This document shows positions 1 through 64,000 of a DNA stretch of 64,000 nucleotides, piece after piece. The position numbers were made by a program, and so were the translations under genes. Below the pieces are notes generated by a model, which saw only the letters and a program-made list of their open reading frames with translations, was not told the origin of the DNA and made no database searches. This stretch comes from Kribbella amoyensis (lineage in GTDB: Bacteria; Actinomycetota; Actinomycetes; Propionibacteriales; Kribbellaceae): assembly GCF_007828865.1 (NCBI RefSeq), contig NZ_VIVK01000001.1, positions 496,001-560,000 on the forward strand, read 5' to 3'. Positions within the stretch are counted from its first letter, which is position 1; each line of letters begins with the position of its first letter.

Positions 1-1104
<1,104 letters not shown>

Positions 1105-1124
1105 TCAGGAACAGCGAGCGGTCG

Positions 1125-1421
1125 TCACTTGCTGACGATGGCGAGGATGTCGCGGGCGCCCAGGATCAGGTAGTCCTGGCCGTCGTACTTGACCTCGGTG
1201 CCGCCGTACTTGGAGTAGATGACCTTGTCGCCGACGGCGACGTCCAGCGGGACGCGGTTGCCGTTGTCGTCGATGCGGCCCGGGCCGATGGCGAGGACCT
1301 CGCCCTCCTGCGGCTTCTCCTTGGCGGTGTCCGGGATCACCAGGCCGGACTTCGTGGTCTGCTCGGCTTCGAGCGGCGCAACGAGGACGCGGTCCTCGAG
1401 CGGCTTGATCGTGACCGACAC
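1125..1421 (-). CDS. groES: 10 kDa co-chaperonin GroES
   Basis: Heptameric lid of the GroEL chamber. The protein has 98 residues starting [14 protein letters not shown] and ending RDILAIVSK, the usual Cpn10 length, with the mobile-loop region around [13 protein letters not shown]. An upstream in-frame ATG would add 13 residues with no family support; the GTG at 1421 was chosen because GGAGG lies seven bases before it. groEL follows. The promoter and two HrcA-type operators lie 90 to 165 bases upstream, so heat-shock control by HrcA is expected. Confidence 0.97.
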
Positions 1422-1512
1422 TTGCTGACCTCCACGGTCGAGTTCTTGGTGTGTTCGCACAGCTTCGGTCGGCCGTCCACCCTGCCGTCGCGGGGGTCAG
1501 GGGTACCGGCCG

Positions 1513-1539
1513 TTGGCATTCTCCACCGGAGAGTGCCAA
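1513..1539. promoter_or_regulatory. CIRCE operator (promoter-proximal)
   Basis: TTGGCATTC, nine bases, GAGTGCCAA: the 9-9-9 layout of the HrcA-binding CIRCE element (consensus TTAGCACTC-N9-GAGTGCTAA), with one mismatch between the arms. It covers the predicted transcription start of groES and would block initiation or early elongation. Confidence 0.85.
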
Positions 1540-1544
1540 CACCG

Positions 1545-1573
1545 AATCTAGGCCGCGATTAGCACTCGGTCAA
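1545..1573 (-). promoter_or_regulatory. groES-groEL promoter
   Basis: On the minus strand TTGACC (1568-1573) and TAGATT (1545-1550) are 17 bases apart, a near-consensus housekeeping promoter. The -35 box sits in the spacer of the distal CIRCE and the start point, near 1538, sits in the proximal CIRCE. Confidence 0.75.
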
Positions 1574-1585
1574 CTCGAGTGCCAG
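1559..1585. promoter_or_regulatory. CIRCE operator (distal)
   Basis: TTAGCACTC, nine bases, GAGTGCCAG: left arm identical to the CIRCE consensus, right arm with two changes. It overlaps the -35 box of the groES promoter. Confidence 0.9.
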
Positions 1586-1730
1586 GACGATTCCCGCCCG
1601 CCACCCGGTACCGGGCGCCCGGCGGCCGCCAAAGGCCGGGACGACGGGCTCAGGACTGGGCGAATGTCACCGGACGTGAGACCGTCTTCACAGCGAGCAC
1701 TCCCCGGAACGCCCCGCACGAGGAGCCACG

Positions 1731-2357
1731 ATGAAACTCCGCCCCACGTTCCCGAAACTCCGCCGGCCGTCGCCGCGGACGCTGCTCGTGATCGCCGCCG
1801 TGGCGCTGAGCCCGATCGCGGTCGCCGCGCTGGCCGCCAAGGGCGCCGACTCCTCGCCAGACCAGGGTGCCCCGTCCGCCGGCGCACCAGCCGCACCGGA
1901 CTCCGGTACCGGCCAAGGCGCGCGCGACGCCGGTACGAAAGACGCCGGCACGAATGCCGACGCCGCCGCGGCCGCCTCGTTGCAGCAGTGCCGTACTGCG
2001 CGCCTGGTGCCCACTGCGAACGGCTGGGGCGTCCCCGTACCGTCCGTCTGGGCGAGCAGCAGTACCGCGTGCAACCTGATGTCCGGCGACAGCCCGTACC
2101 GCGGTGGGCAGCGGACCGGCGACCCGGACACCGCGATCCGCACCCTGCAGCGCAACCTCAACTACTGCTACGGCAGCAAGCTCACCGTCGACGGTCTGTA
2201 CGGCAGCAACACCAGGTCCGTCGTGAAGCAGGTGCAGCAACGGCACGGGCTCACCGCGGACGGCATCTACGGACCGCGGACCCGGTCGGCGATGAACTGG
2301 CGGCTCTTCCACTCGGCCAAGGGGATCTGGAGCACCGGCTGCTACAGCCCGCTCTGA
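1731..2357 (+). CDS. Exported peptidoglycan-binding domain protein
   Basis: 208 residues. An N-terminal hydrophobic segment (about 17-36, after a basic start) looks like a signal peptide or anchor. An Ala/Gly/Asp-rich linker follows to about residue 85, then a PG_binding_1-type repeat near 130-190 with the family signature of two LYG/IYG steps (DGLYGSNTRSVVKQVQ and DGIYGPRTRSAM). The mature part has four cysteines that could form disulfides. Such domains hold a protein on the cell wall; no catalytic domain is present, so its role is wall association only. AGGAG precedes the ATG. It is divergent from groES, and its own promoter must lie in the 145 bases between the distal CIRCE and the start. 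Confidence 0.8.
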   Translation: MKLRPTFPKLRRPSPRTLLVIAAVALSPIAVAALAAKGADSSPDQGAPSAGAPAAPDSGTGQGARDAGTKDAGTNADAAAAASLQQCRTARLVPTANGWGVPVPSVWASSSTACNLMSGDSPYRGGQRTGDPDTAIRTLQRNLNYCYGSKLTVDGLYGSNTRSVVKQVQQRHGLTADGIYGPRTRSAMNWRLFHSAKGIWSTGCYSPL

Positions 2358-2402
2358 CCCACGCGTCGCGACCCGCTTCCCACGCCCGGCAGACTTGGCC
2401 CG

Positions 2403-3572
2403 GTGACCCCCGACTCGATCACGCTGCTGCAGGCCCATCCCGAGGTCCTGGCCGAAGCCTGCGCCACGTACTCCCCCGGCGGCGAGCTGCGGTTGGTCGA
2501 GCAACTCCGCCGCCTGTACGACGCCGACGTGGTGACCGCTGCAGTCACCCAGGCGTCGCTGCGACACCGGGCCGTCGCCAAGTTCGGCAAGGACGACGCG
2601 GCCCGGATGTACTTCACCCCGGACGGCCTCGAACAGTCCACCCGCTCCGCCGTCGCCGAGCACCGCGCGCACCGCATCGCCACCACGCTCCCCGAGGCCT
2701 CCCTGCTCGACCTGGGCTGCGGCATCGGCGGCGACCTCATCACCGCGGCCCGCGCCGGCCTCCGGGTCACCGGCGTCGAACGGGACCCCGCCACCGCCGC
2801 CGCGGCCCGCGCGAACCTCGCGGCCCTGGACCTCCCCGGCGAGGTGATCCTGGGCGACGCGGAGGAGCAGGACGTCACGCCGTACGACGTGGTGTTCGCG
2901 GACCCGGCTCGGCGGGCGGACGGGCGACGCGTGTTCGACCACAACGCGTACTCGCCACCCTGGACGTTCATCACCCAGCTGCTGACCCGGACGGCGTGCG
3001 TCAAGGTCGCGCCGGGGATCCCGCACGACGCGGTACCGGACGGGGTCGAGGCGGAGTGGGTCAGCGACGCCGGTGAGGTCAAGGAAGCCGCACTGTGGTC
3101 CGGCAAGCTGTCGGGTGATGTCGAGCGACGGGCGACGTTGCTGCCAAGCGGTGCGACCGTGGATACCGCCCCGGAAGCAGAGGTCGGCCCGGTCGGTCAG
3201 TACATCTACGAGCCGGACGGGGCAGTCGTACGAGCCGGCCTGGTCACCGCGGTCGCGGCGGCCGTGGGTGGCTGGTTGCTGGATCCGCGGATCGCGTACG
3301 TCACCGGACCGTTCCTCGTCGGGACTCCGCTGGCGAGCACGTACGAGGTGATCGAGACGCTGCCGTACCGCGAGAAGGTGCTGAAGTCCTGGGTCCGCGG
3401 CGAGGACATCGGCACCCTGGAGATCAAGAAGCGCGGCGTCGACCTGGACCCGGCCGCGCTCCGCAAGAAGCTCGCGCCGAAGGGTTCGACCGAAGCGACC
3501 CTCATCGTCACCCGGATCGGCCGCGACGCGGTCGCCTACTCCTGCCGCCGCGTCACTGCCCCCGCCGGCTGA
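2403..3572 (+). CDS. THUMP-like class I SAM-dependent methyltransferase
   Basis: 389 residues from a GTG start. Motif I of Rossmann methyltransferases, LLDLGCGIGGD, lies at 101-111, an acidic motif II residue follows (GVERDP), and VVFADPARR lies near 165, a DPAR motif where many RNA and DNA methyltransferases have DPPY/NPPY. The C-terminal third, with SWVRGEDIGTLEIKKRGVDLDP, matches the THUMP-domain-like region of this widespread but little-studied actinobacterial family. A nucleic acid substrate is inferred, not shown. It starts 45 bases after the peptidoglycan-binding gene. Confidence 0.8.
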   Translation: MTPDSITLLQAHPEVLAEACATYSPGGELRLVEQLRRLYDADVVTAAVTQASLRHRAVAKFGKDDAARMYFTPDGLEQSTRSAVAEHRAHRIATTLPEASLLDLGCGIGGDLITAARAGLRVTGVERDPATAAAARANLAALDLPGEVILGDAEEQDVTPYDVVFADPARRADGRRVFDHNAYSPPWTFITQLLTRTACVKVAPGIPHDAVPDGVEAEWVSDAGEVKEAALWSGKLSGDVERRATLLPSGATVDTAPEAEVGPVGQYIYEPDGAVVRAGLVTAVAAAVGGWLLDPRIAYVTGPFLVGTPLASTYEVIETLPYREKVLKSWVRGEDIGTLEIKKRGVDLDPAALRKKLAPKGSTEATLIVTRIGRDAVAYSCRRVTAPAG

Positions 3573-3919
3573 GCAACTCCCCCCTTGCTTTCGCACAGTA
3601 TTCGAACATATACTCGATTCGAGAGCGAGCTCCCGGGCAGCCTGCCGACGGGCGAGGTGCTGCGTCCGTTGCCGACGGCGCCCGGGAGCCCGCCACCAAG
3701 GTCCCGCGCCTCGGCCACCCCACCACGGCCGGGGCGCGCCGCCTGTCCGCGCCCGGTCGCCCAGCCGTCCGGCCTTGGTTTTGGGGTGCTGTCATGTGAT
3801 GGCAGCCGATCGTTCACCTCGGCCGCGCACGCTGGTCCCACATCCGGCCAGCCGCTGACCGCTGCCCGGGGCCAGCGGCACCCGAACGGCCCCGGGCCAT
3901 ACACCGTCGGCGGGCAGGG
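3573..3919. other. Gene-free stretch with a LexA-like half-site and a short palindrome
   Basis: No convincing coding frame. ATTCGAAC (3600-3607) resembles half of the actinobacterial SOS box and is followed by the perfect 11-base palindrome CTCGATTCGAG (3613-3623), but the two do not make a full TCGAAC-N4-GTTCGA box. It may be a relic of an SOS-type promoter whose gene has gone. The genes on both sides converge here; I see no strong intrinsic terminator. Confidence 0.35.
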
Positions 3920-4687
3920 TCAGAGCTGGCCGACGACTCGGAGGCGAAGGCGGGCGCGGGCGATGTCGAGGACGCCGCCCGCCATCGAGCCCGCTCGGCG
4001 CCAGTGCGGCAGCACCTGATCGGCCGACGCGAACAACTCGTCCGTGGAAGACGTCAGTGTGTCGGCCACGAAGCGCCGGACCAGCTCGGACCAGTCGGCC
4101 GACCGGCGGAGCATCGCGTGGTTCTCGCCTTCCACGGTGAACAGCGCGACCTCCGCTCCCTCGGCCCGCAAGCGCTGGGCGTACGCGGCGGTCCCGCGCG
4201 GGTCGGTGATGCGGTCCAGATCCCCATGAGCAAAGGCGATCCGGCCGTCCGGTACGACGAGCGGTTCGCCCGAAGGGAGCCACGGAGCCAGGCCGAGAAC
4301 GCCGGCCACCCGAGGATGATTGCTGACAGCAACCACGGCGCGCCCGCCCATCGAATGCCCGACGAGCACCACTCGGGCGATCGACGAAGGCAACCGGTCG
4401 AGGACGGCCCGGAGATCGAGCACCGGATCCGCCGCGCCCTCGTTCCAGCCGCGGTACCGGTAGCGCATCAACCCGACAGCAGCACCGGGGACCGCGGCCC
4501 GGGCAGCGACGGCGAACGGCCACATCCGCAGGATCGGGGCTCGCCACGCGTGCGCGACCGCCGTCGAGGTCTCCATACCGCCGTGCGCGACGAGGATCAG
4601 GTCCGTCGCGTCCGGCGGCGCCGCGACCAGGTCGACGCGAGGCAGGTCGACGCGGCGCAGGCCGTCCTTCCCCGAGGCCGTGGTCAT
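3920..4687 (-). CDS. Alpha/beta-hydrolase fold protein
   Basis: 255 residues with the nucleophile elbow GHSMGG (Ser about 112), an acid candidate in AHGDLDRITDP near 180 and a histidine in GENHAML near 210, so the triad looks complete. There is no signal peptide, so it is probably cytoplasmic. The substrate is unknown; small esterase or dienelactone-hydrolase-like folds are possible. It is the last gene of the alr-to-hydrolase operon, and its ATG overlaps the stop of the GNAT gene by four bases (ATGA), indicating translational coupling. Confidence 0.75.
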   Translation of the reverse strand: MTTASGKDGLRRVDLPRVDLVAAPPDATDLILVAHGGMETSTAVAHAWRAPILRMWPFAVAARAAVPGAAVGLMRYRYRGWNEGAADPVLDLRAVLDRLPSSIARVVLVGHSMGGRAVVAVSNHPRVAGVLGLAPWLPSGEPLVVPDGRIAFAHGDLDRITDPRGTAAYAQRLRAEGAEVALFTVEGENHAMLRRSADWSELVRRFVADTLTSSTDELFASADQVLPHWRRAGSMAGGVLDIARARLRLRVVGQL

Positions 4688-5130
4688 CCCTGACCGTAGA
4701 GCGTGGCCGCGTCCTGCTGCCGGACCAGGAAGAAGCTCGGGTCGGCCAGGTCGCCGAACCCGTACGCGCGGTAGAGGTCGTGCGCGTCGGCCGTGGCCAG
4801 CATCAACCGGCGCAGCCCTTGCAGGTCAGGGTGGTCCAGCAACGTCGAGACGACGAACCGCCCGAGCCCGTGGCCGCGGTACTCCGGCAGCACGAACACG
4901 TCGGCGATGTAGGCGAACGTGGCCCGGTCGGTCACCGCTCGCGCGTACCCGACCTGGGTACCGTCCTCGGCGTAGACCCCGACGTTGAGCGAACCCTCGA
5001 TCGACTTCGCCACCAGGTCGCGCGGGATGCCCTCCGACCAGTACGCCGTCTTCAGGAACCCATGCACGACATCGACGTCGAGGCGGGCGGGGTCGTCGTC
5101 GGCGACGAACGTCCCGTGCTCCCAGCGCAT
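4684..5130 (-). CDS. GNAT-family N-acetyltransferase
   Basis: 148 residues forming one acetyl-CoA-dependent GNAT domain: ADVFVLPEYRGHGLGRFVV carries the Q/RxxGxG/A pyrophosphate-binding loop, and AHDLYRAYGF is the usual motif B end. The start at 5130 gives MRWEHGTF and overlaps the tsaD stop by one base (TGATG); longer upstream frames are antisense noise over tsaD. Substrate unknown. Confidence 0.82.
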   Translation of the reverse strand: MRWEHGTFVADDDPARLDVDVVHGFLKTAYWSEGIPRDLVAKSIEGSLNVGVYAEDGTQVGYARAVTDRATFAYIADVFVLPEYRGHGLGRFVVSTLLDHPDLQGLRRLMLATADAHDLYRAYGFGDLADPSFFLVRQQDAATLYGQG

Positions 5131-6182
5131 CAGTTCAGCACCAGCGTGATCGGCATCGACGAGTCGGCCGGCAACTCCAGCGGCGACGGGTCCTTGCCGG
5201 CTCGCACCAACTCGGACCCGAGCGCCGCCACCATCGCGCCGTTGTCCGTGCACAACCCCGGCCGCGGCACCCGGACCGCGATCCCGGCCGCGGCGCACCG
5301 CTCCTCGGCCATCGCGCGGAGCCGCGAGTTCGCCGCGACGCCGCCGCCGATCAGCAGGTGCTCGTACCCGCGGTCCTTGCAGGCGTCGATCGCCTTCCGG
5401 GTCAGCACGTCGCAGACCGCTTCCTGGAACGCGGCGGCCACGTGGTTCACCGGGACGTCCTCGCCGTCGCGCCGTTTCGCCTCGACCCACCGAGCCACCG
5501 CGGTCTTCAGACCGGAGAACGAGAAGTCGAACCGGTGCCGCTCCAGGTCGCGCTGCGAGGTGAGTCCGCGCGGGAACGTCACGTACGCGCGATCGCCCCC
5601 GTCGCGTGCCGCTTTGTCGACATAGGGACCACCGGGGAACGGCAGGCCGAGGACCCGGGCGACCTTGTCGAACGCCTCGCCGGCCGCGTCGTCGATGGTG
5701 CTGCCCATCGGCTGCACGCCCTCGGTGATGTCCTCGACCGCGAGCAACGACGAGTGCCCGCCGGACACCAGCATCGCGACCGCGCCCTTCGGCAGGTCAC
5801 CGTGTTCCAGCGTGTCCACGGCGACGTGCGCGGCGAGGTGGTTCACGCCGTACAGCGGCTTGTCGATCGAGAGCGCGAGCGCCTTCGCCGCGGCGACCCC
5901 GACCAGCAGCGCGCCGGCCAGCCCTGGTCCGCTGGTCACGGCGACCGCGTCCACGTCGGACAGCTTGACCCCAGCGGTCTCGCAGGCGCGGCGGATGGTC
6001 GGCACCATCGCCTCCAGGTGCGCACGGCTCGCGACCTCGGGGACCACGCCGCCGAAGCGGGCGTGTTCGTCCACACTGGACGCGATCGCGTCGGCGAGCA
6101 GCGTCTGCCCGCGGACCAGACCGACCCCGGTCTCGTCGCAGGACGTCTCGATGCCCAGGATCAGCGGCTCGTTCTCAGTCAT
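5130..6182 (-). CDS. tsaD: tRNA N6-threonylcarbamoyladenosine transferase TsaD
   Basis: Transfers the threonylcarbamoyl group from threonylcarbamoyl-AMP to A37 of ANN-decoding tRNAs, working with TsaB and TsaE encoded just upstream. 350 residues, normal family length. It begins [19 protein letters not shown], has the metal-binding NHLAAH at 114-119, VSGGHSS near 144 and GGVAANS near the end. The start at 6182 overlaps the rimI stop by eight bases. The TsaC/Sua5 partner is not in this window. Confidence 0.97.
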
Positions 6183-6624
6183 CGTCCTTCTCCTGCCGCC
6201 GCATGACGACGGCGTCCTCGCCTCCGGCGTAGTAACCACGCCGCCGGCTGATCTGTTCGAATCCGAAGCCGGCGTAGAGCGCACCGGCCGCTTCGTTGCT
6301 CGCGGCAACTTCCAGCAGTACCTCGCGACCGGCGCAGACCGCCAGCGCCGCGGACATCAACTGCCGCGCGATCCCGGTCCGCCGGCCCGCCGGGGAGACC
6401 GCGATCCGCAGCAGGTCGATCGGGTCCGCCGCGAACGACGGCACCAGCAGCACCACGTACCCGACGACCGCGCCCTCGTCGGCGACCAGGACGACCCGGT
6501 CGTCGCGACCGAACTCGTCCGCCCACGCCGTCGCGCTCCACGCGTCGGCCGGAAAGCAGACCGCGTCCAGCGCCGCGACGGCCGGCAGGTCGGTCGGCAG
6601 TGCCGGCCGGATCGCCGGTCTCAC
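6175..6624 (-). CDS. rimI: RimI-type N-alpha-acetyltransferase
   Basis: 149-residue GNAT protein of the RimI family, which acetylates protein N-termini such as ribosomal protein S18. [17 protein letters not shown] holds the acetyl-CoA loop and [18 protein letters not shown] the typical RimI motif. The GTG at 6624 ([12 protein letters not shown]) was chosen because it follows the tsaB stop by 19 bases with a G-rich ribosome site; the ATG further upstream would run into tsaB. Clustering with tsaB and tsaD is standard in bacteria. Confidence 0.9.
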
Positions 6625-6643
6625 GCGGACCCCCGTCGAGTGG

Positions 6644-7312
6644 TCACTTCGGCAGCACGCTCTTCGGTCCACCCGCCACGGTCACGTCGGGCCGGCGCAG
6701 GTACAGCGGGTCCGGCGCGACCACCGGCAATGTCCCGGTCGCCACCCCGGTCGCGAGCACGTCGGCCGACGGGTACTCGATCACGTCGGTGGCGTCGGTC
6801 CCGAGCGCCTCGGCGTAGAGCACCGCGCCTCGCCCGATCACCGGCAGCCCGGACAGGACGTGCGCGACGTCGGCCGGACGGTCCACGGCCGGCCCCTCCA
6901 ACCGGCGGCGGCTGCCGTCGGCGGCGGGACCGTCGTACAGGGCCCAGTAGATCTCCTTGCGGCGGGCGTCGGTCGCCACCGCGACCGGCAACGCCAGCGC
7001 GGACTGGCGGGCCAGGATGTCCAGGCTGCAGACCCCGGCCACCTCGATCCCGAGCACGTCGCCCATCGTGCGGGCGGTCACCAGGCCGACCCGCAGTCCG
7101 GTGAACGGTCCGGGTCCGACGCCGACCGCGATCCTGGTCAGGTCCTCCACCCGGCAGCTGGCGGTCGCCAGCGCGGCCGCGATCGCGGGGGCGAGCAGTT
7201 CACCGTGCCGCAGCGCGTCCACGGTGGTCGAGGACGCGGCGATCTCACCGCTGACCGGGTCGGCCAGCGCCACGGTGACCGCGGCACTCGAGGTGTCGAA
7301 CGCGAGCAGCAC
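6644..7312 (-). CDS. tsaB: t6A biosynthesis protein TsaB
   Basis: 222 residues of the ASKHA fold, a non-catalytic partner that dimerises with TsaD. It starts VLLAFDTSSAAVTVAL and has the conserved GPGPFTGLRVGL loop. The GTG at 7312 lies two bases after the stop of the tsaE fusion, so the two are probably translationally coupled. Confidence 0.95.
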   Translation of the reverse strand: MLLAFDTSSAAVTVALADPVSGEIAASSTTVDALRHGELLAPAIAAALATASCRVEDLTRIAVGVGPGPFTGLRVGLVTARTMGDVLGIEVAGVCSLDILARQSALALPVAVATDARRKEIYWALYDGPAADGSRRRLEGPAVDRPADVAHVLSGLPVIGRGAVLYAEALGTDATDVIEYPSADVLATGVATGTLPVVAPDPLYLRRPDVTVAGGPKSVLPK

Positions 7313-7314
7313 GG

Positions 7315-8241
7315 TCAGTTCCTTTCCAGAGCGGTGAGCCGGATCCCGGTCGCGGCCCAGCGCGGACCGGCCGGGGTGATCCGCAGATCGCGGGTCTCGT
7401 CGGTGTCGTCGTCGCCCCGGGTCACGACGATGTCGAGCCGGTCCGGCGCGAGCGTCTCGGCCAGGCCGTGGCCCCACTCGACAACGGTGACGGCCTCGTC
7501 CAGACTCGCGTCCAGGTCGAGGTCGTCCAGTTCGGCGACGCCGCCCAGCCGGTACGCGTCGACATGGACCAGGGCGGGACCGCCGGCCAGCGACGGGTGC
7601 ACGCGGGAGATGACGAAGGTGGGCGAGGTGATGTCGCCGCGGACCTTCAGCCCGGCGCCGAGGCCCTGGGTGAAGGTGGTCTTGCCCGCGCCGAGGTCGC
7701 CCGAGAGCACGAGCACGTCGCCGGGGCGGAGCTGACCGGCGATCTCCTCGCCGGCCGCGCGCATGTCCTCGGCCGTCGGCACGGTCAGCTCGACCGGCAT
7801 CGCCTTGGCGTAGTTCAGGTTCTGGCCCTGGTGCGACACCACCGAGTACCCGCGCCGGCGCCAGAACTCGACCGTGTCCGGCAGCTCGACCCGGGCGACC
7901 AGCTGGACCCGGGCCAGCCCGCGCCGCCGGGCCGCGTCCTCGGCGCAACCGACCATCGCGGAGGCGACGCCACGGGCCTGGAAGCGCGGGTTCACCGAGA
8001 CGCGGCGCAGGTTGAGCACGTCGCCGTCCTCGGCGAAGAGCATCGCGCCGGCCGGTTCGCCGTCGATGCGGGCGAGCAGTCCGCCGGACGCCGCGACGGC
8101 GGCGCCCACGGTACTGGCGTTCTCGGACAACGCGGTCGACGGCGGGTCGAGCACGCGTCGCGCCGAGAACGCGTGGTGGATCACCTTGACGATCTCGTCG
8201 ACGTGCTCGGCCGTGGCGTCCACCACGTGCAGGTCGGTCAT
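7315..8241 (-). CDS. tsaE: GNAT domain fused to t6A ATPase TsaE
   Basis: 308 residues in two parts. Residues 1-148 form a GNAT acetyltransferase (RRVSVNPRFQARGVASAM is the acetyl-CoA loop; FWRRRGYS ends the domain). Residues 151-308 are a full TsaE, with Walker A GDLGAGKTTF from 181, a switch region DITSPTFVISRVH, and HVDAYRL plus VVEWG, all standard. TsaE alone is about 150-160 residues, so this is a genuine N-terminal fusion. No stop, and no start codon with a convincing ribosome site, separates the parts. The ATG overlaps the stop of the upstream hydrolase (ATGA). The acetyltransferase substrate is unknown. Confidence 0.93.
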   Translation of the reverse strand: MTDLHVVDATAEHVDEIVKVIHHAFSARRVLDPPSTALSENASTVGAAVAASGGLLARIDGEPAGAMLFAEDGDVLNLRRVSVNPRFQARGVASAMVGCAEDAARRRGLARVQLVARVELPDTVEFWRRRGYSVVSHQGQNLNYAKAMPVELTVPTAEDMRAAGEEIAGQLRPGDVLVLSGDLGAGKTTFTQGLGAGLKVRGDITSPTFVISRVHPSLAGGPALVHVDAYRLGGVAELDDLDLDASLDEAVTVVEWGHGLAETLAPDRLDIVVTRGDDDTDETRDLRITPAGPRWAATGIRLTALERN

Positions 8242-9350
8242 GTCTGTCCCAGGGATTGTTCGGCCCGCTCGATCATCCCGAGCAGGGCGGCGGTGAACTC
8301 ACGGTGGTGCTCGATCAGGCCGAGGTGGCCGCAATTGCGGACCTCGACCAGCTCCGCGCCCGGTACGTGCCGGACGATCTCCTCGGAGTGCTCGAACGGG
8401 GTCAGGTGGTCGGCGTCGCCGCCGATCACCACGCACTCGACCTTCTGCAACGGCTCCAGGGCGTCGTACTTGTCGTGCAGCGCGAAGATCGGGTAGAACT
8501 CGGCGATCACCGAGATCGGCGTCGCGGCGATCATCTCGTTCACGAACTCGGTGAAGGCCGGCGGCACCTCCGAGCCGAACGAGTACTTCCGGGTCAGCAG
8601 GTAGCTGATGTCCGAGCCGGCCTTGCGGCTCTGCTCGACCACCTCCGGGACCCGGGCCAGCGCGGCGATCGTCGGGGTGGCGAGCTGGCGGACCAGCATG
8701 CCGATCCGGCCGGGCAGCGCGATCGGGACCCGGTCCAGGCCGCCGGCGCTGGTCGAGCACAGGCCGACGCCGATCACCCGGTCGCCGAACAGCTCCGGGT
8801 GCTGCTCGGCCAGCGCCATGATCGACATGCCGCCCATCGAGTGGCCGATCAGGATCACCGGCCCGGCCGGCGCGAACTCCTCGAGGATCCCGAACAGGTC
8901 GCGGCCGAGCTGCTCGATGCTGACGTTCTCCTTCGGCGACCGGCCGGACCGGCCGTGCGAGCGCTGGTCGTAGAAGACCATCGTGCCGATCCCGGTCAGG
9001 TCGCGGCGCTCGAAGTGCCAGCAGTCCATGTTCAGGCCGTAGCCGTGCACGAAGATCAGGGTCAGGTCGCCGGGAACCTCGGGCTGCTTGCGCAACCGGC
9101 GCCGCGACGGCGCGGGCCGGCGGGACCGCTTCAGCTCGTCGACCTCGACGTACAGCTCGACGCCGTCGTCCGCGGTGTACACGTGCGGGGTCCCGCGCAA
9201 CGAACCGAACGGCTCGGCCTCCAGCTGGGCGCGCTGCGCGGACCGGCGGCCGATCACCTGGCGTTCGACGGCGACCCCGGCCGCGGCGCCGGCCGCGAGG
9301 ACACCGACCGCCGCTCCGATCAGACCGGCGGTCCGTCCTGCCTTCGACAT
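8238..9350 (-). CDS. Membrane-anchored alpha/beta hydrolase
   Basis: 370 residues. An N-terminal hydrophobic segment (about 7-29) suggests a signal anchor. The hydrolase domain begins near 95 with FVHGYGLNMDCW, has the oxyanion HGYG and the nucleophile elbow GHSMGG (Ser 171), an Asp in IGGDADHLTP near 325 and a His in NCGHLG near 345. An alpha/beta hydrolase between alr and tsaE is a conserved actinobacterial arrangement; the substrate is not known to me. Its ATG overlaps the alr stop by one base (TGATG). Confidence 0.85.
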   Translation of the reverse strand: MSKAGRTAGLIGAAVGVLAAGAAAGVAVERQVIGRRSAQRAQLEAEPFGSLRGTPHVYTADDGVELYVEVDELKRSRRPAPSRRRLRKQPEVPGDLTLIFVHGYGLNMDCWHFERRDLTGIGTMVFYDQRSHGRSGRSPKENVSIEQLGRDLFGILEEFAPAGPVILIGHSMGGMSIMALAEQHPELFGDRVIGVGLCSTSAGGLDRVPIALPGRIGMLVRQLATPTIAALARVPEVVEQSRKAGSDISYLLTRKYSFGSEVPPAFTEFVNEMIAATPISVIAEFYPIFALHDKYDALEPLQKVECVVIGGDADHLTPFEHSEEIVRHVPGAELVEVRNCGHLGLIEHHREFTAALLGMIERAEQSLGQT

Positions 9351-10507
9351 CAGCCGCCCACCTCTGCGCTGTCCACGTACCGCCGCGGTATGCGGGCACC
9401 CAGCCGGGTGACGATCTCGTAGTTGATGGTGCCGGCCACCTCGGCCCAGTCGTCCGCGGTCGGCTCGCCGCCGGTTCCGGGCCCGAACAGGACGACCTCC
9501 TGCCCGGCCGCGGCCACGTCGTCCTCGAGGTTGACCACGCACTGGTCCATGCAGATCCGCCCGACCACGGTGCGCCGCGCCCCGCCGACCTGGACGGGGG
9601 CGCCGTTCGACGCGTGCCGGGGCAGGCCGTCGCCGTACCCGAGCGGGATCAGGCCGAGCGTCGACGGCTTCGGCGCGGTCCAGGTCAGCCCGTACGAGAC
9701 GCTCGTGCCCGCCGGTACCCGCTTCACCATCGCGAGCCGGGCCCGCAGCGTCATCGCCGGCCGCAGCCCCAGCTCGGCCGACGGGAGCGCGGGCCCGAAC
9801 GGGGACAGCCCGTACGTCGCGATCCCGGGCCGGACCAGGTCGAAATGGGTCTGTGGCAACGCCAGCATGCCGGGCGAGTTCGCCAGGTGCCGGTACTCCA
9901 CCTCGGCGCCGAGGTGCTCGGCCACCGCGATCGCGGTCTCGAACGTCTCCACCTGGGCCTCGTTCGCCGGGCTCTTCGGCTCGTCCGCCGAGGCGAGGTG
10001 GGACCAGATCCCGGTGATCTCCAGCCGGCCCTCGCGTTCGGCCTTCAGCGCCGCCCGGACCAGCGTGGGCCACTCCTCCGGAACCGCACCGCCGCGGCTC
10101 AACCCGGTGTCGATCTTGAGGTGCACCCGGGCCGGCCGGTCGGTCACCCCGGCCACCAGTTCGTCGATCTCCCAGGGCGCGCCCGCGGACAGGTCGATGC
10201 CCGCGGCAATGGCCTGGGCGAGCGGCTCGCCGGGCGTGGTCAGCCAGCAGAAGATCGGCCCGGTGTCACCGGCGGCGCGCAGCTCCAGCGCCTCCTCCAG
10301 CACCGCGGCCCCGATCCAGTCCGCCCCGGCCTGCCGCGCCGCCCGGGCGACCGGCACCATCCCGTGCCCGTACCCGTCGGCCTTCACCACCGTCATCAGC
10401 TGGGCCGTGTCCAGCCGAGCGCGCAGCGTGGCCACGTTGTGACGGATCGCGGCAAGGTCCACGACCGCTTCGGCACGCACCATCGGAGGCTCCAGGGGGT
10501 CAGACAT
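9350..10507 (-). CDS. alr: Alanine racemase
   Basis: PLP-dependent interconversion of L- and D-alanine for peptidoglycan. 385 residues starting MSDPLEPPMVRAEAVVD. The PLP lysine is K42 in MTVVKADGYGHG, and the second catalytic base is the Tyr of SVSYGLTW near 275; GRICMDQ is also conserved. The ATG at 10507 was preferred over in-frame upstream codons that would read through the palindromic element. First gene of the coupled eight-gene operon. Confidence 0.96.
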   Translation of the reverse strand: MSDPLEPPMVRAEAVVDLAAIRHNVATLRARLDTAQLMTVVKADGYGHGMVPVARAARQAGADWIGAAVLEEALELRAAGDTGPIFCWLTTPGEPLAQAIAAGIDLSAGAPWEIDELVAGVTDRPARVHLKIDTGLSRGGAVPEEWPTLVRAALKAEREGRLEITGIWSHLASADEPKSPANEAQVETFETAIAVAEHLGAEVEYRHLANSPGMLALPQTHFDLVRPGIATYGLSPFGPALPSAELGLRPAMTLRARLAMVKRVPAGTSVSYGLTWTAPKPSTLGLIPLGYGDGLPRHASNGAPVQVGGARRTVVGRICMDQCVVNLEDDVAAAGQEVVLFGPGTGGEPTADDWAEVAGTINYEIVTRLGARIPRRYVDSAEVGG

Positions 10508-10517
10508 AACCCATCCA

Positions 10518-10681
10518 GTGTCCTGCATCGGCTGTGGCTTCAGTGATGGTGGTGTCCAGTTAGGTGCATCGGAGTGGTGGAGGGGCTGCCTCGATGCGGT
10601 GTTCATCGTGGTAGTTCCTCCAGCGCTCCGAGGTGCCTGACTGGGCGCCAGCAGCGCGAAGCCACAGCCGATGCAGGACAC
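10518..10681. repeat. 164-bp nested inverted-repeat element
   Basis: A perfect 24-base inverted repeat (10518-10541 against 10658-10681; the arm begins GTGTCCTGCATCGGC) encloses a second, imperfect inverted repeat (from about 10553 with GTTAGGTGCATCGGAG, against CTCCGAGGTGCCTGAC near 10627) and a short GGAGG/CCTCC stem near the centre. The whole unit could fold into one long hairpin. It lies between two genes on the same strand, so it is not an ordinary terminator of convergent genes. A MITE-like or REP-like mobile relic is the most likely reading; I see no target-site duplication. Confidence 0.7.
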
Positions 10682-10689
10682 CTAGTGTC

Positions 10690-11325
10690 TCAGGCGGCGT
10701 CGAGGAGGGTGGGGAGGGCGGTCATCTGGTGGAAGATGCCGGTCGCGGAGGCGAGCTTGGCGGGGTCGGTCATGGCGGCGTAGCCGTAGACCTTCATGCC
10801 GGCCGCGTTGGCCGCCGCGACGCCGAGCGGGCTGTCCTCGACCACCACGCAGTCGGCCGGCTTGACCCCGAGCGTGCTCGCCGCGTGCAGGAACAGGTCG
10901 GGCGCCGGCTTGCCGTGGGTGACGTCCTCCGCGCTGAACACGCGCCCCTCGAACCGGTCCCAGAAGCCGACCGTGGTGAGCGCGGTCCGGATCCGCCGAT
11001 GCGTGCCCGACGACGCCACGCAGTACTCCGTGCCCGCGGCATCCAGGTGGTCCAGGACCTCGCGGACCCCGGGAACGGCCCGCAGGTGCTCGAACCCGGC
11101 GAACAACTGCTCGTGGTACCGGTCCTCGAGGTCGGCGGGCAACGGCCGGCCGAGCCGTGCCTCCGCCTTCTGCCGCATCGAGACCATGCTGCCGCCCATG
11201 AAGTCACGGACCGCCTCGTCGAACGTGTACGGCAGCCCGGCCTCGGTCAGCAGACCGGCCAGGATCGTGTTCGCGAGCCGTTCCGAATCCACCAGGACAC
11301 CGTCGTTGTCGAAGATCACCAGCAC
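10690..11325 (-). CDS. HAD-superfamily phosphatase, beta-phosphoglucomutase-like
   Basis: 211 residues. Motif I FDNDGVLVD (Asp 6 nucleophile, Asp 8), motif II VASSGTHRR, the Lys in HGKPAPDLF, and motif IV VVEDSPLGVAAA are all present, with a helical cap in between, as in beta-phosphoglucomutase-like and 2-deoxyglucose-6-phosphate phosphatases. A sugar phosphate substrate is likely but unspecified. It ends just before the hairpin element. Confidence 0.85.
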   Translation of the reverse strand: MLVIFDNDGVLVDSERLANTILAGLLTEAGLPYTFDEAVRDFMGGSMVSMRQKAEARLGRPLPADLEDRYHEQLFAGFEHLRAVPGVREVLDHLDAAGTEYCVASSGTHRRIRTALTTVGFWDRFEGRVFSAEDVTHGKPAPDLFLHAASTLGVKPADCVVVEDSPLGVAAANAAGMKVYGYAAMTDPAKLASATGIFHQMTALPTLLDAA

Positions 11326-11410
11326 AGCGAAACCCTAGTCAACGACCAGCTGGAGCCCACCGGTCGGGCTCCGGCTGCAACGCGGACGGGTCCCGTGGCG
11401 TCCGTAGGGT

Positions 11411-12184
11411 GTGAGGATGCGGATGGTGGTTGCAGCGGTCACGCTCGTCCTGCTCGCCGGGTGCGGGGACGAGTCGTCACCCGGTTCGGCGGAGTTGCGG
11501 GGCAAGACGTACCTGTCGACCGCGGTGACCGAGGACGGCAAGCCGAAGACCCTGGCTCCGAACACGCGCATCCGGCTGCAGTTCATGGACGACGGCAGGC
11601 TGCTCGCCGACGCCGGCTGCAACTCGATGAGCGGCAAGGTGTCCACGGACGACGGCAAGCTCGCGATCGGCGACGGGCTCGCGATGACCGACCTGGGTTG
11701 CGACGCGCCCCGGCACGCCCAGGACACCTGGCTCTCCCAGCTCCTGCAGCAGGACCCGGCCTGGAAGCTCGAGGCCGGCCGCCTCGACGTCACCGCCGCC
11801 GGGACCACGCTGGTCCTCGCGGACCGGGAGACCGCCGACCCCGATCGCCCGCTCGACGGGACCAGGTGGACGGTCGAGACCCTGATCTCCGGCGAGACCG
11901 CCTCCACCCCGGGCGCCGAGAACGCGTACCTGACCGTGAACGGCGGCCGGGTCACCGGATCGACCGGGTGCAACGACCTGCAGGGCGTCGTCGCGCGGAC
12001 CGGCGACAAGCTGACCTTCGGCGAGATCGCCATCACCCGCCGCGCCTGCGGAGGCCAGGAAGCCGCCCTGGAGAAGGCGATCCTGGCCACCGTGCAGGGC
12101 GAGGTCTCGTTCACGATCGAGGCGAACCGGTTGAGGCTGCGCACCCCTTCGGGCTCGGGCCTCGACCTCACCGCCCCGCGCTGA
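11411..12184 (+). CDS. Lipoprotein with two META/HslJ domains
   Basis: 257 residues. Signal peptide with lipobox LLAGC (Cys 18 from the GTG start; an ATG two codons later is equally possible). Two META (HslJ-like) domains follow, each with the diagnostic GCN signature: DAGCNSMSG near 72 and GSTGCNDLQG near 193. A surface lipoprotein; HslJ-like proteins are linked to heat or drug tolerance, but no activity is established. It converges with the PIG-L gene, with five bases between the stops. Confidence 0.85.
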   Translation: MRMRMVVAAVTLVLLAGCGDESSPGSAELRGKTYLSTAVTEDGKPKTLAPNTRIRLQFMDDGRLLADAGCNSMSGKVSTDDGKLAIGDGLAMTDLGCDAPRHAQDTWLSQLLQQDPAWKLEAGRLDVTAAGTTLVLADRETADPDRPLDGTRWTVETLISGETASTPGAENAYLTVNGGRVTGSTGCNDLQGVVARTGDKLTFGEIAITRRACGGQEAALEKAILATVQGEVSFTIEANRLRLRTPSGSGLDLTAPR

Positions 12185-12189
12185 CCGAC

Positions 12190-15100
12190 TCAGCGGTTCA
12201 GCCGGACGTCGAAGGCCTGCACCTGGTTCGCCGGGGTCTCGAAGGAGAGCAGGAGTTTGCCGTCGGCAGCCAACCGCGCTCGCTCGGCCGCGGTCAACGG
12301 GATGGTCCAGCGCTCGGCGCCACGCTTGAGTTCGCGGGCGTCCTGTTCGACCAGGTGCCCACTCATGTCCGGTGACCAGGCAGGGATGCCGCCGTCGGTC
12401 ACCGCGCACGGGGTGAGTCCGTAGTCCGGTGGCGGGTCGGCGGTCGGCGAACAGCTCGTCTTGTACACCGGGATCGCACCCAGCTCTCCAGTGGTGAGGA
12501 ACGCGCGTGCCGTCCCCGGACCACTCGAGACCGTCAGGACGTCGAGCCCGGTGCGCCCGAGTTGAGCGGACAGGATGCGCAGGTCGTCGGTCGGGATCCG
12601 GCCCGAGATCGGTACCCCGTTGCGGGCCGACTGCGCGATCGTCTGCGGCGACAGGGCCCCGTTGAGGTTCGGATTCGAGACGTCGGGCGGGGCCGGGATC
12701 GTCGGCCGGTCCGCGGGCGGGGTGTACCCGGGCATCGTGGCCCGCCCCCACCGGTACGGGTCGGACTGGACCGAGCCGAGCGCCGACCAGCCGAGCCGGG
12801 TGCTCTGGTCGATGTGCCGCAGCGTCGTCGTCCCCGGTGCGGACGTGTCGTCGTTGTCGTACGGGGTGATGTTCAGCCCCAGGTTGGCGGGGTCCACGGC
12901 CGCGGGGAGGACGGCGAGCGGGATCTTCACCTCGAGGTCGTACCCGCCGCCCGTGTACGCGTGCGGCACCGTGGTCTCGTTGCTGCCGACCCAGCGTGCC
13001 GTCGACGCGACCTCGACGCCGGGCGCGTTGCCGGTGTCCAGCGAGCCGCTGGAGTAGCCCTGGTGGTTGTCGGCGTCCCGCGACCAGCAAGGCCCGTTGC
13101 CCTCGCCGTTGCTGAACGGGAAGATGCCGAGCTTGAACGTGTTCGCGGTGTCCATCAACGCCTGCGAGGCCGTACCGCGCGGATCGATGAGCAGCTCCAC
13201 CGAGTCGGCCTGCCAGTGCCCGACGCACTCGGCCGGCGTCACCGCGTACGACTGGTAGTCGTCGCGCACGTGGACGAAGAAGTACAGCGCGTCGTCGGAC
13301 CAGCTGACCTTGGCGGTGCTGCCCTCACCGGTCGTGGAGACACCGCAGTCGTCGGTGCCGGTGCACCCGTTCGCGCCCTGCCAGATCCGGCCGAGGTCGA
13401 GCGTCGGCCCCGGGTACTCCCCAGGCGTTGCCGTCCCGTCGATCGTCGGGGTCGTCGTCGCCTTGCCGATCGCGGTCGTCGGGACCAGCGACAACGTCAG
13501 CGTCTCGGTGCCGGATCCGCCGGTCGAGGTGGTCGTGATCGGGATGGCCACGTTCTGCGTCGCGGGCAGGGTGGTGTCGGTGTTGGCGAGCTGGAACGTG
13601 ACCGTGGTCTCGGCGCCCGGCGCGAGCTCGGCGTACGGCTTGCTGGTCGCGTCCGCGGTGAAGTTCGGCGGCAGCGTCAGGGAGACGGCACCGCTCTGCG
13701 GGCTCGACGACCGGTTGTGCACGACGACCGGAACCGGGATCGTCCGGCCGACGCCCATCGACTGGATCGCCGGCGAGCGGCCGAGCCGGGTCGCCTGCGG
13801 AGCCACGTCCGCGAGCCACTGGTCGTACTCCTGCCAGTTGCCCCAGCGCTGGAACCGGCCCTCGGCGGGAGCGACGATCCGGACCACGTTGTCGGTGTAC
13901 CCGGACGCCCTCGAGGTGGTGTAGCGCGCCGCGATCTTCGCGTTCTGGTCCACTGGCGCGGTCGCGGACGGCGTCACCGTGAACGTGACGGCCGCCTCCG
14001 CGCGTGCCGGGACGGACTTCGGCCCGTCGACCGTCCAGCCGGACGGAACCGTCAGCGCAACGTTGCCCACGGCAAGCTTTCCACGGGGTGCCTTCAGGTG
14101 GACCGTCGCCTGGAAGGGTTCACCGGCGACGTTGAGGAAGCGCGAGAACGTCAGGTACTGCAAGGTCCCGAGCGGCAGTCCACCGGGATCGGGCTTGGTC
14201 GCGCCGAACAGGATCGCCTCGTCCAGACCGGCCCGCGGATTCGGCGCGCCGCTCTCGGTCGTGTTCGGCTGGAACGGTACGAACGACTGGGTCATCCCGA
14301 ACCGCGGACAGGCCGGCGTCGACGTCCCGCGGTACATCACCCGGCTCTGGGTCGGGTACGCCGCGCGCCCCTCGTCGGCGACCTGCTGCCAGCTCTTCGC
14401 CGACCCCGCGGGCTGTCCCTGCAGATTGCCCGCCGGCCACTTGTACGGCGAGGCGTACCCGGTCCACACCCCGGCGACCGCGTCCTGGCCGGTCGGCGTG
14501 AAGCCGGTCGTACAGTCGGCCGCCGTCGTCGTTCCGCCGGTCCCGGCCGTGCTGCCGCCGGAGAAGACCTTCTTCACCTGCCAGGGGCTCAGCGCATCCG
14601 GGCCGCGGAGTTGCTCGGGGAACTTGGTGGGATCGGCGGCGGCCAGGACGCCTTCCCAGATCAGCCGGCCGGCCTGCTGGTGGTTGCCGTGCCCGGCCGC
14701 GAGCGTCGGCGTGAACCCGATGTAGATCTCCGGCTGCGTCTGCCGGATCACCCGGGTGACCCGGCGCAGCGTCTCCTCCTCGTCCCAGAAGTACTGCGTC
14801 AGCGGCGCGCTCTGGTTGTAGAAGAAGTCGATCCGGTCCAGGTTGAAGATGTCCACGGTGCCGGACCGGTAGTGCGCGACCCGGTCCTCGTTCTCCCGGC
14901 GCAGGCCGAGCTCGGGCCCGAGTTCGGTCCCGACCGCGTTCCCACCACCCTCACCGCGGGTCACCATGATCACGCCGCACTTCACCCCGTACCGCTGATG
15001 CCACACGCCGCACGGCCCGATGATGCTGGTGTCGTCGTCGGGATGCGCCCACTCCCCCATCACGTGGATCTTGGTCGCCGGGTCCGCAACGTACTGCGTG

Positions 15101-15282
15101 TCGGCCCCGGTCGTTGTGGGCGCGGTCTTGGGCGCGACCTCCGCGGTAGTGGACGCTTGGTCCCTCGTGGTGCCGACGTTCGTGGTGGTGGTCTCCGTGG
15201 TGGAGTCGGCTCGGGCCGTGCCGGGGGGTGGGATCGCGGCGACGAGGGCACCGACGGCGAGCACAACGGCCAAGCGCTTCAT
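12190..15282 (-). CDS. Secreted multidomain PIG-L-type deacetylase
   Basis: 1030 residues. A signal peptide (1-25) is followed by a Thr-rich linker and a PIG-L/LmbE zinc deacetylase domain with AHPDDD at 79-84 and GHGNHQ as the distal histidine motif. Then come two immunoglobulin-like NEW3 domains (LTVPSGWTVDGP; LTLPPNFTADA) and a C-terminal CBM9-like sugar-binding module (AKVSWSDDALYFFVHVRDD). PIG-L enzymes remove N-acetyl groups from GlcNAc-containing substrates; export with carbohydrate-binding modules points to an external polysaccharide or glycoconjugate instead of mycothiol synthesis. The residues seen in the active site look complete. Confidence 0.85.
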   Translation of the reverse strand: MKRLAVVLAVGALVAAIPPPGTARADSTTETTTTNVGTTRDQASTTAEVAPKTAPTTTGADTQYVADPATKIHVMGEWAHPDDDTSIIGPCGVWHQRYGVKCGVIMVTRGEGGGNAVGTELGPELGLRRENEDRVAHYRSGTVDIFNLDRIDFFYNQSAPLTQYFWDEEETLRRVTRVIRQTQPEIYIGFTPTLAAGHGNHQQAGRLIWEGVLAAADPTKFPEQLRGPDALSPWQVKKVFSGGSTAGTGGTTTAADCTTGFTPTGQDAVAGVWTGYASPYKWPAGNLQGQPAGSAKSWQQVADEGRAAYPTQSRVMYRGTSTPACPRFGMTQSFVPFQPNTTESGAPNPRAGLDEAILFGATKPDPGGLPLGTLQYLTFSRFLNVAGEPFQATVHLKAPRGKLAVGNVALTVPSGWTVDGPKSVPARAEAAVTFTVTPSATAPVDQNAKIAARYTTSRASGYTDNVVRIVAPAEGRFQRWGNWQEYDQWLADVAPQATRLGRSPAIQSMGVGRTIPVPVVVHNRSSSPQSGAVSLTLPPNFTADATSKPYAELAPGAETTVTFQLANTDTTLPATQNVAIPITTTSTGGSGTETLTLSLVPTTAIGKATTTPTIDGTATPGEYPGPTLDLGRIWQGANGCTGTDDCGVSTTGEGSTAKVSWSDDALYFFVHVRDDYQSYAVTPAECVGHWQADSVELLIDPRGTASQALMDTANTFKLGIFPFSNGEGNGPCWSRDADNHQGYSSGSLDTGNAPGVEVASTARWVGSNETTVPHAYTGGGYDLEVKIPLAVLPAAVDPANLGLNITPYDNDDTSAPGTTTLRHIDQSTRLGWSALGSVQSDPYRWGRATMPGYTPPADRPTIPAPPDVSNPNLNGALSPQTIAQSARNGVPISGRIPTDDLRILSAQLGRTGLDVLTVSSGPGTARAFLTTGELGAIPVYKTSCSPTADPPPDYGLTPCAVTDGGIPAWSPDMSGHLVEQDARELKRGAERWTIPLTAAERARLAADGKLLLSFETPANQVQAFDVRLNR

Positions 15283-15402
15283 GGGCGAGCTCCTAGGGCG
15301 GTGGAGGCACAGCTTTCTCCGTCCTATCCCGCCCTCCCGACAGCCCGCAACAGCAAGCCGCGTTGCGCTTTCCCTCCGACGCCCGGTCCAGCTTGTCGAG
15401 AC

Positions 15403-16806
15403 TCAGTCTCTCCGGTCGAGGATGCGGCGAGTGGCTTCGGGCAACGCCCCGGCGATCCGCATCGCCGTGACCGGTCCGTACGCCGAGGCGAGCCGGGCCG
15501 CGGCCGCGTGCAGGTACGCCCCGACGCTGCCCGCGTCGAGCGGATTCAGGCCGGCGGCAAGGAGTGCGCCGCACAGCCCGGCGAGTACGTCACCGGATCC
15601 GGCGGTCGCGAGCCACGGCGTCCCGTTGGTGTTGACCCGGACCTGACCGTCGGGCGCCGCGACGACCGTGGTCGACCCCTTCAGCAGGAACGTCACGTCG
15701 AACCGCTCCGCCGCGACCCGCGCGTACTTGAGCCGCTCCGCCTCGATCGCCGACCGCTCCACGCCGAGCAACCGACCGAGCTCACCGGCATGTGGCGTCG
15801 CCAGGATCCCGTCGTGGTCACCGGATTCGTCCAGCGCCTTGAGCCCGTCCGCGTCCAGGACCACCGGCTCCTCGGCGTCCAGGAGCGCGCGGATCCGCGG
15901 AAGGTCCAGCTCGTCGCCGAGACCCGAGCCGATCGCCCAGGCCTGGACGCGTCCTTCGCCCGCGACGATCTCCGGGTGCTCGGCGCGAACCTCGGCGGCG
16001 ACCGCGTCCGGCCCGACGTACCGGACCATCCCGACCGGACCCGCCAGGGCACCCGACGTCGCGATCACGGCCGCGCCCGGGTACTGCGCGGATCCGGCCA
16101 GCAGACCGAGGACGCCGCGCGAGTACTTGTCCGACTCGCCCCGCGGGACCGGGTACAGCGCGCGGATGTCGGGACCCTGCAGCGCGGTCGCCGCCGGGTC
16201 CGGGAGGTCGAGGCCGATGTCGACCAGGTGGACCGGTCCGCAGGCCGACGCGGCCGGGTCGATCAGGTGGCAGACCTTGTGCGTACCGAACGTGACGGTG
16301 AGCGCGGCGCGGACGTGCTCGGCCGGGGTCTCACCGGTGTCCACGTCCACTCCCGACGGGACGTCCACGGCCACGATCGGTACCCCGTGCTGCTCGGCCC
16401 GGCGTACCGCGGCGAGCGCTTCGGGTTTGAGACCCGGGCGGCCGCCGATCCCCACGATGCCGTCCACCGCGACGTCCGCGTGGGCCAGCTCGTCCGCATC
16501 GCCGATCCGTCCGCCGGCCAGGCGCAACGCCTCGACACCGGCCGGATGCGCCTTGTCCGACAGCAGGACCGCGGTGACCTGCGCGCCCCGACGCGCGAGC
16601 TTCTCCCCGGCGTACAGGGCGTCGCCGCCGTTGTCACCGGAGCCGACCAGCAGCACCACGCGCCGGCCGTAGACCCCGCCCATGAAGTTGCCGAGAGCAA
16701 CGGCGAGACCACCGGCGGCGCGTTGCATCAGGGTGCCCTCGGGGAGCCGCGCCATCAGGTCGGCCTCGGCGGACCGGACCTGCTCGACGGTGTGGGCGCG
16801 GCGCAT
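15403..16806 (-). CDS. nnr: Bifunctional NAD(P)HX epimerase/dehydratase
   Basis: Repairs hydrated NADH and NADPH. 467 residues: the N-terminal epimerase (NnrE/YjeF_N) with GSGDNGGDAL near 56-65 and AVDVPSGVDVDTG, and the C-terminal ADP/ATP-dependent dehydratase (NnrD) with TPHAGELGRLLG, LLKGSTTVV and the kinase-like ATAGSGDVLAG. Both halves look intact. It starts one base after the acpS stop, so the pair is one unit, the usual actinobacterial acpS-nnr order. Confidence 0.95.
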   Translation of the reverse strand: MRRAHTVEQVRSAEADLMARLPEGTLMQRAAGGLAVALGNFMGGVYGRRVVLLVGSGDNGGDALYAGEKLARRGAQVTAVLLSDKAHPAGVEALRLAGGRIGDADELAHADVAVDGIVGIGGRPGLKPEALAAVRRAEQHGVPIVAVDVPSGVDVDTGETPAEHVRAALTVTFGTHKVCHLIDPAASACGPVHLVDIGLDLPDPAATALQGPDIRALYPVPRGESDKYSRGVLGLLAGSAQYPGAAVIATSGALAGPVGMVRYVGPDAVAAEVRAEHPEIVAGEGRVQAWAIGSGLGDELDLPRIRALLDAEEPVVLDADGLKALDESGDHDGILATPHAGELGRLLGVERSAIEAERLKYARVAAERFDVTFLLKGSTTVVAAPDGQVRVNTNGTPWLATAGSGDVLAGLCGALLAAGLNPLDAGSVGAYLHAAAARLASAYGPVTAMRIAGALPEATRRILDRRD

Positions 16807-16807
16807 C

Positions 16808-17158
16808 TCAGCCCTCCAGGACCACGACCGCCGACGCGATGCCGGCGTCGTGGCTCAGCGACAGGTGCAGGCTCTGGACGCCGAGGTCGGCGGCCTTCGC
16901 GGCGACGGTCCCGGTGATCTCCAGCCACGGCCGGCCGGTGTCGTCGGTCCGGACCTCGGCGTCGTGCCACTGCATCCCCGCCGGGGCACCGAGCGCCTTC
17001 GCGAGCGCCTCCTTGGCGGCGAACCGGGCCGCCAGCGAGGCCGGCGGGCGGACCGCCTCGGCCGGGGTGAACACCCGGTCGCGCAGGCCCGGGGTCCGCT
17101 CCAGGGTGGTCATGAACCGTTCGACGTCGACCACGTCGATGCCTACGCCAACGATCAT
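16808..17158 (-). CDS. acpS: Holo-acyl-carrier-protein synthase
   Basis: Transfers 4'-phosphopantetheine from CoA to acyl carrier protein. 116 residues; [15 protein letters not shown] carries the catalytic Asp, [13 protein letters not shown] is the second signature (Glu and Lys), and [15 protein letters not shown] the third. Its donor, CoA, depends on the divergently transcribed coaA 183 bases away. Confidence 0.96.
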
Positions 17159-17341
17159 CCGGCCGCACTCACCGCAAGTCCCATGCCCGCCAGACTAACC
17201 GCCGCCGGCCGGCGCTCACCGACAGCCATCGACCGGGCCGATCGGTCACAATGAGCGACCGTTCTGTCACAGCGGCCTTGATCCGGCTGAGACATAGACC
17301 ACGCCGGGCCGGGGTGGGAGGGCAGCACGGGCGTGGGAAGA

Positions 17342-18301
17342 ATGGAGGCCATGCTGCAGCCGCCGCGGGAGGTGACTCCCTATACCGAGCTGGACCGGGC
17401 CGCCTGGGCGCAACTGGCCGAGACCACCGAGTCGCCGCTGACCGCCGAGGAGATCGAGCGTCTGCGCGGTCTCGGGGACGAGATCGACATCGACGAGGTC
17501 CGCGAGGTGTACCTCCCGCTGTCCCGGATCCTGTCCCTGTACGTCCGGCACGCCCGCGCGCTGCACGCCGACACCGAGGACTTCCTCGGCCACTCCGCCA
17601 CCCGGACCCCGTTCGTGATCGGCATCGGCGGATCGGTTGCCGTCGGCAAGTCCACCACCGCCCGGTTGCTCCGCGAACTACTCGCCCGCTGGCCCGAGCA
17701 CCCGCGGGTCGCCCTGGTCACCACCGACGGCTTCCTCTGGCCGAACGCCGAGCTCGAACGCCGTGACCTGATGCTGCGGAAGGGATTCCCGGAGTCGTAC
17801 GACCGCAAGGCGTTGCTGCGGTTCGTGGTCGAGGTGAAGTCCGGCATGGACGCGGTCGAGGCGCCGGTGTACTCGCACCTGCACTACGACCGGCTCGAGG
17901 GCGTCCGGACCACGGTCGAGCAGCCGGACATCCTGCTGCTGGAAGGGCTGAACGTCCTGCAACCGGCGCCCCGGCACGCGGACGGCAAGAGCGGCCTGGC
18001 GGTGAGCGACTTCTTCGACTTCTCCGTCTACGTGGACGCGGCCGCCGACGACATCCGCAGCTGGTACGTGCACCGCTTCCTCAAGCTGTGGGAGACCGCG
18101 TTCCGCAACCCGGAGTCGTACTTCGTCCGCTACGGCGAACTGAGCCAGGCCGAGGCGGTCGCGAAGGCGGAGTCGCTGTGGGACACGATCAACGGCCCCA
18201 ACCTGCGCGAGAACATCCTCCCCACCCGCTCCCGCGCCACCCTGGTCCTCCGCAAAGGCGCCGACCACGCCGTCCGCTGGGTCCGCCTCCGCAAACTCTG
18301 A
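17342..18301 (+). CDS. coaA: Type I pantothenate kinase
   Basis: First step of CoA synthesis. 319 residues from the ATG at 17342; a GTG nine bases earlier and an ATG nine bases later are alternatives. P-loop [10 protein letters not shown] at 96-105, then TTDGFLWPN and [10 protein letters not shown], the conserved blocks of prokaryotic CoaA. Normal length (about 310). It is divergent from acpS and convergent with the MFS gene. Confidence 0.95.
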
Positions 18302-18359
18302 CCACCTCGCCGTGACTCGGAGAGTTCGCCGGGACCTCGGACAAGCTGTAGTTCAAGGA

Positions 18360-19535
18360 TCAGCGGGTTGCGCGGATCGCCGGGACGATGGCCAGGGCGA
18401 CGACGGTGGCGGTGAGGGCGAAGGCGAGGGGGTACCCGGTGCCCGCGACCACGGCGCCGAAGGCGATCGCGCCGATCCCCCAGCCGCCGTCGTACGCGAG
18501 GTTCCACAGCGCGCTCACCTGGTTGTAGCGGGACCTGGGAACGCGGTCGTACATGGTCGCCAGGGTGAGGTTCTGGGCGGCGCCGAAGCCGGTACCGAAG
18601 AGGGCGGAGCCGGCCAGGATCGCGATCGGGCTGCCCACGAAGACCAAAGCGGCGGCACCGAGGGCGGCCAGGACCAGCGCCGGGGCGAGCAACCGGGCCG
18701 GGCCGACACGGTCGCCGTAGCGGCCCGCGATCCAGCGCGCGGCGGGAGCGGTGGCGGCCTGGACCAGCAGCGCGGCGGCGACCAGCGAATGGTTGTCCCC
18801 GGCAACGGCCAGCGGGAGGAACGTCACGCTGATCCCAGCGGCGACGGTGACGGCGGCGAAGACGAAGGTCGGCATCAGCAACCCGCTGCCGCGCAGTCCA
18901 CCGAGGACGTTCACGTGCTGCTCCTCGACGTCGGTCACCCGTCCAGGGATCGCGGGCAGCGTGACGAGTCCGGCCAACGAGGCAACGGCGGCGAGGACGA
19001 ACAGCCCGCCGTACCCGATCACCTCGATCAGGTACACGCCGAGCGGCAGACCGAGGACCGCCGGCAGCCCGACCGCGAGACCGTACACGCCCAGGCCCTC
19101 GCCTCGACGGTGCGCCGGCGTCAGTTCCGCGACCAGGGCCACCGCACCCACGACGAGGATCGCCAGTCCGGCACCGCGAACCACGCAGACGGCCAGTACC
19201 AGTGGCAGGGCGGAGGTGGTCAGCAGGACCAGTGCGGGCGCACCCAGCAGGACCAGCCCGAGCCCGAGGGTCGCGCGGTACCCGATACGGGCGAGCAGCT
19301 TGGGCACCGCGAGTTCGGCGGCGACAGCGGACAGCATCATCGCGCCGGTGGACAGCCCCGCGCCGACGCCACCCGAGCCGTGCGCGGCCAGGTACAGCGG
19401 AACGACCGAGGTCAGCAGGTACATGCTCAGCCCGGACCCGAACACCATCAGCAGCAACTGGCCGAACCGGCCGGTCACGAGCCGCTCGGCGGTCGGCGCG
19501 ACAGGGGCTGGCAGGGAGTCGCAAGCACTGGTCAT
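18360..19535 (-). CDS. MFS transporter
   Basis: 391 residues with about twelve hydrophobic segments and the MFS loop 2-3 region (KLLARIGYRATLGLG), a second loop at ARWIAGRYGDRVGPARLL, and a short acidic-basic central loop (PGRVTDVEEQHVNV). Drug or sugar efflux is typical of this branch, but the substrate is unknown. No dedicated regulator is intact next to it; the region upstream carries only a possible gene remnant. Confidence 0.82.
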   Translation of the reverse strand: MTSACDSLPAPVAPTAERLVTGRFGQLLLMVFGSGLSMYLLTSVVPLYLAAHGSGGVGAGLSTGAMMLSAVAAELAVPKLLARIGYRATLGLGLVLLGAPALVLLTTSALPLVLAVCVVRGAGLAILVVGAVALVAELTPAHRRGEGLGVYGLAVGLPAVLGLPLGVYLIEVIGYGGLFVLAAVASLAGLVTLPAIPGRVTDVEEQHVNVLGGLRGSGLLMPTFVFAAVTVAAGISVTFLPLAVAGDNHSLVAAALLVQAATAPAARWIAGRYGDRVGPARLLAPALVLAALGAAALVFVGSPIAILAGSALFGTGFGAAQNLTLATMYDRVPRSRYNQVSALWNLAYDGGWGIGAIAFGAVVAGTGYPLAFALTATVVALAIVPAIRATR

Positions 19536-19890
19536 ACCGTCAACGTAGGTCCGGACCGGTCTCCCCTACAGATCCAGTTCTCGCCCCGCGAAGAGGACCA
19601 ATTGGTGATTCGGTGTTCGCACCAGGCCGTCGCCTCTCGTGGCCGAGAAGATCCGCCGGGGGAAGTCCGGCGCGGCCGCCGGGTCCGGATGGGCACTGCC
19701 CACCGCGAACCCGGCCGCCGCCTCCAGCAGGGTCTCGATCCCGGCGTCGACGGCTGCCCGCACATCGACGCCAGGACGACCACCCTGAATCTCTACTGGG
19801 TCCCGCGACCGCCCAGCCGAGACTTCTTCCGTCGAGCACTCTCCGACCGGGTGACCCTCGGTCCGTGAAGAGCAGTCCGGGATCCGGTCA
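19536..19890. other. Gap with a possible decayed gene end
   Basis: No intact gene. On the minus strand, from about 19790 to a stop at 19566, one frame reads like a real protein C-terminus (VDVRAAVDAGIETLLEAA, then FPRRIFSATRGDG and HQLVLFAGRELDL) with an ordinary actinobacterial codon pattern, but the frame upstream turns into arginine/serine-rich noise and overlaps the adenylating enzyme. It may be the last 70 or so codons of a broken gene. I cannot name the family. Confidence 0.3.
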
Positions 19891-21291
19891 TCAGGGCGCC
19901 GCCTTGCGCAGGACCGTGGCGTCGCGGACCAGCTTGCCGGTGGTTGACCGAGGCAACTGATCGAGCAGCCGGACGCTCCGCGGCCGCTTGTACGACGCGA
20001 GCAGGCCGGCCAGCTCACCCTCCAGGACCGGCACGTCCCGCTGCTCGTTCAGCTGCAGGTACGCGGTGATCGCGCCGTCGTAGACGACCACGGCGGCCTC
20101 GACCCCACGCAACGTACCGAGCGTGTACTCCACCTCGGTCAGGTCGACCTTCATCCCGTCCACCGACACCTGCGAGTCCAGCCGGCCCTTGACCGACACC
20201 AGCCCGGTCTTGTCGTCGACCACGCCGGCGTCCTTGGTCCGCAGCCAGCCGTCCGACCAGCGCGCCGGATCCGACGGCCCGAGGTACGGCGACTCCGGCC
20301 GGCGGATCCGCAGCTCCCCGTCGACCGCGCGGACCTCGATCCCCGGCACGGGCCGGATCGCGGGCCGGTGCTCGCCGAACAGGTCGGTCCCGATGACGCC
20401 GACCTCGGTCATCCCGTACATGTTGCCGAGCGGGACCCCGTACTTGTCCTCGAACGCCTGCGCGACCGAAGCCGGTACCAGTTCGCCGCCGGTCGTCATC
20501 CGCTTGAACTGCGGGAGCCGCGGCGGCTCCTGGACCGACGTGAGCAGGCCGAGGTGGACCGGTACGCCGAGCACGGTGGCTGGGCGTTCGGACAACGCGA
20601 TCGCCTGCAGGATCGCGTCGCCGGTGAGCCGCGTCGGCGGGACCAGCTCGACGCCCGCGTGCAGACCGTAGAGGAGCCCGCTGACCAGGCCCAGGACGTG
20701 CACCATCGACGGCAGCAGGACGATCCGCTCACCACGGACCGGGACGCCGTCGATCCGGGTGTACCGGAGGATCTCCTCGATCAGGTCCTCGCTGGTCCGG
20801 CCGATCACCTTCGACGGCCCGATCGATCCCGAACTCAGCTGCACCACCGCGTGCGCCGTACCGGCCGGGTGACCGGAGTAGCTGGCCACATCGGTGTCGA
20901 TGTCGACGAACGTCCGCAACCCCGACGGAACCGGCCGTTGCGGCGACACCACGACCTGCGGTACCAGCCGTTCGATCGCCCGGCGCACCTCGTAGTCGGT
21001 CAGCCGGTGGTCCAGCAGGATCGCCTGGCCGCCGCTGCGCCAGACGGCGAGCAAATGCGTCACGAAGGCGATCGACGGTGGCAATCTCAACGCCGCCGCA
21101 CCACCCGCGCGTAAACCGGATTCCGCGAGCTCCGACTGTCGGTCCCGGACCAGCCGGCGCAGCGTTCCACGATCGACGGGGGCGGGCAGCGAAAAGCACA
21201 CGTCGCTCGCCGGTCCGGCCAGCAGTACGTCGTCGACCCATTGGGCACCCATGGTGGTTCCGGGCACCACGACAGCACCGTCCATGGTCAT
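19891..21291 (-). CDS. Stand-alone AMP-forming adenylating enzyme (acyl-CoA ligase/A-domain family)
   Basis: 466 residues of the ANL superfamily. The phosphate loop is a variant, LSSGSIGPSKVIG (Ile where most members have Thr); NMYGMTEVGVIG is motif A5; KGRLDSQVSVDGMKVDLTEVE is the hinge; PRSTTGKLVRD carries the catalytic Lys of A10. At 466 residues it is shorter than full acyl-CoA synthetases, closer to free A-domains and aryl-acid activators. There is no carrier protein or condensing enzyme nearby. The start at 21291 (MTMDGAVVV) follows a GGAG box; the longer frame upstream is not supported. Confidence 0.8.
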   Translation of the reverse strand: MTMDGAVVVPGTTMGAQWVDDVLLAGPASDVCFSLPAPVDRGTLRRLVRDRQSELAESGLRAGGAAALRLPPSIAFVTHLLAVWRSGGQAILLDHRLTDYEVRRAIERLVPQVVVSPQRPVPSGLRTFVDIDTDVASYSGHPAGTAHAVVQLSSGSIGPSKVIGRTSEDLIEEILRYTRIDGVPVRGERIVLLPSMVHVLGLVSGLLYGLHAGVELVPPTRLTGDAILQAIALSERPATVLGVPVHLGLLTSVQEPPRLPQFKRMTTGGELVPASVAQAFEDKYGVPLGNMYGMTEVGVIGTDLFGEHRPAIRPVPGIEVRAVDGELRIRRPESPYLGPSDPARWSDGWLRTKDAGVVDDKTGLVSVKGRLDSQVSVDGMKVDLTEVEYTLGTLRGVEAAVVVYDGAITAYLQLNEQRDVPVLEGELAGLLASYKRPRSVRLLDQLPRSTTGKLVRDATVLRKAAP

Positions 21292-21510
21292 GCGGGCTCC
21301 GAGTTCGCCTTGTACACAAAGGATTCGAAGACCAGAGCCCCCACCAAGGCCTGGCGATGACGCGACCATACGCCACCACCGGACAGAGGCGCTATGGACC
21401 GATAGTGATGAACCCGCTACCCTTCGCGAACCACCCGGAATGGCTTTTCTTTTATCTCCGAATGAGCGATGCTGCTCCGTTCGGAAAAGCTGCGATCGGT
21501 AATATCCCGG

Positions 21511-21534
21511 CGCGTATCAAACCGCTGATACGCG
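21511..21534. promoter_or_regulatory. Perfect 9-bp inverted repeat, candidate operator
   Basis: CGCGTATCA, six bases, TGATACGCG. The arms are perfect and there is no T-run, so an operator for the adenylating-enzyme gene, some 220 bases upstream of its start, is more likely than a terminator. Confidence 0.45.
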
Positions 21535-21560
21535 GGATGCAGGTTAGGAAATGCAGAAAG

Positions 21561-21586
21561 GCGGGCTCCCGCGAAGGGGAACCCGC
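21561..21586 (-). terminator. Intrinsic terminator of the double-GNAT gene
   Basis: Stem GCGGGCTCCC (21561-21570) pairs with GGGAACCCGC (21577-21586) with one mismatch and a six-base loop. On the minus strand it is followed by CTTTCTGCATTT, 50 bases after the stop codon at 21636. Confidence 0.65.
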
Positions 21587-21635
21587 ACCTGCGCCCGGAC
21601 CTCGGCCGAACCGAGGTTCCGACGAGATCTTTCGC

Positions 21636-22640
21636 TCAGTTCTTCCGCTGCCACTCCTCGGCCCGCTCCACCGGGCGGAACCCGAGCCGCGCGTTCACCG
21701 CGTTCATCGCCGTGTTCGTCTCGGCGTTGAACGTGTGCGCGACCAGCGGCTGCGGCCGGGAGCGCTGCAACTCGCGATGGTTGCGCACCTTCAACGCCAG
21801 CCCGAGCCGGTGCCCCCGATGCGCGGGCGACACCAGCGTGCCCCACTGGTAGACGTTCCCGGGGTCGTTCTCCCCGTGGTACAGCTCGGTGTGCCCGGCC
21901 AGCGTCCCGTCCGGCGCGATCGCCACGGTCATCCACCCGTGCCGCCCCTGCTCCAGACTGTGGTCCTCCGTCGACCGCACCCGCGCCGCGTCGTACGCCT
22001 GCGCCTCGACCTCGAGCTCCCCCTGCGGCGCCTCCAGGTTGAACGTCGCCTGCAAAGCCGCGTAAGCATCGATCAGGTCCTCGGGACACCGGTCCTGCCA
22101 ACTCCGCAGCTCGTACCCCTCGTGGTACCGAGCGGCCTCCTGGGCGAGCTCGTCGAGCAACCCCTCGTCCAACGGCAACTCGAGCACCCGATGCACCTCG
22201 ACATTGGCCACCGACAACCCGAACCGCCGTGCGAAAGCCTGTCCAGGGGTATCACCCACCGCGTCGAACGGCACCGGCAACGCACTCACGACGACGGTCC
22301 GCCCGTACTCGGTGGCCCGCTCCTCCGCCGTACGAGCAAGAGCGGCGCCGTACCCCCGCCGCCGAACATCAGCCCGCACCCCGATACCAGCCTCGACCCG
22401 CGAGGTGTTGTCCGACATCGGAAAGGCGAGCAGGAGGGTCCCAGCGATCGCCCCGGCATCGTCCCGGACAGCCCAGATCTCCCGCTCCCAGTACCCGTCC
22501 ACCCGGCTCAAGCTGACGAACATCTCCTCCTGACTCCAGGTCACCGGATAGGCCCGCCCCTCGTCCTGGGCCTCCCGGTGAACCCGATACCACTCCCCAA
22601 ACCCAGGCCCTCGAACCTCAACCCGCTCCGCAGTAAGCAC
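21636..22640 (-). CDS. Protein with two tandem GNAT domains
   Basis: 334 residues. The first GNAT domain (about 10-150) has AGIGVRADVRRRGYGAALA with the acetyl-CoA loop; the second (about 170-334) has TLVSPAHRGHRLGLALK and NAETNTAMNAVNARLGF, the standard final motif. Double GNAT proteins of this size occur in actinobacteria, among them mycothiol synthase MshD, but the MshD-specific context is absent and I do not assign it. The gene stands alone with its own terminator. Confidence 0.8.
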   Translation of the reverse strand: MLTAERVEVRGPGFGEWYRVHREAQDEGRAYPVTWSQEEMFVSLSRVDGYWEREIWAVRDDAGAIAGTLLLAFPMSDNTSRVEAGIGVRADVRRRGYGAALARTAEERATEYGRTVVVSALPVPFDAVGDTPGQAFARRFGLSVANVEVHRVLELPLDEGLLDELAQEAARYHEGYELRSWQDRCPEDLIDAYAALQATFNLEAPQGELEVEAQAYDAARVRSTEDHSLEQGRHGWMTVAIAPDGTLAGHTELYHGENDPGNVYQWGTLVSPAHRGHRLGLALKVRNHRELQRSRPQPLVAHTFNAETNTAMNAVNARLGFRPVERAEEWQRKN

Positions 22641-22956
22641 CCCAAAACTCTAGAACCGCCCCAACCCCAACAGAACCCATTTACAGCCCCCACCCGCAGC
22701 CGACCACCAGACCCAGATGCCTGGCCGGGAACGCGTGCATGCTCGCAGCTCGGGGTGAAGTTGCTTGCCAATGGCGGCTTGTTTGCTTGCTGACGTGTTG
22801 CAACACCACAGGCGGCCCAACAACCCGGCAGGCGCACAAGGAGCCGCTAGGCACCGCCGGCCCCAGCACCTGCTGCGAGCTTCCTCGCGTGCCCAGCCAC
22901 GCGGTGCGAGTCAGCCGACCGACCCGGGTAAGCGGCGCAGGACTCTCAAAGGTTCT
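22641..22956. other. Gap downstream of murQ
   Basis: 316 bases without a coding frame I trust. It holds the perfect 12-base palindrome GTGTTGCAACAC (22795-22806) and a few short TTGCTTGC repeats before it; no clear terminator for murQ. Confidence 0.4.
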
Positions 22957-23856
22957 TCAGGCTGTTGCCGTCAAGGTCCCCAGAGCGACCGCCACGCGAC
23001 CGTCCGCGGCCGCGAGGGCTTCTCGGGCTGCTGGGATGGGGGTTCCGGTGAGGAGGTGGACCAGGGCCGGCTTCAGCTCGCCTTCGGCTGCTGTCAAAGC
23101 TTCGGCGCTGGCCTCCGGGGTGGCTCCGGTGGCTTCGGCGAGGATTCTCAGCATCCGGCCGCGGAGTTTGTTGTTGGTGGCAACCATGTCGACCATCAGG
23201 TTCGACCAGGTACGGCCGAGCTTGATCATCAGGGTGGTGGAGAAGGCGTTCAGGATCATCTTCTGCGCCGTCCCCGCCTTCAACCGGGTCGAGCCCGCGA
23301 TCACCTCGGGACCGGTATCGGCCGCGATCACGATGTCGGCCAGCGGGGCGAGCGGCGCGTCCGGGTTCGACGTCACCAGGGCCGTGACGGCGCCGGCTGC
23401 CCGGGCCGCGCGGAGGGCACCCGCGACGTACGGGGTGCTGCCCGAGGCGGCCAGGCCGATCACCACGTCGCGGTCGGTCACCTCGGCCGCGTCGGCGGCG
23501 CCACCGGTTTCGGAGTCCTCGACGTTCTCGACGGCGCGGAGCAACGCCTCCATGCCGCCGGCGTGGTGCGCCACGACCAGGTCGGCGGGGGCGTGGAAGG
23601 TGGGGAGGAGCTCGGCGGCGTCCAGGACCGCCAGGCGGCCGGACGTCCCGGCGCCGAAGTAGTGCACGCGGCCGCCGTTGCGGACCGCCTCGACGGCGGC
23701 GTCGACGGCTCGGGCCAGTTCGGGGAGGACGGCGTTGACGGCACCCGCCACCCGGGCGTCCTCCGCGTTGACCATCCCGAGGATCTCGGTGGTGCCCACC
23801 GCATCGATCGCGAGCGTCCTCGGGTTGCGCTGCTCCGTGGGTGTGATCACACCCAC
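22957..23856 (-). CDS. murQ: N-acetylmuramic acid 6-phosphate etherase
   Basis: Cleaves the lactyl ether of MurNAc-6-phosphate to give GlcNAc-6-phosphate and D-lactate, the committed step of MurNAc recycling. 299 residues, family length, single SIS domain: YFGAGTSGRLAVLDAAE at 67-82 with the catalytic Glu 82, the second Glu in GGMEALLRAVENVEDSE, GLAASGSTPYV for phosphate binding, and KMILNAFST. A GTG start at 23856; a GTG two codons later is possible. It lies 26 bases after murR, as last gene of the salvage cluster. Confidence 0.95.
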   Translation of the reverse strand: MGVITPTEQRNPRTLAIDAVGTTEILGMVNAEDARVAGAVNAVLPELARAVDAAVEAVRNGGRVHYFGAGTSGRLAVLDAAELLPTFHAPADLVVAHHAGGMEALLRAVENVEDSETGGAADAAEVTDRDVVIGLAASGSTPYVAGALRAARAAGAVTALVTSNPDAPLAPLADIVIAADTGPEVIAGSTRLKAGTAQKMILNAFSTTLMIKLGRTWSNLMVDMVATNNKLRGRMLRILAEATGATPEASAEALTAAEGELKPALVHLLTGTPIPAAREALAAADGRVAVALGTLTATA

Positions 23857-23882
23857 CAGGTTAGTTTCCTACTGAACAATTT

Positions 23883-24785
23883 TCAATTCTGTGGGTCGTT
23901 GACGGAACCCTTCACGCGGTGCCCTCGCACGGCGCTCGCGGTCTCCTCCAGCGCCTTCCGCGCGTCCGGCAGCACGGACTGTGCGACCCCGATGAACAGG
24001 CAGTCGATCACCGTCAGCTGAGCGATCCGGCTCGACATCGCGCCGGACCGGTACGTCGTCTCGCGGGCGGCCGTGGTCAGCACCAGATCGGCCGTCTGGG
24101 CGAGCGGCGAGCGGGGGAAGTTGGTCAGCGCAACCGTGGTGGCGCCGCGCTTGCCGGCCTCCTCGAGCGCCTCGATCACCTCGACCGTCGCCCCGGTGTG
24201 CGAGATGCCGATCGCGACGTCGCCCTCGCCGAGCAGCGCCGCGCTGGTCAACGCCACATGGACGTCGGACCAGGCGAACGCGACCCGGCGGATGCGGTGC
24301 AGCTTCTGCTGCAGGTCGAGCGCCACGAAGGAACTGGCCGCGGAGCCGTACAGGTCGACCCGCGGTGCCTTGGCGACCGCGGCGACGACCTTGGCGAGCG
24401 CGTCCACGTCGAGCTGCTGAGCGGTCTCGCGGACCGCCCGTTCGTCGGCGAAGGCCACCTTGCCGACCACGTCGGCCAGCGAGTCGCCCGGCTCGATCTC
24501 ACCCCCGACCTCGGGTCTCGCACTCTCCTGCGCCGACTGGGCGGCCAGCTGCAGACGGAGCTGCGGATAGCCCGGCACGCCGATCTGCTTGCAGAACCGG
24601 ATGACGGTGGTCTCCGAGGTGGACGCCACCTCGGCCAGTTCCGAGATCGTCATGGCCGCGACTCCGCCCGGGTCCGCGAGGACCGCGTTCGCCACCCGCT
24701 GCTCGGCCGGGGCCAACGCGGGCATCACCGCGCGGACCCGGACCAGCAGCGGCCCCGTGGGTTCAGGAGACGTCGAGGAAGTCAT
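23883..24785 (-). CDS. murR: RpiR-family regulator of muropeptide recycling (MurR-like)
   Basis: 300 residues. N-terminal RpiR helix-turn-helix (TISELAEVASTSETTVIRFCKQIG) and C-terminal SIS sugar-phosphate domain (IGISHTGATVEVIEALEEA). In Escherichia coli and Bacillus, MurR binds MurNAc-6-phosphate and represses the recycling genes; here it lies directly before murQ and after the hydrolase genes, so the same role is inferred. The ATG at 24785 gives MTSSTSPEP; the longer frame lacks a ribosome site. A candidate binding palindrome lies upstream of nagZ at 32241. Confidence 0.88.
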   Translation of the reverse strand: MTSSTSPEPTGPLLVRVRAVMPALAPAEQRVANAVLADPGGVAAMTISELAEVASTSETTVIRFCKQIGVPGYPQLRLQLAAQSAQESARPEVGGEIEPGDSLADVVGKVAFADERAVRETAQQLDVDALAKVVAAVAKAPRVDLYGSAASSFVALDLQQKLHRIRRVAFAWSDVHVALTSAALLGEGDVAIGISHTGATVEVIEALEEAGKRGATTVALTNFPRSPLAQTADLVLTTAARETTYRSGAMSSRIAQLTVIDCLFIGVAQSVLPDARKALEETASAVRGHRVKGSVNDPQN

Positions 24786-24820
24786 GTGGCCACGGTACGG
24801 CGAACGGGCACCGAGCGGGG

Positions 24821-26548
24821 TCACCGACGCGAAAGTCTCCAACCCGAGGCGGTAAATGACTCAGGCGTTCGTTCTCCGTCGAAGAGCACCCGGTGACCGG
24901 CGCTGATCTTCACGCCGTCCACGTACACCCCACGGCCTTGGTACAGCGGGTCGGAGGTGTAACGCCACCGGACCGTCTGGTCACCGCCGGGCAGCTCCGC
25001 GGACACCTGGTGCCAGTGCCGATCGCCGGATCCGCTGATGGTGCCGTCGTGGTCGATCACCGTGCCCCGGTCGCGGACCGTGAACGGAACCTTCGTCCAA
25101 GTGGTCCCGTCGGCCGAGGACTCCAGGTACAGCAGGTCGGTGTCCTCGGTGTCCACGAACAGGTCGAAGGCCAGCTTGGCCCCTGCGGCCGGGACGGCGA
25201 CCCGGGCGTCCAGCGTCGTCGTACTGGCGTCGGTGGTACCGGAGAACCAGGCGTCCTTGCCGTGCCGCGGTCCCACGCCCAGGGACAGCGCGAGGCCCTG
25301 GGCGACGGCGCGACGGGCCGGGTTGTTGCTGCCCCAGTTCCGGCTCGGGTGGACCCGGTTGGAGAGCAGGATCGCGAACGAGCGGGAGTCGAAGTCGATC
25401 ACCAAGGACGTGCCGGTGTACCCGGTGTGGCCGGCGGTGCGCGGCCCGGACAGCCCGGACATGTACCAGCGCTGGTTCAGCTCGAACCCGAGCCCGTGGT
25501 CGTTGCCCGGGAACGCCTGGTTGAAGTTGGTGATCATCGCGGTCACGGAGCTCTCCTTGAGGATCCGCGCCTGCCGGTAGCTGCCGCCGTTGAGGAACGC
25601 CTGCGCCAGCACGGCGAGGTCGTCGGCCGTGCTGAACACGCCCGCGTGCCCGGCGACACCGTCCAGCGACCACGCGTTCTCGTCGTGCACCGAGCCCCAG
25701 ACCATCCCGCGCGCCGGTGCGGTCTGGTACTCCGTGGCCGCGATCCGTTGCTTCTTCTTCGGGTCCGGGTTGTACCCGGTGTCGCGCATCTGCAGCGGCT
25801 TGGTGATGCCGTCCGCGACCAGCTTGTCCAGCGTCTTGCCGGACACCCGGTGCGCGACCTCGCCGAGGGAGATCAGGTTCAGATCGCTGTAGAGGTACGT
25901 GGAGCCTGGCGTACTGCTCGGCTTCGCGGTCAGCGCCATCTGCAGCCGCGAGGCCGGATCGGGCCGGGCGCTCCACAACGGCAGCCAGGACGGCAGCCCG
26001 GTGGTGTGGGTGAGCGCCTGCCGGACCGTGATCGATTCCTTGCCGTTCTCGGCGAACTCCGGCACGTACTGCGCGATCGGCGCGTCCAGGGCGACCTTGT
26101 TCTTCTCGACCAGTTGCAGCACCACGATCGAGGTGAACAGCTTGGACACCGAGGCCATGTCGAAGATCGTGTCGGTGCGCATCGGGATCTGCTGGTCGGC
26201 CGGCAGCTCGGTGCCGTTGCCGTCGGCGTACTTGACCGCCATCCCGGTCGCCTCGCGGGTGACCACCTTGCCGTCGTGGCCGAGCAGCGTGACCGCGCCG
26301 GCGTACAGCGGCTTGACCGTGCCGTTCGGCTTGGTCCAGCCCTCGACCTGGGCCAGCGCGGCGTCGATCGGCGCCGGGTCCAGGCCCGCCTTCGCCGGGG
26401 TGGCGTCGCGGAGCAGGGTGGACTTCGGCGCGTAGCCCGAGAAGGGCTGGTCGAACCGTCCGGATTTGTTGCCCGCGGCAACCGCAGGGCCGGCCATGGT
26501 GAGCATCACCACGGACACTACCGCGATTCCGGCTGCTCTAATCCTCAC
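24821..26548 (-). CDS. Secreted serine hydrolase of the beta-lactamase/PBP fold (AmiE-like)
   Basis: 575 residues. A signal peptide (1-25) precedes a beta-lactamase-fold domain: SVSK at 133-136 (SxxK), YSDLN as the second motif, and HTGYTG in place of KTG. A C-terminal beta-sandwich region of about 150 residues is of unknown function. In the Bacillus subtilis mur cluster a serine hydrolase of this fold, AmiE, removes peptide from MurNAc-peptides; synteny suggests the same here. A DD-carboxypeptidase or esterase is the alternative. The GTG start overlaps the namZ stop by four bases (GTGA). Confidence 0.8.
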   Translation of the reverse strand: MRIRAAGIAVVSVVMLTMAGPAVAAGNKSGRFDQPFSGYAPKSTLLRDATPAKAGLDPAPIDAALAQVEGWTKPNGTVKPLYAGAVTLLGHDGKVVTREATGMAVKYADGNGTELPADQQIPMRTDTIFDMASVSKLFTSIVVLQLVEKNKVALDAPIAQYVPEFAENGKESITVRQALTHTTGLPSWLPLWSARPDPASRLQMALTAKPSSTPGSTYLYSDLNLISLGEVAHRVSGKTLDKLVADGITKPLQMRDTGYNPDPKKKQRIAATEYQTAPARGMVWGSVHDENAWSLDGVAGHAGVFSTADDLAVLAQAFLNGGSYRQARILKESSVTAMITNFNQAFPGNDHGLGFELNQRWYMSGLSGPRTAGHTGYTGTSLVIDFDSRSFAILLSNRVHPSRNWGSNNPARRAVAQGLALSLGVGPRHGKDAWFSGTTDASTTTLDARVAVPAAGAKLAFDLFVDTEDTDLLYLESSADGTTWTKVPFTVRDRGTVIDHDGTISGSGDRHWHQVSAELPGGDQTVRWRYTSDPLYQGRGVYVDGVKISAGHRVLFDGERTPESFTASGWRLSRR

Positions 26549-27831
26549 CGGTGCGCTCCCTTGTACAGCAGGTACTTGGCCCGCCGCGCGGTCCACGCGT
26601 CGGTCTCGGACTTCCAGGCCGCGACGATCTCCTCGGCCGAGGCGCCCGCGGTCAGCATGGTGCGGAACCGGTCCGACCCGGTGAGCAGGTCGATCCAGCG
26701 GCCGGGCGGGTTCTCGGCCCGCCAGGCGAACTCGGGGTACAGCTTCTTCGCCTCGACGATCATGTGGGTGGCCGCGACGATCGCCTCGACCTTGCCCGGG
26801 TCGGTGATCTGGACCTGGACGCCGCCGCAGAGCACGTTCGCGTTCTTGCTGATGAACGGGGTGAAGTACGCCTCCCGGAAGTCCACGCCCGGGATGTTCT
26901 TCGCCTGCAGCGCCTGGGCCCAGCGGTAGTCGACGTACGGGGCGCCGATCAGCTCGAACGGCCGGGTGGTACCACGGCCCTCGGACATGTTGGTCGCCTC
27001 GAACAGACAGGTGCCCGCGTACAGCAGCGCGGTGTCCGGGGTCGGCATGTTCGGGCTCGGCATCACCCAGGTCAGGCCGGTCTCACCGAACAGTTGCTCG
27101 CGCTTCCAGCCCTTCAGCTGGATCACCTGAAGCTCCTTCAGCCGGGCCCCGTTCGCGTCCAGCGGCAGGTACTCCGCGTTGAACAGCCGGGCCAGCTCGC
27201 CCACGGTCATCCCATGCTGCTGGATGATCTCCTCCTTGCCCACGCCGGAGGTGTACCCGGGCTTGAGCATCGGGCCGCGCGCGTACCCGCCGACCGGGTT
27301 CGGCCGGTCGAGCACGACGAACTTCGCGCCGGTCCGGACCGCGGCCAGCATCGCCTCGTACATGGTCCAGATGTAGGTGTAGAACCGGGACCCGACGTCC
27401 TGGATGTCGAACACCACGGTCTCGACGCCGGACTTGGTGTACAGCGACGCCAGCTTGTCCGCGTTCGCGCCGTACGCGTCGTAGACCATGATCCCGGTCC
27501 GCGGGTCGACGTGGTCGCCCTCGGAACCACCGGCCTGCGCGCTGCCGCGGAAGCCGTGCTCGGGACCGAACACGGCGGTCACGTTGACCTGCCCGGACGT
27601 GTGCATGGTGTCGACGATGTGGTTCAGGTCCTCGAGGATGCCGGTCGGGTTGCTGATCACCCCGACCTTCTGGCCGGCCAGCGCCCGCCAGCCGCTGTCG
27701 GCCAGCGCCTGCGCGCCCGTGATCACCCCCTTGCCGTGCTTGGCGGGCTCGGCCGCCGAGGCGGCGGGGACGTCGATCAGCGGTGCGGCGGCGAGCGCAC
27801 CGGCTCCGGCCAGCAGACTGCGGCGCTTCAT
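26545..27831 (-). CDS. namZ: Exported exo-beta-N-acetylmuramidase NamZ (DUF1343)
   Basis: 428 residues. The N-terminus MKRRSLLAGAGALAAAP is a Tat-like signal. The DUF1343 domain has its hallmark blocks: VFGPEHGFRGSAQAG, VFDIQDVGSRFYTYIWTM, VLDRPNPVGG, WVMPSPNMPTP and EGRGTTRPFE. Members of this family (GH171) release MurNAc from the non-reducing end of peptidoglycan fragments. Cluster position between nagZ and the amidase-like gene matches Bacillus. The start at 27831 has a short upstream extension with no support. Confidence 0.92.
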   Translation of the reverse strand: MKRRSLLAGAGALAAAPLIDVPAASAAEPAKHGKGVITGAQALADSGWRALAGQKVGVISNPTGILEDLNHIVDTMHTSGQVNVTAVFGPEHGFRGSAQAGGSEGDHVDPRTGIMVYDAYGANADKLASLYTKSGVETVVFDIQDVGSRFYTYIWTMYEAMLAAVRTGAKFVVLDRPNPVGGYARGPMLKPGYTSGVGKEEIIQQHGMTVGELARLFNAEYLPLDANGARLKELQVIQLKGWKREQLFGETGLTWVMPSPNMPTPDTALLYAGTCLFEATNMSEGRGTTRPFELIGAPYVDYRWAQALQAKNIPGVDFREAYFTPFISKNANVLCGGVQVQITDPGKVEAIVAATHMIVEAKKLYPEFAWRAENPPGRWIDLLTGSDRFRTMLTAGASAEEIVAAWKSETDAWTARRAKYLLYKGAHR

Positions 27832-27856
27832 CAGGGTTCTCCTCCAGGCAGGGGGT

Positions 27857-30400
27857 TTACGGGCGGAAGGACAGGTCGGCCACCACGGGGCGGTGGTCAC
27901 TGGCCGCAGACTCGGGGGGAACGGTTGCCCGCCGGACGCGGAAGCCCGCACCGACGGTGACGAAGTCGATCCGCTTGACCGGATCGACCGCGGGATAGGT
28001 GAGCGGGCCGCCGACGGTCGTCTCCGCCGCGGTCCAGCTGTCGGTCAGGCGCTTCCACAGTTTGGCGAGCTCGGGAGCGCCAGCCTCGGCATTGAAGTCG
28101 CCGGTGATGATCTGCAGGTCCTTCTTCGGGTCCCGGGCCAGGATCTTCACCGTGTCGTCCACCTGCGCGCGCCGGACGGCCGGGTCGGCCCGGTAGTCCA
28201 GATGCGTGACGTAGACGTGGACGCGCTTGCCGCGCACCTCCAGCTCGGCCTCCAGGAACCCGGGCGCCGGCTTCGGTACCGGGTTCGGGTCCTGGGTGGA
28301 CAGCCTGGTGATCGGGTGGTTCTCGGTCCGGACCAACGGGAACCGGGACAGCACACCCACGCCGTACTGCCGGCGCGGCTGCCCGGCGGCGGGCGGGTCC
28401 AGGTCGTAGATCGGCGCGAACCCGTGGTACATCCCGAGTTTGCCGGCCAGCTCGGCCAGGGTGTCCCGCCACTCGCTCCGGGCGTCCCAGTGGACGTCGA
28501 CCTCCTGCAGGCCGATCACGTCCGCGTCGAGCGCCTTCAACGCCTGCGCGGTCCGGTCCAGATCGAACACGTTGTCCTGGCCGGCCCCGGCATGAACGTT
28601 GTACGAGGCAACGGTCAGCCGGGTGACCCGCGGGTCGAAGGTGAGCCCGTGACCGAACGGGTACAGCGTCCGAGTAGCGTCCGGCTGGGCCGGGATCGCG
28701 ACCGGGAGCTTGCCGGTCGGCGCGATCTCGCCGTACAGCACCTTCGCGAGCGCCTCCAGCGAGACGGCCGCGTACGAGTACGTCGCGAGCGTGGTCTGCG
28801 CCGAGCCGAAGTACGCGACGTCGTACGGGTCCCGGACCGCGACCACGATCACCGGGCGGCCGGTCGCGAGCAGCGCGTTCACGAGCTTCTGCTGCTTGGC
28901 CTGCTTGTCGGTGACGGCCGTGTCCCACGCCTTCATGGTGAGCACGACGGTGAGGTCGGCGTCCTTCGCGGCCGCCACGGCGTCGTCGATCTTCGCGTCG
29001 GTCGGCGTCGCCCCGGTGTCCTTGACGATCGCGGTCGCGCCGCGACCCTGCAACGCCGTACCGAGGGCCGTCGGCAGGTACCCGGCGACCAGGATCCTGC
29101 GGGAAGCCGGGGACAACGGCAGCAGGCCCGCGTCGTTCCTCAGCAGGGTGGTGGTGTGGTCCGCGATCTCCTGCGCGACCGCGTAGTTGGCCGGGGTACC
29201 GACCACCTTGGCGACCTGGGCGAGATCGACGTACGGGCGGTCGACGACGCCGGTCCTCACCTTCAGCTTGAGGATCCGCTCGACGCTCTGGTCGATCCGC
29301 TGCTCGCTGATCCGGCCGCTGCGGACCGCGTCGAGCACGGAGTTGTACGCCAGGCCCGGGTCGACCGGCATGAGCAGCTGGTCGACGCCCGCCTCGAGCG
29401 CGCGCAACGGGATCTCGGCGTCGCCGTACTTGTCCCGAACGCCTTTCATACCGAGCGAATCGGTGATCACGACACCGTCGAACCGGAGCTGCTCGCGCAG
29501 GATCCCGGTGAGGATCGGCCGGCTCAACGTCGCCGGGTCCTCGGACGGGTCGAGCGCCGGCACCACGATGTGCGCGGTCATGATCGAGTCGATCCCGGCC
29601 CGGATCGCCGCGTCGAACGGCGGCCGGTCGATCGCGTTCCACTCGTCCCGGGTGTGGCTGATCACCGGGATGCCGGTGTGGCTGTCGGTCGCGGTGTCGC
29701 CGTGGCCCGGGAAGTGCTTGGCGGTCGAGACGATCCGGCCGTCCCGCTGGTACCCGGTGACCTGGGCGGCGGTGAGCTCCGCGACCAGGGCCGGGTCCGA
29801 GGAGAACGAGCGGACCCCGATGACCGGGTTCAGCGGGTTCACGTTCACGTCGGCGACCGGGGCGAAGTCGGTGGTCACGCCGACCGCCTTCAGCTCGCGG
29901 CCGCCGATCCCGCCCGCCCGGCGCGCGTACTGCGCCGAGCGGGTCGCGCCGAGGGCCATCGCCCCCGGGAACTGCGTGGCCGGCGGCCCGACCCGGAACA
30001 CGACGCCGTGCTCCTGGTCGGTGCTGATCTGCAGCGGGATCCCCGTGTTCTGCAGGGAGGCGCTCTGCAGGCCGTTCGACAGCCGCGCGATCTGCTGCGG
30101 GTCCTTCACCGAATCGGTCCAGGCGAAGTAGATCACCCCGCCGAGGTGGTACTTGCGAACCACCTCGGCCGGCGTCGCCACGCCGTACAGGCTGGTGTTG
30201 CGGGCATCGGCCGTGTCCGCCGTCGGGCCGTACGCGTAGCAGACGAAGAGCTGGCCGACCTTCTGCTCCAGCGACATCCCGGCGAGGGTGTCGCGGACCC
30301 ATCTGCTGGTCGCCGCCTGGGCCTGGCCGGTCCCGGCCAGCGTCGTCCCGGCGACGGCGGCCGCGGCGAGTCCGAGGGTCTGACGTCGCGTCAGCTCCAT
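27857..30400 (-). CDS. Tat-exported NagZ fused to an endonuclease/exonuclease/phosphatase domain
   Basis: 847 residues. Tat signal MELTRRQTLGLAAAAVAG. Residues about 33-590 form a GH3 beta-N-acetylglucosaminidase of the NagZ type: KHFPGHGDT from 228, DSH at 239-241 as acid/base dyad, and the nucleophile Asp 314 in VITDSLGM. Residues about 595-847 form an EEP-fold phosphoesterase with complete motifs: SYNVHAG, LQEVD, THLDY, TGDFNAE and SDHRP. The junction falls where the sister NagZ stops (YPFGHGL). The GH3 part would release GlcNAc; the EEP substrate, some exposed phosphodiester or phosphomonoester, is unknown. It starts two bases after the upstream nagZ stop. Confidence 0.9.
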   Translation of the reverse strand: MELTRRQTLGLAAAAVAGTTLAGTGQAQAATSRWVRDTLAGMSLEQKVGQLFVCYAYGPTADTADARNTSLYGVATPAEVVRKYHLGGVIYFAWTDSVKDPQQIARLSNGLQSASLQNTGIPLQISTDQEHGVVFRVGPPATQFPGAMALGATRSAQYARRAGGIGGRELKAVGVTTDFAPVADVNVNPLNPVIGVRSFSSDPALVAELTAAQVTGYQRDGRIVSTAKHFPGHGDTATDSHTGIPVISHTRDEWNAIDRPPFDAAIRAGIDSIMTAHIVVPALDPSEDPATLSRPILTGILREQLRFDGVVITDSLGMKGVRDKYGDAEIPLRALEAGVDQLLMPVDPGLAYNSVLDAVRSGRISEQRIDQSVERILKLKVRTGVVDRPYVDLAQVAKVVGTPANYAVAQEIADHTTTLLRNDAGLLPLSPASRRILVAGYLPTALGTALQGRGATAIVKDTGATPTDAKIDDAVAAAKDADLTVVLTMKAWDTAVTDKQAKQQKLVNALLATGRPVIVVAVRDPYDVAYFGSAQTTLATYSYAAVSLEALAKVLYGEIAPTGKLPVAIPAQPDATRTLYPFGHGLTFDPRVTRLTVASYNVHAGAGQDNVFDLDRTAQALKALDADVIGLQEVDVHWDARSEWRDTLAELAGKLGMYHGFAPIYDLDPPAAGQPRRQYGVGVLSRFPLVRTENHPITRLSTQDPNPVPKPAPGFLEAELEVRGKRVHVYVTHLDYRADPAVRRAQVDDTVKILARDPKKDLQIITGDFNAEAGAPELAKLWKRLTDSWTAAETTVGGPLTYPAVDPVKRIDFVTVGAGFRVRRATVPPESAASDHRPVVADLSFRP

Positions 30401-30402
30401 CG

Positions 30403-32226
30403 TCACCAGCTCAGCCCGTGGCCGAACGGGTACAGCGGCGTCGCGGGCTGACCGGCGACCGGGATGTCGACCGGGAGCTTGCCGGCCGGCGCGATCTCGC
30501 CGTACAGGACCTTGGTGAGCGCCTCCATCGACACGGCCTGGTAGCCGTAGGTGGCGACGTACGTCGGCGCGGCGTCGAAGTACGCGATGTCGTACGGGTC
30601 GCGGACGGCGACCACGATCACCGTCTTGCCGGTGGCGAGCAGGTCCTTCACCAGCTTCTGCTGCTTGGCCTGCTTGTCGGTGACAGTGGTGTCCCATGCC
30701 TTCTGGGTCAGCACCACGGTGACGTCGTTGGCCTGCGCCTTCGCGACCGCGTCGGCGATCGCCGCGTCGGTCGGTGCCGCGCCGGTCTGCGCGACCGTGG
30801 TGGTGGCGCCGCGCTTGGCCAGGCTGGTCGCGAGCGACTGGGTGGTGGTGACGCCCCAGCCGGTGACCAGGACCTTGCGGGCCTCGTTGCTCAGCGGCAG
30901 CGTGTTCGCGTCGTTCTTGACCAGGGTGATCGACTTGTCGACGATCTGCTGCGCGGTGGCGAGGCTGGCCGGCGTACCGACCGTGGTGGCGACCTTGGCC
31001 GGGTCGACGAACGGCTGGAACGCGACGCCGTTCTTCACCTTCGACAACAGGATCCGCAGCAGGCTCTCGTCGATCCGGCGCTCGCTGATCCGGCCCGACT
31101 TCACCGCGTCCACGACCGCCTTGAACTGCACGTCCGGCGCCGGCGGCAGCAGCAGCTGGTCCGCCCCGGCCTCGATCGCGCGAACGGCCACCTCGGCGTC
31201 GCCGTACTTGGCCCGCACCGCCGCCATCTCCAGCGCGTCGGTGATGATCAGGCCGCGGAACTTCAGCTGGTCGCGCAGCACGCCGGTCAGGATCGGCTTG
31301 CTCAACGTCGCCGGGTCACCCGACGGATCGAGCGACGGGACGACGATGTGCGCGGTCATGATCGAGTCGATGCCGGCCTTGATCGCGGCCTCGAACGGCG
31401 GCCGGTCGATCGTGTTCCACTCTTCGAGGGTGTGGTTGATCGTCGGCAGCGAGGTGTGGCTGTCGTCCCGGGTGTCACCGTGACCGGGGAAGTGCTTCGC
31501 GGTCGCCATGATCCGGGCGTCCTGCTGGTACCCCCGGGTCTGCGCGACCGTCAGGTCGGAGACCAGCTTGGGGTCGCTGGAGAACGACCGGACCCCGATC
31601 ACCGGGTTCAGCGCGTTCACGTTCACGTCGGCGACCGGCGCGTAGTCCTGCCGGATCCCCATCGCCTCCAGCTCGCGCCCGGTGATCCCGGCCGCGGTCC
31701 GCGCGTCCGCCGTACTGCGAGCCGCGCCGTGCGCCATGTTCCCGCCGAACTGGGTGGCGGGCGGGCCGATCCGGACCACGACGCCCTGCTCCTGGTCGGT
31801 GGCGATCGTCAGCGGGACGTGGAGGCCGGTCTTCAGGGCCTCGGCCTGGAGCTGGTTCGAGTACGTCGCGAGCTGGGTCGGGTTCTGCACGTTGTCGCGG
31901 GCGTTGAAGTAGATCCACCCGCCCGGCTTGTACTTCGCGACCACCTCGGCCGGCGTGGCGACGCCGTACAGGCTGGTGTTGCGGGCATCCGGCTTGGACG
32001 CGTCCGGCCCGTAGGCGAACAGGACGAACATCTGCCCGATCTTCTCCTCGAGCGACATCCCGTGGATGACCCGCCCGACCTGCTGCGCGGAGGTGAAAGC
32101 CTGCGGTGGAACCTTCGGCTCGGGCGGCGGCGCACTCACCGCGGCGGTGGGCGCCAGCGCGGCCACCGTGGCGGTGGCGGTGCAGGCGGCGAGCGTGGCG
32201 ATGGCAGAGCGGCGCAATGCGGACAT
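30403..32226 (-). CDS. nagZ: Secreted beta-N-acetylglucosaminidase NagZ (GH3)
   Basis: 607 residues with a signal peptide (1-32). GH3 motifs: KHFPGHG at 244-250, DSH at 255-257, nucleophile Asp 330 in IITDALEM; a C-terminal alpha/beta sandwich domain ends YPFGHGLSW. The secreted, two-domain form corresponds to the Gram-positive NagZ and not the small cytoplasmic one of enterobacteria. It shares long blocks with the GH3 half of the next gene, so the pair arose by tandem duplication. First gene of the salvage operon. Confidence 0.93.
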   Translation of the reverse strand: MSALRRSAIATLAACTATATVAALAPTAAVSAPPPEPKVPPQAFTSAQQVGRVIHGMSLEEKIGQMFVLFAYGPDASKPDARNTSLYGVATPAEVVAKYKPGGWIYFNARDNVQNPTQLATYSNQLQAEALKTGLHVPLTIATDQEQGVVVRIGPPATQFGGNMAHGAARSTADARTAAGITGRELEAMGIRQDYAPVADVNVNALNPVIGVRSFSSDPKLVSDLTVAQTRGYQQDARIMATAKHFPGHGDTRDDSHTSLPTINHTLEEWNTIDRPPFEAAIKAGIDSIMTAHIVVPSLDPSGDPATLSKPILTGVLRDQLKFRGLIITDALEMAAVRAKYGDAEVAVRAIEAGADQLLLPPAPDVQFKAVVDAVKSGRISERRIDESLLRILLSKVKNGVAFQPFVDPAKVATTVGTPASLATAQQIVDKSITLVKNDANTLPLSNEARKVLVTGWGVTTTQSLATSLAKRGATTTVAQTGAAPTDAAIADAVAKAQANDVTVVLTQKAWDTTVTDKQAKQQKLVKDLLATGKTVIVVAVRDPYDIAYFDAAPTYVATYGYQAVSMEALTKVLYGEIAPAGKLPVDIPVAGQPATPLYPFGHGLSW

Positions 32227-32240
32227 GACCGACCCCTCAG

Positions 32241-32253
32241 GTAATTGAATTAC
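32241..32253. promoter_or_regulatory. Candidate MurR operator
   Basis: GTAATTGAATTAC, a perfect palindrome with six-base arms, 14 bases before the nagZ start codon and just downstream of the predicted transcription start. It resembles the TGTAATT-AATTACA type of site known for the RpiR-family repressor HexR. Strikingly AT-rich for this genome. Confidence 0.6.
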
Positions 32254-32274
32254 AACCGTCTCCCCCGCACGCGA

Positions 32275-32304
32275 AAGTTACCCACGCCCAAACTCGGGGG
32301 TCAA
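32275..32304 (-). promoter_or_regulatory. Candidate nagZ promoter
   Basis: Minus-strand TTGACC (32299-32304) and TAACTT (32275-32280), 18 bases apart. The predicted start near 32268 leaves about 42 bases of leader that include the palindrome at 32241. Confidence 0.55.
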
Positions 32305-32574
32305 GGGGAAACGGGTGTTCATCCTCCACCGAGCGCAAACCACCAGCAACCCACCGCACCCGAACACCCCGGGTCAACTGTTTGAACTCCGGCCACCTCA
32401 GGGCAGCCCGGGGCAGATCCCCGGAGAGCCAGGACGAGCGGAAGCATCTGTGCCACGATGGACCCAGCTCCCCACGCGCTGCCTGGGGAGAAGTGAAGCT
32501 GGGATTCCCACCGGATGATGGGCCCCAGCTTTCGCGCTTTCCAGACCTGTTCACCATCAGCCCGTGGGATCAGA
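32305..32574. other. Gap between the WYL gene and the nagZ promoter, with two hairpins
   Basis: No gene. AAGCTGGG (32496-32503) pairs with CCCAGCTT (32524-32531), and CTCCCC (32468-32473) with GGGGAG (32485-32490). Either may end WYL transcription, but neither has a T-run. Confidence 0.35.
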
Positions 32575-33522
32575 TCAGGTGGTGGGGAGGGCTTGGTGGA
32601 GTCTGGTGGTGAGGGTTTTGAGGTGGGTTTCCAGTTCTGGTGGGGCCGCTTGGAGGTGGAAGGGGTGGCCCAGGAGGGCTGGGTAGAGGAGGAGTTCGTC
32701 GAGGGAGTTGGAGCCGGCTCGGAGTTGGCAGGTCCGGTCGTCGATCGGTTCGACGGTGGCTACGGTGCCGGCTAGCTGGTCGGCGACGACTTCGGCTGGG
32801 GCTTGGATGTGGAAGGTGGCTTGGTAGCGATAGCCCCCGGACGCGATGCCTTCGCGGGTGCGGTCCAGGTCGGGAGCTTCGCGGGGCTGGAAGCGGGGAC
32901 CCGTGGGGATGCGCGGGGTCAGGCGGTCCAGGCGGAACGTGCGCCAGTCCTCGCGATCGAGGTCCCACGCGATCAGGTACCACCGGCGCCCCGTGTGCAG
33001 GAGGCGGTGCGGCTCGGTGGTACGGACGGACGCCGTGCCGTCGTGGCCCAGGTAGTCGAACCGCAGTCGCTCGTGGTTCCGGCAGACCGTGGCGACCGTC
33101 ATCAGCACGGCCGGGTCGACGGTCGCGCCGGTTGCCGGGGTCACGGCGACGACGCGCAGCAGGTCGACGCGATGCCGTAGTCGCGACGGCAGGACCTGCT
33201 CCAACTTGGTCAGGGCGCGCAGCGACGATTCCTCGATGCCGGTCACGTTCCCGGTCGCCGCGGCCCGCAGACCGATCGCGACCGCCACGGCCTCCTCGTC
33301 GTCCAGCAGCAGCGGCGGAAGCGCGGCCCCCGCACCGAGGCGGTACCCCGCGACTCCCGGGACCGCCTCGACCGGATAGCCGAGCGAGCGCAGCTTGTCG
33401 ATGTCACGGCGGACGGTCCGCACCCCGACACCGAGCTCGTCGGCCAGGACGGCGCCGCTCCACTCCCGCGGCGACTGCAGCAGGGAAAGCAGTTTGAGCA
33501 GACGAGCCGAGGTCTCCAACAT
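32575..33522 (-). CDS. HTH-WYL transcriptional regulator
   Basis: 315 residues. N-terminal winged helix of the HTH_11/DeoR type (GAVLADELGVGVRTVRRDIDKLRSLGYPVEA), a WYL domain containing the eponymous residues in RRWYLIAWD near 180, and a WCX-type C-terminus. WYL domains sense small ligands or nucleic acid. It is divergent from the epoxide hydrolase gene across a 63-base gap that holds an extended inverted repeat, so the two are very likely regulator and target. Confidence 0.9.
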   Translation of the reverse strand: MLETSARLLKLLSLLQSPREWSGAVLADELGVGVRTVRRDIDKLRSLGYPVEAVPGVAGYRLGAGAALPPLLLDDEEAVAVAIGLRAAATGNVTGIEESSLRALTKLEQVLPSRLRHRVDLLRVVAVTPATGATVDPAVLMTVATVCRNHERLRFDYLGHDGTASVRTTEPHRLLHTGRRWYLIAWDLDREDWRTFRLDRLTPRIPTGPRFQPREAPDLDRTREGIASGGYRYQATFHIQAPAEVVADQLAGTVATVEPIDDRTCQLRAGSNSLDELLLYPALLGHPFHLQAAPPELETHLKTLTTRLHQALPTT

Positions 33523-33531
33523 GGTCCGAAG

Positions 33532-33576
33532 TCTGCCAGCAAGCTAGGACCGAACCCGTCCTAACCAGCTGACAGA
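33532..33576. promoter_or_regulatory. Operator of the WYL regulator / epoxide hydrolase pair
   Basis: TAGGAC (33545-33550) and GTCCTA (33558-33563) form a perfect inner inverted repeat; outer arms TCTGCCAGC and GCTGACAGA extend the symmetry to 45 bases with a few mismatches. It fills the divergent promoter region. Confidence 0.6.
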
Positions 33577-33585
33577 GTCGGAGAC

Positions 33586-34728
33586 ATGATCACTCCTTTC
33601 ACCCTCGACATCCCGCAGCACGACCTCGACGACCTGCAGCGCCGCCTCGACCAGGCCCGGCTGCCCGCTCCGCTCCCCGGGGACGACTGGGACACCGGCG
33701 TACCCGTCGGCTGGCTGAGCGAGCTGGTCGAGTACTGGCGGACCAAGTACGACTGGCGGGCCGAGGAACGGCGGATCAACGAGTTCCCGCAGTACACGAC
33801 CGAGATCGACGGGCAGCGGATCCACTTCCTGCACGTCCGGTCGGCCGAGCCGGACGCGCTGCCGTTGGTCCTCACGCACGGCTGGCCGGGGTCTTTCGTG
33901 GAGTTCCTCGACCTGATCGGCCCGCTCACCGACCCGGTTGCGTACGGCGGGTCGGCGGCGGACGCGTTCCACGTGGTCGTCCCGTCGTTGCCCGGCTTCG
34001 GGTTCTCCGGGCCGGTCCGCGAGAGCGGCTGGAGCCCGGTACGGATCGCCAAGACCTGGGCCACCCTGATGGAGCGGCTCGGCTACGACCGGTACGGGCT
34101 GCAGGGCGGCGACATCGGTGCGGCCGTCTCGCCCGAGGTCGGCCGGGTGGCGCGCGAGCACGTCGTCGGCGTCCACGTGAACGGCGCACCCGGGTTGCCG
34201 CCGTTCCCGCTGCCGGACGAGGAACTGGCCCAGCTGACCCCGATCGAGCAGGACCGGATCGCGCGGATCGGGGCGTTCATGCAGGAGGAGTTCGGCTACA
34301 TCGCGATCCAGTCGACGCGGCCGCAGACGCTGGCGTACGGGCTGACCGATTCGCCGGTCGGGCAACTGGCCTGGCTGATGGACAAGTTCCGGGAGTGGAC
34401 GCACCCGCGTCCGACGCTGCCCGAGGCGATCATCGACCGGGATCGGCTGCTCACCAACGCGATGGTCTACTGGCTGACCGGGACGGCCGGCTCCGCGGGG
34501 TACGTCGGGTACGCGCAGGACCAGGCGTGGGGACCGGCCAAGGAGAACTCGGGCGTACCGACCGGGGTCCTGGTCCTGGCCCACGACGTCGGCATCCGCC
34601 GGTACGCCGAACGCGAGAACACGATCACCCGCTGGACCGATGCCGACCACGGCGGCCACTTCGCCGCCCTGGAAGAACCCGAACTCCTGCTCACCGAGGT
34701 CCGCACCTTCTTCCGCGACCTCCGCTGA
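33586..34728 (+). CDS. Epoxide hydrolase (EHN family)
   Basis: 380 residues. The N-terminal EHN lid (FTLDIPQHDLDDLQRRLDQ through WRAEERRINEFPQY) is followed by an alpha/beta hydrolase: oxyanion HGWPGS near 103-108, nucleophile Asp in LQGGDIGAAV near 174, lid tyrosines, and a C-terminal DADHGGHFAALEEP with the catalytic His. Matches juvenile-hormone-type and microsomal epoxide hydrolases. No signal peptide. Control by the divergent WYL regulator is inferred. Confidence 0.92.
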   Translation: MITPFTLDIPQHDLDDLQRRLDQARLPAPLPGDDWDTGVPVGWLSELVEYWRTKYDWRAEERRINEFPQYTTEIDGQRIHFLHVRSAEPDALPLVLTHGWPGSFVEFLDLIGPLTDPVAYGGSAADAFHVVVPSLPGFGFSGPVRESGWSPVRIAKTWATLMERLGYDRYGLQGGDIGAAVSPEVGRVAREHVVGVHVNGAPGLPPFPLPDEELAQLTPIEQDRIARIGAFMQEEFGYIAIQSTRPQTLAYGLTDSPVGQLAWLMDKFREWTHPRPTLPEAIIDRDRLLTNAMVYWLTGTAGSAGYVGYAQDQAWGPAKENSGVPTGVLVLAHDVGIRRYAERENTITRWTDADHGGHFAALEEPELLLTEVRTFFRDLR

Positions 34729-34758
34729 CGCCAGGTCGCGCACTTGCCGTGACACAAG

Positions 34759-34804
34759 AACCGGGGACCTGGGACAGGTTGTGCGCTGTCTCAGGTCCCC
34801 GGTT
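34759..34804. terminator. Bidirectional terminator
   Basis: Nineteen-base arms (34759-34777 starting AACCGGGGACCTG; 34786-34804 ending CAGGTCCCCGGTT) with a single mismatch and an eight-base loop, midway between the convergent epoxide hydrolase and glmM genes. Confidence 0.85.
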
Positions 34805-34825
34805 GGTGTTCAGGGTGTGGTGCCG

Positions 34826-36172
34826 TCAGAGCTTGAGGGCGGTGGCGACTGTTTCGGCGAGGGAGTGAGCGATCTCGGTGGCCGCGTCGGAGGACTCCGC
34901 CTCGACCATCACGCGGACCAGCGGTTCGGTCCCGGACGGGCGGAGCAGGACGCGCCCGGTGTCGCCGAGCCGAGCAGTGGCCGCTGCCACCGCGGACTGG
35001 ACGGCCGGGTCGGTCCCCGCGCGGGACTTGTCGACGTCGGGGACGTTGACCAGGACCTGCGGGAGCCGGGTCATGACGCCGGCCAGGTCGCGCAGGCTCT
35101 TGCCCGTCTGGGCCAGCCGGGCCAGCAGCATGACCGCGGTCAGGGTGCCGTCGCCGGTGGTGGCGTGGTCGGACAGGATGACGTGACCGGACTGCTCGCC
35201 GCCGAGCTTGTGCCCGCCGGCCTTCATCGCCTCCAGCACGTACCGGTCGCCGACCTTGGTCTGCTCGACCGCGATCTGCTCCCGGACCATCGCCTGGACG
35301 AAGCCCAGGTTGCTCATCACGGTCGCCACCACGGTGTCGTTGGACAGCCGGCCGCCGTCGCGCATCGCCAGCGCCAGGATCGCGAGGATCTGGTCGCCGT
35401 CGACGAACTCGCCGGTGCTGTCCACCGCCAGGCAGCGGTCGGCGTCACCGTCGAGCGCGATGCCCAGGTCGGCGCCGTGGCCGATCACCTCGCGCCGCAG
35501 TCCCTCCATGTGGGTGGAACCGCAGTCGAGGTTGATGTTCAGGCCGTCCGGCTCCGCGGCGTGCGTGACCACCTCGGCGCCGAGCCGGCGCAGTGCCTCG
35601 GGGGCCGTCCCGGAGGCGGCGCCGTTGGCGCAGTCGATCACGACCTTGAGGCCGTCGAACCGGTTGGGCGACGACCGGACCAGGTGCGAGACATAGGTCT
35701 CGAAGCCCTGCCCGTCGTCGAGCACGCGGCCGACCTTCGCACCGGTCGGGCGCTGCCACTCCTCGCCGACGCGGGCCTCGATCGCGTCCTCGATCACGTC
35801 GTCGAGCTTGATCCCGCCACGGGCCAGGAACTTGATGCCGTTGTCCGGCATCGGGTTGTGGCTGGCGGACAGCATCACACCGAGGTCGGCGCCGGTCGAA
35901 CCGGTCAGGTACGCGACGGCGGGCGTCGGCAGGACGCCGAGCTTGAACACGTCGACGCCGGCGCTGGCCAGACCGGCCACCACGGCAGCTTCCAGGAACT
36001 CTCCACTGGCCCGCGGATCCCGGCCCACAACGGCGCGCGGCCGGTGCCCTTCGAAGGCACCGGCCTCGCCGAGTACGTGAGCTGCCGCGACCGAGAGGTC
36101 GAGCGCCAGCTCAGCGGTCAGGTCCACGTTCGCCAGGCCACGGACACCGTCCGTGCCGAACAAACGCGCCAT
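34826..36172 (-). CDS. glmM: Phosphoglucosamine mutase
   Basis: Converts glucosamine-6-phosphate to glucosamine-1-phosphate for UDP-GlcNAc. 448 residues: [12 protein letters not shown] start, phosphoserine loop SASHNP (Ser 104), metal loop DGDADR, sugar loop around GGEQSGH, and C-terminal phosphate loop [11 protein letters not shown]. It follows rpsI by nine bases, the standard rplM-rpsI-glmM order. glmS is not in the window. Confidence 0.97.
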
Positions 36173-36181
36173 GTCAGATGA

Positions 36182-36703
36182 TCAGCGCTTGCTGTACTGA
36201 GGCGCCTTGCGGGCCTTCTTCAGACCAGCCTTCTTGCGCTCCTTGATCCGCGCGTCGCGGGTGAGCAGACCGGCCTTCTTCAGACCCGGCCGGTTCGCCT
36301 CCTCGTCGGCGGCGTTCAGGCAGCGGGCGACACCCAGCTGCAGCGCACCGGCCTGGCCGGTGATGCCACCGCCGTTGATCCGGGCGATGACGTCGTAGGA
36401 GCCCTCGAGGCCGGCCACGACGAACGGCTCGTTGACGTGCTGCTGGTGCACCTTGTTCGGGAAGTACACGTCCAGCGGCTTGCCGTTGACGGTCCAGTTA
36501 CCCGTGCCCGGGACGAGACGCACGCGCGCCACGGCCTCCTTGCGGCGACCGGTCGCACCGGCCGGGTTGATCACCGCGACGCGGCCCGACTCGGCGCGCT
36601 GCTCCGGAGTGGGGTTGGTCTCGGAGGTGTAGGCGACCGGGCCCTCGTTGTCGATGGGCACCTCGGTGTCGAACTCTTCGGTCTCGGTGGTGATGTCGCT
36701 CAC
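36182..36703 (-). CDS. rpsI: 30S ribosomal protein uS9
   Basis: 173 residues: an acidic 45-residue N-terminal extension typical of actinobacteria, then the S9 core ([18 protein letters not shown]) and the basic tail ending KAPQYSKR that reaches the P-site tRNA. Directly downstream of rplM. Confidence 0.98.
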
Positions 36704-36739
36704 GCTGGAAATCCTCGTTTACCTGGCTCGTCGATCGCT

Positions 36740-37183
36740 CTACTGGGCGATCTGGGTGATCTCGAACGGCTTCGGCTGCTGGGCGCTGTGCGGGTGCTCC
36801 GGACCGGCGTACACCTTCAGCTTGGTGAGCAGCTTCCGGCTGAGACGGTTCTTCGGCAGCATGCCCCAGACAGCCTTCTCGACGGCCTTGCGAGGGTCCT
36901 TGGCCAGGATCTCGCCGATCGGCGTGGCCGTCAGACCACCCGGGTGACCCGAGTGGCGGTACGCCAGCTTGTCCGTGCGCTTGTTGCCGGACAGGGCGAC
37001 CTTGGAGGCGTTGATGACGACGACGAAGTCGCCGCCGTCCACATGCGGTGCGAACGTCGGCTTGTGCTTGCCGCGCAGCAGGGTGGCGATCTGGACGGCG
37101 AGCCGACCGAGCGTGACGTCGGTGGCGTCGATCACGTGCCACTCACGAGTGACGTCAGCAGGCTTCGGGCTGTACGTGCGCAC
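36740..37183 (-). CDS. rplM: 50S ribosomal protein uL13
   Basis: 147 residues from a GTG at 37183 ([20 protein letters not shown]), with the conserved [15 protein letters not shown]-like block (here [16 protein letters not shown]) and [15 protein letters not shown]. The in-frame ATG 126 bases upstream would add residues foreign to the family. Confidence 0.98.
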
Positions 37184-37339
37184 GGTCGTTGACCTTCGTT
37201 TCTCAGAGGTTGACAAAACTGGAGCGTCGGGCGCGGTCCGCCGTGACCGGCAGGGACCTGGAACGCACAACAGCAGCCCAGAATACCGGCCGTCACGCGT
37301 CGGGGTCAAAGTGAGCGTGACCGCCTCCGGGACCCCGGC

Positions 37340-37368
37340 TTGGAAGCCGAGTCCGACCGCACTAGTTT
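37340..37368 (+). promoter_or_regulatory. Candidate citrate synthase promoter
   Basis: TTGGAA (37340-37345), 17 bases, TAGTTT (37363-37368), in the gap between divergent rplM and the citrate synthase gene; leader of about 85 bases. Confidence 0.5.
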
Positions 37369-37459
37369 AGCGGTGAAGATTGAAGTCCGAACCGCGTCCC
37401 GCCGGCTGACGATAACCCTCACTCACCAGGCGATGACGCCAGCTTCCGAAGAGGGCATT

Positions 37460-38746
37460 GTGACCGAACAGTCGCTCACCGTCCGGGACAACCGGACCGG
37501 CAAGGACTACGACCTTGCCATCACCGATGGCACCATCCGTGCCGCCGATCTCAAGCAGATCAGCGCAACCGACGGCGACGGCGGGCTCGCAACCTACGAC
37601 CCCGGCTTCGTCAACACCGCTTCGACCCGGTCGTCCGTCACCTTCATCGACGGCGACAAGGGCATCCTGGAGTACCGCGGGTACCCGATCGAGCAGCTCG
37701 CCGAGCAGTCCAACTACCTCGAGGTCGCGTACCTGCTGGTGAACGGCTCGCTGCCGAACAAGGCGGAGTACGAGGCCTGGGTGCACGACGTGACGTATCA
37801 CACGTTCGTGCACGAGAACCTGAAGACCTTCATGCAGGGCTTCCGGTACGACGCGCACCCGATGGGCATGCTGCTCGCCTCGGTCGGCGCGCTGTCCACG
37901 TTCTACCCCGAGTCGCGGGAGATCTTCGACGAGGAGTCGCGGGCACTGCAGATCCGCCGGCTGATCGCGAAGATGCCGACGCTCGGCGCGTTCTCGTACC
38001 GGCACGCCCAGGGCAAGCCGTACATCTACCCGGACAACGAGCTCAGCTACGCGGCGAACTTCCTCTCCATGCTCTTCAAGATGAGCGAGCCCAAGTACGC
38101 CGCCGACGACCGGCTGGTGCGCGCGCTGGAGATCCTGTTCATCCTGCACGCCGACCACGAGCAGAACGCCTCCACCAACGCCGTCCGGGCGATCGGTTCG
38201 ACCCAGGTCGACCCGTACAGCGCGGTCACCGGTGGCATCGCCGCCCTCTACGGCCCGCTGCACGGCGGCGCCAACGAGGCCGTCCTGAAGATGCTGCGCC
38301 GGATCGGCACCGTCGACAACGTGCCGTCGTTCATCGAGGGCGTGAAGAACGGCGAAGAGCGGCTGATGGGCTTCGGCCACCGGGTCTACAAGAACTACGA
38401 CCCGCGCGCGAAGATCATCAAGAAGGCCGCCGACGACGTGTTCGAGGTGACCGGGATCAACCCGTTGCTGAAGATCGCCGTCGAGCTGGAGAAGATCGCG
38501 CTGGAGGACGAGTACTTCGTCTCCCGCAAGCTCTACCCGAACGTCGACTTCTACTCCGGCCTGATCTACGAGGCGCTGCAGTTCCCGCCGGAGATGTTCA
38601 CCGTGCTGTTCGCGATCCCGCGGACCTCGGGCTGGCTGGCCCAGTGGCTGGAGATGCTGAACGACGGCGACCAGAAGATCGCCCGGCCGAAGCAGATCTA
38701 CACCGGTGCCCGCGGCACCCAGTACGTCCCGATGGGCGACCGCTGA
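37460..38746 (+). CDS. gltA: Type II citrate synthase
   Basis: Condenses oxaloacetate with acetyl-CoA. 428 residues from the GTG at 37460 (VTEQSLTVRDNRTG), preceded by AGAGGG. Family blocks: ILEYRGYPIEQLAE, HADHEQNASTNAVR, GPLHGGANEAV with the first catalytic His, GFGHRVYKNYDPRA with the second, and the catalytic Asp in the region NVDFYSGLIY. The length and the N-terminal beta domain fit the hexameric, NADH-regulated type. Confidence 0.96.
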   Translation: MTEQSLTVRDNRTGKDYDLAITDGTIRAADLKQISATDGDGGLATYDPGFVNTASTRSSVTFIDGDKGILEYRGYPIEQLAEQSNYLEVAYLLVNGSLPNKAEYEAWVHDVTYHTFVHENLKTFMQGFRYDAHPMGMLLASVGALSTFYPESREIFDEESRALQIRRLIAKMPTLGAFSYRHAQGKPYIYPDNELSYAANFLSMLFKMSEPKYAADDRLVRALEILFILHADHEQNASTNAVRAIGSTQVDPYSAVTGGIAALYGPLHGGANEAVLKMLRRIGTVDNVPSFIEGVKNGEERLMGFGHRVYKNYDPRAKIIKKAADDVFEVTGINPLLKIAVELEKIALEDEYFVSRKLYPNVDFYSGLIYEALQFPPEMFTVLFAIPRTSGWLAQWLEMLNDGDQKIARPKQIYTGARGTQYVPMGDR

Positions 38747-38763
38747 CCGCTGCCTGACCTCGG

Positions 38764-38792
38764 ACGGCCTCTCGACAGCGTCGAGGGGCCGT
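38764..38792 (+). terminator. Terminator of the citrate synthase gene
   Basis: Twelve-base stem (ACGGCCTCTCGA with TCGAGGGGCCGT, one G-T pair) and a five-base loop, 18 bases after the stop codon. Confidence 0.75.
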
Positions 38793-38870
38793 TCGCCGTT
38801 CTGGAAGAAATCTTTCCGGCACCATGGTGATGAAGACGACATCCTCCTGAACGCCCCGCAGGAGGTCACC

Positions 38871-39157
38871 ATGCGCTTCGCCCTGCTCCCACTGCCGTTG
38901 TTGCTCCGGCCACTCCCCCGGAGGCCGTATCCCCGGCCGCACCGGCCGCCGTCCCGGCCCAGACCGACGTCCGGGTGGCGATGTGGGACGTCCTCACCGC
39001 GCTCAAGGCGGCGTCGGTGCAGACCACCCGGTGCAACTACAACGTTGCCCCGGGCATCGATATCCGGGTGATGGGCCGGACCGTGCACGACGAGTACCTG
39101 CGCAACTTCTGGCACCTGCGGGACACCTGCCGGGCCAACGGCGGCGTCATCACCTGA
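38871..39157 (+). pseudogene. Small secreted protein with an apparent one-base frameshift
   Basis: A strong ribosome site (AGGAGG) precedes ATG at 38871, which starts a signal-peptide-like MRFALLPLPLLL. That frame then becomes Pro/Arg noise, while the +2 frame continues as APATPPEAVSPAAP, then MWDVLTALKAASVQTTRCNY and a clean C-terminus ending CRANGGVIT at 39157. Adding one base near 38905 (TTGTTGCTCC) would join them into one exported protein of about 95 residues with two cysteines. A real deletion, a sequencing error or programmed slippage cannot be told apart here. I do not recognise the family. Confidence 0.6.
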
Positions 39158-39158
39158 C

Positions 39159-39185
39159 CTGGTTAACGCCGCCCGAATTAACCAG
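39159..39185. promoter_or_regulatory. LacI-type operator upstream of the importer operon
   Basis: CTGGTTAA (39159-39166), eleven bases, TTAACCAG (39178-39185): a perfect inverted repeat. A third half-site, CAGGTTAA, lies at 39213-39220 over the predicted -10 box. Confidence 0.65.
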
Positions 39186-39195
39186 CACCGATGCG

Positions 39196-39223
39196 TTGAC
39201 GCCTTCTGACCACAGGTTAATGC
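39196..39223 (+). promoter_or_regulatory. Leaderless promoter of the lacI-like gene
   Basis: TTGACG (39196-39201), 16 bases, TAATGC (39218-39223). The start point would fall on the ATG at 39231, and there is no Shine-Dalgarno sequence, as expected for a leaderless mRNA. Confidence 0.55.
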
Positions 39224-39230
39224 TTTCACC

Positions 39231-40241
39231 ATGACCCGGGCCCGCATCACCCTCCGCGACGTGGCGGCGGCGGCCGGGGTCTCGGTGGCGACCTGCTCGT
39301 ACGTGCTGAGCGGCCGCGCGGACCGGACCACGCCGTTGCCAGAAGCAACGAGGCGGCGGGTCGAGGAGGCGGCGCGGCAGCTCGGGTACAAGGGCAACAC
39401 GGCCGCCCGGAGCCTGCGCCGGCAGCGCTCCGAGCTGATCGCCCTGGTGTACGCACCGCCGGTCGGGCCCTGGCTGGACCGGCTCACCCTGCAGTGCGAG
39501 GACATCGCCGCCGGGCACGGGTACTCCGTGATCGGCGTGCCGATCCGGCGGCTCGACCGGGCCGCGCAGTCGTTGCGGGTGATCACCCGCGGCCACGTGG
39601 ACGGTGCGATCTTCGCACCCGACCTGGCCGACTTCCTCGACCTGACCGCGGCCCGGCGGTCGACCCGGGCGCTGCTGGCGTTCAGCGAGCATCTCGAGGC
39701 CCCCGGCATCGACATCGTCCGGAACAACGTCCGGGAGGCGGTGGCCGAGGCGACCGCGTACCTGCTGGCGTCCGGCCGGCGGCGGATCGCGTTCCTGTCG
39801 CACGCGCAGACGGTGAACCCGGCGCGCAGCGACCGGTACCAGGGCTACCTGGACGCGCTCGGGGCGGCCGGGGTCGCGATCGACCCGCGGCTGGTCCGGG
39901 CCGGCGCCGCCGCCCGGGAGGACGCGGTGCTCGTCGTCCGCGACCTGCTCGACCTGCCCGACCCGCCGGACGCGCTGGTGTCCGAGTCGGACCGGGGCGC
40001 GTTCGCCGCGTTGCAGGCCGCCGCCGACCGTGGCGTCAAGGTGCCCGACGACCTGGCCGTGATCGGCACCGGCAACACCCGGGAGGCCAGCTACTCCGCG
40101 CCGCCGTTGACCAGCGTCGGCATGTACCAGCTGGACTTCACCGCGATCGTCGAGGCGCTGTTCGCGCGGATCGACGATCCCACGCTGCCGGCCCGGCAGC
40201 TGTCCCTGCCCTGGATCCTGAACCGCCGCCAGTCGGCCTGA
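39231..40241 (+). CDS. LacI-family transcriptional regulator
   Basis: 336 residues. N-terminal LacI headpiece (ITLRDVAAAAGVSVATCSYVLSG) with the hinge helix (NTAARSLRR), then a periplasmic-binding-protein-like effector domain ending with the LacI dimer signature (LTSVGMYQLDFTAIVEALFARI). First gene of an operon with a sugar ABC importer and sulfatase, 42 bases before the binding-protein gene, so it most likely represses its own operon through the GGTTAA repeats. Confidence 0.92.
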   Translation: MTRARITLRDVAAAAGVSVATCSYVLSGRADRTTPLPEATRRRVEEAARQLGYKGNTAARSLRRQRSELIALVYAPPVGPWLDRLTLQCEDIAAGHGYSVIGVPIRRLDRAAQSLRVITRGHVDGAIFAPDLADFLDLTAARRSTRALLAFSEHLEAPGIDIVRNNVREAVAEATAYLLASGRRRIAFLSHAQTVNPARSDRYQGYLDALGAAGVAIDPRLVRAGAAAREDAVLVVRDLLDLPDPPDALVSESDRGAFAALQAAADRGVKVPDDLAVIGTGNTREASYSAPPLTSVGMYQLDFTAIVEALFARIDDPTLPARQLSLPWILNRRQSA

Positions 40242-40283
40242 GGTCCGCGGCCCCCGCACGTCCCCTCACCGAAAGGCTCACCG

Positions 40284-41564
40284 ATGCCCGCCCTCAGCTC
40301 GCTCGACCGCCGGTCCTTCCTGCGCCTCGGTCTCGGCGTCACCGTCCTGGGCGCCGTCGGCACCGGCTGCGCGCCGGCCACGCCGAAGTCCGGCAGCACC
40401 GACTCCCGTACCTTCACGATCTACTGGAACGCCGGCCACGCGTACAAGGCGTACCAGCAGGTGATCGACCAGTTCGGCAAGGATCACGACCTGGTGATGA
40501 ACTGGCAGAAGTTCCAGTGGCCCGACCTGACCACCAAGCTCACCGCGGACTTCCGGTCCGGCAACGTGCCCGACCTGGTCGAGGAGGTCTCGGCCGGCAC
40601 CGGCACCCAGTACGGGCTGGACAGGAACGTGCTCGCCCTGGACGACCTGGCCAAGGCGGATCCCGGCTTCGGGTTCCCGGACGACTTCATCACGGCGGCG
40701 GTGAGCGCGCGGCAGTACGAGGGCAAGACGTACTCGATCCCGCTGCACCTGACCGCGAACGGGCTGCTGTTCTACAACAAGGGGATGCTGTCGGCCGCCG
40801 GGTTCGACCAGCCGCCGGCCACCTGGGAGGAGTTCCTCGAGGTGGCGAAGGCGACCACCAAGGACAAGGTCAGCGGGACCTCGCTGAACTCGGACTTCTC
40901 CTACAGCGCGCCGTTCTACAACCAACAGAACGTTGCCTTTAGCAATGTCTCGGCGAAGCAGTTCCTGGAGCCGGCCGCGGCGGCCCGGGTCGCGCTGCAG
41001 TACATGCAGGACCTGGTCTTCACCCACAAGGTGTCGCCCGCGCCGGTCGCGACGACCGACTACTCCGGGCCGCAGAAGCTCTTCTCGGCCCAGCGGGCCG
41101 CGATGTTCCTGTCCGGGCCGTGGGACATCGGCCCGATCCGGCAGGGCAGCCCGGACATCGACCTCGGCCTGACCGTTCCGCTGACCGGGACGACGCAGTC
41201 CGCCTCGATGGCCGGCGGCGGGCTGATGATCCCGGCGAAGGCGAAGGACCCGAAGCTGTCCTGGGAGCTGATCACCCGGCTCGCCGCGGTCCAGACCGAA
41301 CTGGCCGCGAGCAAGGAGGCCGGGATGTCGATGCCGCGGAAGAGCTGGGCGGCCGACCCGTCGGTGGCGTCCGACCCCGCGATGGGGGTGATCGCCAAGG
41401 CGCTCGCGATCGTGGCCAAGCAGGACGTCGGGCTGTCCGCGAGCGGCAAGGCGGCGCAGATCAACGAGCTCTACAAGAAGGCCTACCAGCAGATCATCAT
41501 CCAGCACGCGCCGGTCGAGGCGACGCTGGCGGACTTCCGCAAGCAGGCCGGAGCGGCCCTGTGA
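40284..41564 (+). CDS. Extracellular sugar-binding lipoprotein of an ABC importer
   Basis: 426 residues. A combined Tat and lipoprotein signal: RRSFLRLGLG followed by lipobox GTGC. Family 1 solute-binding protein: WNAGHAYKAYQQVIDQF, DLVEEVSAG, YSIPLHLTANGLLFYNK and FLSGPWDIG. The ligand is unknown; the operon's sulfatase suggests a sulfated or sulfate-linked glycan breakdown product. Stop overlaps the next start (GTGA). Confidence 0.9.
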   Translation: MPALSSLDRRSFLRLGLGVTVLGAVGTGCAPATPKSGSTDSRTFTIYWNAGHAYKAYQQVIDQFGKDHDLVMNWQKFQWPDLTTKLTADFRSGNVPDLVEEVSAGTGTQYGLDRNVLALDDLAKADPGFGFPDDFITAAVSARQYEGKTYSIPLHLTANGLLFYNKGMLSAAGFDQPPATWEEFLEVAKATTKDKVSGTSLNSDFSYSAPFYNQQNVAFSNVSAKQFLEPAAAARVALQYMQDLVFTHKVSPAPVATTDYSGPQKLFSAQRAAMFLSGPWDIGPIRQGSPDIDLGLTVPLTGTTQSASMAGGGLMIPAKAKDPKLSWELITRLAAVQTELAASKEAGMSMPRKSWAADPSVASDPAMGVIAKALAIVAKQDVGLSASGKAAQINELYKKAYQQIIIQHAPVEATLADFRKQAGAAL

Positions 41565-42418
41565 ACCGTCGCCGGCAGGCGGCCACCGCGTGGCTCTTCC
41601 TCAGCCCGGCGGTGATCTTCTTCGTCCTGCTCTTCTTCCTCCCGATCGGCAACCAGCTGCTCACCGGCCTGTACGACGCGGACGGCGTGAACTTCGTCGG
41701 CCTGGACAACTTCACCCGCGCCCTCGGTGACCCCGAAGTGGTGCACTCGTTCCTGATCACCCTGGGGTACGCCGCGGGCACGCTCGTCGTGGGGACCGCG
41801 GTCGGGCTGGGGCTCGCGGTGATCCTCAACCAGGCGATCCCCGGCCGGACCCTGTTCCGTTCGGTGCTGCTGATCCCGTACCTGACCTCGGTGTCCATCA
41901 TCGGCCTGCTCTGGCGCAACATCCTCGATCCGCAGGTGGGGATCCTGAACCGGCTGCTCGACCAGTTCGGCCTGCCCGGACAGACCTGGCTCAGTACCCA
42001 TCCACTGGCCACCATCGTCGGGATCACGGTCTGGTCCAGCGCCGGGTACACGATGGTGCTCTTCCTGGCCGGTCTGCAGGGCATCCCCGGCCTGTACTAC
42101 GAGGCCGCGCGGATCGACGGGGCCGGACCGTGGCGCCGCTTCTTCTCGATCACGTTGCCGTTGCTCACCCCGACCACCTTGTTCGTCTCGATCATCGGGC
42201 TGATCAGCACCCTGCAGCAGTTCGCGCTGCCGTACATCGTCACCGGTGGCGGCCCGGGCAACGCGACCTCGTTGTACGCGCACCGGTTGTTCCTGGTCGC
42301 GTTCAACGACAACGACTTCGGCTACGCGTCGGCGTTGTCGGTGTTGCTGCTGCTCGTGGTGCTCGTCCTGTCCCTGGTCCAGCTCAAGATCGGAGACCGT
42401 GCCGATGCCGCCCACTAG
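41561..42418 (+). CDS. Sugar ABC transporter permease, MalF type
   Basis: 285 residues with six hydrophobic segments. The EAA loop, which contacts the ATPase, reads YEAARIDGAGPWRRFFSITLP. The GTG at 41561 overlaps the binding-protein stop by four bases; longer frames upstream are shadow sequence. Confidence 0.92.
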   Translation: MNRRRQAATAWLFLSPAVIFFVLLFFLPIGNQLLTGLYDADGVNFVGLDNFTRALGDPEVVHSFLITLGYAAGTLVVGTAVGLGLAVILNQAIPGRTLFRSVLLIPYLTSVSIIGLLWRNILDPQVGILNRLLDQFGLPGQTWLSTHPLATIVGITVWSSAGYTMVLFLAGLQGIPGLYYEAARIDGAGPWRRFFSITLPLLTPTTLFVSIIGLISTLQQFALPYIVTGGGPGNATSLYAHRLFLVAFNDNDFGYASALSVLLLLVVLVLSLVQLKIGDRADAAH

Positions 42419-43271
42419 TTCGCTGCTCCGGGACAGCTCGATCGACCGCGACCGGCTGTTCCCCGGCGACCGCCTCGCGGCGTACGCGCTGCTGGTGATC
42501 CTCGCGCTGGTCACCGTCGTGCCGTTGCTCTACATGATCGTGCTCGCGTTGCAGAGCGACGCCGAGGTGCTGTCCGGCGATCCGGTGCTGTGGCCGGCCG
42601 ATCCGCAGTGGGGCAACTTCACCCGATTGTTCGACGCGGCGCCGTTCGGCCGGTTCTTCCTGAACAGCTTCGTGATGGCCGGTGCGATCACGATCGCGCA
42701 CCTGGTCTTCGACCCGCTGATCGGCTACGTCTTCGCCAAGATGGAGTTCCCCGGCAAGCGGATCGCCTTCGTCGCGGTGCTGTCGACACTGATGGTGCCG
42801 TTCTTCGTCCGGATGCTGCCGATCTACGCGATCTTCTCCAACCTGGGCTGGATCGACTCCTACCAGGGCCTGATCGTGCCGTTCCTGATGGATGCCTACG
42901 GCATCTTCCTGATGCGGCAGTTCATCCGGCCGCTGCCGAACGAGCTGATCGAGGCGGCCCGGGTGGACGGCGCCTCCGAGTTCGGCATCTACCTGCGGGT
43001 CATCCTGCCGCAGCTCAAGCCCGCGCTCGCCGTGCTCAGCCTGTTCACCTTCGTCTTCCAGTGGAACGAGTTCCTCTGGCCGTTGATCGCCACCAGCCGG
43101 ACCGAGATGCGCACCCTGCCGATCGGCCTGACGCTGTTCAACCAGGAGTACTTCACCCAGTGGAACCTGACCGCCGCCGGGGCCTTGATCCTCTTCCTGC
43201 CGACCGCGCTGTTCTTCGTGATCACGCAGAAGTTCCTGGTCGAGGGCATCACCCTGTCGGGGCTCAAGTGA
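42405..43271 (+). CDS. Sugar ABC transporter permease, MalG type
   Basis: 288 residues, six hydrophobic segments, EAA loop IEAARVDGASEFGIYLRVILP. The ATG at 42405 follows GGAG by nine bases and overlaps the end of the first permease gene by 14 bases. No ATPase gene follows, so a shared MsmK-like ATPase elsewhere in the genome must energise the pair. Confidence 0.92.
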   Translation: MPPTSSLLRDSSIDRDRLFPGDRLAAYALLVILALVTVVPLLYMIVLALQSDAEVLSGDPVLWPADPQWGNFTRLFDAAPFGRFFLNSFVMAGAITIAHLVFDPLIGYVFAKMEFPGKRIAFVAVLSTLMVPFFVRMLPIYAIFSNLGWIDSYQGLIVPFLMDAYGIFLMRQFIRPLPNELIEAARVDGASEFGIYLRVILPQLKPALAVLSLFTFVFQWNEFLWPLIATSRTEMRTLPIGLTLFNQEYFTQWNLTAAGALILFLPTALFFVITQKFLVEGITLSGLK

Positions 43272-43308
43272 CCGCCCGCCCGTCTGTCCCATGGCTAGGA
43301 GCCGCCCG

Positions 43309-44673
43309 ATGACCGACCGCCCCAACGTGATCGTCTTCTTCACCGACCAGCAACGCTGGGACACCGTCGGCGCGGCCGGCAACCCGCTCGGTCTGACTCC
43401 CAACCTCGACCTGATGTGCCGGCGCGGCACGATGTTCGAGACCGCCTGCACGACGAACCCGGTCTGCGCCCCGGCCCGGGCAGCGCTGCAGACGGGGATG
43501 TACCCGACGAACACCGGGGTCTACCGCAACAGCGTGGTCCTGCCGACCGACGCGCCCACCCTCGGCCGGCTGTTCGGCGCGGCCGGGTACCAGACCGGGT
43601 ACATCGGCAAGTGGCACCTGGCCACCCAGGACCCGGTCCCCCGCGACCAGCAGGCCGGGTACGAGTACTGGCTGGGCGCGAACCTGCTCGAGTTCACCTC
43701 CGACGCGTACCGGACGATCGTGTACGACCGGGACGGCGAGCCCGTGTTCCTGCCCGGGTACCGCCCGGACGCGTTGACGGATGCCGCGATCCGCTTCGTC
43801 AGCAAGGCCTCCACCGAGGACCGGCCGTTCATGCTGTTCCTGTCCCTGATCGAGCCGCATCACCAGAACGAGCTGGACAACTACCCGGCGCCCGAGGTGT
43901 ACGAGGACACGTACAACGGCGCGTGGTTGCCGCCCGACCTCGCCGCGCTCCCCGGCACGGCGCACCAGCACGCGCCCGGGTACTACGGCCAGATCAAGCG
44001 CGTCGACGAGTGCCTCGGGCGACTCCGGGACGCGCTGACCAGCCTCGACCTCACCGACGACACCGTGCTCCTCTACACCTCGGACCACGGCTCCCACTTC
44101 AAGACCAGGAACAACGAGTACAAGCGGTCCCCACACGACGGCTCGATCCGGGTCCCGCTGGTCGTCGAGGGCCCCGGGTACTCCGGTGGGCGACGTGTCG
44201 GTACTCCGGTGAGCACAGTCGACGTAGTACCGACAGTGCTGGACGCGGCCGGCATCGAGCTGCCCGACCACCTCGACGGCGCACCGCTCAACCGGTGGTT
44301 CAAGGGCGAGCAGGACACGTCGGACGGCGTCCTGATCCAGGTGAGCGAGACCGAGGTCGGCCGCGCCCTGCGGACGGAGCGGTGGAAGTACCACGTGCTC
44401 GCACCGGACGCCGGGGACGAACCGGCCGCGGATCGCTATGTGGAGCGGGCGTTGTACGACCTGGCGGCCGACCCGTACGAGCTGGACAACGTGATCGACA
44501 GCCAGGGCCACCAGGAGATCGCCGCCGAACTGCGGGCCCGCCTGGTCCGCCGGATCGAGCAGGTCGAACACCGGACCGTCACGATCGAGCCGTACCCGGA
44601 CCAGCGGCAGCGCGAACGGTACGCCGAGACCACGGTCCGCCGGCGCAAGCTGGACGGCCGGATGCTGGAGTGA
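43309..44673 (+). CDS. Type I sulfatase
   Basis: 454 residues starting MTDRPNVIVFFTDQQRWDT, with the N-terminal metal-binding Asp pair. The formylglycine signature is CAPAR (C-x-P-x-R) in NPVCAPARAAL, about 45-50 residues in; IGKWHLA and TSDHGSHF supply further metal ligands, and the C-terminal subdomain is complete. No signal peptide, so it acts in the cytoplasm on imported substrate. The cysteine must be matured by a formylglycine-generating enzyme not encoded here. AGGAG lies eight bases before the ATG. Last gene of the importer operon. Confidence 0.9.
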   Translation: MTDRPNVIVFFTDQQRWDTVGAAGNPLGLTPNLDLMCRRGTMFETACTTNPVCAPARAALQTGMYPTNTGVYRNSVVLPTDAPTLGRLFGAAGYQTGYIGKWHLATQDPVPRDQQAGYEYWLGANLLEFTSDAYRTIVYDRDGEPVFLPGYRPDALTDAAIRFVSKASTEDRPFMLFLSLIEPHHQNELDNYPAPEVYEDTYNGAWLPPDLAALPGTAHQHAPGYYGQIKRVDECLGRLRDALTSLDLTDDTVLLYTSDHGSHFKTRNNEYKRSPHDGSIRVPLVVEGPGYSGGRRVGTPVSTVDVVPTVLDAAGIELPDHLDGAPLNRWFKGEQDTSDGVLIQVSETEVGRALRTERWKYHVLAPDAGDEPAADRYVERALYDLAADPYELDNVIDSQGHQEIAAELRARLVRRIEQVEHRTVTIEPYPDQRQRERYAETTVRRRKLDGRMLE

Positions 44674-44690
44674 GCCTGCTCCCCTGGGTA

Positions 44691-44705
44691 TCAGGGCAAC
44701 CCTGA
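44691..44705. terminator. Short hairpin after the sulfatase gene
   Basis: TCAGGG, CAA loop, CCCTGA, 18 bases after the sulfatase stop. Weak as a terminator because there is no T-run; it could be an operator. Confidence 0.3.
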
Positions 44706-44846
44706 CGCGTACGCCGAGGAGGTGACCCTGCGGTGTCCGCTGGTACCTCGGAGGCGGTAGCCGAAGTGCCGTCCTCGACCCGACGCGGGACCGGGGGTGG
44801 TTTCACGACGCTGTTCTGGACATCGACCAGGACAGGGAGAACCACC

Positions 44847-45305
44847 ATGAACGCCTTGCTCGTCAGGGGAAACCGGGCCACCCAGTGGCTGGGCACCAAC
44901 AGCGTCGACATCCTCCGGATCAGCCTCGGACTGATCTTCCTCGGCTTCGGCGTGCTGAAGTTCTTCCCCGGCGCCAGCCCGGCCGAGGCGCTGGTGATGC
45001 GTACGATCGACACGCTCACCCTCGGCGTGATCAGCGGACAGGGCGCGGTGGTGCTGACCGCGGTGCTGGAATGCTTCATCGGGCTCACCCTGGTGACCGG
45101 CAAGCTGCTGCGGACCGGGCTGCTGGTGCTCGGGATGTCGCTGGTCGGCATCATGTCGCCGCTGGTGCTGTTCTTCGGGGACCTGTTCCCGGGGACGCCG
45201 ACGCTGGAAGCGCAGTACGTGCTGAAGGACATCGTGCTCGCGGCGGCGGGACTGGTGGTCGCGGCGAAGGCGCTGGCCGCGGCACCGCTGAGGCTGCGCG
45301 CTTGA
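44847..45305 (+). CDS. DoxX-family membrane protein
   Basis: 152 residues with four hydrophobic segments; ILRISLGLIFLGFGVLKFFP is the typical DoxX first helix, and the C-terminus VLKDIVLAAAGLVVAAKAL the last. The ATG at 44847 follows GGGAGAACC; a GTG at 44733 in the same frame with a strong AGGAGGT box would add 38 hydrophilic residues and cannot be excluded. Family linked to redox or thiol-stress membrane complexes; role here unknown. Confidence 0.82.
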   Translation: MNALLVRGNRATQWLGTNSVDILRISLGLIFLGFGVLKFFPGASPAEALVMRTIDTLTLGVISGQGAVVLTAVLECFIGLTLVTGKLLRTGLLVLGMSLVGIMSPLVLFFGDLFPGTPTLEAQYVLKDIVLAAAGLVVAAKALAAAPLRLRA

Positions 45306-45317
45306 GGAGAACTTGGG

Positions 45318-45356
45318 ACGTCCCCGGTCCGGCTTGCTGCCGCGGACCGGGGACGT
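45318..45356. terminator. Bidirectional terminator
   Basis: Perfect 14-base arms, ACGTCCCCGGTCCG (45318-45331) and CGGACCGGGGACGT (45343-45356), between the convergent DoxX and SnoaL-like genes. Confidence 0.8.
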
Positions 45357-45372
45357 TCGGCGCCTCTGCCGA

Positions 45373-45819
45373 CTACGACGTGGCCGGGGTGCCGGCCGGT
45401 TCCGCTCGGACTGCGGCGACCAGATCGTCGAACCGGCCCCGGGCTCGCGCCATCGCGACGTGGTCGAGGTAGTCCCGGGACTCGACGATCAGCCCGTCCC
45501 GGACCCGGAGCACGAAGATGGCCGGGACCCGGAACGCCTGTTCGGTGCCGGCGTACTCGAACTCGGCGACGATCACCTCCGGGTCCGCGGTCTCGTGGAT
45601 CCGGATGTTCTCGGGCCGGAACCGGATCGTGTCCGCGACCTGGGGGCCGACGGCGCCGAAGTGCTCGCGCAACGCGTCCCGGCTGAGCAGCGGCCGATCC
45701 CCACCCGGCGCCATCGGATGCCGGACGTCGGTGCGCTCGGCGTAGAGCTCGGGCAGCGCGGCGTACTCCCGGTCGGCGACACCGTGGACCAGCCGCAGGA
45801 AGACCTCGGTCGGAGTCAT
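45373..45819 (-). CDS. SnoaL-like / NTF2-fold protein
   Basis: 148 residues of the cone-shaped NTF2 fold: TEVFLRLVHGVADREYAALPELYAE at the start, the central RPENIRIHETADPEVIVAEFEY strand pair and the closing FRVPAIFVLRVRDGLIVESRDYLDH. Usually a small-molecule isomerase, cyclase or binding protein; catalytic residues are not predictable. It is divergent from a TetR regulator across a long palindrome and is probably its target. Confidence 0.82.
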   Translation of the reverse strand: MTPTEVFLRLVHGVADREYAALPELYAERTDVRHPMAPGGDRPLLSRDALREHFGAVGPQVADTIRFRPENIRIHETADPEVIVAEFEYAGTEQAFRVPAIFVLRVRDGLIVESRDYLDHVAMARARGRFDDLVAAVRAEPAGTPATS

Positions 45820-45840
45820 CCCGTTCCCCTCTCGACATTA

Positions 45841-45882
45841 AACGAAGTGACGACTCCGAATATATGGAGTCCTCACTTCGTT
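45841..45882. promoter_or_regulatory. TetR operator between divergent genes
   Basis: Arms AACGAAGTGACGACTCC (45841-45857) and GGAGTCCTCACTTCGTT (45866-45882) match at 16 of 17 positions around an AT-rich eight-base centre. It lies 22 bases before the SnoaL-like start and 60 before the TetR start. Confidence 0.8.
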
Positions 45883-45941
45883 CACAACCGGAATCCGTTC
45901 CCCGGCGTCTTCTAGGCTGGTGGGTGACGAAGGAGGGGTCG

Positions 45942-46490
45942 GTGCGAGCTGACGCACGGGACAACCGCGAGCGGATCCTGACCGCGGCGGAGGAGGTTTT
46001 CGGCCGGACGCCGGGCGCCTCCACCGACGAGGTGGCCAAACGGGCCGGGGTGGGGATCGCGACCGTCTTCCGGCACTTCCCGACCAAGGTCGAGCTGCTG
46101 GAAGCCGTCCTGACCCAGCGACTGGAACGCCTGCGGGACCGCGCCCGCGAGCTGGCCGGCTCCGCCGATCCGGGCCGGGCCTTCTACGACTTCTTCGGCC
46201 AGGTGGTGGCCGAGGCGGCGTCCAAGCTGGCGATCGCGGACGCGCTCGGCGCTGCCGGGACAGCGGTCGGCGACGAAGCCCGTCAGGCCGGCGAAGGGAT
46301 GCGGCAGGCCTTCGGCGAGCTGCTCGACCGCGCCCAGGACAGCGGCGCGGTCCGCAAGGACGCCGCCTTCCCCGAGACCTACGCCCTCCTCATCGGCACG
46401 GCCCGCGGCGCAACCGCGGTCGGCCTCGAACCAACCGTCCGCGATCGCCTCCTGGCCCTCGTGTACGACGGCCTCCGGCCGCGCCCGTGA
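45942..46490 (+). CDS. TetR-family transcriptional regulator
   Basis: 182 residues. N-terminal TetR helix-turn-helix (RERILTAAEEVFGRTPGAST through AKRAGVGIATVFRHFPTK) and a ligand-binding helical domain of the small AcrR-like type. The GTG at 45942 was chosen because GGAGG lies five bases upstream; a GTG 18 bases earlier is in frame. It likely represses the divergent SnoaL-like gene and itself through the palindrome. Stop overlaps the next start (GTGA). Confidence 0.9.
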   Translation: MRADARDNRERILTAAEEVFGRTPGASTDEVAKRAGVGIATVFRHFPTKVELLEAVLTQRLERLRDRARELAGSADPGRAFYDFFGQVVAEAASKLAIADALGAAGTAVGDEARQAGEGMRQAFGELLDRAQDSGAVRKDAAFPETYALLIGTARGATAVGLEPTVRDRLLALVYDGLRPRP

Positions 46491-47521
46491 AGCGCTGGCA
46501 CGGCTGGTCGCGCCGGCGTCGGATCGTGCTGGTGATCCTGCTGTTCTTCGTCCTGCTGGTACCACTCCCGCTCGGCGCGTATGCCATGTCGCTGCGGCTC
46601 GCGTACACGGGCGACCCGGCGGCCTCGGCCCAGACCCGGAACCACGACGCCCTCTGGCTCGGTCACGCCTGGGTCGACGGGCGGAAGACGGCAGCCGACG
46701 TGACCGCGCTGGCACGCCGGCTCGACGAGACCGGGATCCGCGACCTCTACGTCCATGCGGGCCCGCTCGAACACGACGGAACGTTGCCCCTGGCCTCGGT
46801 CTCGCCGAAGGCCAGGTGGTTCACCGAGGCGATGCGCGCGGCGGCTCCCGAAGTCCGGGTGCAGGCGTGGCTCGGGGACCGGGTCCAGCCGGCCAAGAAC
46901 CCGGGGATGGACCTGGACGACGCCGCCGTCCGGGACCGGGTGACGGCGTCGTCGGCGGCCGTGCTGGACCAGGGGTTCCAAGGCATCCACTTCGACTTCG
47001 AGCCGGTGCACTCGGGCTCCCCGGGATTCCTCGCCGTACTCGACCAGGTGCACGCGCTGACGTCCGGACGCGGCGTACCGCTGTCGGTCGCGGCCGCGCA
47101 GATCGATCCGCTGTTCCGCGCGAACGCCCTGGCGCTCGCGCTGGCCGGCGAGGGCAAGTGGTGGTCCCAGCAGTACTTCGGCGAGGTGGCTCGCCGGGTC
47201 GAGCAGATCGCGGTGATGTCGTACGACACCGCGATGCCGCTCGAGTCCCTGTACGGCGGCTATGTGGCGAAGCAGACGAAGCTCGCGCTGGAGGTGACCC
47301 CGGCAGAGGTGGACCTGCTGATGGGCCTGCCCGCGTACTGGGAGAGCAACCCGAGCCACTGGGGCCACGCCGAATCCGTCGAGGCCGCCGTCCGCGGTGC
47401 CCGGCTCGGCCTCGGTGACTCGGCCCGGGAGAACTTCGGCCTCGCGCTGTACGTCGACTTCACCGCGACCGAGGCGCACTGGGACGCGTACCGACGGGGT
47501 TGGGTCCGGGCCGGCGGCTGA
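46487..47521 (+). CDS. Membrane-anchored GH18-like protein
   Basis: 344 residues. A basic N-terminus and one hydrophobic segment (about 12-35) make a signal anchor. The outside domain looks like a TIM barrel: WLGHAWVDGRKTAADV at the start, FQGIHFDFEPVHSG near 165-178 (reminiscent of the GH18 DxxDxDxE strand, but with DFE only), and VMSYDTAMP further on. Chitinase-like or deacetylase-like activity is conceivable; the incomplete motif makes it uncertain. Coupled to the TetR gene by a GTGA overlap. Confidence 0.65.
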   Translation: MKRWHGWSRRRRIVLVILLFFVLLVPLPLGAYAMSLRLAYTGDPAASAQTRNHDALWLGHAWVDGRKTAADVTALARRLDETGIRDLYVHAGPLEHDGTLPLASVSPKARWFTEAMRAAAPEVRVQAWLGDRVQPAKNPGMDLDDAAVRDRVTASSAAVLDQGFQGIHFDFEPVHSGSPGFLAVLDQVHALTSGRGVPLSVAAAQIDPLFRANALALALAGEGKWWSQQYFGEVARRVEQIAVMSYDTAMPLESLYGGYVAKQTKLALEVTPAEVDLLMGLPAYWESNPSHWGHAESVEAAVRGARLGLGDSARENFGLALYVDFTATEAHWDAYRRGWVRAGG

Positions 47522-47547
47522 CGGCTGACGGCTCGGACCCGCGTCGG

Positions 47548-47676
47548 TCAGCGGGCCCGTTCGACCCGGCCCTCGTCCCCGACCGGATCGATCGACTCGT
47601 ACACCGCGCCGTCGGCGCCGAAGACCAGGTAGCGGTCGAAGCCTCGGGCGAACCAGCGGTCGTGGGTGACCGCTAA
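47548..47676 (-). pseudogene. Relic of an ABC-F gene 3' end
   Basis: About 43 codons reading AVTHDRWFARGFDRYLVFG and on to GRVERAR and a stop, in frame, differing at only three residues from the C-terminus of the complete ABC-F protein encoded at 49306-50988. At DNA level about nine in ten bases match. Nothing of the rest of the gene remains; the upstream edge coincides with the stop codon of the RibD-C gene. A duplicated and truncated copy. Confidence 0.85.
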
Positions 47677-48215
47677 GCCGCCGCCGGGCGGTACGTGAGC
47701 AGGACGTTCCCGGCCTCGAACGGTCGTGTCCCCAGCAAGGCGAAGTGGGTCAGGTCGATGCCGTCGAGCATCCTGGCGCCGGAGCCGAGCACGATCGGAT
47801 TGACCATCAGCCGCAGTTCGCTGAGCAGCCCGCGCTGGATCAGGCCGGCGACCAGTGACGAACTGCCGAAGATCGCCACGGTGTCCGCGTCGACGGCCGC
47901 GACCTCATCGGGATCGCGCAGGAGCGTGGTGTTGTTCCAGTCCGCGGCCGGCAGGGTGCGCGAGACGACGTACTTGCGGATGCTGTTCATCCGTTGCGCG
48001 ATCCGGTCATCGAACTCCGTCCCCGCCTGCTGCGGCCAGTACTGGATCATGCCGTCGTAGGTGGTCCGGCCGAACAGCAGCGCGTCGACCTCGTCGAGCT
48101 GTGCGAGCGAGAAGTCGGTGAACTCGGGCCCGAAGGTCTGCCACTCGAGTCCGCCCGCGGCGTCCGCGTGGAATCCGTCGAGGCTGACACCGAGGAACGC
48201 GATGAGCTTGCGCAT
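47673..48215 (-). CDS. RibD C-terminal / dihydrofolate-reductase-fold protein
   Basis: 180 residues of the DHFR-like RibD_C family: MRKLIAFLGVSLDGFHA start, LLFGRTTYDGM with the cofactor-binding GRxTY, VVSRTL, and VAIFGSSSLVAGLIQRGLLSELRL, the NADPH loop. A flavin- or pterin-type reductase is inferred; the substrate is unknown. The start at 48215 was chosen over an upstream ATG with no family support. The last codons run straight into the ABC-F relic. Confidence 0.85.
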   Translation of the reverse strand: MRKLIAFLGVSLDGFHADAAGGLEWQTFGPEFTDFSLAQLDEVDALLFGRTTYDGMIQYWPQQAGTEFDDRIAQRMNSIRKYVVSRTLPAADWNNTTLLRDPDEVAAVDADTVAIFGSSSLVAGLIQRGLLSELRLMVNPIVLGSGARMLDGIDLTHFALLGTRPFEAGNVLLTYRPAAA

Positions 48216-48312
48216 GATGAACGTCGTCTCCTTCTCCGCGCACCACCGTGATGCGCGGACAGGTAGACGGCAGCGGCTGCGACGACTCATCGCTCGCGCC
48301 CTGTGAGCTGGG

Positions 48313-49281
48313 TCACAGCACCGGCGGTAGCCCGAACGCCTCGAACAACTCCGGCTCGCCGAACACGGTCAGCTCGGCGATCAGCCCGGCCTCGATCCGG
48401 AGTACGCCGATCCCGAACGCCCGGTACTCCGCCTCGCCCGGCCGGCGCAGGTACGAGGCGACCGCGGGCTGCCGGTTCGCCGCGAACGGCACCATCCGCT
48501 GATGCCCGGGATGCCGGGGCGAGGTGGGATCGAAGCTGTCCAGGTAGACGGCGTGCGCGTCGGCCCGGCCGGACAACCAGAACGCGAACGGCGGCATCGT
48601 GATCCGGACGTCGGTGTACATGAGCGCGGCGACGGCGTCCGCGTCCGACCGCTCGAACGCGTCGATGTACCGGTCGACGAGCTTGCGCTCCTCCTCGGAA
48701 GCTGTGCCGCTCCACTCCGAACGGCGGGCCGGGAGGTTCGCTCGCAACGCCGGGCGGGCTCGCTGGAGTGCGCTGTTGACCGCGGCGACCGACAGCCCCA
48801 ACAGGTCCGCGGTCTCGGCGGCCGGCCAGTCCAGGACGTCCCGCAGGATCAGTACGGCGCGTTGCCGTGGCGGGAGATGCTGGATCGCGGCCAGGAAGGC
48901 CAGCTCGATGGTCTCCCGGCCGATCGTCACCGCATCCGGTTCGTTCGCCGCCGGCGCCGGTGGGTCGAGCAGCGCGTCCGGGAACGGCTGCAGCCACGGC
49001 AGGTCGGGGCGAGGTCCACGGTCCGGGATCGACGGTGACGGCGGCTCGAGATCGAACGGCAGGATCCGCCGCGGCCGGCGGGCGTCCAGGCAGGCGTTGG
49101 TCGCGATCCGGTACAGCCAGGTCCGCACGCTCGACCGGCCCTCGAAGGCGTCCCGAGCCCGCCAGGCCCGCAGGAACGTCTCCTGCACCAGGTCCTCGGC
49201 CTCGTCGAACGAACCGAGCATCCGGTAACAGTGCACCCGCAACTCGTGCCGGTAACGCTCCAGGTCCTGCTCCTCCATCAC
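48313..49281 (-). CDS. ECF sigma factor with SnoaL-like C-terminal domain
   Basis: 322 residues. Sigma region 2 (LRVHCYRMLGSFDEAEDLVQETFL with WRARDAF), region 4 (AIQHLPPRQRAVLILRDVLDWPAAETADLLGLSVAAVNSAL), then a C-terminal NTF2/SnoaL-type domain of about 120 residues that replaces a separate anti-sigma factor in this class (SigG/SigJ-like ECFs). It lies 97 bases upstream of the RibD-C gene on the same strand; the pairing with a small reductase or YCII-type gene is common. Confidence 0.9.
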   Translation of the reverse strand: MMEEQDLERYRHELRVHCYRMLGSFDEAEDLVQETFLRAWRARDAFEGRSSVRTWLYRIATNACLDARRPRRILPFDLEPPSPSIPDRGPRPDLPWLQPFPDALLDPPAPAANEPDAVTIGRETIELAFLAAIQHLPPRQRAVLILRDVLDWPAAETADLLGLSVAAVNSALQRARPALRANLPARRSEWSGTASEEERKLVDRYIDAFERSDADAVAALMYTDVRITMPPFAFWLSGRADAHAVYLDSFDPTSPRHPGHQRMVPFAANRQPAVASYLRRPGEAEYRAFGIGVLRIEAGLIAELTVFGEPELFEAFGLPPVL

Positions 49282-49305
49282 GGCCGAAAGCCTAGGGATC
49301 AGGAC

Positions 49306-50988
49306 CTAGCGCGCGCGTTCGACCCGGCCCTCGTCCCAGACCGGGTCGGTCGACTCGTAGACCGAGCCGTCGGCGCCGAAGACCAGGTAGCGGTCGAAGC
49401 CGCGGGCGAACCAGCGATCGTGGGTGACCGCCAGGACGGTGCCGGCGAAGGCGTCCAGGCCTTCCTCCAGTGCTTCGGCGGACTCGACGTCGAGGTTGTC
49501 GGTCGGCTCGTCGAGCAGCAGCAGGGTCGCGCCGGACAACTCCAGCAGCAGGATCTGGAACCGCGCCTGCTGACCACCCGACAGGCTGTCGAAGGTCTGC
49601 TCGGCCGCGTGCGCCAGCTCGTACCGGTCGAGCTTGCGGGACGCCAGTTCGCGGCCCATCCCCTCCCGGTGGTCGTCGCCGCGATGCAGGATCTCCAGCA
49701 ACGTCCGGCCGGCCAGCTCCGGGTGCTCGTGCGTCTGCGCGAACCAGCCCGGCCGGACCCGGGCGCCCAGCTTGGCGTTGCCGGTGTGCGCGACCGGCGG
49801 GATCTCCACCTCGCCGACCGGCTGGTGCTCGATGTCCGGGTCGGACCCGCCGTTCGCGAGCAGCCGGAGGAAGTGCGACTTGCCCGAACCGTTCGACCCG
49901 AGCACGGCCACGCGTTCGCCGTACCAGACCTCGAGGTCGAACGGCTTCATCAGACCGGTCAGCTCGACCTCGGTACAGACCACCGCGCGCTTGCCGGTCC
50001 GGCCGCCGGTGAGCCGCATGCTGACCTTCTGCTCGCGCGGGATCGCCTCCGGCGGACCGGCCTCCTCGAACTTGCGCAACCGGGTCTGCGCCGCCCGGTA
50101 CCGCGACGCCATGTCGGAGTTGTAGGCCGCCTTCTGCTTGTACATCAGCATCTGCGCGCGGAGCTTGGCGTGCTCCTCGTCCCAGCGTTTGCGCAGCTCC
50201 TCGAACCGCTCGAACCGGTGCTCGCGGGCCTCGTGGTACGTCCGGAAGCCGCCGCCGTGGGTCCACGCGGTGTTGCCGGCGGCCCCTAGTTCGACGGTGA
50301 CGATCCGGGTCGCGGTGTTGGCGAGGAGTTCGCGGTCGTGGCTGATGTAGAGCACGGTCTTCTGGGTCGCGTTCAGCTGCTCCTCGAGCCAGCGCTTGCC
50401 GGGGACGTCGAGGTAGTTGTCCGGCTCGTCCAGCATCAGGACCTCGTCCGGTCCACGCAGCAACGCCTCCAGGACGAGCCGCTTCTGCTCACCACCGGAC
50501 AGCGTCTTCACTTCGCGCCAGCGGCACCGGTCGAACGGTACGCCGAGGGCGGCCGTCGTACAGACGTCCCAGAGCACCTCCGCGTCGTACCCGCCGACCT
50601 CGCCCCAGTCGGCGACGGCCTGGGCGTACCGCAGCTGGGTCTTCTCGTCGTCGGCCTCCATCATCGCCAGCTCGGCCTTGTCCAGCTTGGCGGCGGCGTC
50701 CTGGATCGGCTGCGGCGCGACCCCGAGCAACAGGTCACGGACCGTGGAGGAGTCGCGGACGGACCCGACGAACTGCCGCATCACGCCCAGCCCGCCGGAC
50801 CGGCCGATACTGCCGGCCTGCGGTTTCAGGTCGCCGGCGATGATCCTGGTCAGCGTGGTCTTGCCCGACCCGTTCGCGCCGACCAGGGCGACCTTGGCCC
50901 CGTCGCCGACGCGGAACGTGACGTCGTCCAGCAACACCCGCCCGTCCGGCAACTCGAATCCGATCCCGGCGACGTCCACGTGACCCAT
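49306..50988 (-). CDS. ABC-F family ATPase
   Basis: 560 residues with two ATP-binding cassettes and no membrane segments. Cassette 1: GANGSGKTT, LSGGEQKRL, VLMLDEPDNYLD. Cassette 2: GSNGSGKSH, LSGGQQARF, LLLLDEPTDNLD. The linker between them (HEAREHRFERFEELRKRWDE) is the P-site-tRNA-interaction region of ribosome-associated ABC-F proteins. It may be a translation factor or an antibiotic-resistance protector; residues alone do not decide. Its 3' end is partly duplicated at 47548. Confidence 0.92.
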   Translation of the reverse strand: MGHVDVAGIGFELPDGRVLLDDVTFRVGDGAKVALVGANGSGKTTLTRIIAGDLKPQAGSIGRSGGLGVMRQFVGSVRDSSTVRDLLLGVAPQPIQDAAAKLDKAELAMMEADDEKTQLRYAQAVADWGEVGGYDAEVLWDVCTTAALGVPFDRCRWREVKTLSGGEQKRLVLEALLRGPDEVLMLDEPDNYLDVPGKRWLEEQLNATQKTVLYISHDRELLANTATRIVTVELGAAGNTAWTHGGGFRTYHEAREHRFERFEELRKRWDEEHAKLRAQMLMYKQKAAYNSDMASRYRAAQTRLRKFEEAGPPEAIPREQKVSMRLTGGRTGKRAVVCTEVELTGLMKPFDLEVWYGERVAVLGSNGSGKSHFLRLLANGGSDPDIEHQPVGEVEIPPVAHTGNAKLGARVRPGWFAQTHEHPELAGRTLLEILHRGDDHREGMGRELASRKLDRYELAHAAEQTFDSLSGGQQARFQILLLELSGATLLLLDEPTDNLDVESAEALEEGLDAFAGTVLAVTHDRWFARGFDRYLVFGADGSVYESTDPVWDEGRVERAR

Positions 50989-51060
50989 GTCCCCCAGTCT
51001 GACCGGCGCACCCGGACACCGCGAACCGTTATCGTCTTCCGCGAGGCACTAAGGAGCTTG

Positions 51061-51480
51061 ATGAACGACGAGCCGGTCCGGTACGAGACCGTCGAGGCGG
51101 AGCTGCAACGCCTGATCGACCGCCTGTACCAAGCCGACGAAACCACCGTCCGGACCGAGGCGGCCCGTCTGCATGCCCTCGCCGACCAGGTCGAGGACGA
51201 AGCCGGCCGCGAACGAGCCCACCGCCGCGCGAACCAGCTCCCCCGCCTCCTCGCCGGACCACGGGTCGCGACCAGCGAACAGTTCCGCCAGGCTCAGCAA
51301 CTCCTCGATCAGGCCCTCAACAGCACCGGTACGCCCCAGCAGCGGCTCGCCGAGGTCGAGGCGAGCATGGACCGGATCGGGCAGCTCGCGGACGACGCTC
51401 CCGGCGCCGAGGCCGGCGCGATCCGCCGGATGACCAGCACCCTGCTCCGGCTGGCCGACCACCTGGAGGCGTCGCGGTGA
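51061..51480 (+). CDS. Helical protein of unknown function, partner of the metallopeptidase-like gene
   Basis: 139 residues, mostly helical, acidic and basic residues in heptad-like spacing (VEAELQRLIDRLYQADE; QFRQAQQLLDQALNS), no signal peptide or known motif. A good AGGAG box lies six bases before the ATG. Its stop overlaps the start of the HExxH protein (GTGA), so the two are made together. I do not recognise the family. Confidence 0.7.
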   Translation: MNDEPVRYETVEAELQRLIDRLYQADETTVRTEAARLHALADQVEDEAGRERAHRRANQLPRLLAGPRVATSEQFRQAQQLLDQALNSTGTPQQRLAEVEASMDRIGQLADDAPGAEAGAIRRMTSTLLRLADHLEASR

Positions 51481-52667
51481 TCCCCATCGGCCCGGCCGTC
51501 CCCCGCGACAGCGCGGAGTACGCCTGGGTGGCGAGCGTGGTCCGTGCCGTGGAGAAGGTGTCCGGGACTCCCTCCAGGTGGAACGGCGAGCTGTACGAGG
51601 AACCTCGCGAGAACAAAGCCGGCCGCGCGCTGGACGACGGCGGGATGACCGTCAGTGTGAAGGACACCCTGAGGCCGGCCGCCCAGGCGTACACCGCGGG
51701 CCGTCCGCTGACCGACGACGAGCTGACGTCGGCCCGCGACGCGGTACTCACCGTCACGCACGAGGCGCGCCATCTGCAGCACAGCCTCGGCGACGAGAGC
51801 GCGCCCGGTGCGACCCCGGTGTACTCCCCCGACACCCACGCGGTCGAGGAAGGGCTGGTCGAGACCTGGACCCACCGTCACGTCGATGTGGTGATCGCCG
51901 AGATCGGCATGGACCGGCTCGACCCACGGCTGCTCGAGACCGAGAGCATCGACGCCTACCCGGCGTACACCACGGCGACCGACGAGCTCGTCCGGGGCAC
52001 CGCCGACGTCGCGGGGCTGGAGCCCGGCCAGGTTCGCGAACACCTCGACGCGACCGACCGGACCCAGCGCTGGTCCGCGGCCGCCGACCTGGTGATCGAC
52101 CAGCGGTTCGCCGACGTGATGCCGCCCGAGCACCGGGACCACGTCAGGACCCAGCTCGTCCAGGCGATGCGGCCGCAGTTCGCGGATCTGGTCGGCGTGG
52201 AGCTCCGGGAGGACGTGACCGACGTCAGCAAGACCATCGCCGCTCATCAGATCGCCCAGCGCACGACGACCGCGCTGAGCACCACGGCCGCAGGGATCGA
52301 GGACCACTACCGCGACTGGTACCGCGAGCAGGCCCTCACCCAGCAGAGCCAGGCGGCAGGATCTGCGGCGGCCGGGAGTTCCCCGGCGGTCGAGGGTGCT
52401 GCGGCGGTCGAGAGTTCCGCGGCGTTCGAGAGTTCCGCGGCGTTCGAGAGTTCCGCGGCGGTCGGGAGTTCCGCGGCGGTCGAGGGATCCGGCGTGGGCG
52501 GCGATCGGCAGAGTGGTCCGCAGGGTGACGCGGACGTCGAGCATCTGCGCAAGTTCCTCGGGGGGCGGGGGCAGCCGGGGCAGGCGACCAGTTATCAGAG
52601 CAGCGACAGTGCCGCCCCGGACAACGTGCGGCCGTTGCGGCCTTCGCGTGGGATGGGGATGGAGTGA
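51477..52667 (+). CDS. Putative zinc metallopeptidase with a repetitive Ala/Ser tail
   Basis: 396 residues. HEARH in VTHEARHLQHSLG (about residues 95-99) is an exact HExxH zinc motif, and AVEEGLVETWTHRH about 30 residues on offers a glutamate as third ligand, as in gluzincins. No signal peptide is visible. Residues from about 297 to 338 come from seven 18-base repeats encoding AAxExSS hexapeptides, followed by a Gly/Gln-rich low-complexity tail. The family is not known to me; the peptidase call rests on the motif alone. Confidence 0.6.
   Translation: MIPIGPAVPRDSAEYAWVASVVRAVEKVSGTPSRWNGELYEEPRENKAGRALDDGGMTVSVKDTLRPAAQAYTAGRPLTDDELTSARDAVLTVTHEARHLQHSLGDESAPGATPVYSPDTHAVEEGLVETWTHRHVDVVIAEIGMDRLDPRLLETESIDAYPAYTTATDELVRGTADVAGLEPGQVREHLDATDRTQRWSAAADLVIDQRFADVMPPEHRDHVRTQLVQAMRPQFADLVGVELREDVTDVSKTIAAHQIAQRTTTALSTTAAGIEDHYRDWYREQALTQQSQAAGSAAAGSSPAVEGAAAVESSAAFESSAAFESSAAVGSSAAVEGSGVGGDRQSGPQGDADVEHLRKFLGGRGQPGQATSYQSSDSAAPDNVRPLRPSRGMGME
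52365..52490 (+). repeat. Seven 18-bp tandem repeats within the metallopeptidase-like gene
   Basis: Units such as GCGGCGTTCGAGAGTTCC, two of them identical and the others with one to several changes. In-frame, so copy number can change without breaking the gene. Confidence 0.9.
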
Positions 52668-52670
52668 CCG

Positions 52671-53423
52671 TCACCAGCCCTTGAGGTGGGTGAGGTACGT
52701 GCCGCCGGTCGGGCGGAGGGTGCCCTGGAGGAGGAGCTTGAGGGGCGCGGCGTACAGGCCGTACGTGCGGGTGCCGGTGAAGAAGCCCGCGCCGGCGCAC
52801 CCGTCGTACTGGACCCAGACCTCGCGCTGACCGGCGCCCGTGGCGAAGCGGAGCACGATCGCCTCGGCCGGGCGGGCCTTCTCCGGCACGCACTTGAAGA
52901 CCGGGAGCGCCGGGTTGCGTTCCGGCAGGACCTTGATCGCGTCGACGAGCTCCTGCGCCTTGGTCGCGTTGAAGGACGCGCTGCCGAGCAGCATGGTGGC
53001 GCCGGGGGTGAGCCGGTACCGGCACGCCTGCAGGCCGTACACGGGGGTCTCCAGGTCGAGGCCGTTGCCCGTCCGCGGGGCCGGGTCGCCGTTCGCGGTC
53101 AGGATCGGGTGCCGGTCCGGGCAGACCAGGTCGGGCCGCGGTGCGGCCTCCTTGTTCTGCCCGGACCCGGCCGAGTTGTCGCTCGCGCTCGTGGACACTG
53201 GGCTCGGGCCGCCGATCGCGCCCCACACCCCGCCGATCGCGACGGCGACCACGACGGCCGCCGATCCGGCGACGAGGGCCTGCCGGCGCTTGCGGACCCG
53301 GCGGCGCGCCTCGGTCGCGAGACCACGGCTCCTGAGTCCGCGCGCGGCGTCCGCCTTGGTCTGGAACGCGTCCGCGATCCGGGGGCCGAACTCCTGCTCC
53401 GGCTCGTACTCGGGCTCAGGCAT
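52671..53423 (-). CDS. Single-pass membrane protein, putative anti-sigma or sigma-associated factor
   Basis: 250 residues: a charged N-terminal region of about 45 residues, one transmembrane helix (about 49-70), a Ser-rich linker and an external domain of about 150 residues with several cysteines (LVCPDRHP, LQACRYRL, FKCVPEK, YDGCAGA). The ATG overlaps the stop of the SigE-type gene by eight bases, the layout expected of a sigma and its membrane regulator, although no zinc anti-sigma motif is present. Confidence 0.7.
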   Translation of the reverse strand: MPEPEYEPEQEFGPRIADAFQTKADAARGLRSRGLATEARRRVRKRRQALVAGSAAVVVAVAIGGVWGAIGGPSPVSTSASDNSAGSGQNKEAAPRPDLVCPDRHPILTANGDPAPRTGNGLDLETPVYGLQACRYRLTPGATMLLGSASFNATKAQELVDAIKVLPERNPALPVFKCVPEKARPAEAIVLRFATGAGQREVWVQYDGCAGAGFFTGTRTYGLYAAPLKLLLQGTLRPTGGTYLTHLKGW

Positions 53424-53937
53424 CGTCGGCTCCTTCCCGGCTCAACGTCTCCTTCAGGACCGCGAGCGCCCGGTGGACGTGGGATCTCGCGGTGGCTTCG
53501 GCACACTGCAGCAACGCGGCGATCTCGGCGTACGAGAGATCCTCGTAGAACCGCAGGACGACAGCCGCGCGCTGCCGGTCCGGGAGCGTCTTGCACAGCT
53601 CCCACACCGCCTCGGCGTCCGCGCGGGCGGCGGCGCCGTCCGGTACCGGCTGGGCGACCCGGGTCGGCTCCGCGGCCGGTGCCTCCCGCCGGCGGAACCG
53701 CCGCCACCAGGAGATGTGCGCGTTGACGACCATCCGCTTCACGTACGCCTCGGGGTCGTCGGCGCGACTCACCCGGCCCCAGCGGGCGCAGGCGGTCGTG
53801 AGGGCGTCCTGGACGGCGTCCTCCGCGAGCGCGGAATCGCCGGTCAGCACGTAGGCGAACCGCAGCAGCGCGTCAGCACGCTCCGCCACGAACACCTCGA
53901 AGTCGAGCACGCCACCCCCAGCCGTCGCCGTCGTCAC
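53416..53937 (-). CDS. SigE-family ECF sigma factor
   Basis: 173 residues. Region 2 (ADALLRFAYVLTGDSALAEDAVQDAL) and region 4 (LPDRQRAAVVLRFYEDLSYAEIAALLQCAEATARSHVHRAL) of the actinobacterial SigE/TIGR02983 group. The GTG at 53937 follows GGAGG by eight bases; an ATG 15 bases earlier and a GTG 27 bases later are alternatives. Directs transcription of an unknown regulon, in a two-gene operon with the membrane protein. Confidence 0.88.
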   Translation of the reverse strand: MTTATAGGGVLDFEVFVAERADALLRFAYVLTGDSALAEDAVQDALTTACARWGRVSRADDPEAYVKRMVVNAHISWWRRFRRREAPAAEPTRVAQPVPDGAAARADAEAVWELCKTLPDRQRAAVVLRFYEDLSYAEIAALLQCAEATARSHVHRALAVLKETLSREGADDA

Positions 53938-54120
53938 CAGAGCCGCCTCCATACCTGCAGGACGGCGAAGCCGACCCATCCGTTGCAGTCCCCAGCCGAT
54001 CCTTTTCAAGCCGCCCCGAAGGCGACAGGTGTTTCTACCAGCAACCCAGGTCAGAAACACTCGTTTGAGCCGTGCCGAGCCGGGCTCGGCGGGACGGATC
54101 AGGTCCGCTGTCCCTGAGGT

Positions 54121-54431
54121 AGGCGCCTGGCGGCGCCGGAGGTGGTTGGGGGTTCTCGGCCACGGGGTGGGCGGGGTGGATCAGGCGCGCTGTGCCTGGG
54201 GTAGGCGCCTGGCGGCGCCGGAGGTGGTCGGGGCGGTCCTCAGCCCGGGGGTGAGGGCGGGGGTTGGCGGGACGGATCAGGTCGGCTGTCCCTGGAGTAG
54301 GCGCCTGGCGGCGCCGGAGGTGGTCGGGGCGGTCCTCAGCCCGGGGGTGAGGGCGGGGGTTGGCGGGACGGATCAGGTCGGCTGTCCCTGGAGTAGGCGC
54401 CTGGCGGCGCCGGAGGTGGTCGGGGTTCTCG
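54121..54431. repeat. 96-bp direct repeats with palindromic cores
   Basis: Two identical 96-base units (54203-54298 and 54299-54394), a diverged 82-base unit before them (54121-54202) and a partial unit after (from 54395). Each begins AGGCGCCTGGCGGCGCCGGA, whose GGCGCC pairs can form a hairpin. The + strand is open through all units, giving 32-residue repeats, but the composition looks non-coding. Confidence 0.85.
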
Positions 54432-54505
54432 GCCAGGGGGCGGCGGAGGTTGGCGCAGGGCTAGGTGGGCTGCGGTGCGAGTGCTGTCGCCCGCCCCGGG
54501 ATCGC

Positions 54506-54566
54506 GACTTTGTGCGCGGACTGGTCGTGTTGCGTCGGCTGTGATGACCAGTCCGCGCACAAAGTC
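54506..54566. repeat. Perfect 21-bp inverted repeat
   Basis: Arms at 54506-54526 (GACTTTGTGCGCGGACTGGT plus C) and 54546-54566, perfectly complementary, around a 19-base loop. No T-run, and no gene within 220 bases on either side, so terminator function is doubtful; a REP-like element is possible. Confidence 0.85.
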
Positions 54567-54574
54567 GGTGAGGC

Positions 54575-54634
54575 GGTGGTTGGTGGGTGCACAAAGTGGA
54601 TGCGGGTGGTTGGTGGGTGCACAAAGTGGGTGCG
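54575..54634. repeat. Two 30-bp direct repeats
   Basis: Units 54575-54604 and 54605-54634 differ at one base; each holds GGTGCACAAAGTGG, echoing the GCACAAAGT at the outer end of the inverted repeat just before. Confidence 0.85.
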
Positions 54635-54785
54635 GGTGGGTTGGTTTCCCGATGGCGCCGTTTGTGAACGCTGCCTCAGTTGCAGCACGTCAGTCGTCCG
54701 ACAACACGCCAGTGGTCCAGCAAGCCGCCAACGGCCCGCCATGATCGTCCGCAGGTGGGCAGGGCCAGGCCGGGGCCGGGACTGA

Positions 54786-55388
54786 TCAGGACGGGGCTTG
54801 GAGCTTGAGGATTCGGAAGCCTTTGGCGCTGGCTTGGCGGGTGGTGGGGTGGATGTTTTCGGTGAGCCAGCGCTGCAGCGAGTCGGCGCCGAGGTTCTTG
54901 CCGACGACCAGCCAGGCTCGGCCGCCGGGTTTGAGGCGGGGGAGCCAGCTGAGCAGCATCTTGTGGAGTTCGGGTTTGCCGATGTGGATGGCCGGGTTCG
55001 ACCAGATCTCGTCGAAGCGCAGGTCGTCCGGTACGCCGTCGGGCAACGCGGGGTGGACCCGGTCCCCGACGCCGGCACGGGACGCGTTCTCGGTGGTGAG
55101 GTCGAGGGCGCGGGTGTTCACGTCGACGGCCCAGACCTCCGCCTTCGGGGACTCCACCGCGAGAGCGCACGCGATCGGGCCGTAGCCGGTGCCCAGGTCG
55201 AGGATGGTGCCGCCGTCGGCCGGGGCTTGCACCTCGCGGAGGAGGACCGCGGTACCGATGTCCAGCCGATCCCGGGAGAACACCCCGGTCGCCGTGGTGA
55301 AGGTGTAGTCGCGGCCCCAGATCCGGGCTTCGACGGTCCGGCGGTTGTCGGCCGAGGTGGGTTCGGCCGAGAAGTAGTGGTCAGCCAC
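54786..55388 (-). CDS. RsmC-like class I methyltransferase
   Basis: 200 residues of the MTS domain: [36 protein letters not shown] motif [23 protein letters not shown] and SNPAIHIG, which stands where 16S rRNA guanine methyltransferases have NPPFH. Target probably rRNA, not proven. The GTG at 55388 has a GGAGAGG box and overlaps the truA stop by eight bases. Confidence 0.85.
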
Positions 55389-56190
55389 GGTGTACCTCTC
55401 CTCTGACCTGGCGAGCCTGCAACGCCCGCGCGGCCAGGTCCTCGTCTGCGGGGTACCGCACTTCTTCCAGCGTGAGCCCGTGCGCCGGCAGCACCGACAC
55501 GGCCGAGTCGCGCACCTTCCCGGCCAGGACCGTCGCCGGCCAGTCCACGTCCCGGCGGCCGTCACCGACCGGGATCATCGAACCGACCAGGGCCCGCACC
55601 ATCGAGTGGCAGAACGCGTCCGCGATCACCGTGCCCTCCAGCAACCCCGGCGACACCCGCTCCCAGGAGAACTCCAGTAACGCGCGGACCGTACTCGCGC
55701 CCTCACGTTTCTTGCAGAACGCGGCGAAGTCGTGCTCCCCCAGCAACCGCTGCGCCGCCGCATTCATCCGGTCCACGTCCAGCGGCCGCCCGACCCGCAG
55801 TACCTCGGTCCGCCGCAGCGGGTCCCACCCGGCCGCGTCGTCGCACAACCGATAGACGTACCGCCGGGCGAGCGCCGCGAACCGCGCGTCGAACCCGGCC
55901 GGCGCCTCGGTCACCGCCGTCACGGCCACGTCCTCGGGGAGTACCCCGTTGAGCCGGCGCAGCAGGTCCCGGCCGGTCAGCTCGGCGGCCAGGTCGACGT
56001 GTGTCACCTGGCCCCGCGCGTGCACTCCCGTGTCGGTCCGGCCGGCACAGGTGACCACGGGAGGCTCCGCGACCCGCAGTACGGTGCGCAGCGCCTCCTC
56101 CAGCGCCCCCTGCACGGTCCTGAGGCCGTTCTGCCGGGCCCAGCCGTGAAAACCGGTCCCGTCGTACCTCAGGTCAATCCGCCAGCGCAC
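55381..56190 (-). CDS. truA: tRNA pseudouridine(38-40) synthase
   Basis: 269 residues, GTG start ([20 protein letters not shown]). The catalytic Asp lies in [13 protein letters not shown] near 50-58; [13 protein letters not shown] is the second family signature. Follows rplQ as in most actinobacteria. Confidence 0.96.
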
Positions 56191-56260
56191 AGGGCAATCT
56201 AACGCAGTGACGCCCCCTCCCCCGCGAACGGGTGAGGGGGCGTCGCCGACAGAGCAGGTG

Positions 56261-56965
56261 TTACTTGTCCTCGGACTCGCCGGCCTTGGCGAACCCGGCG
56301 GCCTGGGCCGCCTCCTCGGTGTTGAACCACACCTCGGCCTCGGTCTTGTCGTACCAGGGCGAGTCGGTGGTGTGGTACTTCATCGAGTTCTCGTTGCCCT
56401 TGATGTCGAAGCCGGCCGGCGCGGAGCCGTCGGCGTTCGGGGCGGCGGAGCCCTCGTACTGGCCGGCCACGACGTCCTGGACCTCGGCCGGGGCCTCGTC
56501 CTGCACGTCCTCGGTCGTCGCCTCGTCGGCGGCCGCGGCCTTCTTCGCCGGCGCCTTCTTGGCGGCCGCCTTCTTCGCCGGGGCCTTCTTGGCCTTCGGC
56601 GAGTCGGCCAGCGCCTCGACCAGCTCGATCTTCACCATCGGGGCGTTGTCGCCCTTGCGCGGACCGAGCTTGGTGATCCGGGTGTAGCCACCCGGACGGT
56701 CGGCGTACCGCTCGCCGATCTCGGTGAAGAGCACGTGCACGACGCTCTTGTCCCGGATCCGCTTCATCACCTGGCGACGCGAGTTCAGGTCACCGCGCTT
56801 GGCCTTGGTGATCATCGACTCGGCCAGCGGCTGCAGGCGCTTGGCCTTGGCCGCGGTGGTGGTGATCGCGCCGTGCTCGAACAGCGAGGTCGCGAGGTTG
56901 CTGAGGATCAGCTTCTCGTGCGCCGGGCTGCCGCCGAGGCGGGCACCCTTGGTAGGGGTAGGCAT
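56261..56965 (-). CDS. rplQ: 50S ribosomal protein bL17 with C-terminal extension
   Basis: 234 residues. The bL17 core (1-120: [53 protein letters not shown]) is followed by an Ala/Lys-rich linker ([17 protein letters not shown]) and, at about 190-228, a small domain with [18 protein letters not shown] then [15 protein letters not shown]. This KGN...YH...WF...AGF pattern is found at the ends of many secreted and nuclease proteins. Core bL17 alone is about 120 residues. Confidence 0.97.
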
Positions 56966-57031
56966 TCTCCAACTCCAGAATTATCCGGCCCGCTGACGGA
57001 CCTCGGGAAACAGGCCTTGTCGGCCGTGGGC

Positions 57032-58066
57032 TCAGTACTGCTCGGTCTCGGCGAAGCTCTCGTCCTCGTCCTCGGCGTCCTCGCCGGTGCCGCCGTAGGC
57101 CTCGGACGCGGCGCGCAGGTCGAAGCCGGGGGGCGAGTCCTTCAGCGACAGGCCCATCTCGGCCAGCTTGAGCTTGACCTCGTCGATCGACTTGGAACCG
57201 AAGTTGCGGATGTCCAGCAGGTCCTGCTCGCTGCGCGAGATCAGCTCACCCACGGTGTGGATGCCCTCACGCTTGAGGCAGTTGTAGGACCGGACGGTGA
57301 GCTGCAGGTCCTCGACCGGCAGGGCCAGGTCGGCGGCCATCTGCTCGTCCACCGGCGACGGGCCGATGTCGATGCCCTCGGCCTCGACGTTCAGCTCGCG
57401 GGCCAGCCCGAACAGCTCGACCAGGGTCTTACCGGCCGACGCGACGGCGTCGCGGGGCAGCATCGACGGCTTGGTCTCGACGTCGACCACGAGGCGGTCG
57501 AAGTCGGTGCGCTGCTCGACACGCGTCGCCTCGACCTTGTAGGTCACCTTGAGGACCGGCGAGTAGATCGAGTCGACCGGCATCCGGCCGATCTCGGCGT
57601 CGGCGGACTTGTTCTGGATCGCGGACACGTAGCCACGGCCCCGCTCGACGACCAGCTCCATCTCGAGCCGGCCCTTCTCGTTCAGGGTGGCGATCTTCAG
57701 GTCCGGGTTGTGCACCTCGACACCGGCCGGCGGCGCGATGTCGGCGGCGGTGACGTCACCGGGGCCCTGCTTGCGCAGGTACATGGTGACCGGCTCGTCG
57801 TGCTCGGAGGAGACGACCAGGTCCTTGAGGTTCAGGATCAGCTGGGTCGCGTCCTCCTTGACCCCGGCCACCGTCGAGAACTCGTGCAGCACACCGTCGA
57901 TCTTGATGCTGGTGACGGCGGCGCCCGGGATGGACGACAGCAGGGTGCGGCGGATGGAGTTTCCGAGGGTGTAGCCGAAGCCCGGCTCGAGCGGCTCGAT
58001 GACGAACCGCGAACGGTGCTCGCCGACGACCTCTTCGGTCAGGGTGGGGCGCTGGGCAATAAGCAC
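57032..58066 (-). CDS. rpoA: RNA polymerase alpha subunit
   Basis: 344 residues from the GTG at 58066 ([13 protein letters not shown]), preceded by AAGGAA; a GTG ten codons upstream gives a poor fit. The N-terminal dimerisation domain has [16 protein letters not shown]; the C-terminal domain, with [16 protein letters not shown] and [16 protein letters not shown], binds UP elements and regulators. Acidic tail ends FAETEQY. Confidence 0.98.
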
Positions 58067-58166
58067 TTCTGGTTCCTTCGCTGTCGCGACGACCACTATT
58101 TGAGGTCGCGATGGACGAAGAACGCACCGAACCCGCCGGCGGCCGGAGCCACCGGCGGGTACCGGA

Positions 58167-58775
58167 TCAGTTCTTCGAGTAGAGCTCGACGATCAGGTGC
58201 TCGGCGACCTGGGTGTCGATCTGTGCCCGGGTGGGCAGCTGGTGGACGAGGATCCGCAGCCGGTCCGGCAGGGCCTCGAGCCACGCCGGGACGACCCGCT
58301 CGGAGTGCGTCTCCCGGGCGATGATGAACGGCGTCATCTCGGCCGACTTCGGCCGGACGTCGATCACGTCGTGGGCCGAGACCCGGTACGACGGGATGTT
58401 CACCTTCACGCCGTTCACGGTGAAGTGACCGTGCACGACGAGCTGACGCGCCTGCCGCCGGGTGCGGGCCAGACCGGCCCGGTACACGACGTTGTCCAGC
58501 CGGGACTCGAGGATGATCAGCAGGTTGTCACCGGTCTTGCCGGCCCGCCGCGACGCTTCCTTGTAGTACAGGCTGAACTGCTTCTCCAGCACGCCGTAGG
58601 CGTAGCGGGCCTTCTGCTTCTCCCGCAGCTGGAGCAGGTACTCGCTCTCCTTCGGGCGACCGCGGCCGTGCATACCCGGCGGGTACGGACGACGCTCGAA
58701 CGCCTTGTCGCCACCGACGAGGTCGACCCCGAGACGGCGCGACTTCTTGGTCATAGGTCCGGTGTAACGGGCCAT
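58167..58775 (-). CDS. rpsD: 30S ribosomal protein uS4
   Basis: 202 residues starting [19 protein letters not shown]. It is the cysteine-free form, with no N-terminal zinc knuckle. The S4 RNA-binding domain is at about 92-155 ([19 protein letters not shown]). In the alpha operon between rpsK and rpoA. Confidence 0.98.
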
Positions 58776-58797
58776 GGTTAGCTCGCTCCTCTCTGGG

Positions 58798-59205
58798 TCA
58801 GACCCGGCGCCGCTTCGGCGGGCGGCAGCCGTTGTGGGCGACAGGGGTGACGTCCTGGATGGTGCCGACCTCGAGGCCGACCGCACCCAGCGAACGGATG
58901 GCGGTCTCACGGCCGGAGCCGGGACCCTTCACGAACACGTCGATCTTGCGCATGCCGTGCTCCATCGCGCGCCGGCCCGCGGCCTCGGCGGCCATCTGCG
59001 CGGCGAACGGGGTGGACTTGCGCGAACCCTTGAAGCCGACGGTGCCCGCGGAAGCCCACGAGATGACCGCGCCGGTCGGGTCGGTGATCGTCACGATCGT
59101 GTTGTTGAACGTGCTCTTGATGTGCGCGTGGCCGGCGGCCACGTTCTTCTTCTCCTTGCGGCGCACCTTCTTCGCGCCGGCCGCGCTGCGGCTCTTGGGA
59201 GGCAT
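58798..59205 (-). CDS. rpsK: 30S ribosomal protein uS11
   Basis: 135 residues, [20 protein letters not shown] start, [20 protein letters not shown] core and the C-terminus [11 protein letters not shown]. Confidence 0.98.
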
Positions 59206-59243
59206 AGGTCAGTTGCTCCTGGGGTGGTCGAAAGTCATCCGGG

Positions 59244-59615
59244 TCACTTCTTCTTCTTGCCGGCGATCGCCTTGCGACGACCCTTGCGGCTGCGGGCGTT
59301 GGTCCGCGTGCGCTGACCCCGCACCGGCAGGCCGCTGCGGTGCCGGCGACCCTGGTACGACCCGATCTCGATCTTGCGGCGGATGTCCGCGGTCACCTCA
59401 CGACGGAGGTCACCTTCGATCTTGTAGTTGGCTTCGATCCAGTCCCGGAGCTTCACCAGTTCCTCGTCGCCCAGCTCGTGGACGCGCTTGTCACCGGAGA
59501 TCCCGGTGGCGTCGAGCGTCTGCAGGGCGCGAGTACGGCCTACACCGAAGATGTAGGTGAGAGCGACCTCGATGCGCTTGTCGCGCGGCAGGTCGACTCC
59601 TACGAGGCGTGCCAT
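59244..59615 (-). CDS. rpsM: 30S ribosomal protein uS13
   Basis: 123 residues, [19 protein letters not shown] start, [17 protein letters not shown] signature and a lysine-rich tail that touches the tRNAs. Confidence 0.98.
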
Positions 59616-59799
59616 GTGGCGGTGTTCCTTTCGTCGGCAGAGGTGTGGTGGCGCGCTGCGTCCCCGCCCGCCTCGGTGATTCGTACTGCTTCACCGGCAG
59701 GGCCCCGGCCTCTGTTCCGGGGGCGACGCCCGATCCTGCGGACCGGACGAGCTTGCGCGCTGTGGTGCGACGAGTGCTGTGTCGCGAGAACGGGCTGGA

Positions 59800-59913
59800 T
59801 CAGCCCTGCCGCTGCTTGTGCCGCGGGTTCTCGCAGATCACCATGACCCGGCCGTGCCGGCGGATCACCTTGCACTTGTCGCAGATCTTCTTGACGCTCG
59901 GATTGACCTTCAT
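59800..59913 (-). CDS. rpmJ: 50S ribosomal protein bL36
   Basis: 37 residues: [20 protein letters not shown], then [17 protein letters not shown]. Cys 11, Cys 14, Cys 27 and His 33 form the zinc site, so this is the zinc-binding paralogue. It lies between infA and rpsM. Confidence 0.97.
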
Positions 59914-59943
59914 CGAGCTTCTTTCTTCGACAGGTGGCTTGGG

Positions 59944-60165
59944 TTACTTGTACCGATAGACGATGCGACCCCGGGTGAGGTCGTACGGCGACAGCTCCAC
60001 GACGACCCGGTCCTCGGGGAGGATCCGGATGTAGTGCTGCCTCATCTTGCCGCTGATGTGCGCGAGCACCTTGTGCCCGTTGGACAGCTCAACACGGAAC
60101 ATCGCGTTCGGCAGGGCCTCGACGATGGTGCCCTCGAGTTCGATGACTCCCTCTTTTTTGGGCAT
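59944..60165 (-). CDS. infA: Translation initiation factor IF-1
   Basis: 73 residues, complete S1-like OB fold: [39 protein letters not shown] and a tail ending GRIVYRYK. First gene of this ribosomal block, now separated from map by 2.9 kb of other genes. Confidence 0.98.
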
Positions 60166-60319
60166 GTCCTCGCACTTCTGTAGACGACAACTGAATGGAA
60201 GGTACTGCTGTGGCCCACTCCACCTCTGCCCGGTCGCCGCCCTTCCGACGGGGTGCGGAAACGCACTCGTCGATCAGCCGCGGGCAGCACGATCAGAGGT
60301 CACAAAGGACCAAGGAAAG

Positions 60320-60349
60320 AGTGTACGGCAGTTGGCCGGGAGAACCCAA
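60320..60349 (-). promoter_or_regulatory. Candidate infA promoter
   Basis: Minus-strand TTGGGT (60344-60349), 18 bases, TACACT (60320-60325). Leader of about 150 bases before infA. The loss of contiguity with map makes a promoter here necessary. Confidence 0.45.
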
Positions 60350-60378
60350 TTCGGCGCCAGGACGGCGTCACCGGCCGA

Positions 60379-60714
60379 TCACGCCCGGCGACCACGGGTC
60401 AGCTCGAGCTCCTCGAGGTGCTCGGCACCCCAGGCGTCCAGCGGGGCGAGCGCCGCGTTCAGCGTCTCACCGAGCTCGGTCAGAGAGTACTCGACCTTGG
60501 GCGGGACCTGGTGGAACACCTCGCGATGGACGATGTCGCGGCGCTCCAGGTCGCGGAGCTGCTGGATCAGCATCTTCTCGGTGACGCCCTCGATCTCCTT
60601 GCGCAGCTCGCCGAACCGCTGCGGGCCGTGGTGCAGCGCCCAGAGGATGCGCGGCTTCCACTTGCCGCCGATCACGTCCGCGGCGGCGTCCAGTCCACAG
60701 GTGTACGGCAGCAT
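60379..60714 (-). CDS. HxlR-family transcriptional regulator
   Basis: 111 residues, the full HxlR winged helix: TCGLDAAADVIGGKWKPRIL, then RFGELRKEIEGVTEKMLIQQLRDLERR and REVFHQVPPKVEYSLTELG. Cys 6 sits at the N-terminus where redox-sensing members have a reactive cysteine. It is divergent from the imine-reductase-like gene and probably controls it. Confidence 0.9.
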   Translation of the reverse strand: MLPYTCGLDAAADVIGGKWKPRILWALHHGPQRFGELRKEIEGVTEKMLIQQLRDLERRDIVHREVFHQVPPKVEYSLTELGETLNAALAPLDAWGAEHLEELELTRGRRA

Positions 60715-60738
60715 GGCGTCCTCACTTACTTTTTGGTC

Positions 60739-60763
60739 AGTACCTGACTATTTAGTGGGTACT
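60739..60763. promoter_or_regulatory. HxlR operator candidate
   Basis: AGTACC (60739-60744), 13 bases, GGTACT (60758-60763), within an AT-rich divergent promoter region; an overlapping repeat GGTCA-GTACC-TGAC also spans 60736-60749. Confidence 0.5.
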
Positions 60764-60799
60764 TGTCGACATTAAAGCATCTTGGTCAGGCTGGTCCCT

Positions 60800-61669
60800 A
60801 TGACGAACTCCGTGACCGTTCTCGGCCTCGGCGCGATGGGAACCGCCCTCGCCCGGGCCTTCCTGGCCGCCGGCCATCCGACCACCGTCTGGAATCGCAC
60901 CCCCGGCCGCTCCCCCGAACTCGACGAGCTCGGTGTCCGCCGGGCCACCACCGTCGGCGACGCCGTGACGAGCAGCCGCCTCGTCGTGGTCTGCCTGCTC
61001 GACGACGACTCCGTCCGGACCACCCTCGAACCCATCGCCTCCGAACTCGCCGGCCGGACCCTGGTGAACCTCACCAACGGCACCCCGCTCCAGGCGCGGC
61101 GGACCGCCGACTGGGCCGCGCAGCAGGGCGCGGAGTACCTGGACGGCGGGATCATGGCGGTCCCGGCGATGATCGGCGGACCGGACGGGTTCGTCCTCTA
61201 CAGCGGTTCCCCGGTCGCCTTCGAGCGGTACGAGGGCGACCTCGCCGCGCTCGCGCGACCGCAGTACGTCGGGGGTGACGCGGGCCTGGCCGCGCTGAAC
61301 GACCTGGCCCTGCTGAGCGCGATGTACGGGATGTTCGCGGGCGCCGTGCACGCGCTCGCCCTGACCTCGACCGAGAAGATCCCGCCGACGAAGTTCACGA
61401 ACGAACTGCTGGTGCCGTGGCTCACCGCGATGCTGTGCTCGTTGCCCGCGATGGCGGACGAGCTGGAGAACGGCGCCGAACCAGGGTCCGCCGGGTCGAA
61501 CCTGGCGATGCAGGCGGCCGGATTCGGCAACCTGATCGACGCCTCCACGGACCAGGGCGTCGACCCCGCGTTGCTGCTACCGGTTCGCGCTCTGCTGGAT
61601 CGCGCGGTCGCCGAGGGCCATGGCGATCGGGACATCGCGGCCGCGATTCCCCTGCTGCGCAAGGGCTAG
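60800..61669 (+). CDS. NAD(P)-binding oxidoreductase of the imine reductase / beta-hydroxyacid dehydrogenase type
   Basis: 289 residues. N-terminal Rossmann fold GLGAMGTALARAFLAAGH, then VWNRTPGR, which favours NADPH, then a helical dimerisation domain typical of imine reductases (GGIMAVPAMIGGPDGFVLYSG). The lysine of beta-hydroxyacid dehydrogenases is not in its usual place, which supports the IRED reading. The ATG at 60800 gives MTNSVTVLG. Probably regulated by the divergent HxlR. Confidence 0.85.
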   Translation: MTNSVTVLGLGAMGTALARAFLAAGHPTTVWNRTPGRSPELDELGVRRATTVGDAVTSSRLVVVCLLDDDSVRTTLEPIASELAGRTLVNLTNGTPLQARRTADWAAQQGAEYLDGGIMAVPAMIGGPDGFVLYSGSPVAFERYEGDLAALARPQYVGGDAGLAALNDLALLSAMYGMFAGAVHALALTSTEKIPPTKFTNELLVPWLTAMLCSLPAMADELENGAEPGSAGSNLAMQAAGFGNLIDASTDQGVDPALLLPVRALLDRAVAEGHGDRDIAAAIPLLRKG

Positions 61670-61673
61670 CGGG

Positions 61674-62510
61674 TCAGGACGACTTCGCCGCGACCCACTG
61701 CTCGCCGGCCTGCCAGACGTGTTCGGGCATCAGGTCGAGCAGGTCGCAGGCGGCGTCGAGCTGGGCCAGCGCGGTATCGGCATCCCGGTAGGCCGGCAGG
61801 ATCGCGACGAAGCGCCGCCCTTCACAGCTGAACCCGAAGGGCGGCACCTGCGCGAGGACCTCGACCGCTCGCGGATGCAGCACCTCCTGGGCCAGATCCT
61901 CACGCCCGTTGAAGAGTTTGTACTCCTCGCCCAACCCGTCGACGGCGACCGGCAACGGGAGCAGGCTCGCCGCGGCCAACGGGGCCAGCGACGACGGCAG
62001 CAGCTGCAGCGGCGGTAACGGCCGCTCCACCGCGAGGTCGAGGAAGTCGAAGCCCAGCTGGCGACGGCGGACCTTGTGCCGGAACCGGCCGGTGATCAGC
62101 TCCCGACCGCGATGCCGGCCGGTCGTCACGTCGTACACCTCGGCCGCCGGATCCGCGTCGAACGGCGGGAACGGCCAACGGTCCAGAACGGCCGGGTCAC
62201 CGGCGCTGAGCTGCCAGCCGAGCTGGCGGACCACGTCGGTCCAGGCCCGGCGCTGCCGCGTCTCGGCGATCTTGCTGCCCGCGGTGAGGGCGACCAGGAC
62301 CAGGAACCAGGCGAGGACGAGCCAGCCGACCCAGCGCGGCTCGACCAGCAGACCCACGATCACCAGCGGGATCGCGACGACGAACCACAGCACGTAGACC
62401 AGCGAGGAACCCTGCCGGACCTGCCAGGCGATCGCAGGGGGAAGTCGCGGCCCGCGGCGTCGTCCGGACGAGCCGTCGGCCGGGCCGCTGCGGCCGAGGG
62501 CCGCCGTCAC
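61674..62510 (-). CDS. Membrane protein of unknown function
   Basis: 278 residues, two transmembrane segments (about 35-75) near the N-terminus, then a soluble domain of about 200 residues with FDFLDLAVERPLPPLQLLP and DAACDLLDLMPEHVW, a pattern of actinobacterial proteins with no known role. GTG at 62510 overlaps the stop of the DUF1707 gene (GTGA), so they are co-expressed. Confidence 0.7.
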   Translation of the reverse strand: MTAALGRSGPADGSSGRRRGPRLPPAIAWQVRQGSSLVYVLWFVVAIPLVIVGLLVEPRWVGWLVLAWFLVLVALTAGSKIAETRQRRAWTDVVRQLGWQLSAGDPAVLDRWPFPPFDADPAAEVYDVTTGRHRGRELITGRFRHKVRRRQLGFDFLDLAVERPLPPLQLLPSSLAPLAAASLLPLPVAVDGLGEEYKLFNGREDLAQEVLHPRAVEVLAQVPPFGFSCEGRRFVAILPAYRDADTALAQLDAACDLLDLMPEHVWQAGEQWVAAKSS

Positions 62511-62959
62511 CGTCGCTTTCCGAGGTTGCTGAGCGCGAAGAACGCCCACGGAATCAGCAGCCAGACCGGCCAGAAGTGCGGCCAGTGACCGCCGTTGGCG
62601 ATCCCGATGACCGCCCAGATCACCACGTTGATCAGCACGACGCCGGTGAAGCCGCCGGCCAGACCGTGCGCACCACGCTGCTGGGGCTGGTTCTTCTTCT
62701 GGCGTTCCGGGAACTGCCCGGGCGCCGGCGCCGGCTTGGCGTCCTGGACGACCGCGGGGGTCTGGTACGTCCGGACCGGCGGCAGGTCGCGGACCAGCGG
62801 CTCGAGTTCGCCGTAGGTCTGCACGCTGTAGAGCTGGTCCAGCCGGTGGGTGAACTCGGGCTGGTCCAGCCGCCCGTCCGCGAACGCGTCCCGCAGCCGG
62901 CCGGCGATCTTGTCGCGGTCGGCTTCGGTGAACCGTTGATGCGGCTGGTACTGGGGCAT
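62507..62959 (-). CDS. DUF1707 and 2TM-domain membrane protein
   Basis: 150 residues. The DUF1707 (SHOCT-like) motif is at about 9-60 (FTEADRDKIAGRLRDAFADG, LDQPEFTHRLDQLYSVQTYGEL), followed by a Pro/Gln linker and two transmembrane helices (about 102-120 and 128-143). Common in actinobacteria; role unknown. Confidence 0.88.
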   Translation of the reverse strand: MPQYQPHQRFTEADRDKIAGRLRDAFADGRLDQPEFTHRLDQLYSVQTYGELEPLVRDLPPVRTYQTPAVVQDAKPAPAPGQFPERQKKNQPQQRGAHGLAGGFTGVVLINVVIWAVIGIANGGHWPHFWPVWLLIPWAFFALSNLGKRR

Positions 62960-63040
62960 GTCACAAGTGTGCCTCAGTGAGGGAGCGCCCGGCGTCCCCC
63001 GACGGGTGGACCCCCGGGTACTCCGCGGTGGACGGCGCCG

Positions 63041-63865
63041 TCAGTCGGCCAGCGCGCCGGTCTTGATCCCGAGCTCGGCCAGCTTCGCCTCGCCGCCGTC
63101 GAGTGCGGTGAGCACCCACGGACCCTGCGGGGTCAGCGTGAACGTGTGCTCGGTGTGCGCCGCGGCCGAACCGTCGTCGGTCACCACGGTCCAGTCGTCG
63201 TCGAGGGTGTGGTTGTCCTGCTTGCCCAGCGTGAGCATCGGCTCCACCGCCAGCGCCAGTCCCTCGATCAGCTTCGGTCCACGCCCCGCCCGGCCGTAGT
63301 TCGGGACGTTCGGCGGCTGGTGCATCGCCGACCCGATCCCGTGCCCGACGAAGTCCTCGACGATCCCGTACGACGAAGTGCCGCGGACGTGCTTCTCCAC
63401 CCCGGCCGAGATGTCCGTCAACCGGCCACCGAGCCGCGCGGCCGCGAACCCGTGCCACATCGACTCCTCGCAGATCCGGGCCAGCTCGAGCAGCTCCGAA
63501 GCCACCTCGCCGACACCGACCGTGATGGCGGCGTCACCGTGCCAGCCGTCGACGATCGCGCCGCAGTCGATCGAGATCAGGTCGCCGTCGGCCAGCACCC
63601 GGTCACCGGGGATGCCGTGCACGATCTCGTCGTTCACCGACGCGCAGATCGATCCGGTGAACCCGTGGTACCCCTTGAACGACGGGGTCGCGCCGGAGGA
63701 GCGGATGTGGTCCTCCGCGATCGCGTCCAGCTCGCCGGTACTGATCCCGGGCTTCACCGCGGCCCGGAGCAGTTCGAGCGTCCGGCCGACGACCAGGCCG
63801 GCCTTGCGCATCAGCAGGATCTGCTCGCGGGTCTTGATCTCGATCCCGCGGTCCTTGAAGATCAT
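63041..63865 (-). CDS. map: Type I methionine aminopeptidase
   Basis: 274 residues. Removes initiator methionine. Metal ligands: ISIDCGAIVDGWHGDAAIT (two Asp), HGIG (His), TFTLTPQG following the Glu of ALAVEPMLTLG, and a final Glu in HTEHTFT; the catalytic His is in GYHGFTGS. The ATG at 63865 has only a close GGAG; an in-frame extension upstream has no usual start codon. Downstream of adk as usual. Confidence 0.95.
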   Translation of the reverse strand: MIFKDRGIEIKTREQILLMRKAGLVVGRTLELLRAAVKPGISTGELDAIAEDHIRSSGATPSFKGYHGFTGSICASVNDEIVHGIPGDRVLADGDLISIDCGAIVDGWHGDAAITVGVGEVASELLELARICEESMWHGFAAARLGGRLTDISAGVEKHVRGTSSYGIVEDFVGHGIGSAMHQPPNVPNYGRAGRGPKLIEGLALAVEPMLTLGKQDNHTLDDDWTVVTDDGSAAAHTEHTFTLTPQGPWVLTALDGGEAKLAELGIKTGALAD

Positions 63866-63918
63866 CGGCTCCGGCTTCGGCTTGCCGGCGGCACCACGGC
63901 CGCCCTCGGACAGGAAAA

Positions 63919-63951
63919 GGCCCGCCCGGCGAACGAGTCGCCGGACGGGCC
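63919..63951 (-). terminator. Terminator after adk
   Basis: Fourteen-base arms, GGCCCGCCCGGCGA and TCGCCGGACGGGCC, with one mismatch and a five-base loop, followed on the minus strand by CCTTTTCC. map must therefore rely on read-through or a promoter in the 50 bases after it. Confidence 0.75.
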
Positions 63952-63957
63952 GGAGTA

Positions 63958-64000
63958 CTACTCGGCGACGGACTTCAACGCCGCCAGGACGCGCTCGCTG
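63958..64000 (-). CDS. adk: C-terminus of adenylate kinase (partial)
   Basis: The last thirteen codons (SERVLAALKSVAE and a TAG stop) of the gene upstream of map. Named from position in the secY-adk-map-infA order and the typical ending; too short for recognition on sequence alone. Confidence 0.7.
   Translation of the reverse strand, partial: SERVLAALKSVAE

Follow-up and report, generated by a model that had tools for sequence, protein, structure and literature searches.

A NagZ–EEP fusion in a MurNAc-rescue operon of Kribbella and a candidate phosphate-removing step in muropeptide scavenging

The operon and its fused gene

The window, i.e., the whole of the 64,000-nucleotide stretch of Kribbella amoyensis DNA that was analysed, carries on its minus strand the gene order nagZ, nagZ-EEP, namZ, AmpC/AmiE-like hydrolase, murR, and murQ. 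The first of these (30403..32226; ORF and Pfam) encodes a GH3-only NagZ, referred to here as the sister. The fusion coding sequence follows (27857..30400) and then, 25 nt downstream, namZ (26545..27831; Pfam NamZ_N/NamZ_C), an exo-beta-N-acetylmuramidase gene with a Tat-like leader and the SD sequence GGAGGAG. A second NamZ-like gene, of 50% identity, is located elsewhere in this genome (G000:C2:648371-649486). Next comes a secreted AmpC/AmiE/PBP4B-like serine hydrolase possessing a MAM-like domain (24821..26596; PF00144, PF20773), with a true start that may instead be at about 26518-26550, and with PBP4B as its best NCBIfam match, below the cut-off of that model. The C-terminal MAM domain of this hydrolase is InhA-type and is kept in Actinomycetota clusters. 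The set is completed by a MurR/RpiR-type regulator (23883..24842; Pfam HTH_6 plus SIS) and by murQ, for MurNAc-6-phosphate etherase (22957..23856; NCBIfam TIGR00274 at 304.6 bits versus a cut-off of 302, and NF003915 at 364 versus 168). With nagZ, namZ, an AmiE/AmpC-like hydrolase, murR, and murQ found together, this locus is a MurNAc-rescue operon. No murP-type uptake system was noticed among the genes adjacent to it.

The fused gene reads from an ATG at 30400 to a stop at 27857 without internal stop, its product beginning as MELTRRQTLGL 2 nt past the stop of the sister nagZ. A GTG at 30406, which overlaps that upstream stop, is an alternative start. The leader, LTRRQTLGLAAAAVAG...AQAA (30311..30400), is Tat-like by inspection and is kept in other fused genomes (e.g., L157); that is, MELTRRQTLGLAAAAVAG resembles a Tat signal and is putatively an export signal. 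Beyond this leader are found GH3 N-terminal catalytic (29264..30271; PF00933, aa 44-379, 302 bits) and C-terminal (28640..29149; PF01915, aa 418-587, 83.5 bits) domains. The former holds KHFPGHGDTATDSH, with D239 and H241, along with the nucleophile D314, which in alignment pairs with the D318 nucleophile of Bacillus subtilis NagZ (BsNagZ; 3bmx); both the D239/H241 dyad and D314 are invariant in a separate alignment, A2. The GH3 half is nearest to that same B. subtilis enzyme (E 7e-94), and the fusion has the sequence features of a two-domain, B. subtilis-type NagZ, i.e., GH3 N and C domains, the KHFPGHGD..DSH motif, the Asp-His dyad, and the Asp nucleophile.

The remainder is an EEP phosphodiesterase domain (27860..28621), as matched by PF03372 (aa 598-836, 90.5 bits versus a cut-off of 24.5) and also by PF23226; all three of the Pfam domains, GH3 N, GH3 C, and EEP, are essentially full length. 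Its metal and catalytic residues are N601, E633, H733, D768, N770, D835, and H836, with N601, E633, D768, N770, D835, and H836 invariant across the EEP alignment (A1). Profile and complete residue set together place the domain in the EEP superfamily (PF03372). Also seen in that alignment is a subfamily signature, RLSTQDPNPVPKPAPGF (28256..28306), which paralogues lack. The EEP half is modelled by AF2 at a pLDDT of 95.7. The full-length model (pTM 0.86, pLDDT 84) is lower over the EEP half, few EEP rows being present in the alignment used, and was left out of any argument concerning a fixed arrangement of domains.

Where the sister ends as ...YPFGHGLSW and stop, the fusion runs on as ...YPFGHGLTFDPRVTRLTVASYNVHAG. 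The original prediction, that this GH3 enzyme continues past the YPFGHGL end of its sister and into an EEP domain, is thereby borne out as a single 847-aa ORF. The catalytic motifs which that prediction listed are all present at the positions it gave, the junction which it placed near 28615 is located near 28621-28646, and the leader is consistent with the export that it proposed.

Distribution and derivation of the fusion

A search of the genus found the full-length fusion in 24 of 38 Kribbella genomes, this one included. The other 23 copies are 79-88% identical to that of the window and lack stops, and the named matches to the fusion are Kribbella species. Relative to the window copy, median dN/dS is 0.24 over the GH3 portion and 0.21 over the EEP portion; purifying selection acts on the latter. 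Assembly error, or instead a missed stop at the junction, is ruled out by these genomes, their absence of stops, and these ratios. In 18 of the 24 fused genomes a search at E <= 1e-40 shows no further two-domain NagZ resembling the sister, and there the fused protein thus seems to be the sole NagZ of the operon.

Kribbella ALI-6-A/G024 and G008 encode the EEP on its own, as a gene with a Sec-like signal peptide. There the EEP ATG and the nagZ stop lie in an 8-nt overlap of the two genes (ACATGGTGA), with nagZ ending as ...YPFGHGLTW and stop. Loss of that stop along with the EEP signal peptide would give the fused junction YPFGHGLTFDPRVTRLTVASYN. In the tree, which included eight fused sequences, these form one clade (support 100/99), and this clade is nested within a group whose remaining members fill the same operon slot unfused. 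The fusion, as judged from these sequences, is a single derived event. In another Kribbella (L141, from G028) the order is nagZ-nagZ-namZ-bla-murR-murQ, i.e., tandem nagZ genes with no EEP between them, where the missing EEP apparently represents a loss. A mobile or viral origin was considered as well and rejected, a scan of viral contigs with the EEP having found no relative.

It could be argued that the fusion is neutral, that is, that a deletion joined two operon neighbours with nothing gained from their sharing a single chain. Few residues lie between the two folds, the 8-nt gene overlap of unfused relatives eases fusion, and unfused versions persist. Neutrality is nevertheless made doubtful by retention across 24 genomes, by the purifying selection that acts on each half, and by the 18 of 24 genomes in which no other two-domain NagZ like the sister was found. 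This is in any case an argument over the value of fusing rather than over the role of the EEP.

Recurrence of the EEP subfamily beside muropeptide genes

RLSTQ-type EEPs, i.e., those bearing the above-noted signature, are recurrently linked to nagZ, namZ, and bla in two phyla, their neighbours in deep Actinomycetota as well as in Bacillales being nagZ, namZ, or partners of these. Unfused, with its own signal peptide, and between nagZ and namZ, such an EEP is seen in Kribbella ALI-6-A/G024, Terrabacter, Terracoccus, Intrasporangium, and one further genome (G378). It is found directly after nagZ in Actinopolymorpha and adjoins an AmpC-like gene in two others (G411 and G040). Among Bacillales the arrangements are ABC importer-murR-bla-EEP-nagZ-namZ (L135), nagZ...GH3-namZ-bla-S13 carboxypeptidase-EEP (L136), EEP-nagZ (L137 and L138), and, in Natribacillus (L094), nagZ-namZ-EEP-bla-nagZ. 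A gene for a GH25 lysozyme or for an S13 D,D-carboxypeptidase also occurs in some EEP clusters, and in Ca. Stackebrandtia the lysozyme gene is located between EEP and nagZ. In one Bacillales locus (L137, 2436-3932) EEP-nagZ is followed by a gene resembling a GHL10 glycosyl hydrolase, and elsewhere a signature EEP comes immediately after a calcineurin-like phosphoesterase that bears Ig-like domains and is found in place of nagZ (L145, 4601-7411).

In Natribacillus a FIMAH domain is common to NagZ, NamZ, the EEP, and the AmpC-like protein, suggesting that they all act at one location. More broadly, proteins of the muropeptide clusters of L094 (2470-10206) and L136 (454-13287), including the S13 D,D-carboxypeptidase of the latter, have in common a FIMAH-type domain at the C-terminus, as though a single anchor had been provided for an entire pathway.

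In alignment, the nagZ/namZ-linked EEPs all carry RLSTQDPNPxPxPxPGF or something close to it. Paralogues which share the EEP fold but lack this signature, two from this genome and six from Bacillales, serve as a control, and none of these is near nagZ, namZ, or bla. Within Bacillales, five of five signature EEPs adjoin nagZ, namZ, or bla versus none of six which lack the signature (Fisher p = 0.002, phylogeny ignored), and over the sampled non-Kribbella lineages the counts are 10 of 14 versus 0 of 8 (Fisher p = 0.002, likewise ignoring phylogeny). An exception to this control is found in two other Kribbella, for which a signature-less EEP lies, beside glmM, about 0.7 kb (L156) or 7 kb (L157) from the operon (L156 7505-8269 and L157 15425-16219). 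The glmM of the window (34826-35983) is near to the operon as well, there without a signature-less EEP.

Linkage is not universal. Streptomyces and Amycolatopsis carry a signature EEP alone, away from nagZ and namZ. NamZ is nearly universal in Streptomyces, such that co-occurrence of NamZ with the EEP is uninformative there, and adjacency was used instead for that reason. Sampling of Bacillota at the level of phylum found the subfamily in one of 398 genomes, that of Natribacillus, so it is rare in that phylum. The deepest branches of the EEP subfamily, in a tree with a midpoint root only, sit in muropeptide clusters, and the linkage thus may be ancestral and later lost. A role for the EEP in this muropeptide-rescue operon is well supported.

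Possible function, alternatives, and known systems

NagZ and NamZ are exo-enzymes, and polymers found on MurNAc C6 should block them. LCP ligases attach glycopolymers to MurNAc via a C6 phosphodiester, and we know of no established route by which Gram-positive scavengers clear the resulting polymer stubs. Teichulosonic acid itself can be phosphate-free, in which case the phosphate would sit in the tether. The walls of Kribbella contain teichuronic or teichulosonic acids (PMC6113628), and MurNAc C6 is the usual site of tethering of wall glycopolymers, with GlcNAc serving sometimes, this tether being the C6 phosphodiester natural to peptidoglycan (PMC7831098).

The architecture, conservation, operon, and nagZ/namZ/bla linkage described above are observed; catalysis, a C6-phosphodiester substrate, and an order of action are inferred. 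The fusion would be an exported, bifunctional muropeptide enzyme in which the EEP serves as a C6-phosphodiesterase on a wall amino sugar, clearing phosphate-linked substituents from the path of NagZ and then NamZ, a reading to which we assign a probability of roughly 45%. The BsNagZ-type GH3 half would take non-reducing GlcNAc off of GlcNAc-MurNAc(-peptide). The EEP half, as a divalent-metal phosphodiesterase, would hydrolyse a phosphate ester at C6 of a wall amino sugar, with the likeliest target being the phosphodiester which tethers stubs of teichoic, teichuronic, or teichulosonic acid to MurNAc C6. An unblocked MurNAc end would be left, from which NamZ could release MurNAc, to be imported and then processed by MurQ. 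The order NagZ, EEP, and then NamZ matches the gene order nagZ-EEP-namZ. Counting against this reading is that rescue operons of the B. subtilis type function with no EEP (PMC5061867).

Joint attack on phosphate-bearing peptidoglycan had been part of the original prediction, and this is consistent with our findings as well as strengthened by the unfused EEPs found in nagZ/namZ operons of two phyla. What that prediction missed are the MurNAc-rescue operon, the derived, genus-level nature of the fusion, and the pointer to sugar C6 phosphodiesters. As candidate targets we rank C6 phosphodiesters of MurNAc or GlcNAc first, ahead of the teichoic acid, lipid-linked debris, sphingomyelin, and nucleic acid to which it had pointed.

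EEP folds act on many substrates, and the substrate here could instead be a nucleic acid, a lipid, or a phosphomonoester. By family, PF23226 (PGAP2IP-type EEP) matches the window EEP at 46.1 bits versus a cut-off of 27 and its relatives at 30-50 bits, with Natribacillus, at 21.9, below the cut-off. By fold, uncharacterised bacterial EEPs rank first, followed by BT3783 (Z 26.1), human neutral sphingomyelinase (25.2), TDP2, and others, with TDP2 and CNOT6L at Z 23-24.

The EEP might be involved in the scavenging of muropeptides and debris, yet act there as a nuclease or a phosphodiesterase of general type, supplying phosphate or nucleotides from lysed cells, rather than on wall sugars. The superfamily does include DNase I and extracellular nucleases, TDP2 and CNOT6L are among the fold matches, and there is a weak NCBIfam similarity to ExeM/NucH (20 bits versus a cut-off of 300). 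The tight, repeated linkage is to sugar-specific exo-enzymes rather than to nucleases, however, the conserved insert is specific to this subfamily, and the family match is to the sugar-phosphodiesterase/PGAP2IP cluster, all of which renders this alternative unlikely. Less likely still is hydrolysis of phospholipids or lipid-linked intermediates in membrane or wall debris, i.e., in the manner of sphingomyelinase or phospholipase C or of a VanJ-like undecaprenyl pyrophosphatase. A sphingomyelinase C profile matches the EEP (E 1e-5 to 4e-7), though with other EEPs ranking higher, and the VanJ C-terminus does so weakly (19-24 bits versus a cut-off of 700), neutral sphingomyelinase is close by fold, and Kribbella membranes contain phosphatidylcholine (polar lipid ‘PC’; PMC6113628); yet uncharacterised bacterial EEPs and BT3783 have higher scores by fold, no transmembrane or lipid-inserting segment was noted in the EEP, and the substrates of its operon partners are soluble muropeptides. 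Just as improbable is a phosphomonoesterase acting on MurNAc-6-P or GlcNAc-6-P left by wall-polymer breakdown, which would be required since uptake takes unphosphorylated sugars; while wall glycopolymers are expected to leave MurNAc-6-phosphate ends behind and BT3783 is titled as a mannosyl-6-phosphatase, the best-matching family (PF23226/GlcNAc-PDase) is one of phosphodiesterases.

Each domain is of a known family; it is the architecture which seems new, and the EEP as a recurrent component of muropeptide rescue is apparently undescribed. No description of a GH3-EEP fusion, or of an EEP in a nagZ/namZ operon, was found in the non-subscription literature searched, which is weak evidence of novelty. 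The separate, nagZ-linked EEPs of unrelated bacteria suggest an unrecognised phosphate-removing step in wall-fragment scavenging, and their recurrence in nagZ/namZ clusters, along with the Rosetta-stone fusion, supplies a concrete and assayable candidate for stub removal. If C6-phosphodiester activity is real, then this would be a new enzyme class unlinking wall polymers from peptidoglycan, and a possible tool for stripping such polymers. Only tentatively might RLSTQ-type EEPs in general be put forward as such a class, i.e., secreted peptidoglycan ‘unlinking’ phosphodiesterases that reverse LCP ligase attachment at MurNAc C6, found in two phyla and NagZ-fused in Kribbella.

Among characterised enzymes, those nearest by family and fold are GlcNAc-PDase and BT3783, which take C6 phospho(di)esters off of sugars. 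GlcNAc-PDase, defined within the PGAP2IP/Cwh43 EEP cluster (Fossa et al. 2023; PMC10704324), is a secreted EEP which strips phosphorylcholine or phosphoethanolamine from GlcNAc C6, which does not do so with galactose or mannose, and which requires the sugar for activity. It has the same six metal-site residues as the Kribbella EEP, the latter matching the Pfam PGAP2IP model, and is our proposed analogue for sugar-specific C6 phosphodiester chemistry. Its group, however, is single-domain and mostly of Clostridia, whereas the Kribbella EEP is fused to GH3, and the E-to-D spacing of metal residues, with GlcNAc-PDase compared by its published description, is 115 (E89 to D204) versus 135 in Kribbella. 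Given that shorter spacing, GlcNAc-PDase probably lacks the signature insert, the RLSTQ...PGF segment probably distinguishing the Kribbella EEP. BT3783 (PDB 4c1r), a mannosyl-6-phosphatase by PDB title only, is an EEP of similar fold but of about 22% identity, acting on a different sugar and without a peptidoglycan link. Sphingomyelinase C and Staphylococcus aureus beta-hemolysin share superfamily and metal site but seem more remote by profile and fold, and have no comparable operon.

For the GH3 half, the counterpart is B. subtilis NagZ (YbbD; 3bmx, 4gyj), with which it shares two-domain GH3 structure, catalytic motif, nucleophile, and fold. The ybbC gene of the B. subtilis rescue operon is now called namZ. 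That operon reads murQ-murR-murP-amiE-nagZ-ybbC, the Kribbella operon representing the same set of partners minus murP (PMC5061867), and it is the extra, C-terminal EEP, along with the Tat-like leader, which sets the Kribbella fusion apart from this EEP-less system.

Follow-up and report, generated by a model that had tools for sequence, protein, structure and literature searches.

Downstream of the promoter of a six-gene cluster in Kribbella amoyensis lies a perfect 13-bp palindrome, which raises the question of what protein reads it and to what effect. The original prediction took it for an RpiR-type operator, placed just after a nagZ promoter and read by the regulator that the cluster itself encodes. 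In the window (the whole 64,000-nt stretch of DNA that was analysed), the palindrome is present as described, with six perfect pairs flanking a single central base; at 32241-32253 the plus strand reads GTAATTGAATTAC and the minus (leader) strand GTAATTCAATTAC. It is the sole match at up to two mismatches in the window (0.04 expected), and a search of the whole 8.12 Mb genome with GTAATTNAATTAC at up to one mismatch returned this single site (reversed-pattern control, 0). The palindrome, hereafter O2, is very probably one of two operators for MurR, a tetramer of which would repress the operon from O1 and O2 together and be released by MurNAc-6-phosphate. That reading comes from sequence comparison, as set out below.

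The predicted promoter, TTGACC-N18-TAACTT, was found on the minus strand, and the leader runs in the order TTGACC, 18 nt, TAACTT, 21 nt, GTAATTCAATTAC, CTGAGGGGTCGGTC, ATG (Table 1). O2 would occupy about +16 to +28 of the transcript, counted from a presumed start near 32268, and directly precedes the ribosome-binding site. A generic sigma-70 consensus scan flagged 0 promoters, because TAACTT is a poor TATAAT, and our assignment of the promoter rests on conservation.

Table 1. Positions of genes and predicted regulatory features in the window.
Feature	Position	Strand	Basis	Remark
GH3 hydrolase, NagZ-like beta-N-acetylglucosaminidase	30403..32226	-	domain/profile matches	first gene
Second GH3 domain fused to endonuclease/exonuclease/phosphatase (EEP) domain	27857..30400	-	Pfam-type domain matches	
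NamZ exo-beta-N-acetylmuramidase	26545..27951	-	domain match	
Serine beta-lactamase-fold protein, PBP4b-like, with MAM-type domain	24821..26596	-	domain/profile matches	
MurR, RpiR-family regulator, HTH_6 + SIS	23883..24785	-	domain/profile matches	possible TTG start 24842
MurQ, N-acetylmuramic acid 6-phosphate etherase	22957..23856	-	domain/profile matches	
-35 box TTGACC	32299..32304	-	leader alignment	18 nt to -10 box here, 17 nt in most of genus
-10 box TAACTT	32275..32280	-	pairwise identity 0.99, 38 genomes	
Ribosome-binding region CTGAGGGGTCGGTC	32227..32240	-		precedes ATG at 32224-32226
O2, 13-bp palindromic operator (predicted)	32241..32253	-	scans, leader alignment	
O1, second 13-bp operator copy (predicted), GTGGGTAACTTTC	32273..32285	-		over -10 box; 32 bp from O2

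The six genes overlap or are separated by short gaps. By its predicted products, the operon (nagZ, GH3-EEP, NamZ, PBP4b-like, MurR and MurQ) is a muropeptide-recycling cluster, common in actinobacteria; in a named-genome scan, a co-directed GH3 gene lies upstream in 75 of the best 80 MurR relatives. NamZ is, we presume, also the product of B. subtilis ybbC. The first product is a GH3 hydrolase that matches beta-N-acetylhexosaminidase, but the NCBIfam score of this match (162.6 bits) falls under the cut-off of 207, so that 'nagZ' is a fair working name, unproven. The start of the GH3-EEP gene is probably ATG 30400 (or GTG 30406), within a longest ORF that reaches 30697. At locus L149 (G290), the GH3 and EEP parts appear to be separate stretches, with 65% identity for the second. 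Next upstream of the leader, on the same strand and before glmM (34826-36172), lies an HTH_11/WYL regulator (32575-33522), which our explanation does not need.

The regulator inside the cluster does belong to the RpiR/MurR family by its Pfam domains, with HTH_6 at 58.0 bits against a cut-off of 28.3 and SIS at 83.9 bits against one of 25. Its SIS domain shares the motif ETxxRSxxMSxRxAQ with E. coli MurR (7en5/7en6 chains), and this motif is absent from two other RpiR-family structures (8k3b/8ju9). The protein scores 129 bits for NCBIfam MurR and 154.9 bits for HexR, below the respective cut-offs of 408 and 296. A MurR match occurs in all 38 Kribbella genomes (88-100% identity). Together with the conservation of the leader and the presence of MurQ in the operon, the HTH_6 + SIS regulator makes an RpiR-type operator for the in-cluster protein the best-supported reading of the palindrome.

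How far the site is kept was examined in these 38 genomes. O2 is exact and in single copy at the same GH3/nagZ promoter in 30 of them (control, 0 in all 38), and the remaining eight leaders carry variants with one or two changed bases; as the original prediction requires, the palindrome is retained at the orthologous nagZ promoter in all 38. Mean pairwise identity among the 38 leaders is 0.96 for O2; its surroundings are variable, at 0.48 in the first 12 nt of the spacer, 0.49 in the 8 nt that precede O2 and 0.54 in the 14 nt that follow. The distance from the -10 box to O2 is 20 nt in 12 leaders and 21 nt in 26.

A second conserved block lies over the -10 box, whose 5-nt upstream flank has a pairwise identity of 0.95 in the 38 leaders. 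This block contains O1, a predicted second copy of the operator, which the original account overlooked while it placed O2 correctly. In all 38 Kribbella leaders O1 and O2 are 31-32 bp apart, three helical turns, and a spacing of 31-32 bp recurs in the set of other genera. When O1 and O2 were compared in the same register in 19 leaders, they agreed at 6.89 of 13 positions on average, vs 4.23 after local permutation of the O2 region (0/5000 permutations). For this comparison the genera were represented by their first and then by their last locus, and likeness was computed for both choices; Streptoalloteichus had dropped out of the O1 analysis owing to length. The left arm of O1 is poorly palindromic (GTGGG vs CTTTC), and part of its conservation reflects promoter function, because O1 overlaps the -10 box.

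O1 occurs once in the K. amoyensis genome. It is exact in 33/38 Kribbella genomes at 34 places, 33 of them at the nagZ promoter and one elsewhere in K. catacumbae. There, a second promoter ahead of PBP4b-murR-murQ has TTGACC, then GTGGGTAACTTTC, then an O2-like word, GCAATTTAGTTAC, 32 bp on. The recycling operon of K. catacumbae is interrupted by a minus-strand 438-aa ORF (L164 5884-7409), ATPase-like by eye, and its downstream half is headed by an apparent copy of the entire nagZ leader, O1 and O2 included.

Does the arrangement extend beyond Kribbella? An exact scan of the order for TGTAATTNAATTAC found it in 27/245 genomes, all Kribbella, and so position rather than sequence was used for comparing other genera. 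From the 80 loci, five without a co-directed GH3 gene (L201, L221, L225, L235, L243) and 15 from Kribbella were left out; the non-Kribbella set held 65 leaders (60 plus 5 from further lineages). The promoter could be anchored in 60/65, the exceptions being L162, L204, L222, L223 and L242; inspection of L162 by eye nevertheless shows a palindrome, GTGAAATTTTCAC, at 20 nt. Most anchored leaders have an AT-richer palindrome-like word 20-22 nt after the -10 box, such as GTAAGAATCTTAC in Kibdelosporangium, GTGAATCGTTCAC in L149, GTGACAAATTCAC in L153 and GTGGAAAGTTCCC in Saccharothrix. Across 18 representatives, each from a different genus or lineage, the palindromy of 13-mers is maximal 19-24 nt after the -10 box, with a peak of 3.56 of 5 pairs (4-nt window) vs a shuffle maximum of 3.22 (0/500 shuffles reach the peak); most of these genera, judging by their names, presumably belong to one family and so are not independent. 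Palindromes at the place of O2 are weak in four of the 18 (Saccharopolyspora and Herbihabitans, 1/5 pairs; L144 and Kutzneria, 2/5). The promoters of the 18 other actinobacterial genera and lineages tend to have a 13-bp palindrome of other sequence where Kribbella has O2, at 20-21 nt from the -10 box. Both in the 38 Kribbella leaders and in the other genera, the sites sit at promoters of MurQ/MurNAc recycling genes. An unguided palindrome count over 360-nt upstream stretches gave an excess of arms of 6 at many spacers, mostly even, and was of little use because GC-rich palindromes swamp the signal. Labels are probably wrong for three public records (L167, L194 and L235): contig and leader mark 'Streptomyces sp. 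SID13031' as a Kribbella, the leader of 'Rhodococcus rhodnii NRRL B-16535' resembles that of Kibdelosporangium, and the actinobacterial cluster turns up on a contig labelled 'Melainabacteria'.

Some murR genes lie outside such a cluster. At 19/23 of these loci, an N3-spaced 13-mer palindrome (at least 4/5 pairs) is found close 5' of the start codon; the commonest word, GAAAGAAACTTTC, covers a likely -10 box. The four exceptions are L127, with an unrelated palindrome; L129, with only GAAAGAAACGTTG; L201, with none; and L128, with none qualifying nearby, where GAAAGAAACTTTC occurs farther upstream (L128 is from the same genome as L155). At L125 both arms of the word GTAAGAAACTTAC are the same as those of Kibdelosporangium O2, GTAAGAATCTTAC; this locus was tallied as stand-alone, and a GH3 homologue lies some 1.6 kb farther upstream (as L152). 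Since the gene behind the palindrome varies and MurR is constant, the motif follows MurR.

The closest known parallel is the E. coli murR-murQ divergon, where an RpiR regulator likewise governs MurQ and PBP4B is in the operon (PMC5061867, PMC12713135). The published model for E. coli has a MurR tetramer bridging two sites separated by 17 bp and spanning 47 bp in all (PMC12713135), which places the site centres about 32 bp apart and agrees with the number, the gap and the proposed bridging of the predicted Kribbella sites. Among distances of 20-44 bp between murR and murQ of K-12, the best direct repeat is at 32 bp; as this is one sequence, chance by itself would give such agreement about 1 time in 12. 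The two systems differ in that the E. coli sites, of other sequence, reportedly overlap both the -35 and the -10 box, whereas those of Kribbella fall on the -10 box and at about +16 to +28. E. coli also has murP and a divergent layout, while the six Kribbella genes include no PTS gene and murR lies inside the operon. The B. subtilis cluster murQ-murR-murP-amiE-nagZ-ybbC, as given in the cited text, also joins MurR, MurQ and NagZ, in another gene order and with a PTS transporter and an amidase (PMC5061867). S. coelicolor SCO4308-SCO4307 (MurR-like and MurQ) is an actinobacterial murR-murQ pair too, but the cited passage on this putative operon names no nagZ/NamZ genes (PMC5061867); genes of this layout have a single palindrome, which covers the likely -10 box.

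Two other RpiR regulators offer comparisons at the level of the operator. RccR binds a 15-bp site, TGTAGT-N3-ACTACA, with the same 6-3-6 geometry, but has other target genes and KDPG as ligand (PMC5489143). For HexR, the cited consensus TGTAATTAAATTACA (PMC11906056) matches TGTAATTCAATTACC at 13/15 positions. The close resemblance to HexR sites claimed earlier holds for Kribbella, but not for other genera, which spell GTGAA-N3-TTCAC-like or GTAAG-N3-CTTAC-like words. HexR, moreover, governs central carbon metabolism, whereas the Kribbella targets are peptidoglycan recycling genes and their regulator falls below the HexR cut-off. Literature text searches found no printed operator for actinobacterial MurR; searches for GTAATT-N-AATTAC returned only the HexR paper for N=A, 16S rRNA/microbiome papers for N=C, and nothing for N=G or T.

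Could MurR act from O2 alone, as a simple downstream roadblock of the kind described for HexR, the GTGGGTAACTT block being only an extended -10 element? O2 is the clearer palindrome of the two, a HexR site downstream of its promoter is thought to repress in the cited account (PMC11906056), and a -10 box needs conserving regardless. However, O1 still matches O2 when the -10 hexamer is set aside and its other seven positions are counted (4.32 vs 2.62 permuted; 0/5000), GTGRGTAACTTNC occurs once in the genome and so is not a common promoter form, and stand-alone murR palindromes sit over the likely -10 box. We therefore regard action from O2 alone as unlikely. If MurR uses both sites, it might still activate or act in both directions, as S. 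pneumoniae NanR of the RpiR family is reported to activate (PMC12713135) and an E. coli K-12 record lists MurR as a dual regulator; sites on and 3' of the -10 box would leave a classical activator no room, which makes this very unlikely.

It is highly improbable that another protein, such as an RpiR paralog about 52% identical to MurR and encoded elsewhere, is the one that recognizes the palindrome. Besides MurR, 33/38 Kribbella genomes do have a relative at E <= 1e-60, but the five genomes without it (G007, G027, G028, G030, G031) retain the site, four of them exactly, and the promoters of 4/4 paralogs inspected have another word, TGAGAAT-N2-TTCACA. That word lies close to the start codon of the paralog in the four genomes inspected (L245 1440-1510) and probably represents another RpiR operator built in the same way. 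The idea that the palindrome acts at the mRNA level, by forming a hairpin close to the ribosome-binding site, draws on its place in the leader 14 nt 5' of the start codon and is scarcely credible. Folded by itself, the palindrome attains no better than -0.4 kcal/mol, and 199/200 shuffles fold at least as well as the leader, on which ground we rejected the hairpin; in addition, the stand-alone murR word covers a likely -10 box near the start codon and is therefore probably not transcribed.

We infer, then, that MurR binds both sites, bridges them as a tetramer, represses rather than activates and responds to MurNAc-6-phosphate as inducer. In the proposed mechanism, MurR as a dimer of dimers would occupy O1 and O2 on the same helix face, 31-32 bp apart, covering the -10 box and the transcript start and so blocking RNA polymerase; because the blocked promoter is that of the operon, murR itself would be repressed too. 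With muropeptides being cleaved extracellularly, MurNAc-6-phosphate would accumulate inside the cell. This substrate of MurQ would bind the SIS domain and release MurR, and the operon would be expressed until MurQ had consumed the signal.

With moderate confidence, we extend this reading to the family: MurR repressors from E. coli to actinobacteria may share a fixed two-site clamp of 31-32 bp, with operator sequence and place at the promoter free to drift and the -10 box swallowed in actinobacteria. If the clamp reading is true, the -10 region would be near-frozen across genera because one half of the operator is also the core promoter, and the conserved feature of this repressor family would be a spacing set by the MurR tetramer rather than a sequence. 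For actinobacterial MurR, the comparison provides a concrete candidate two-site operator, and we propose that the regulon for the scavenging of cell-wall sugars consists of this one operon.
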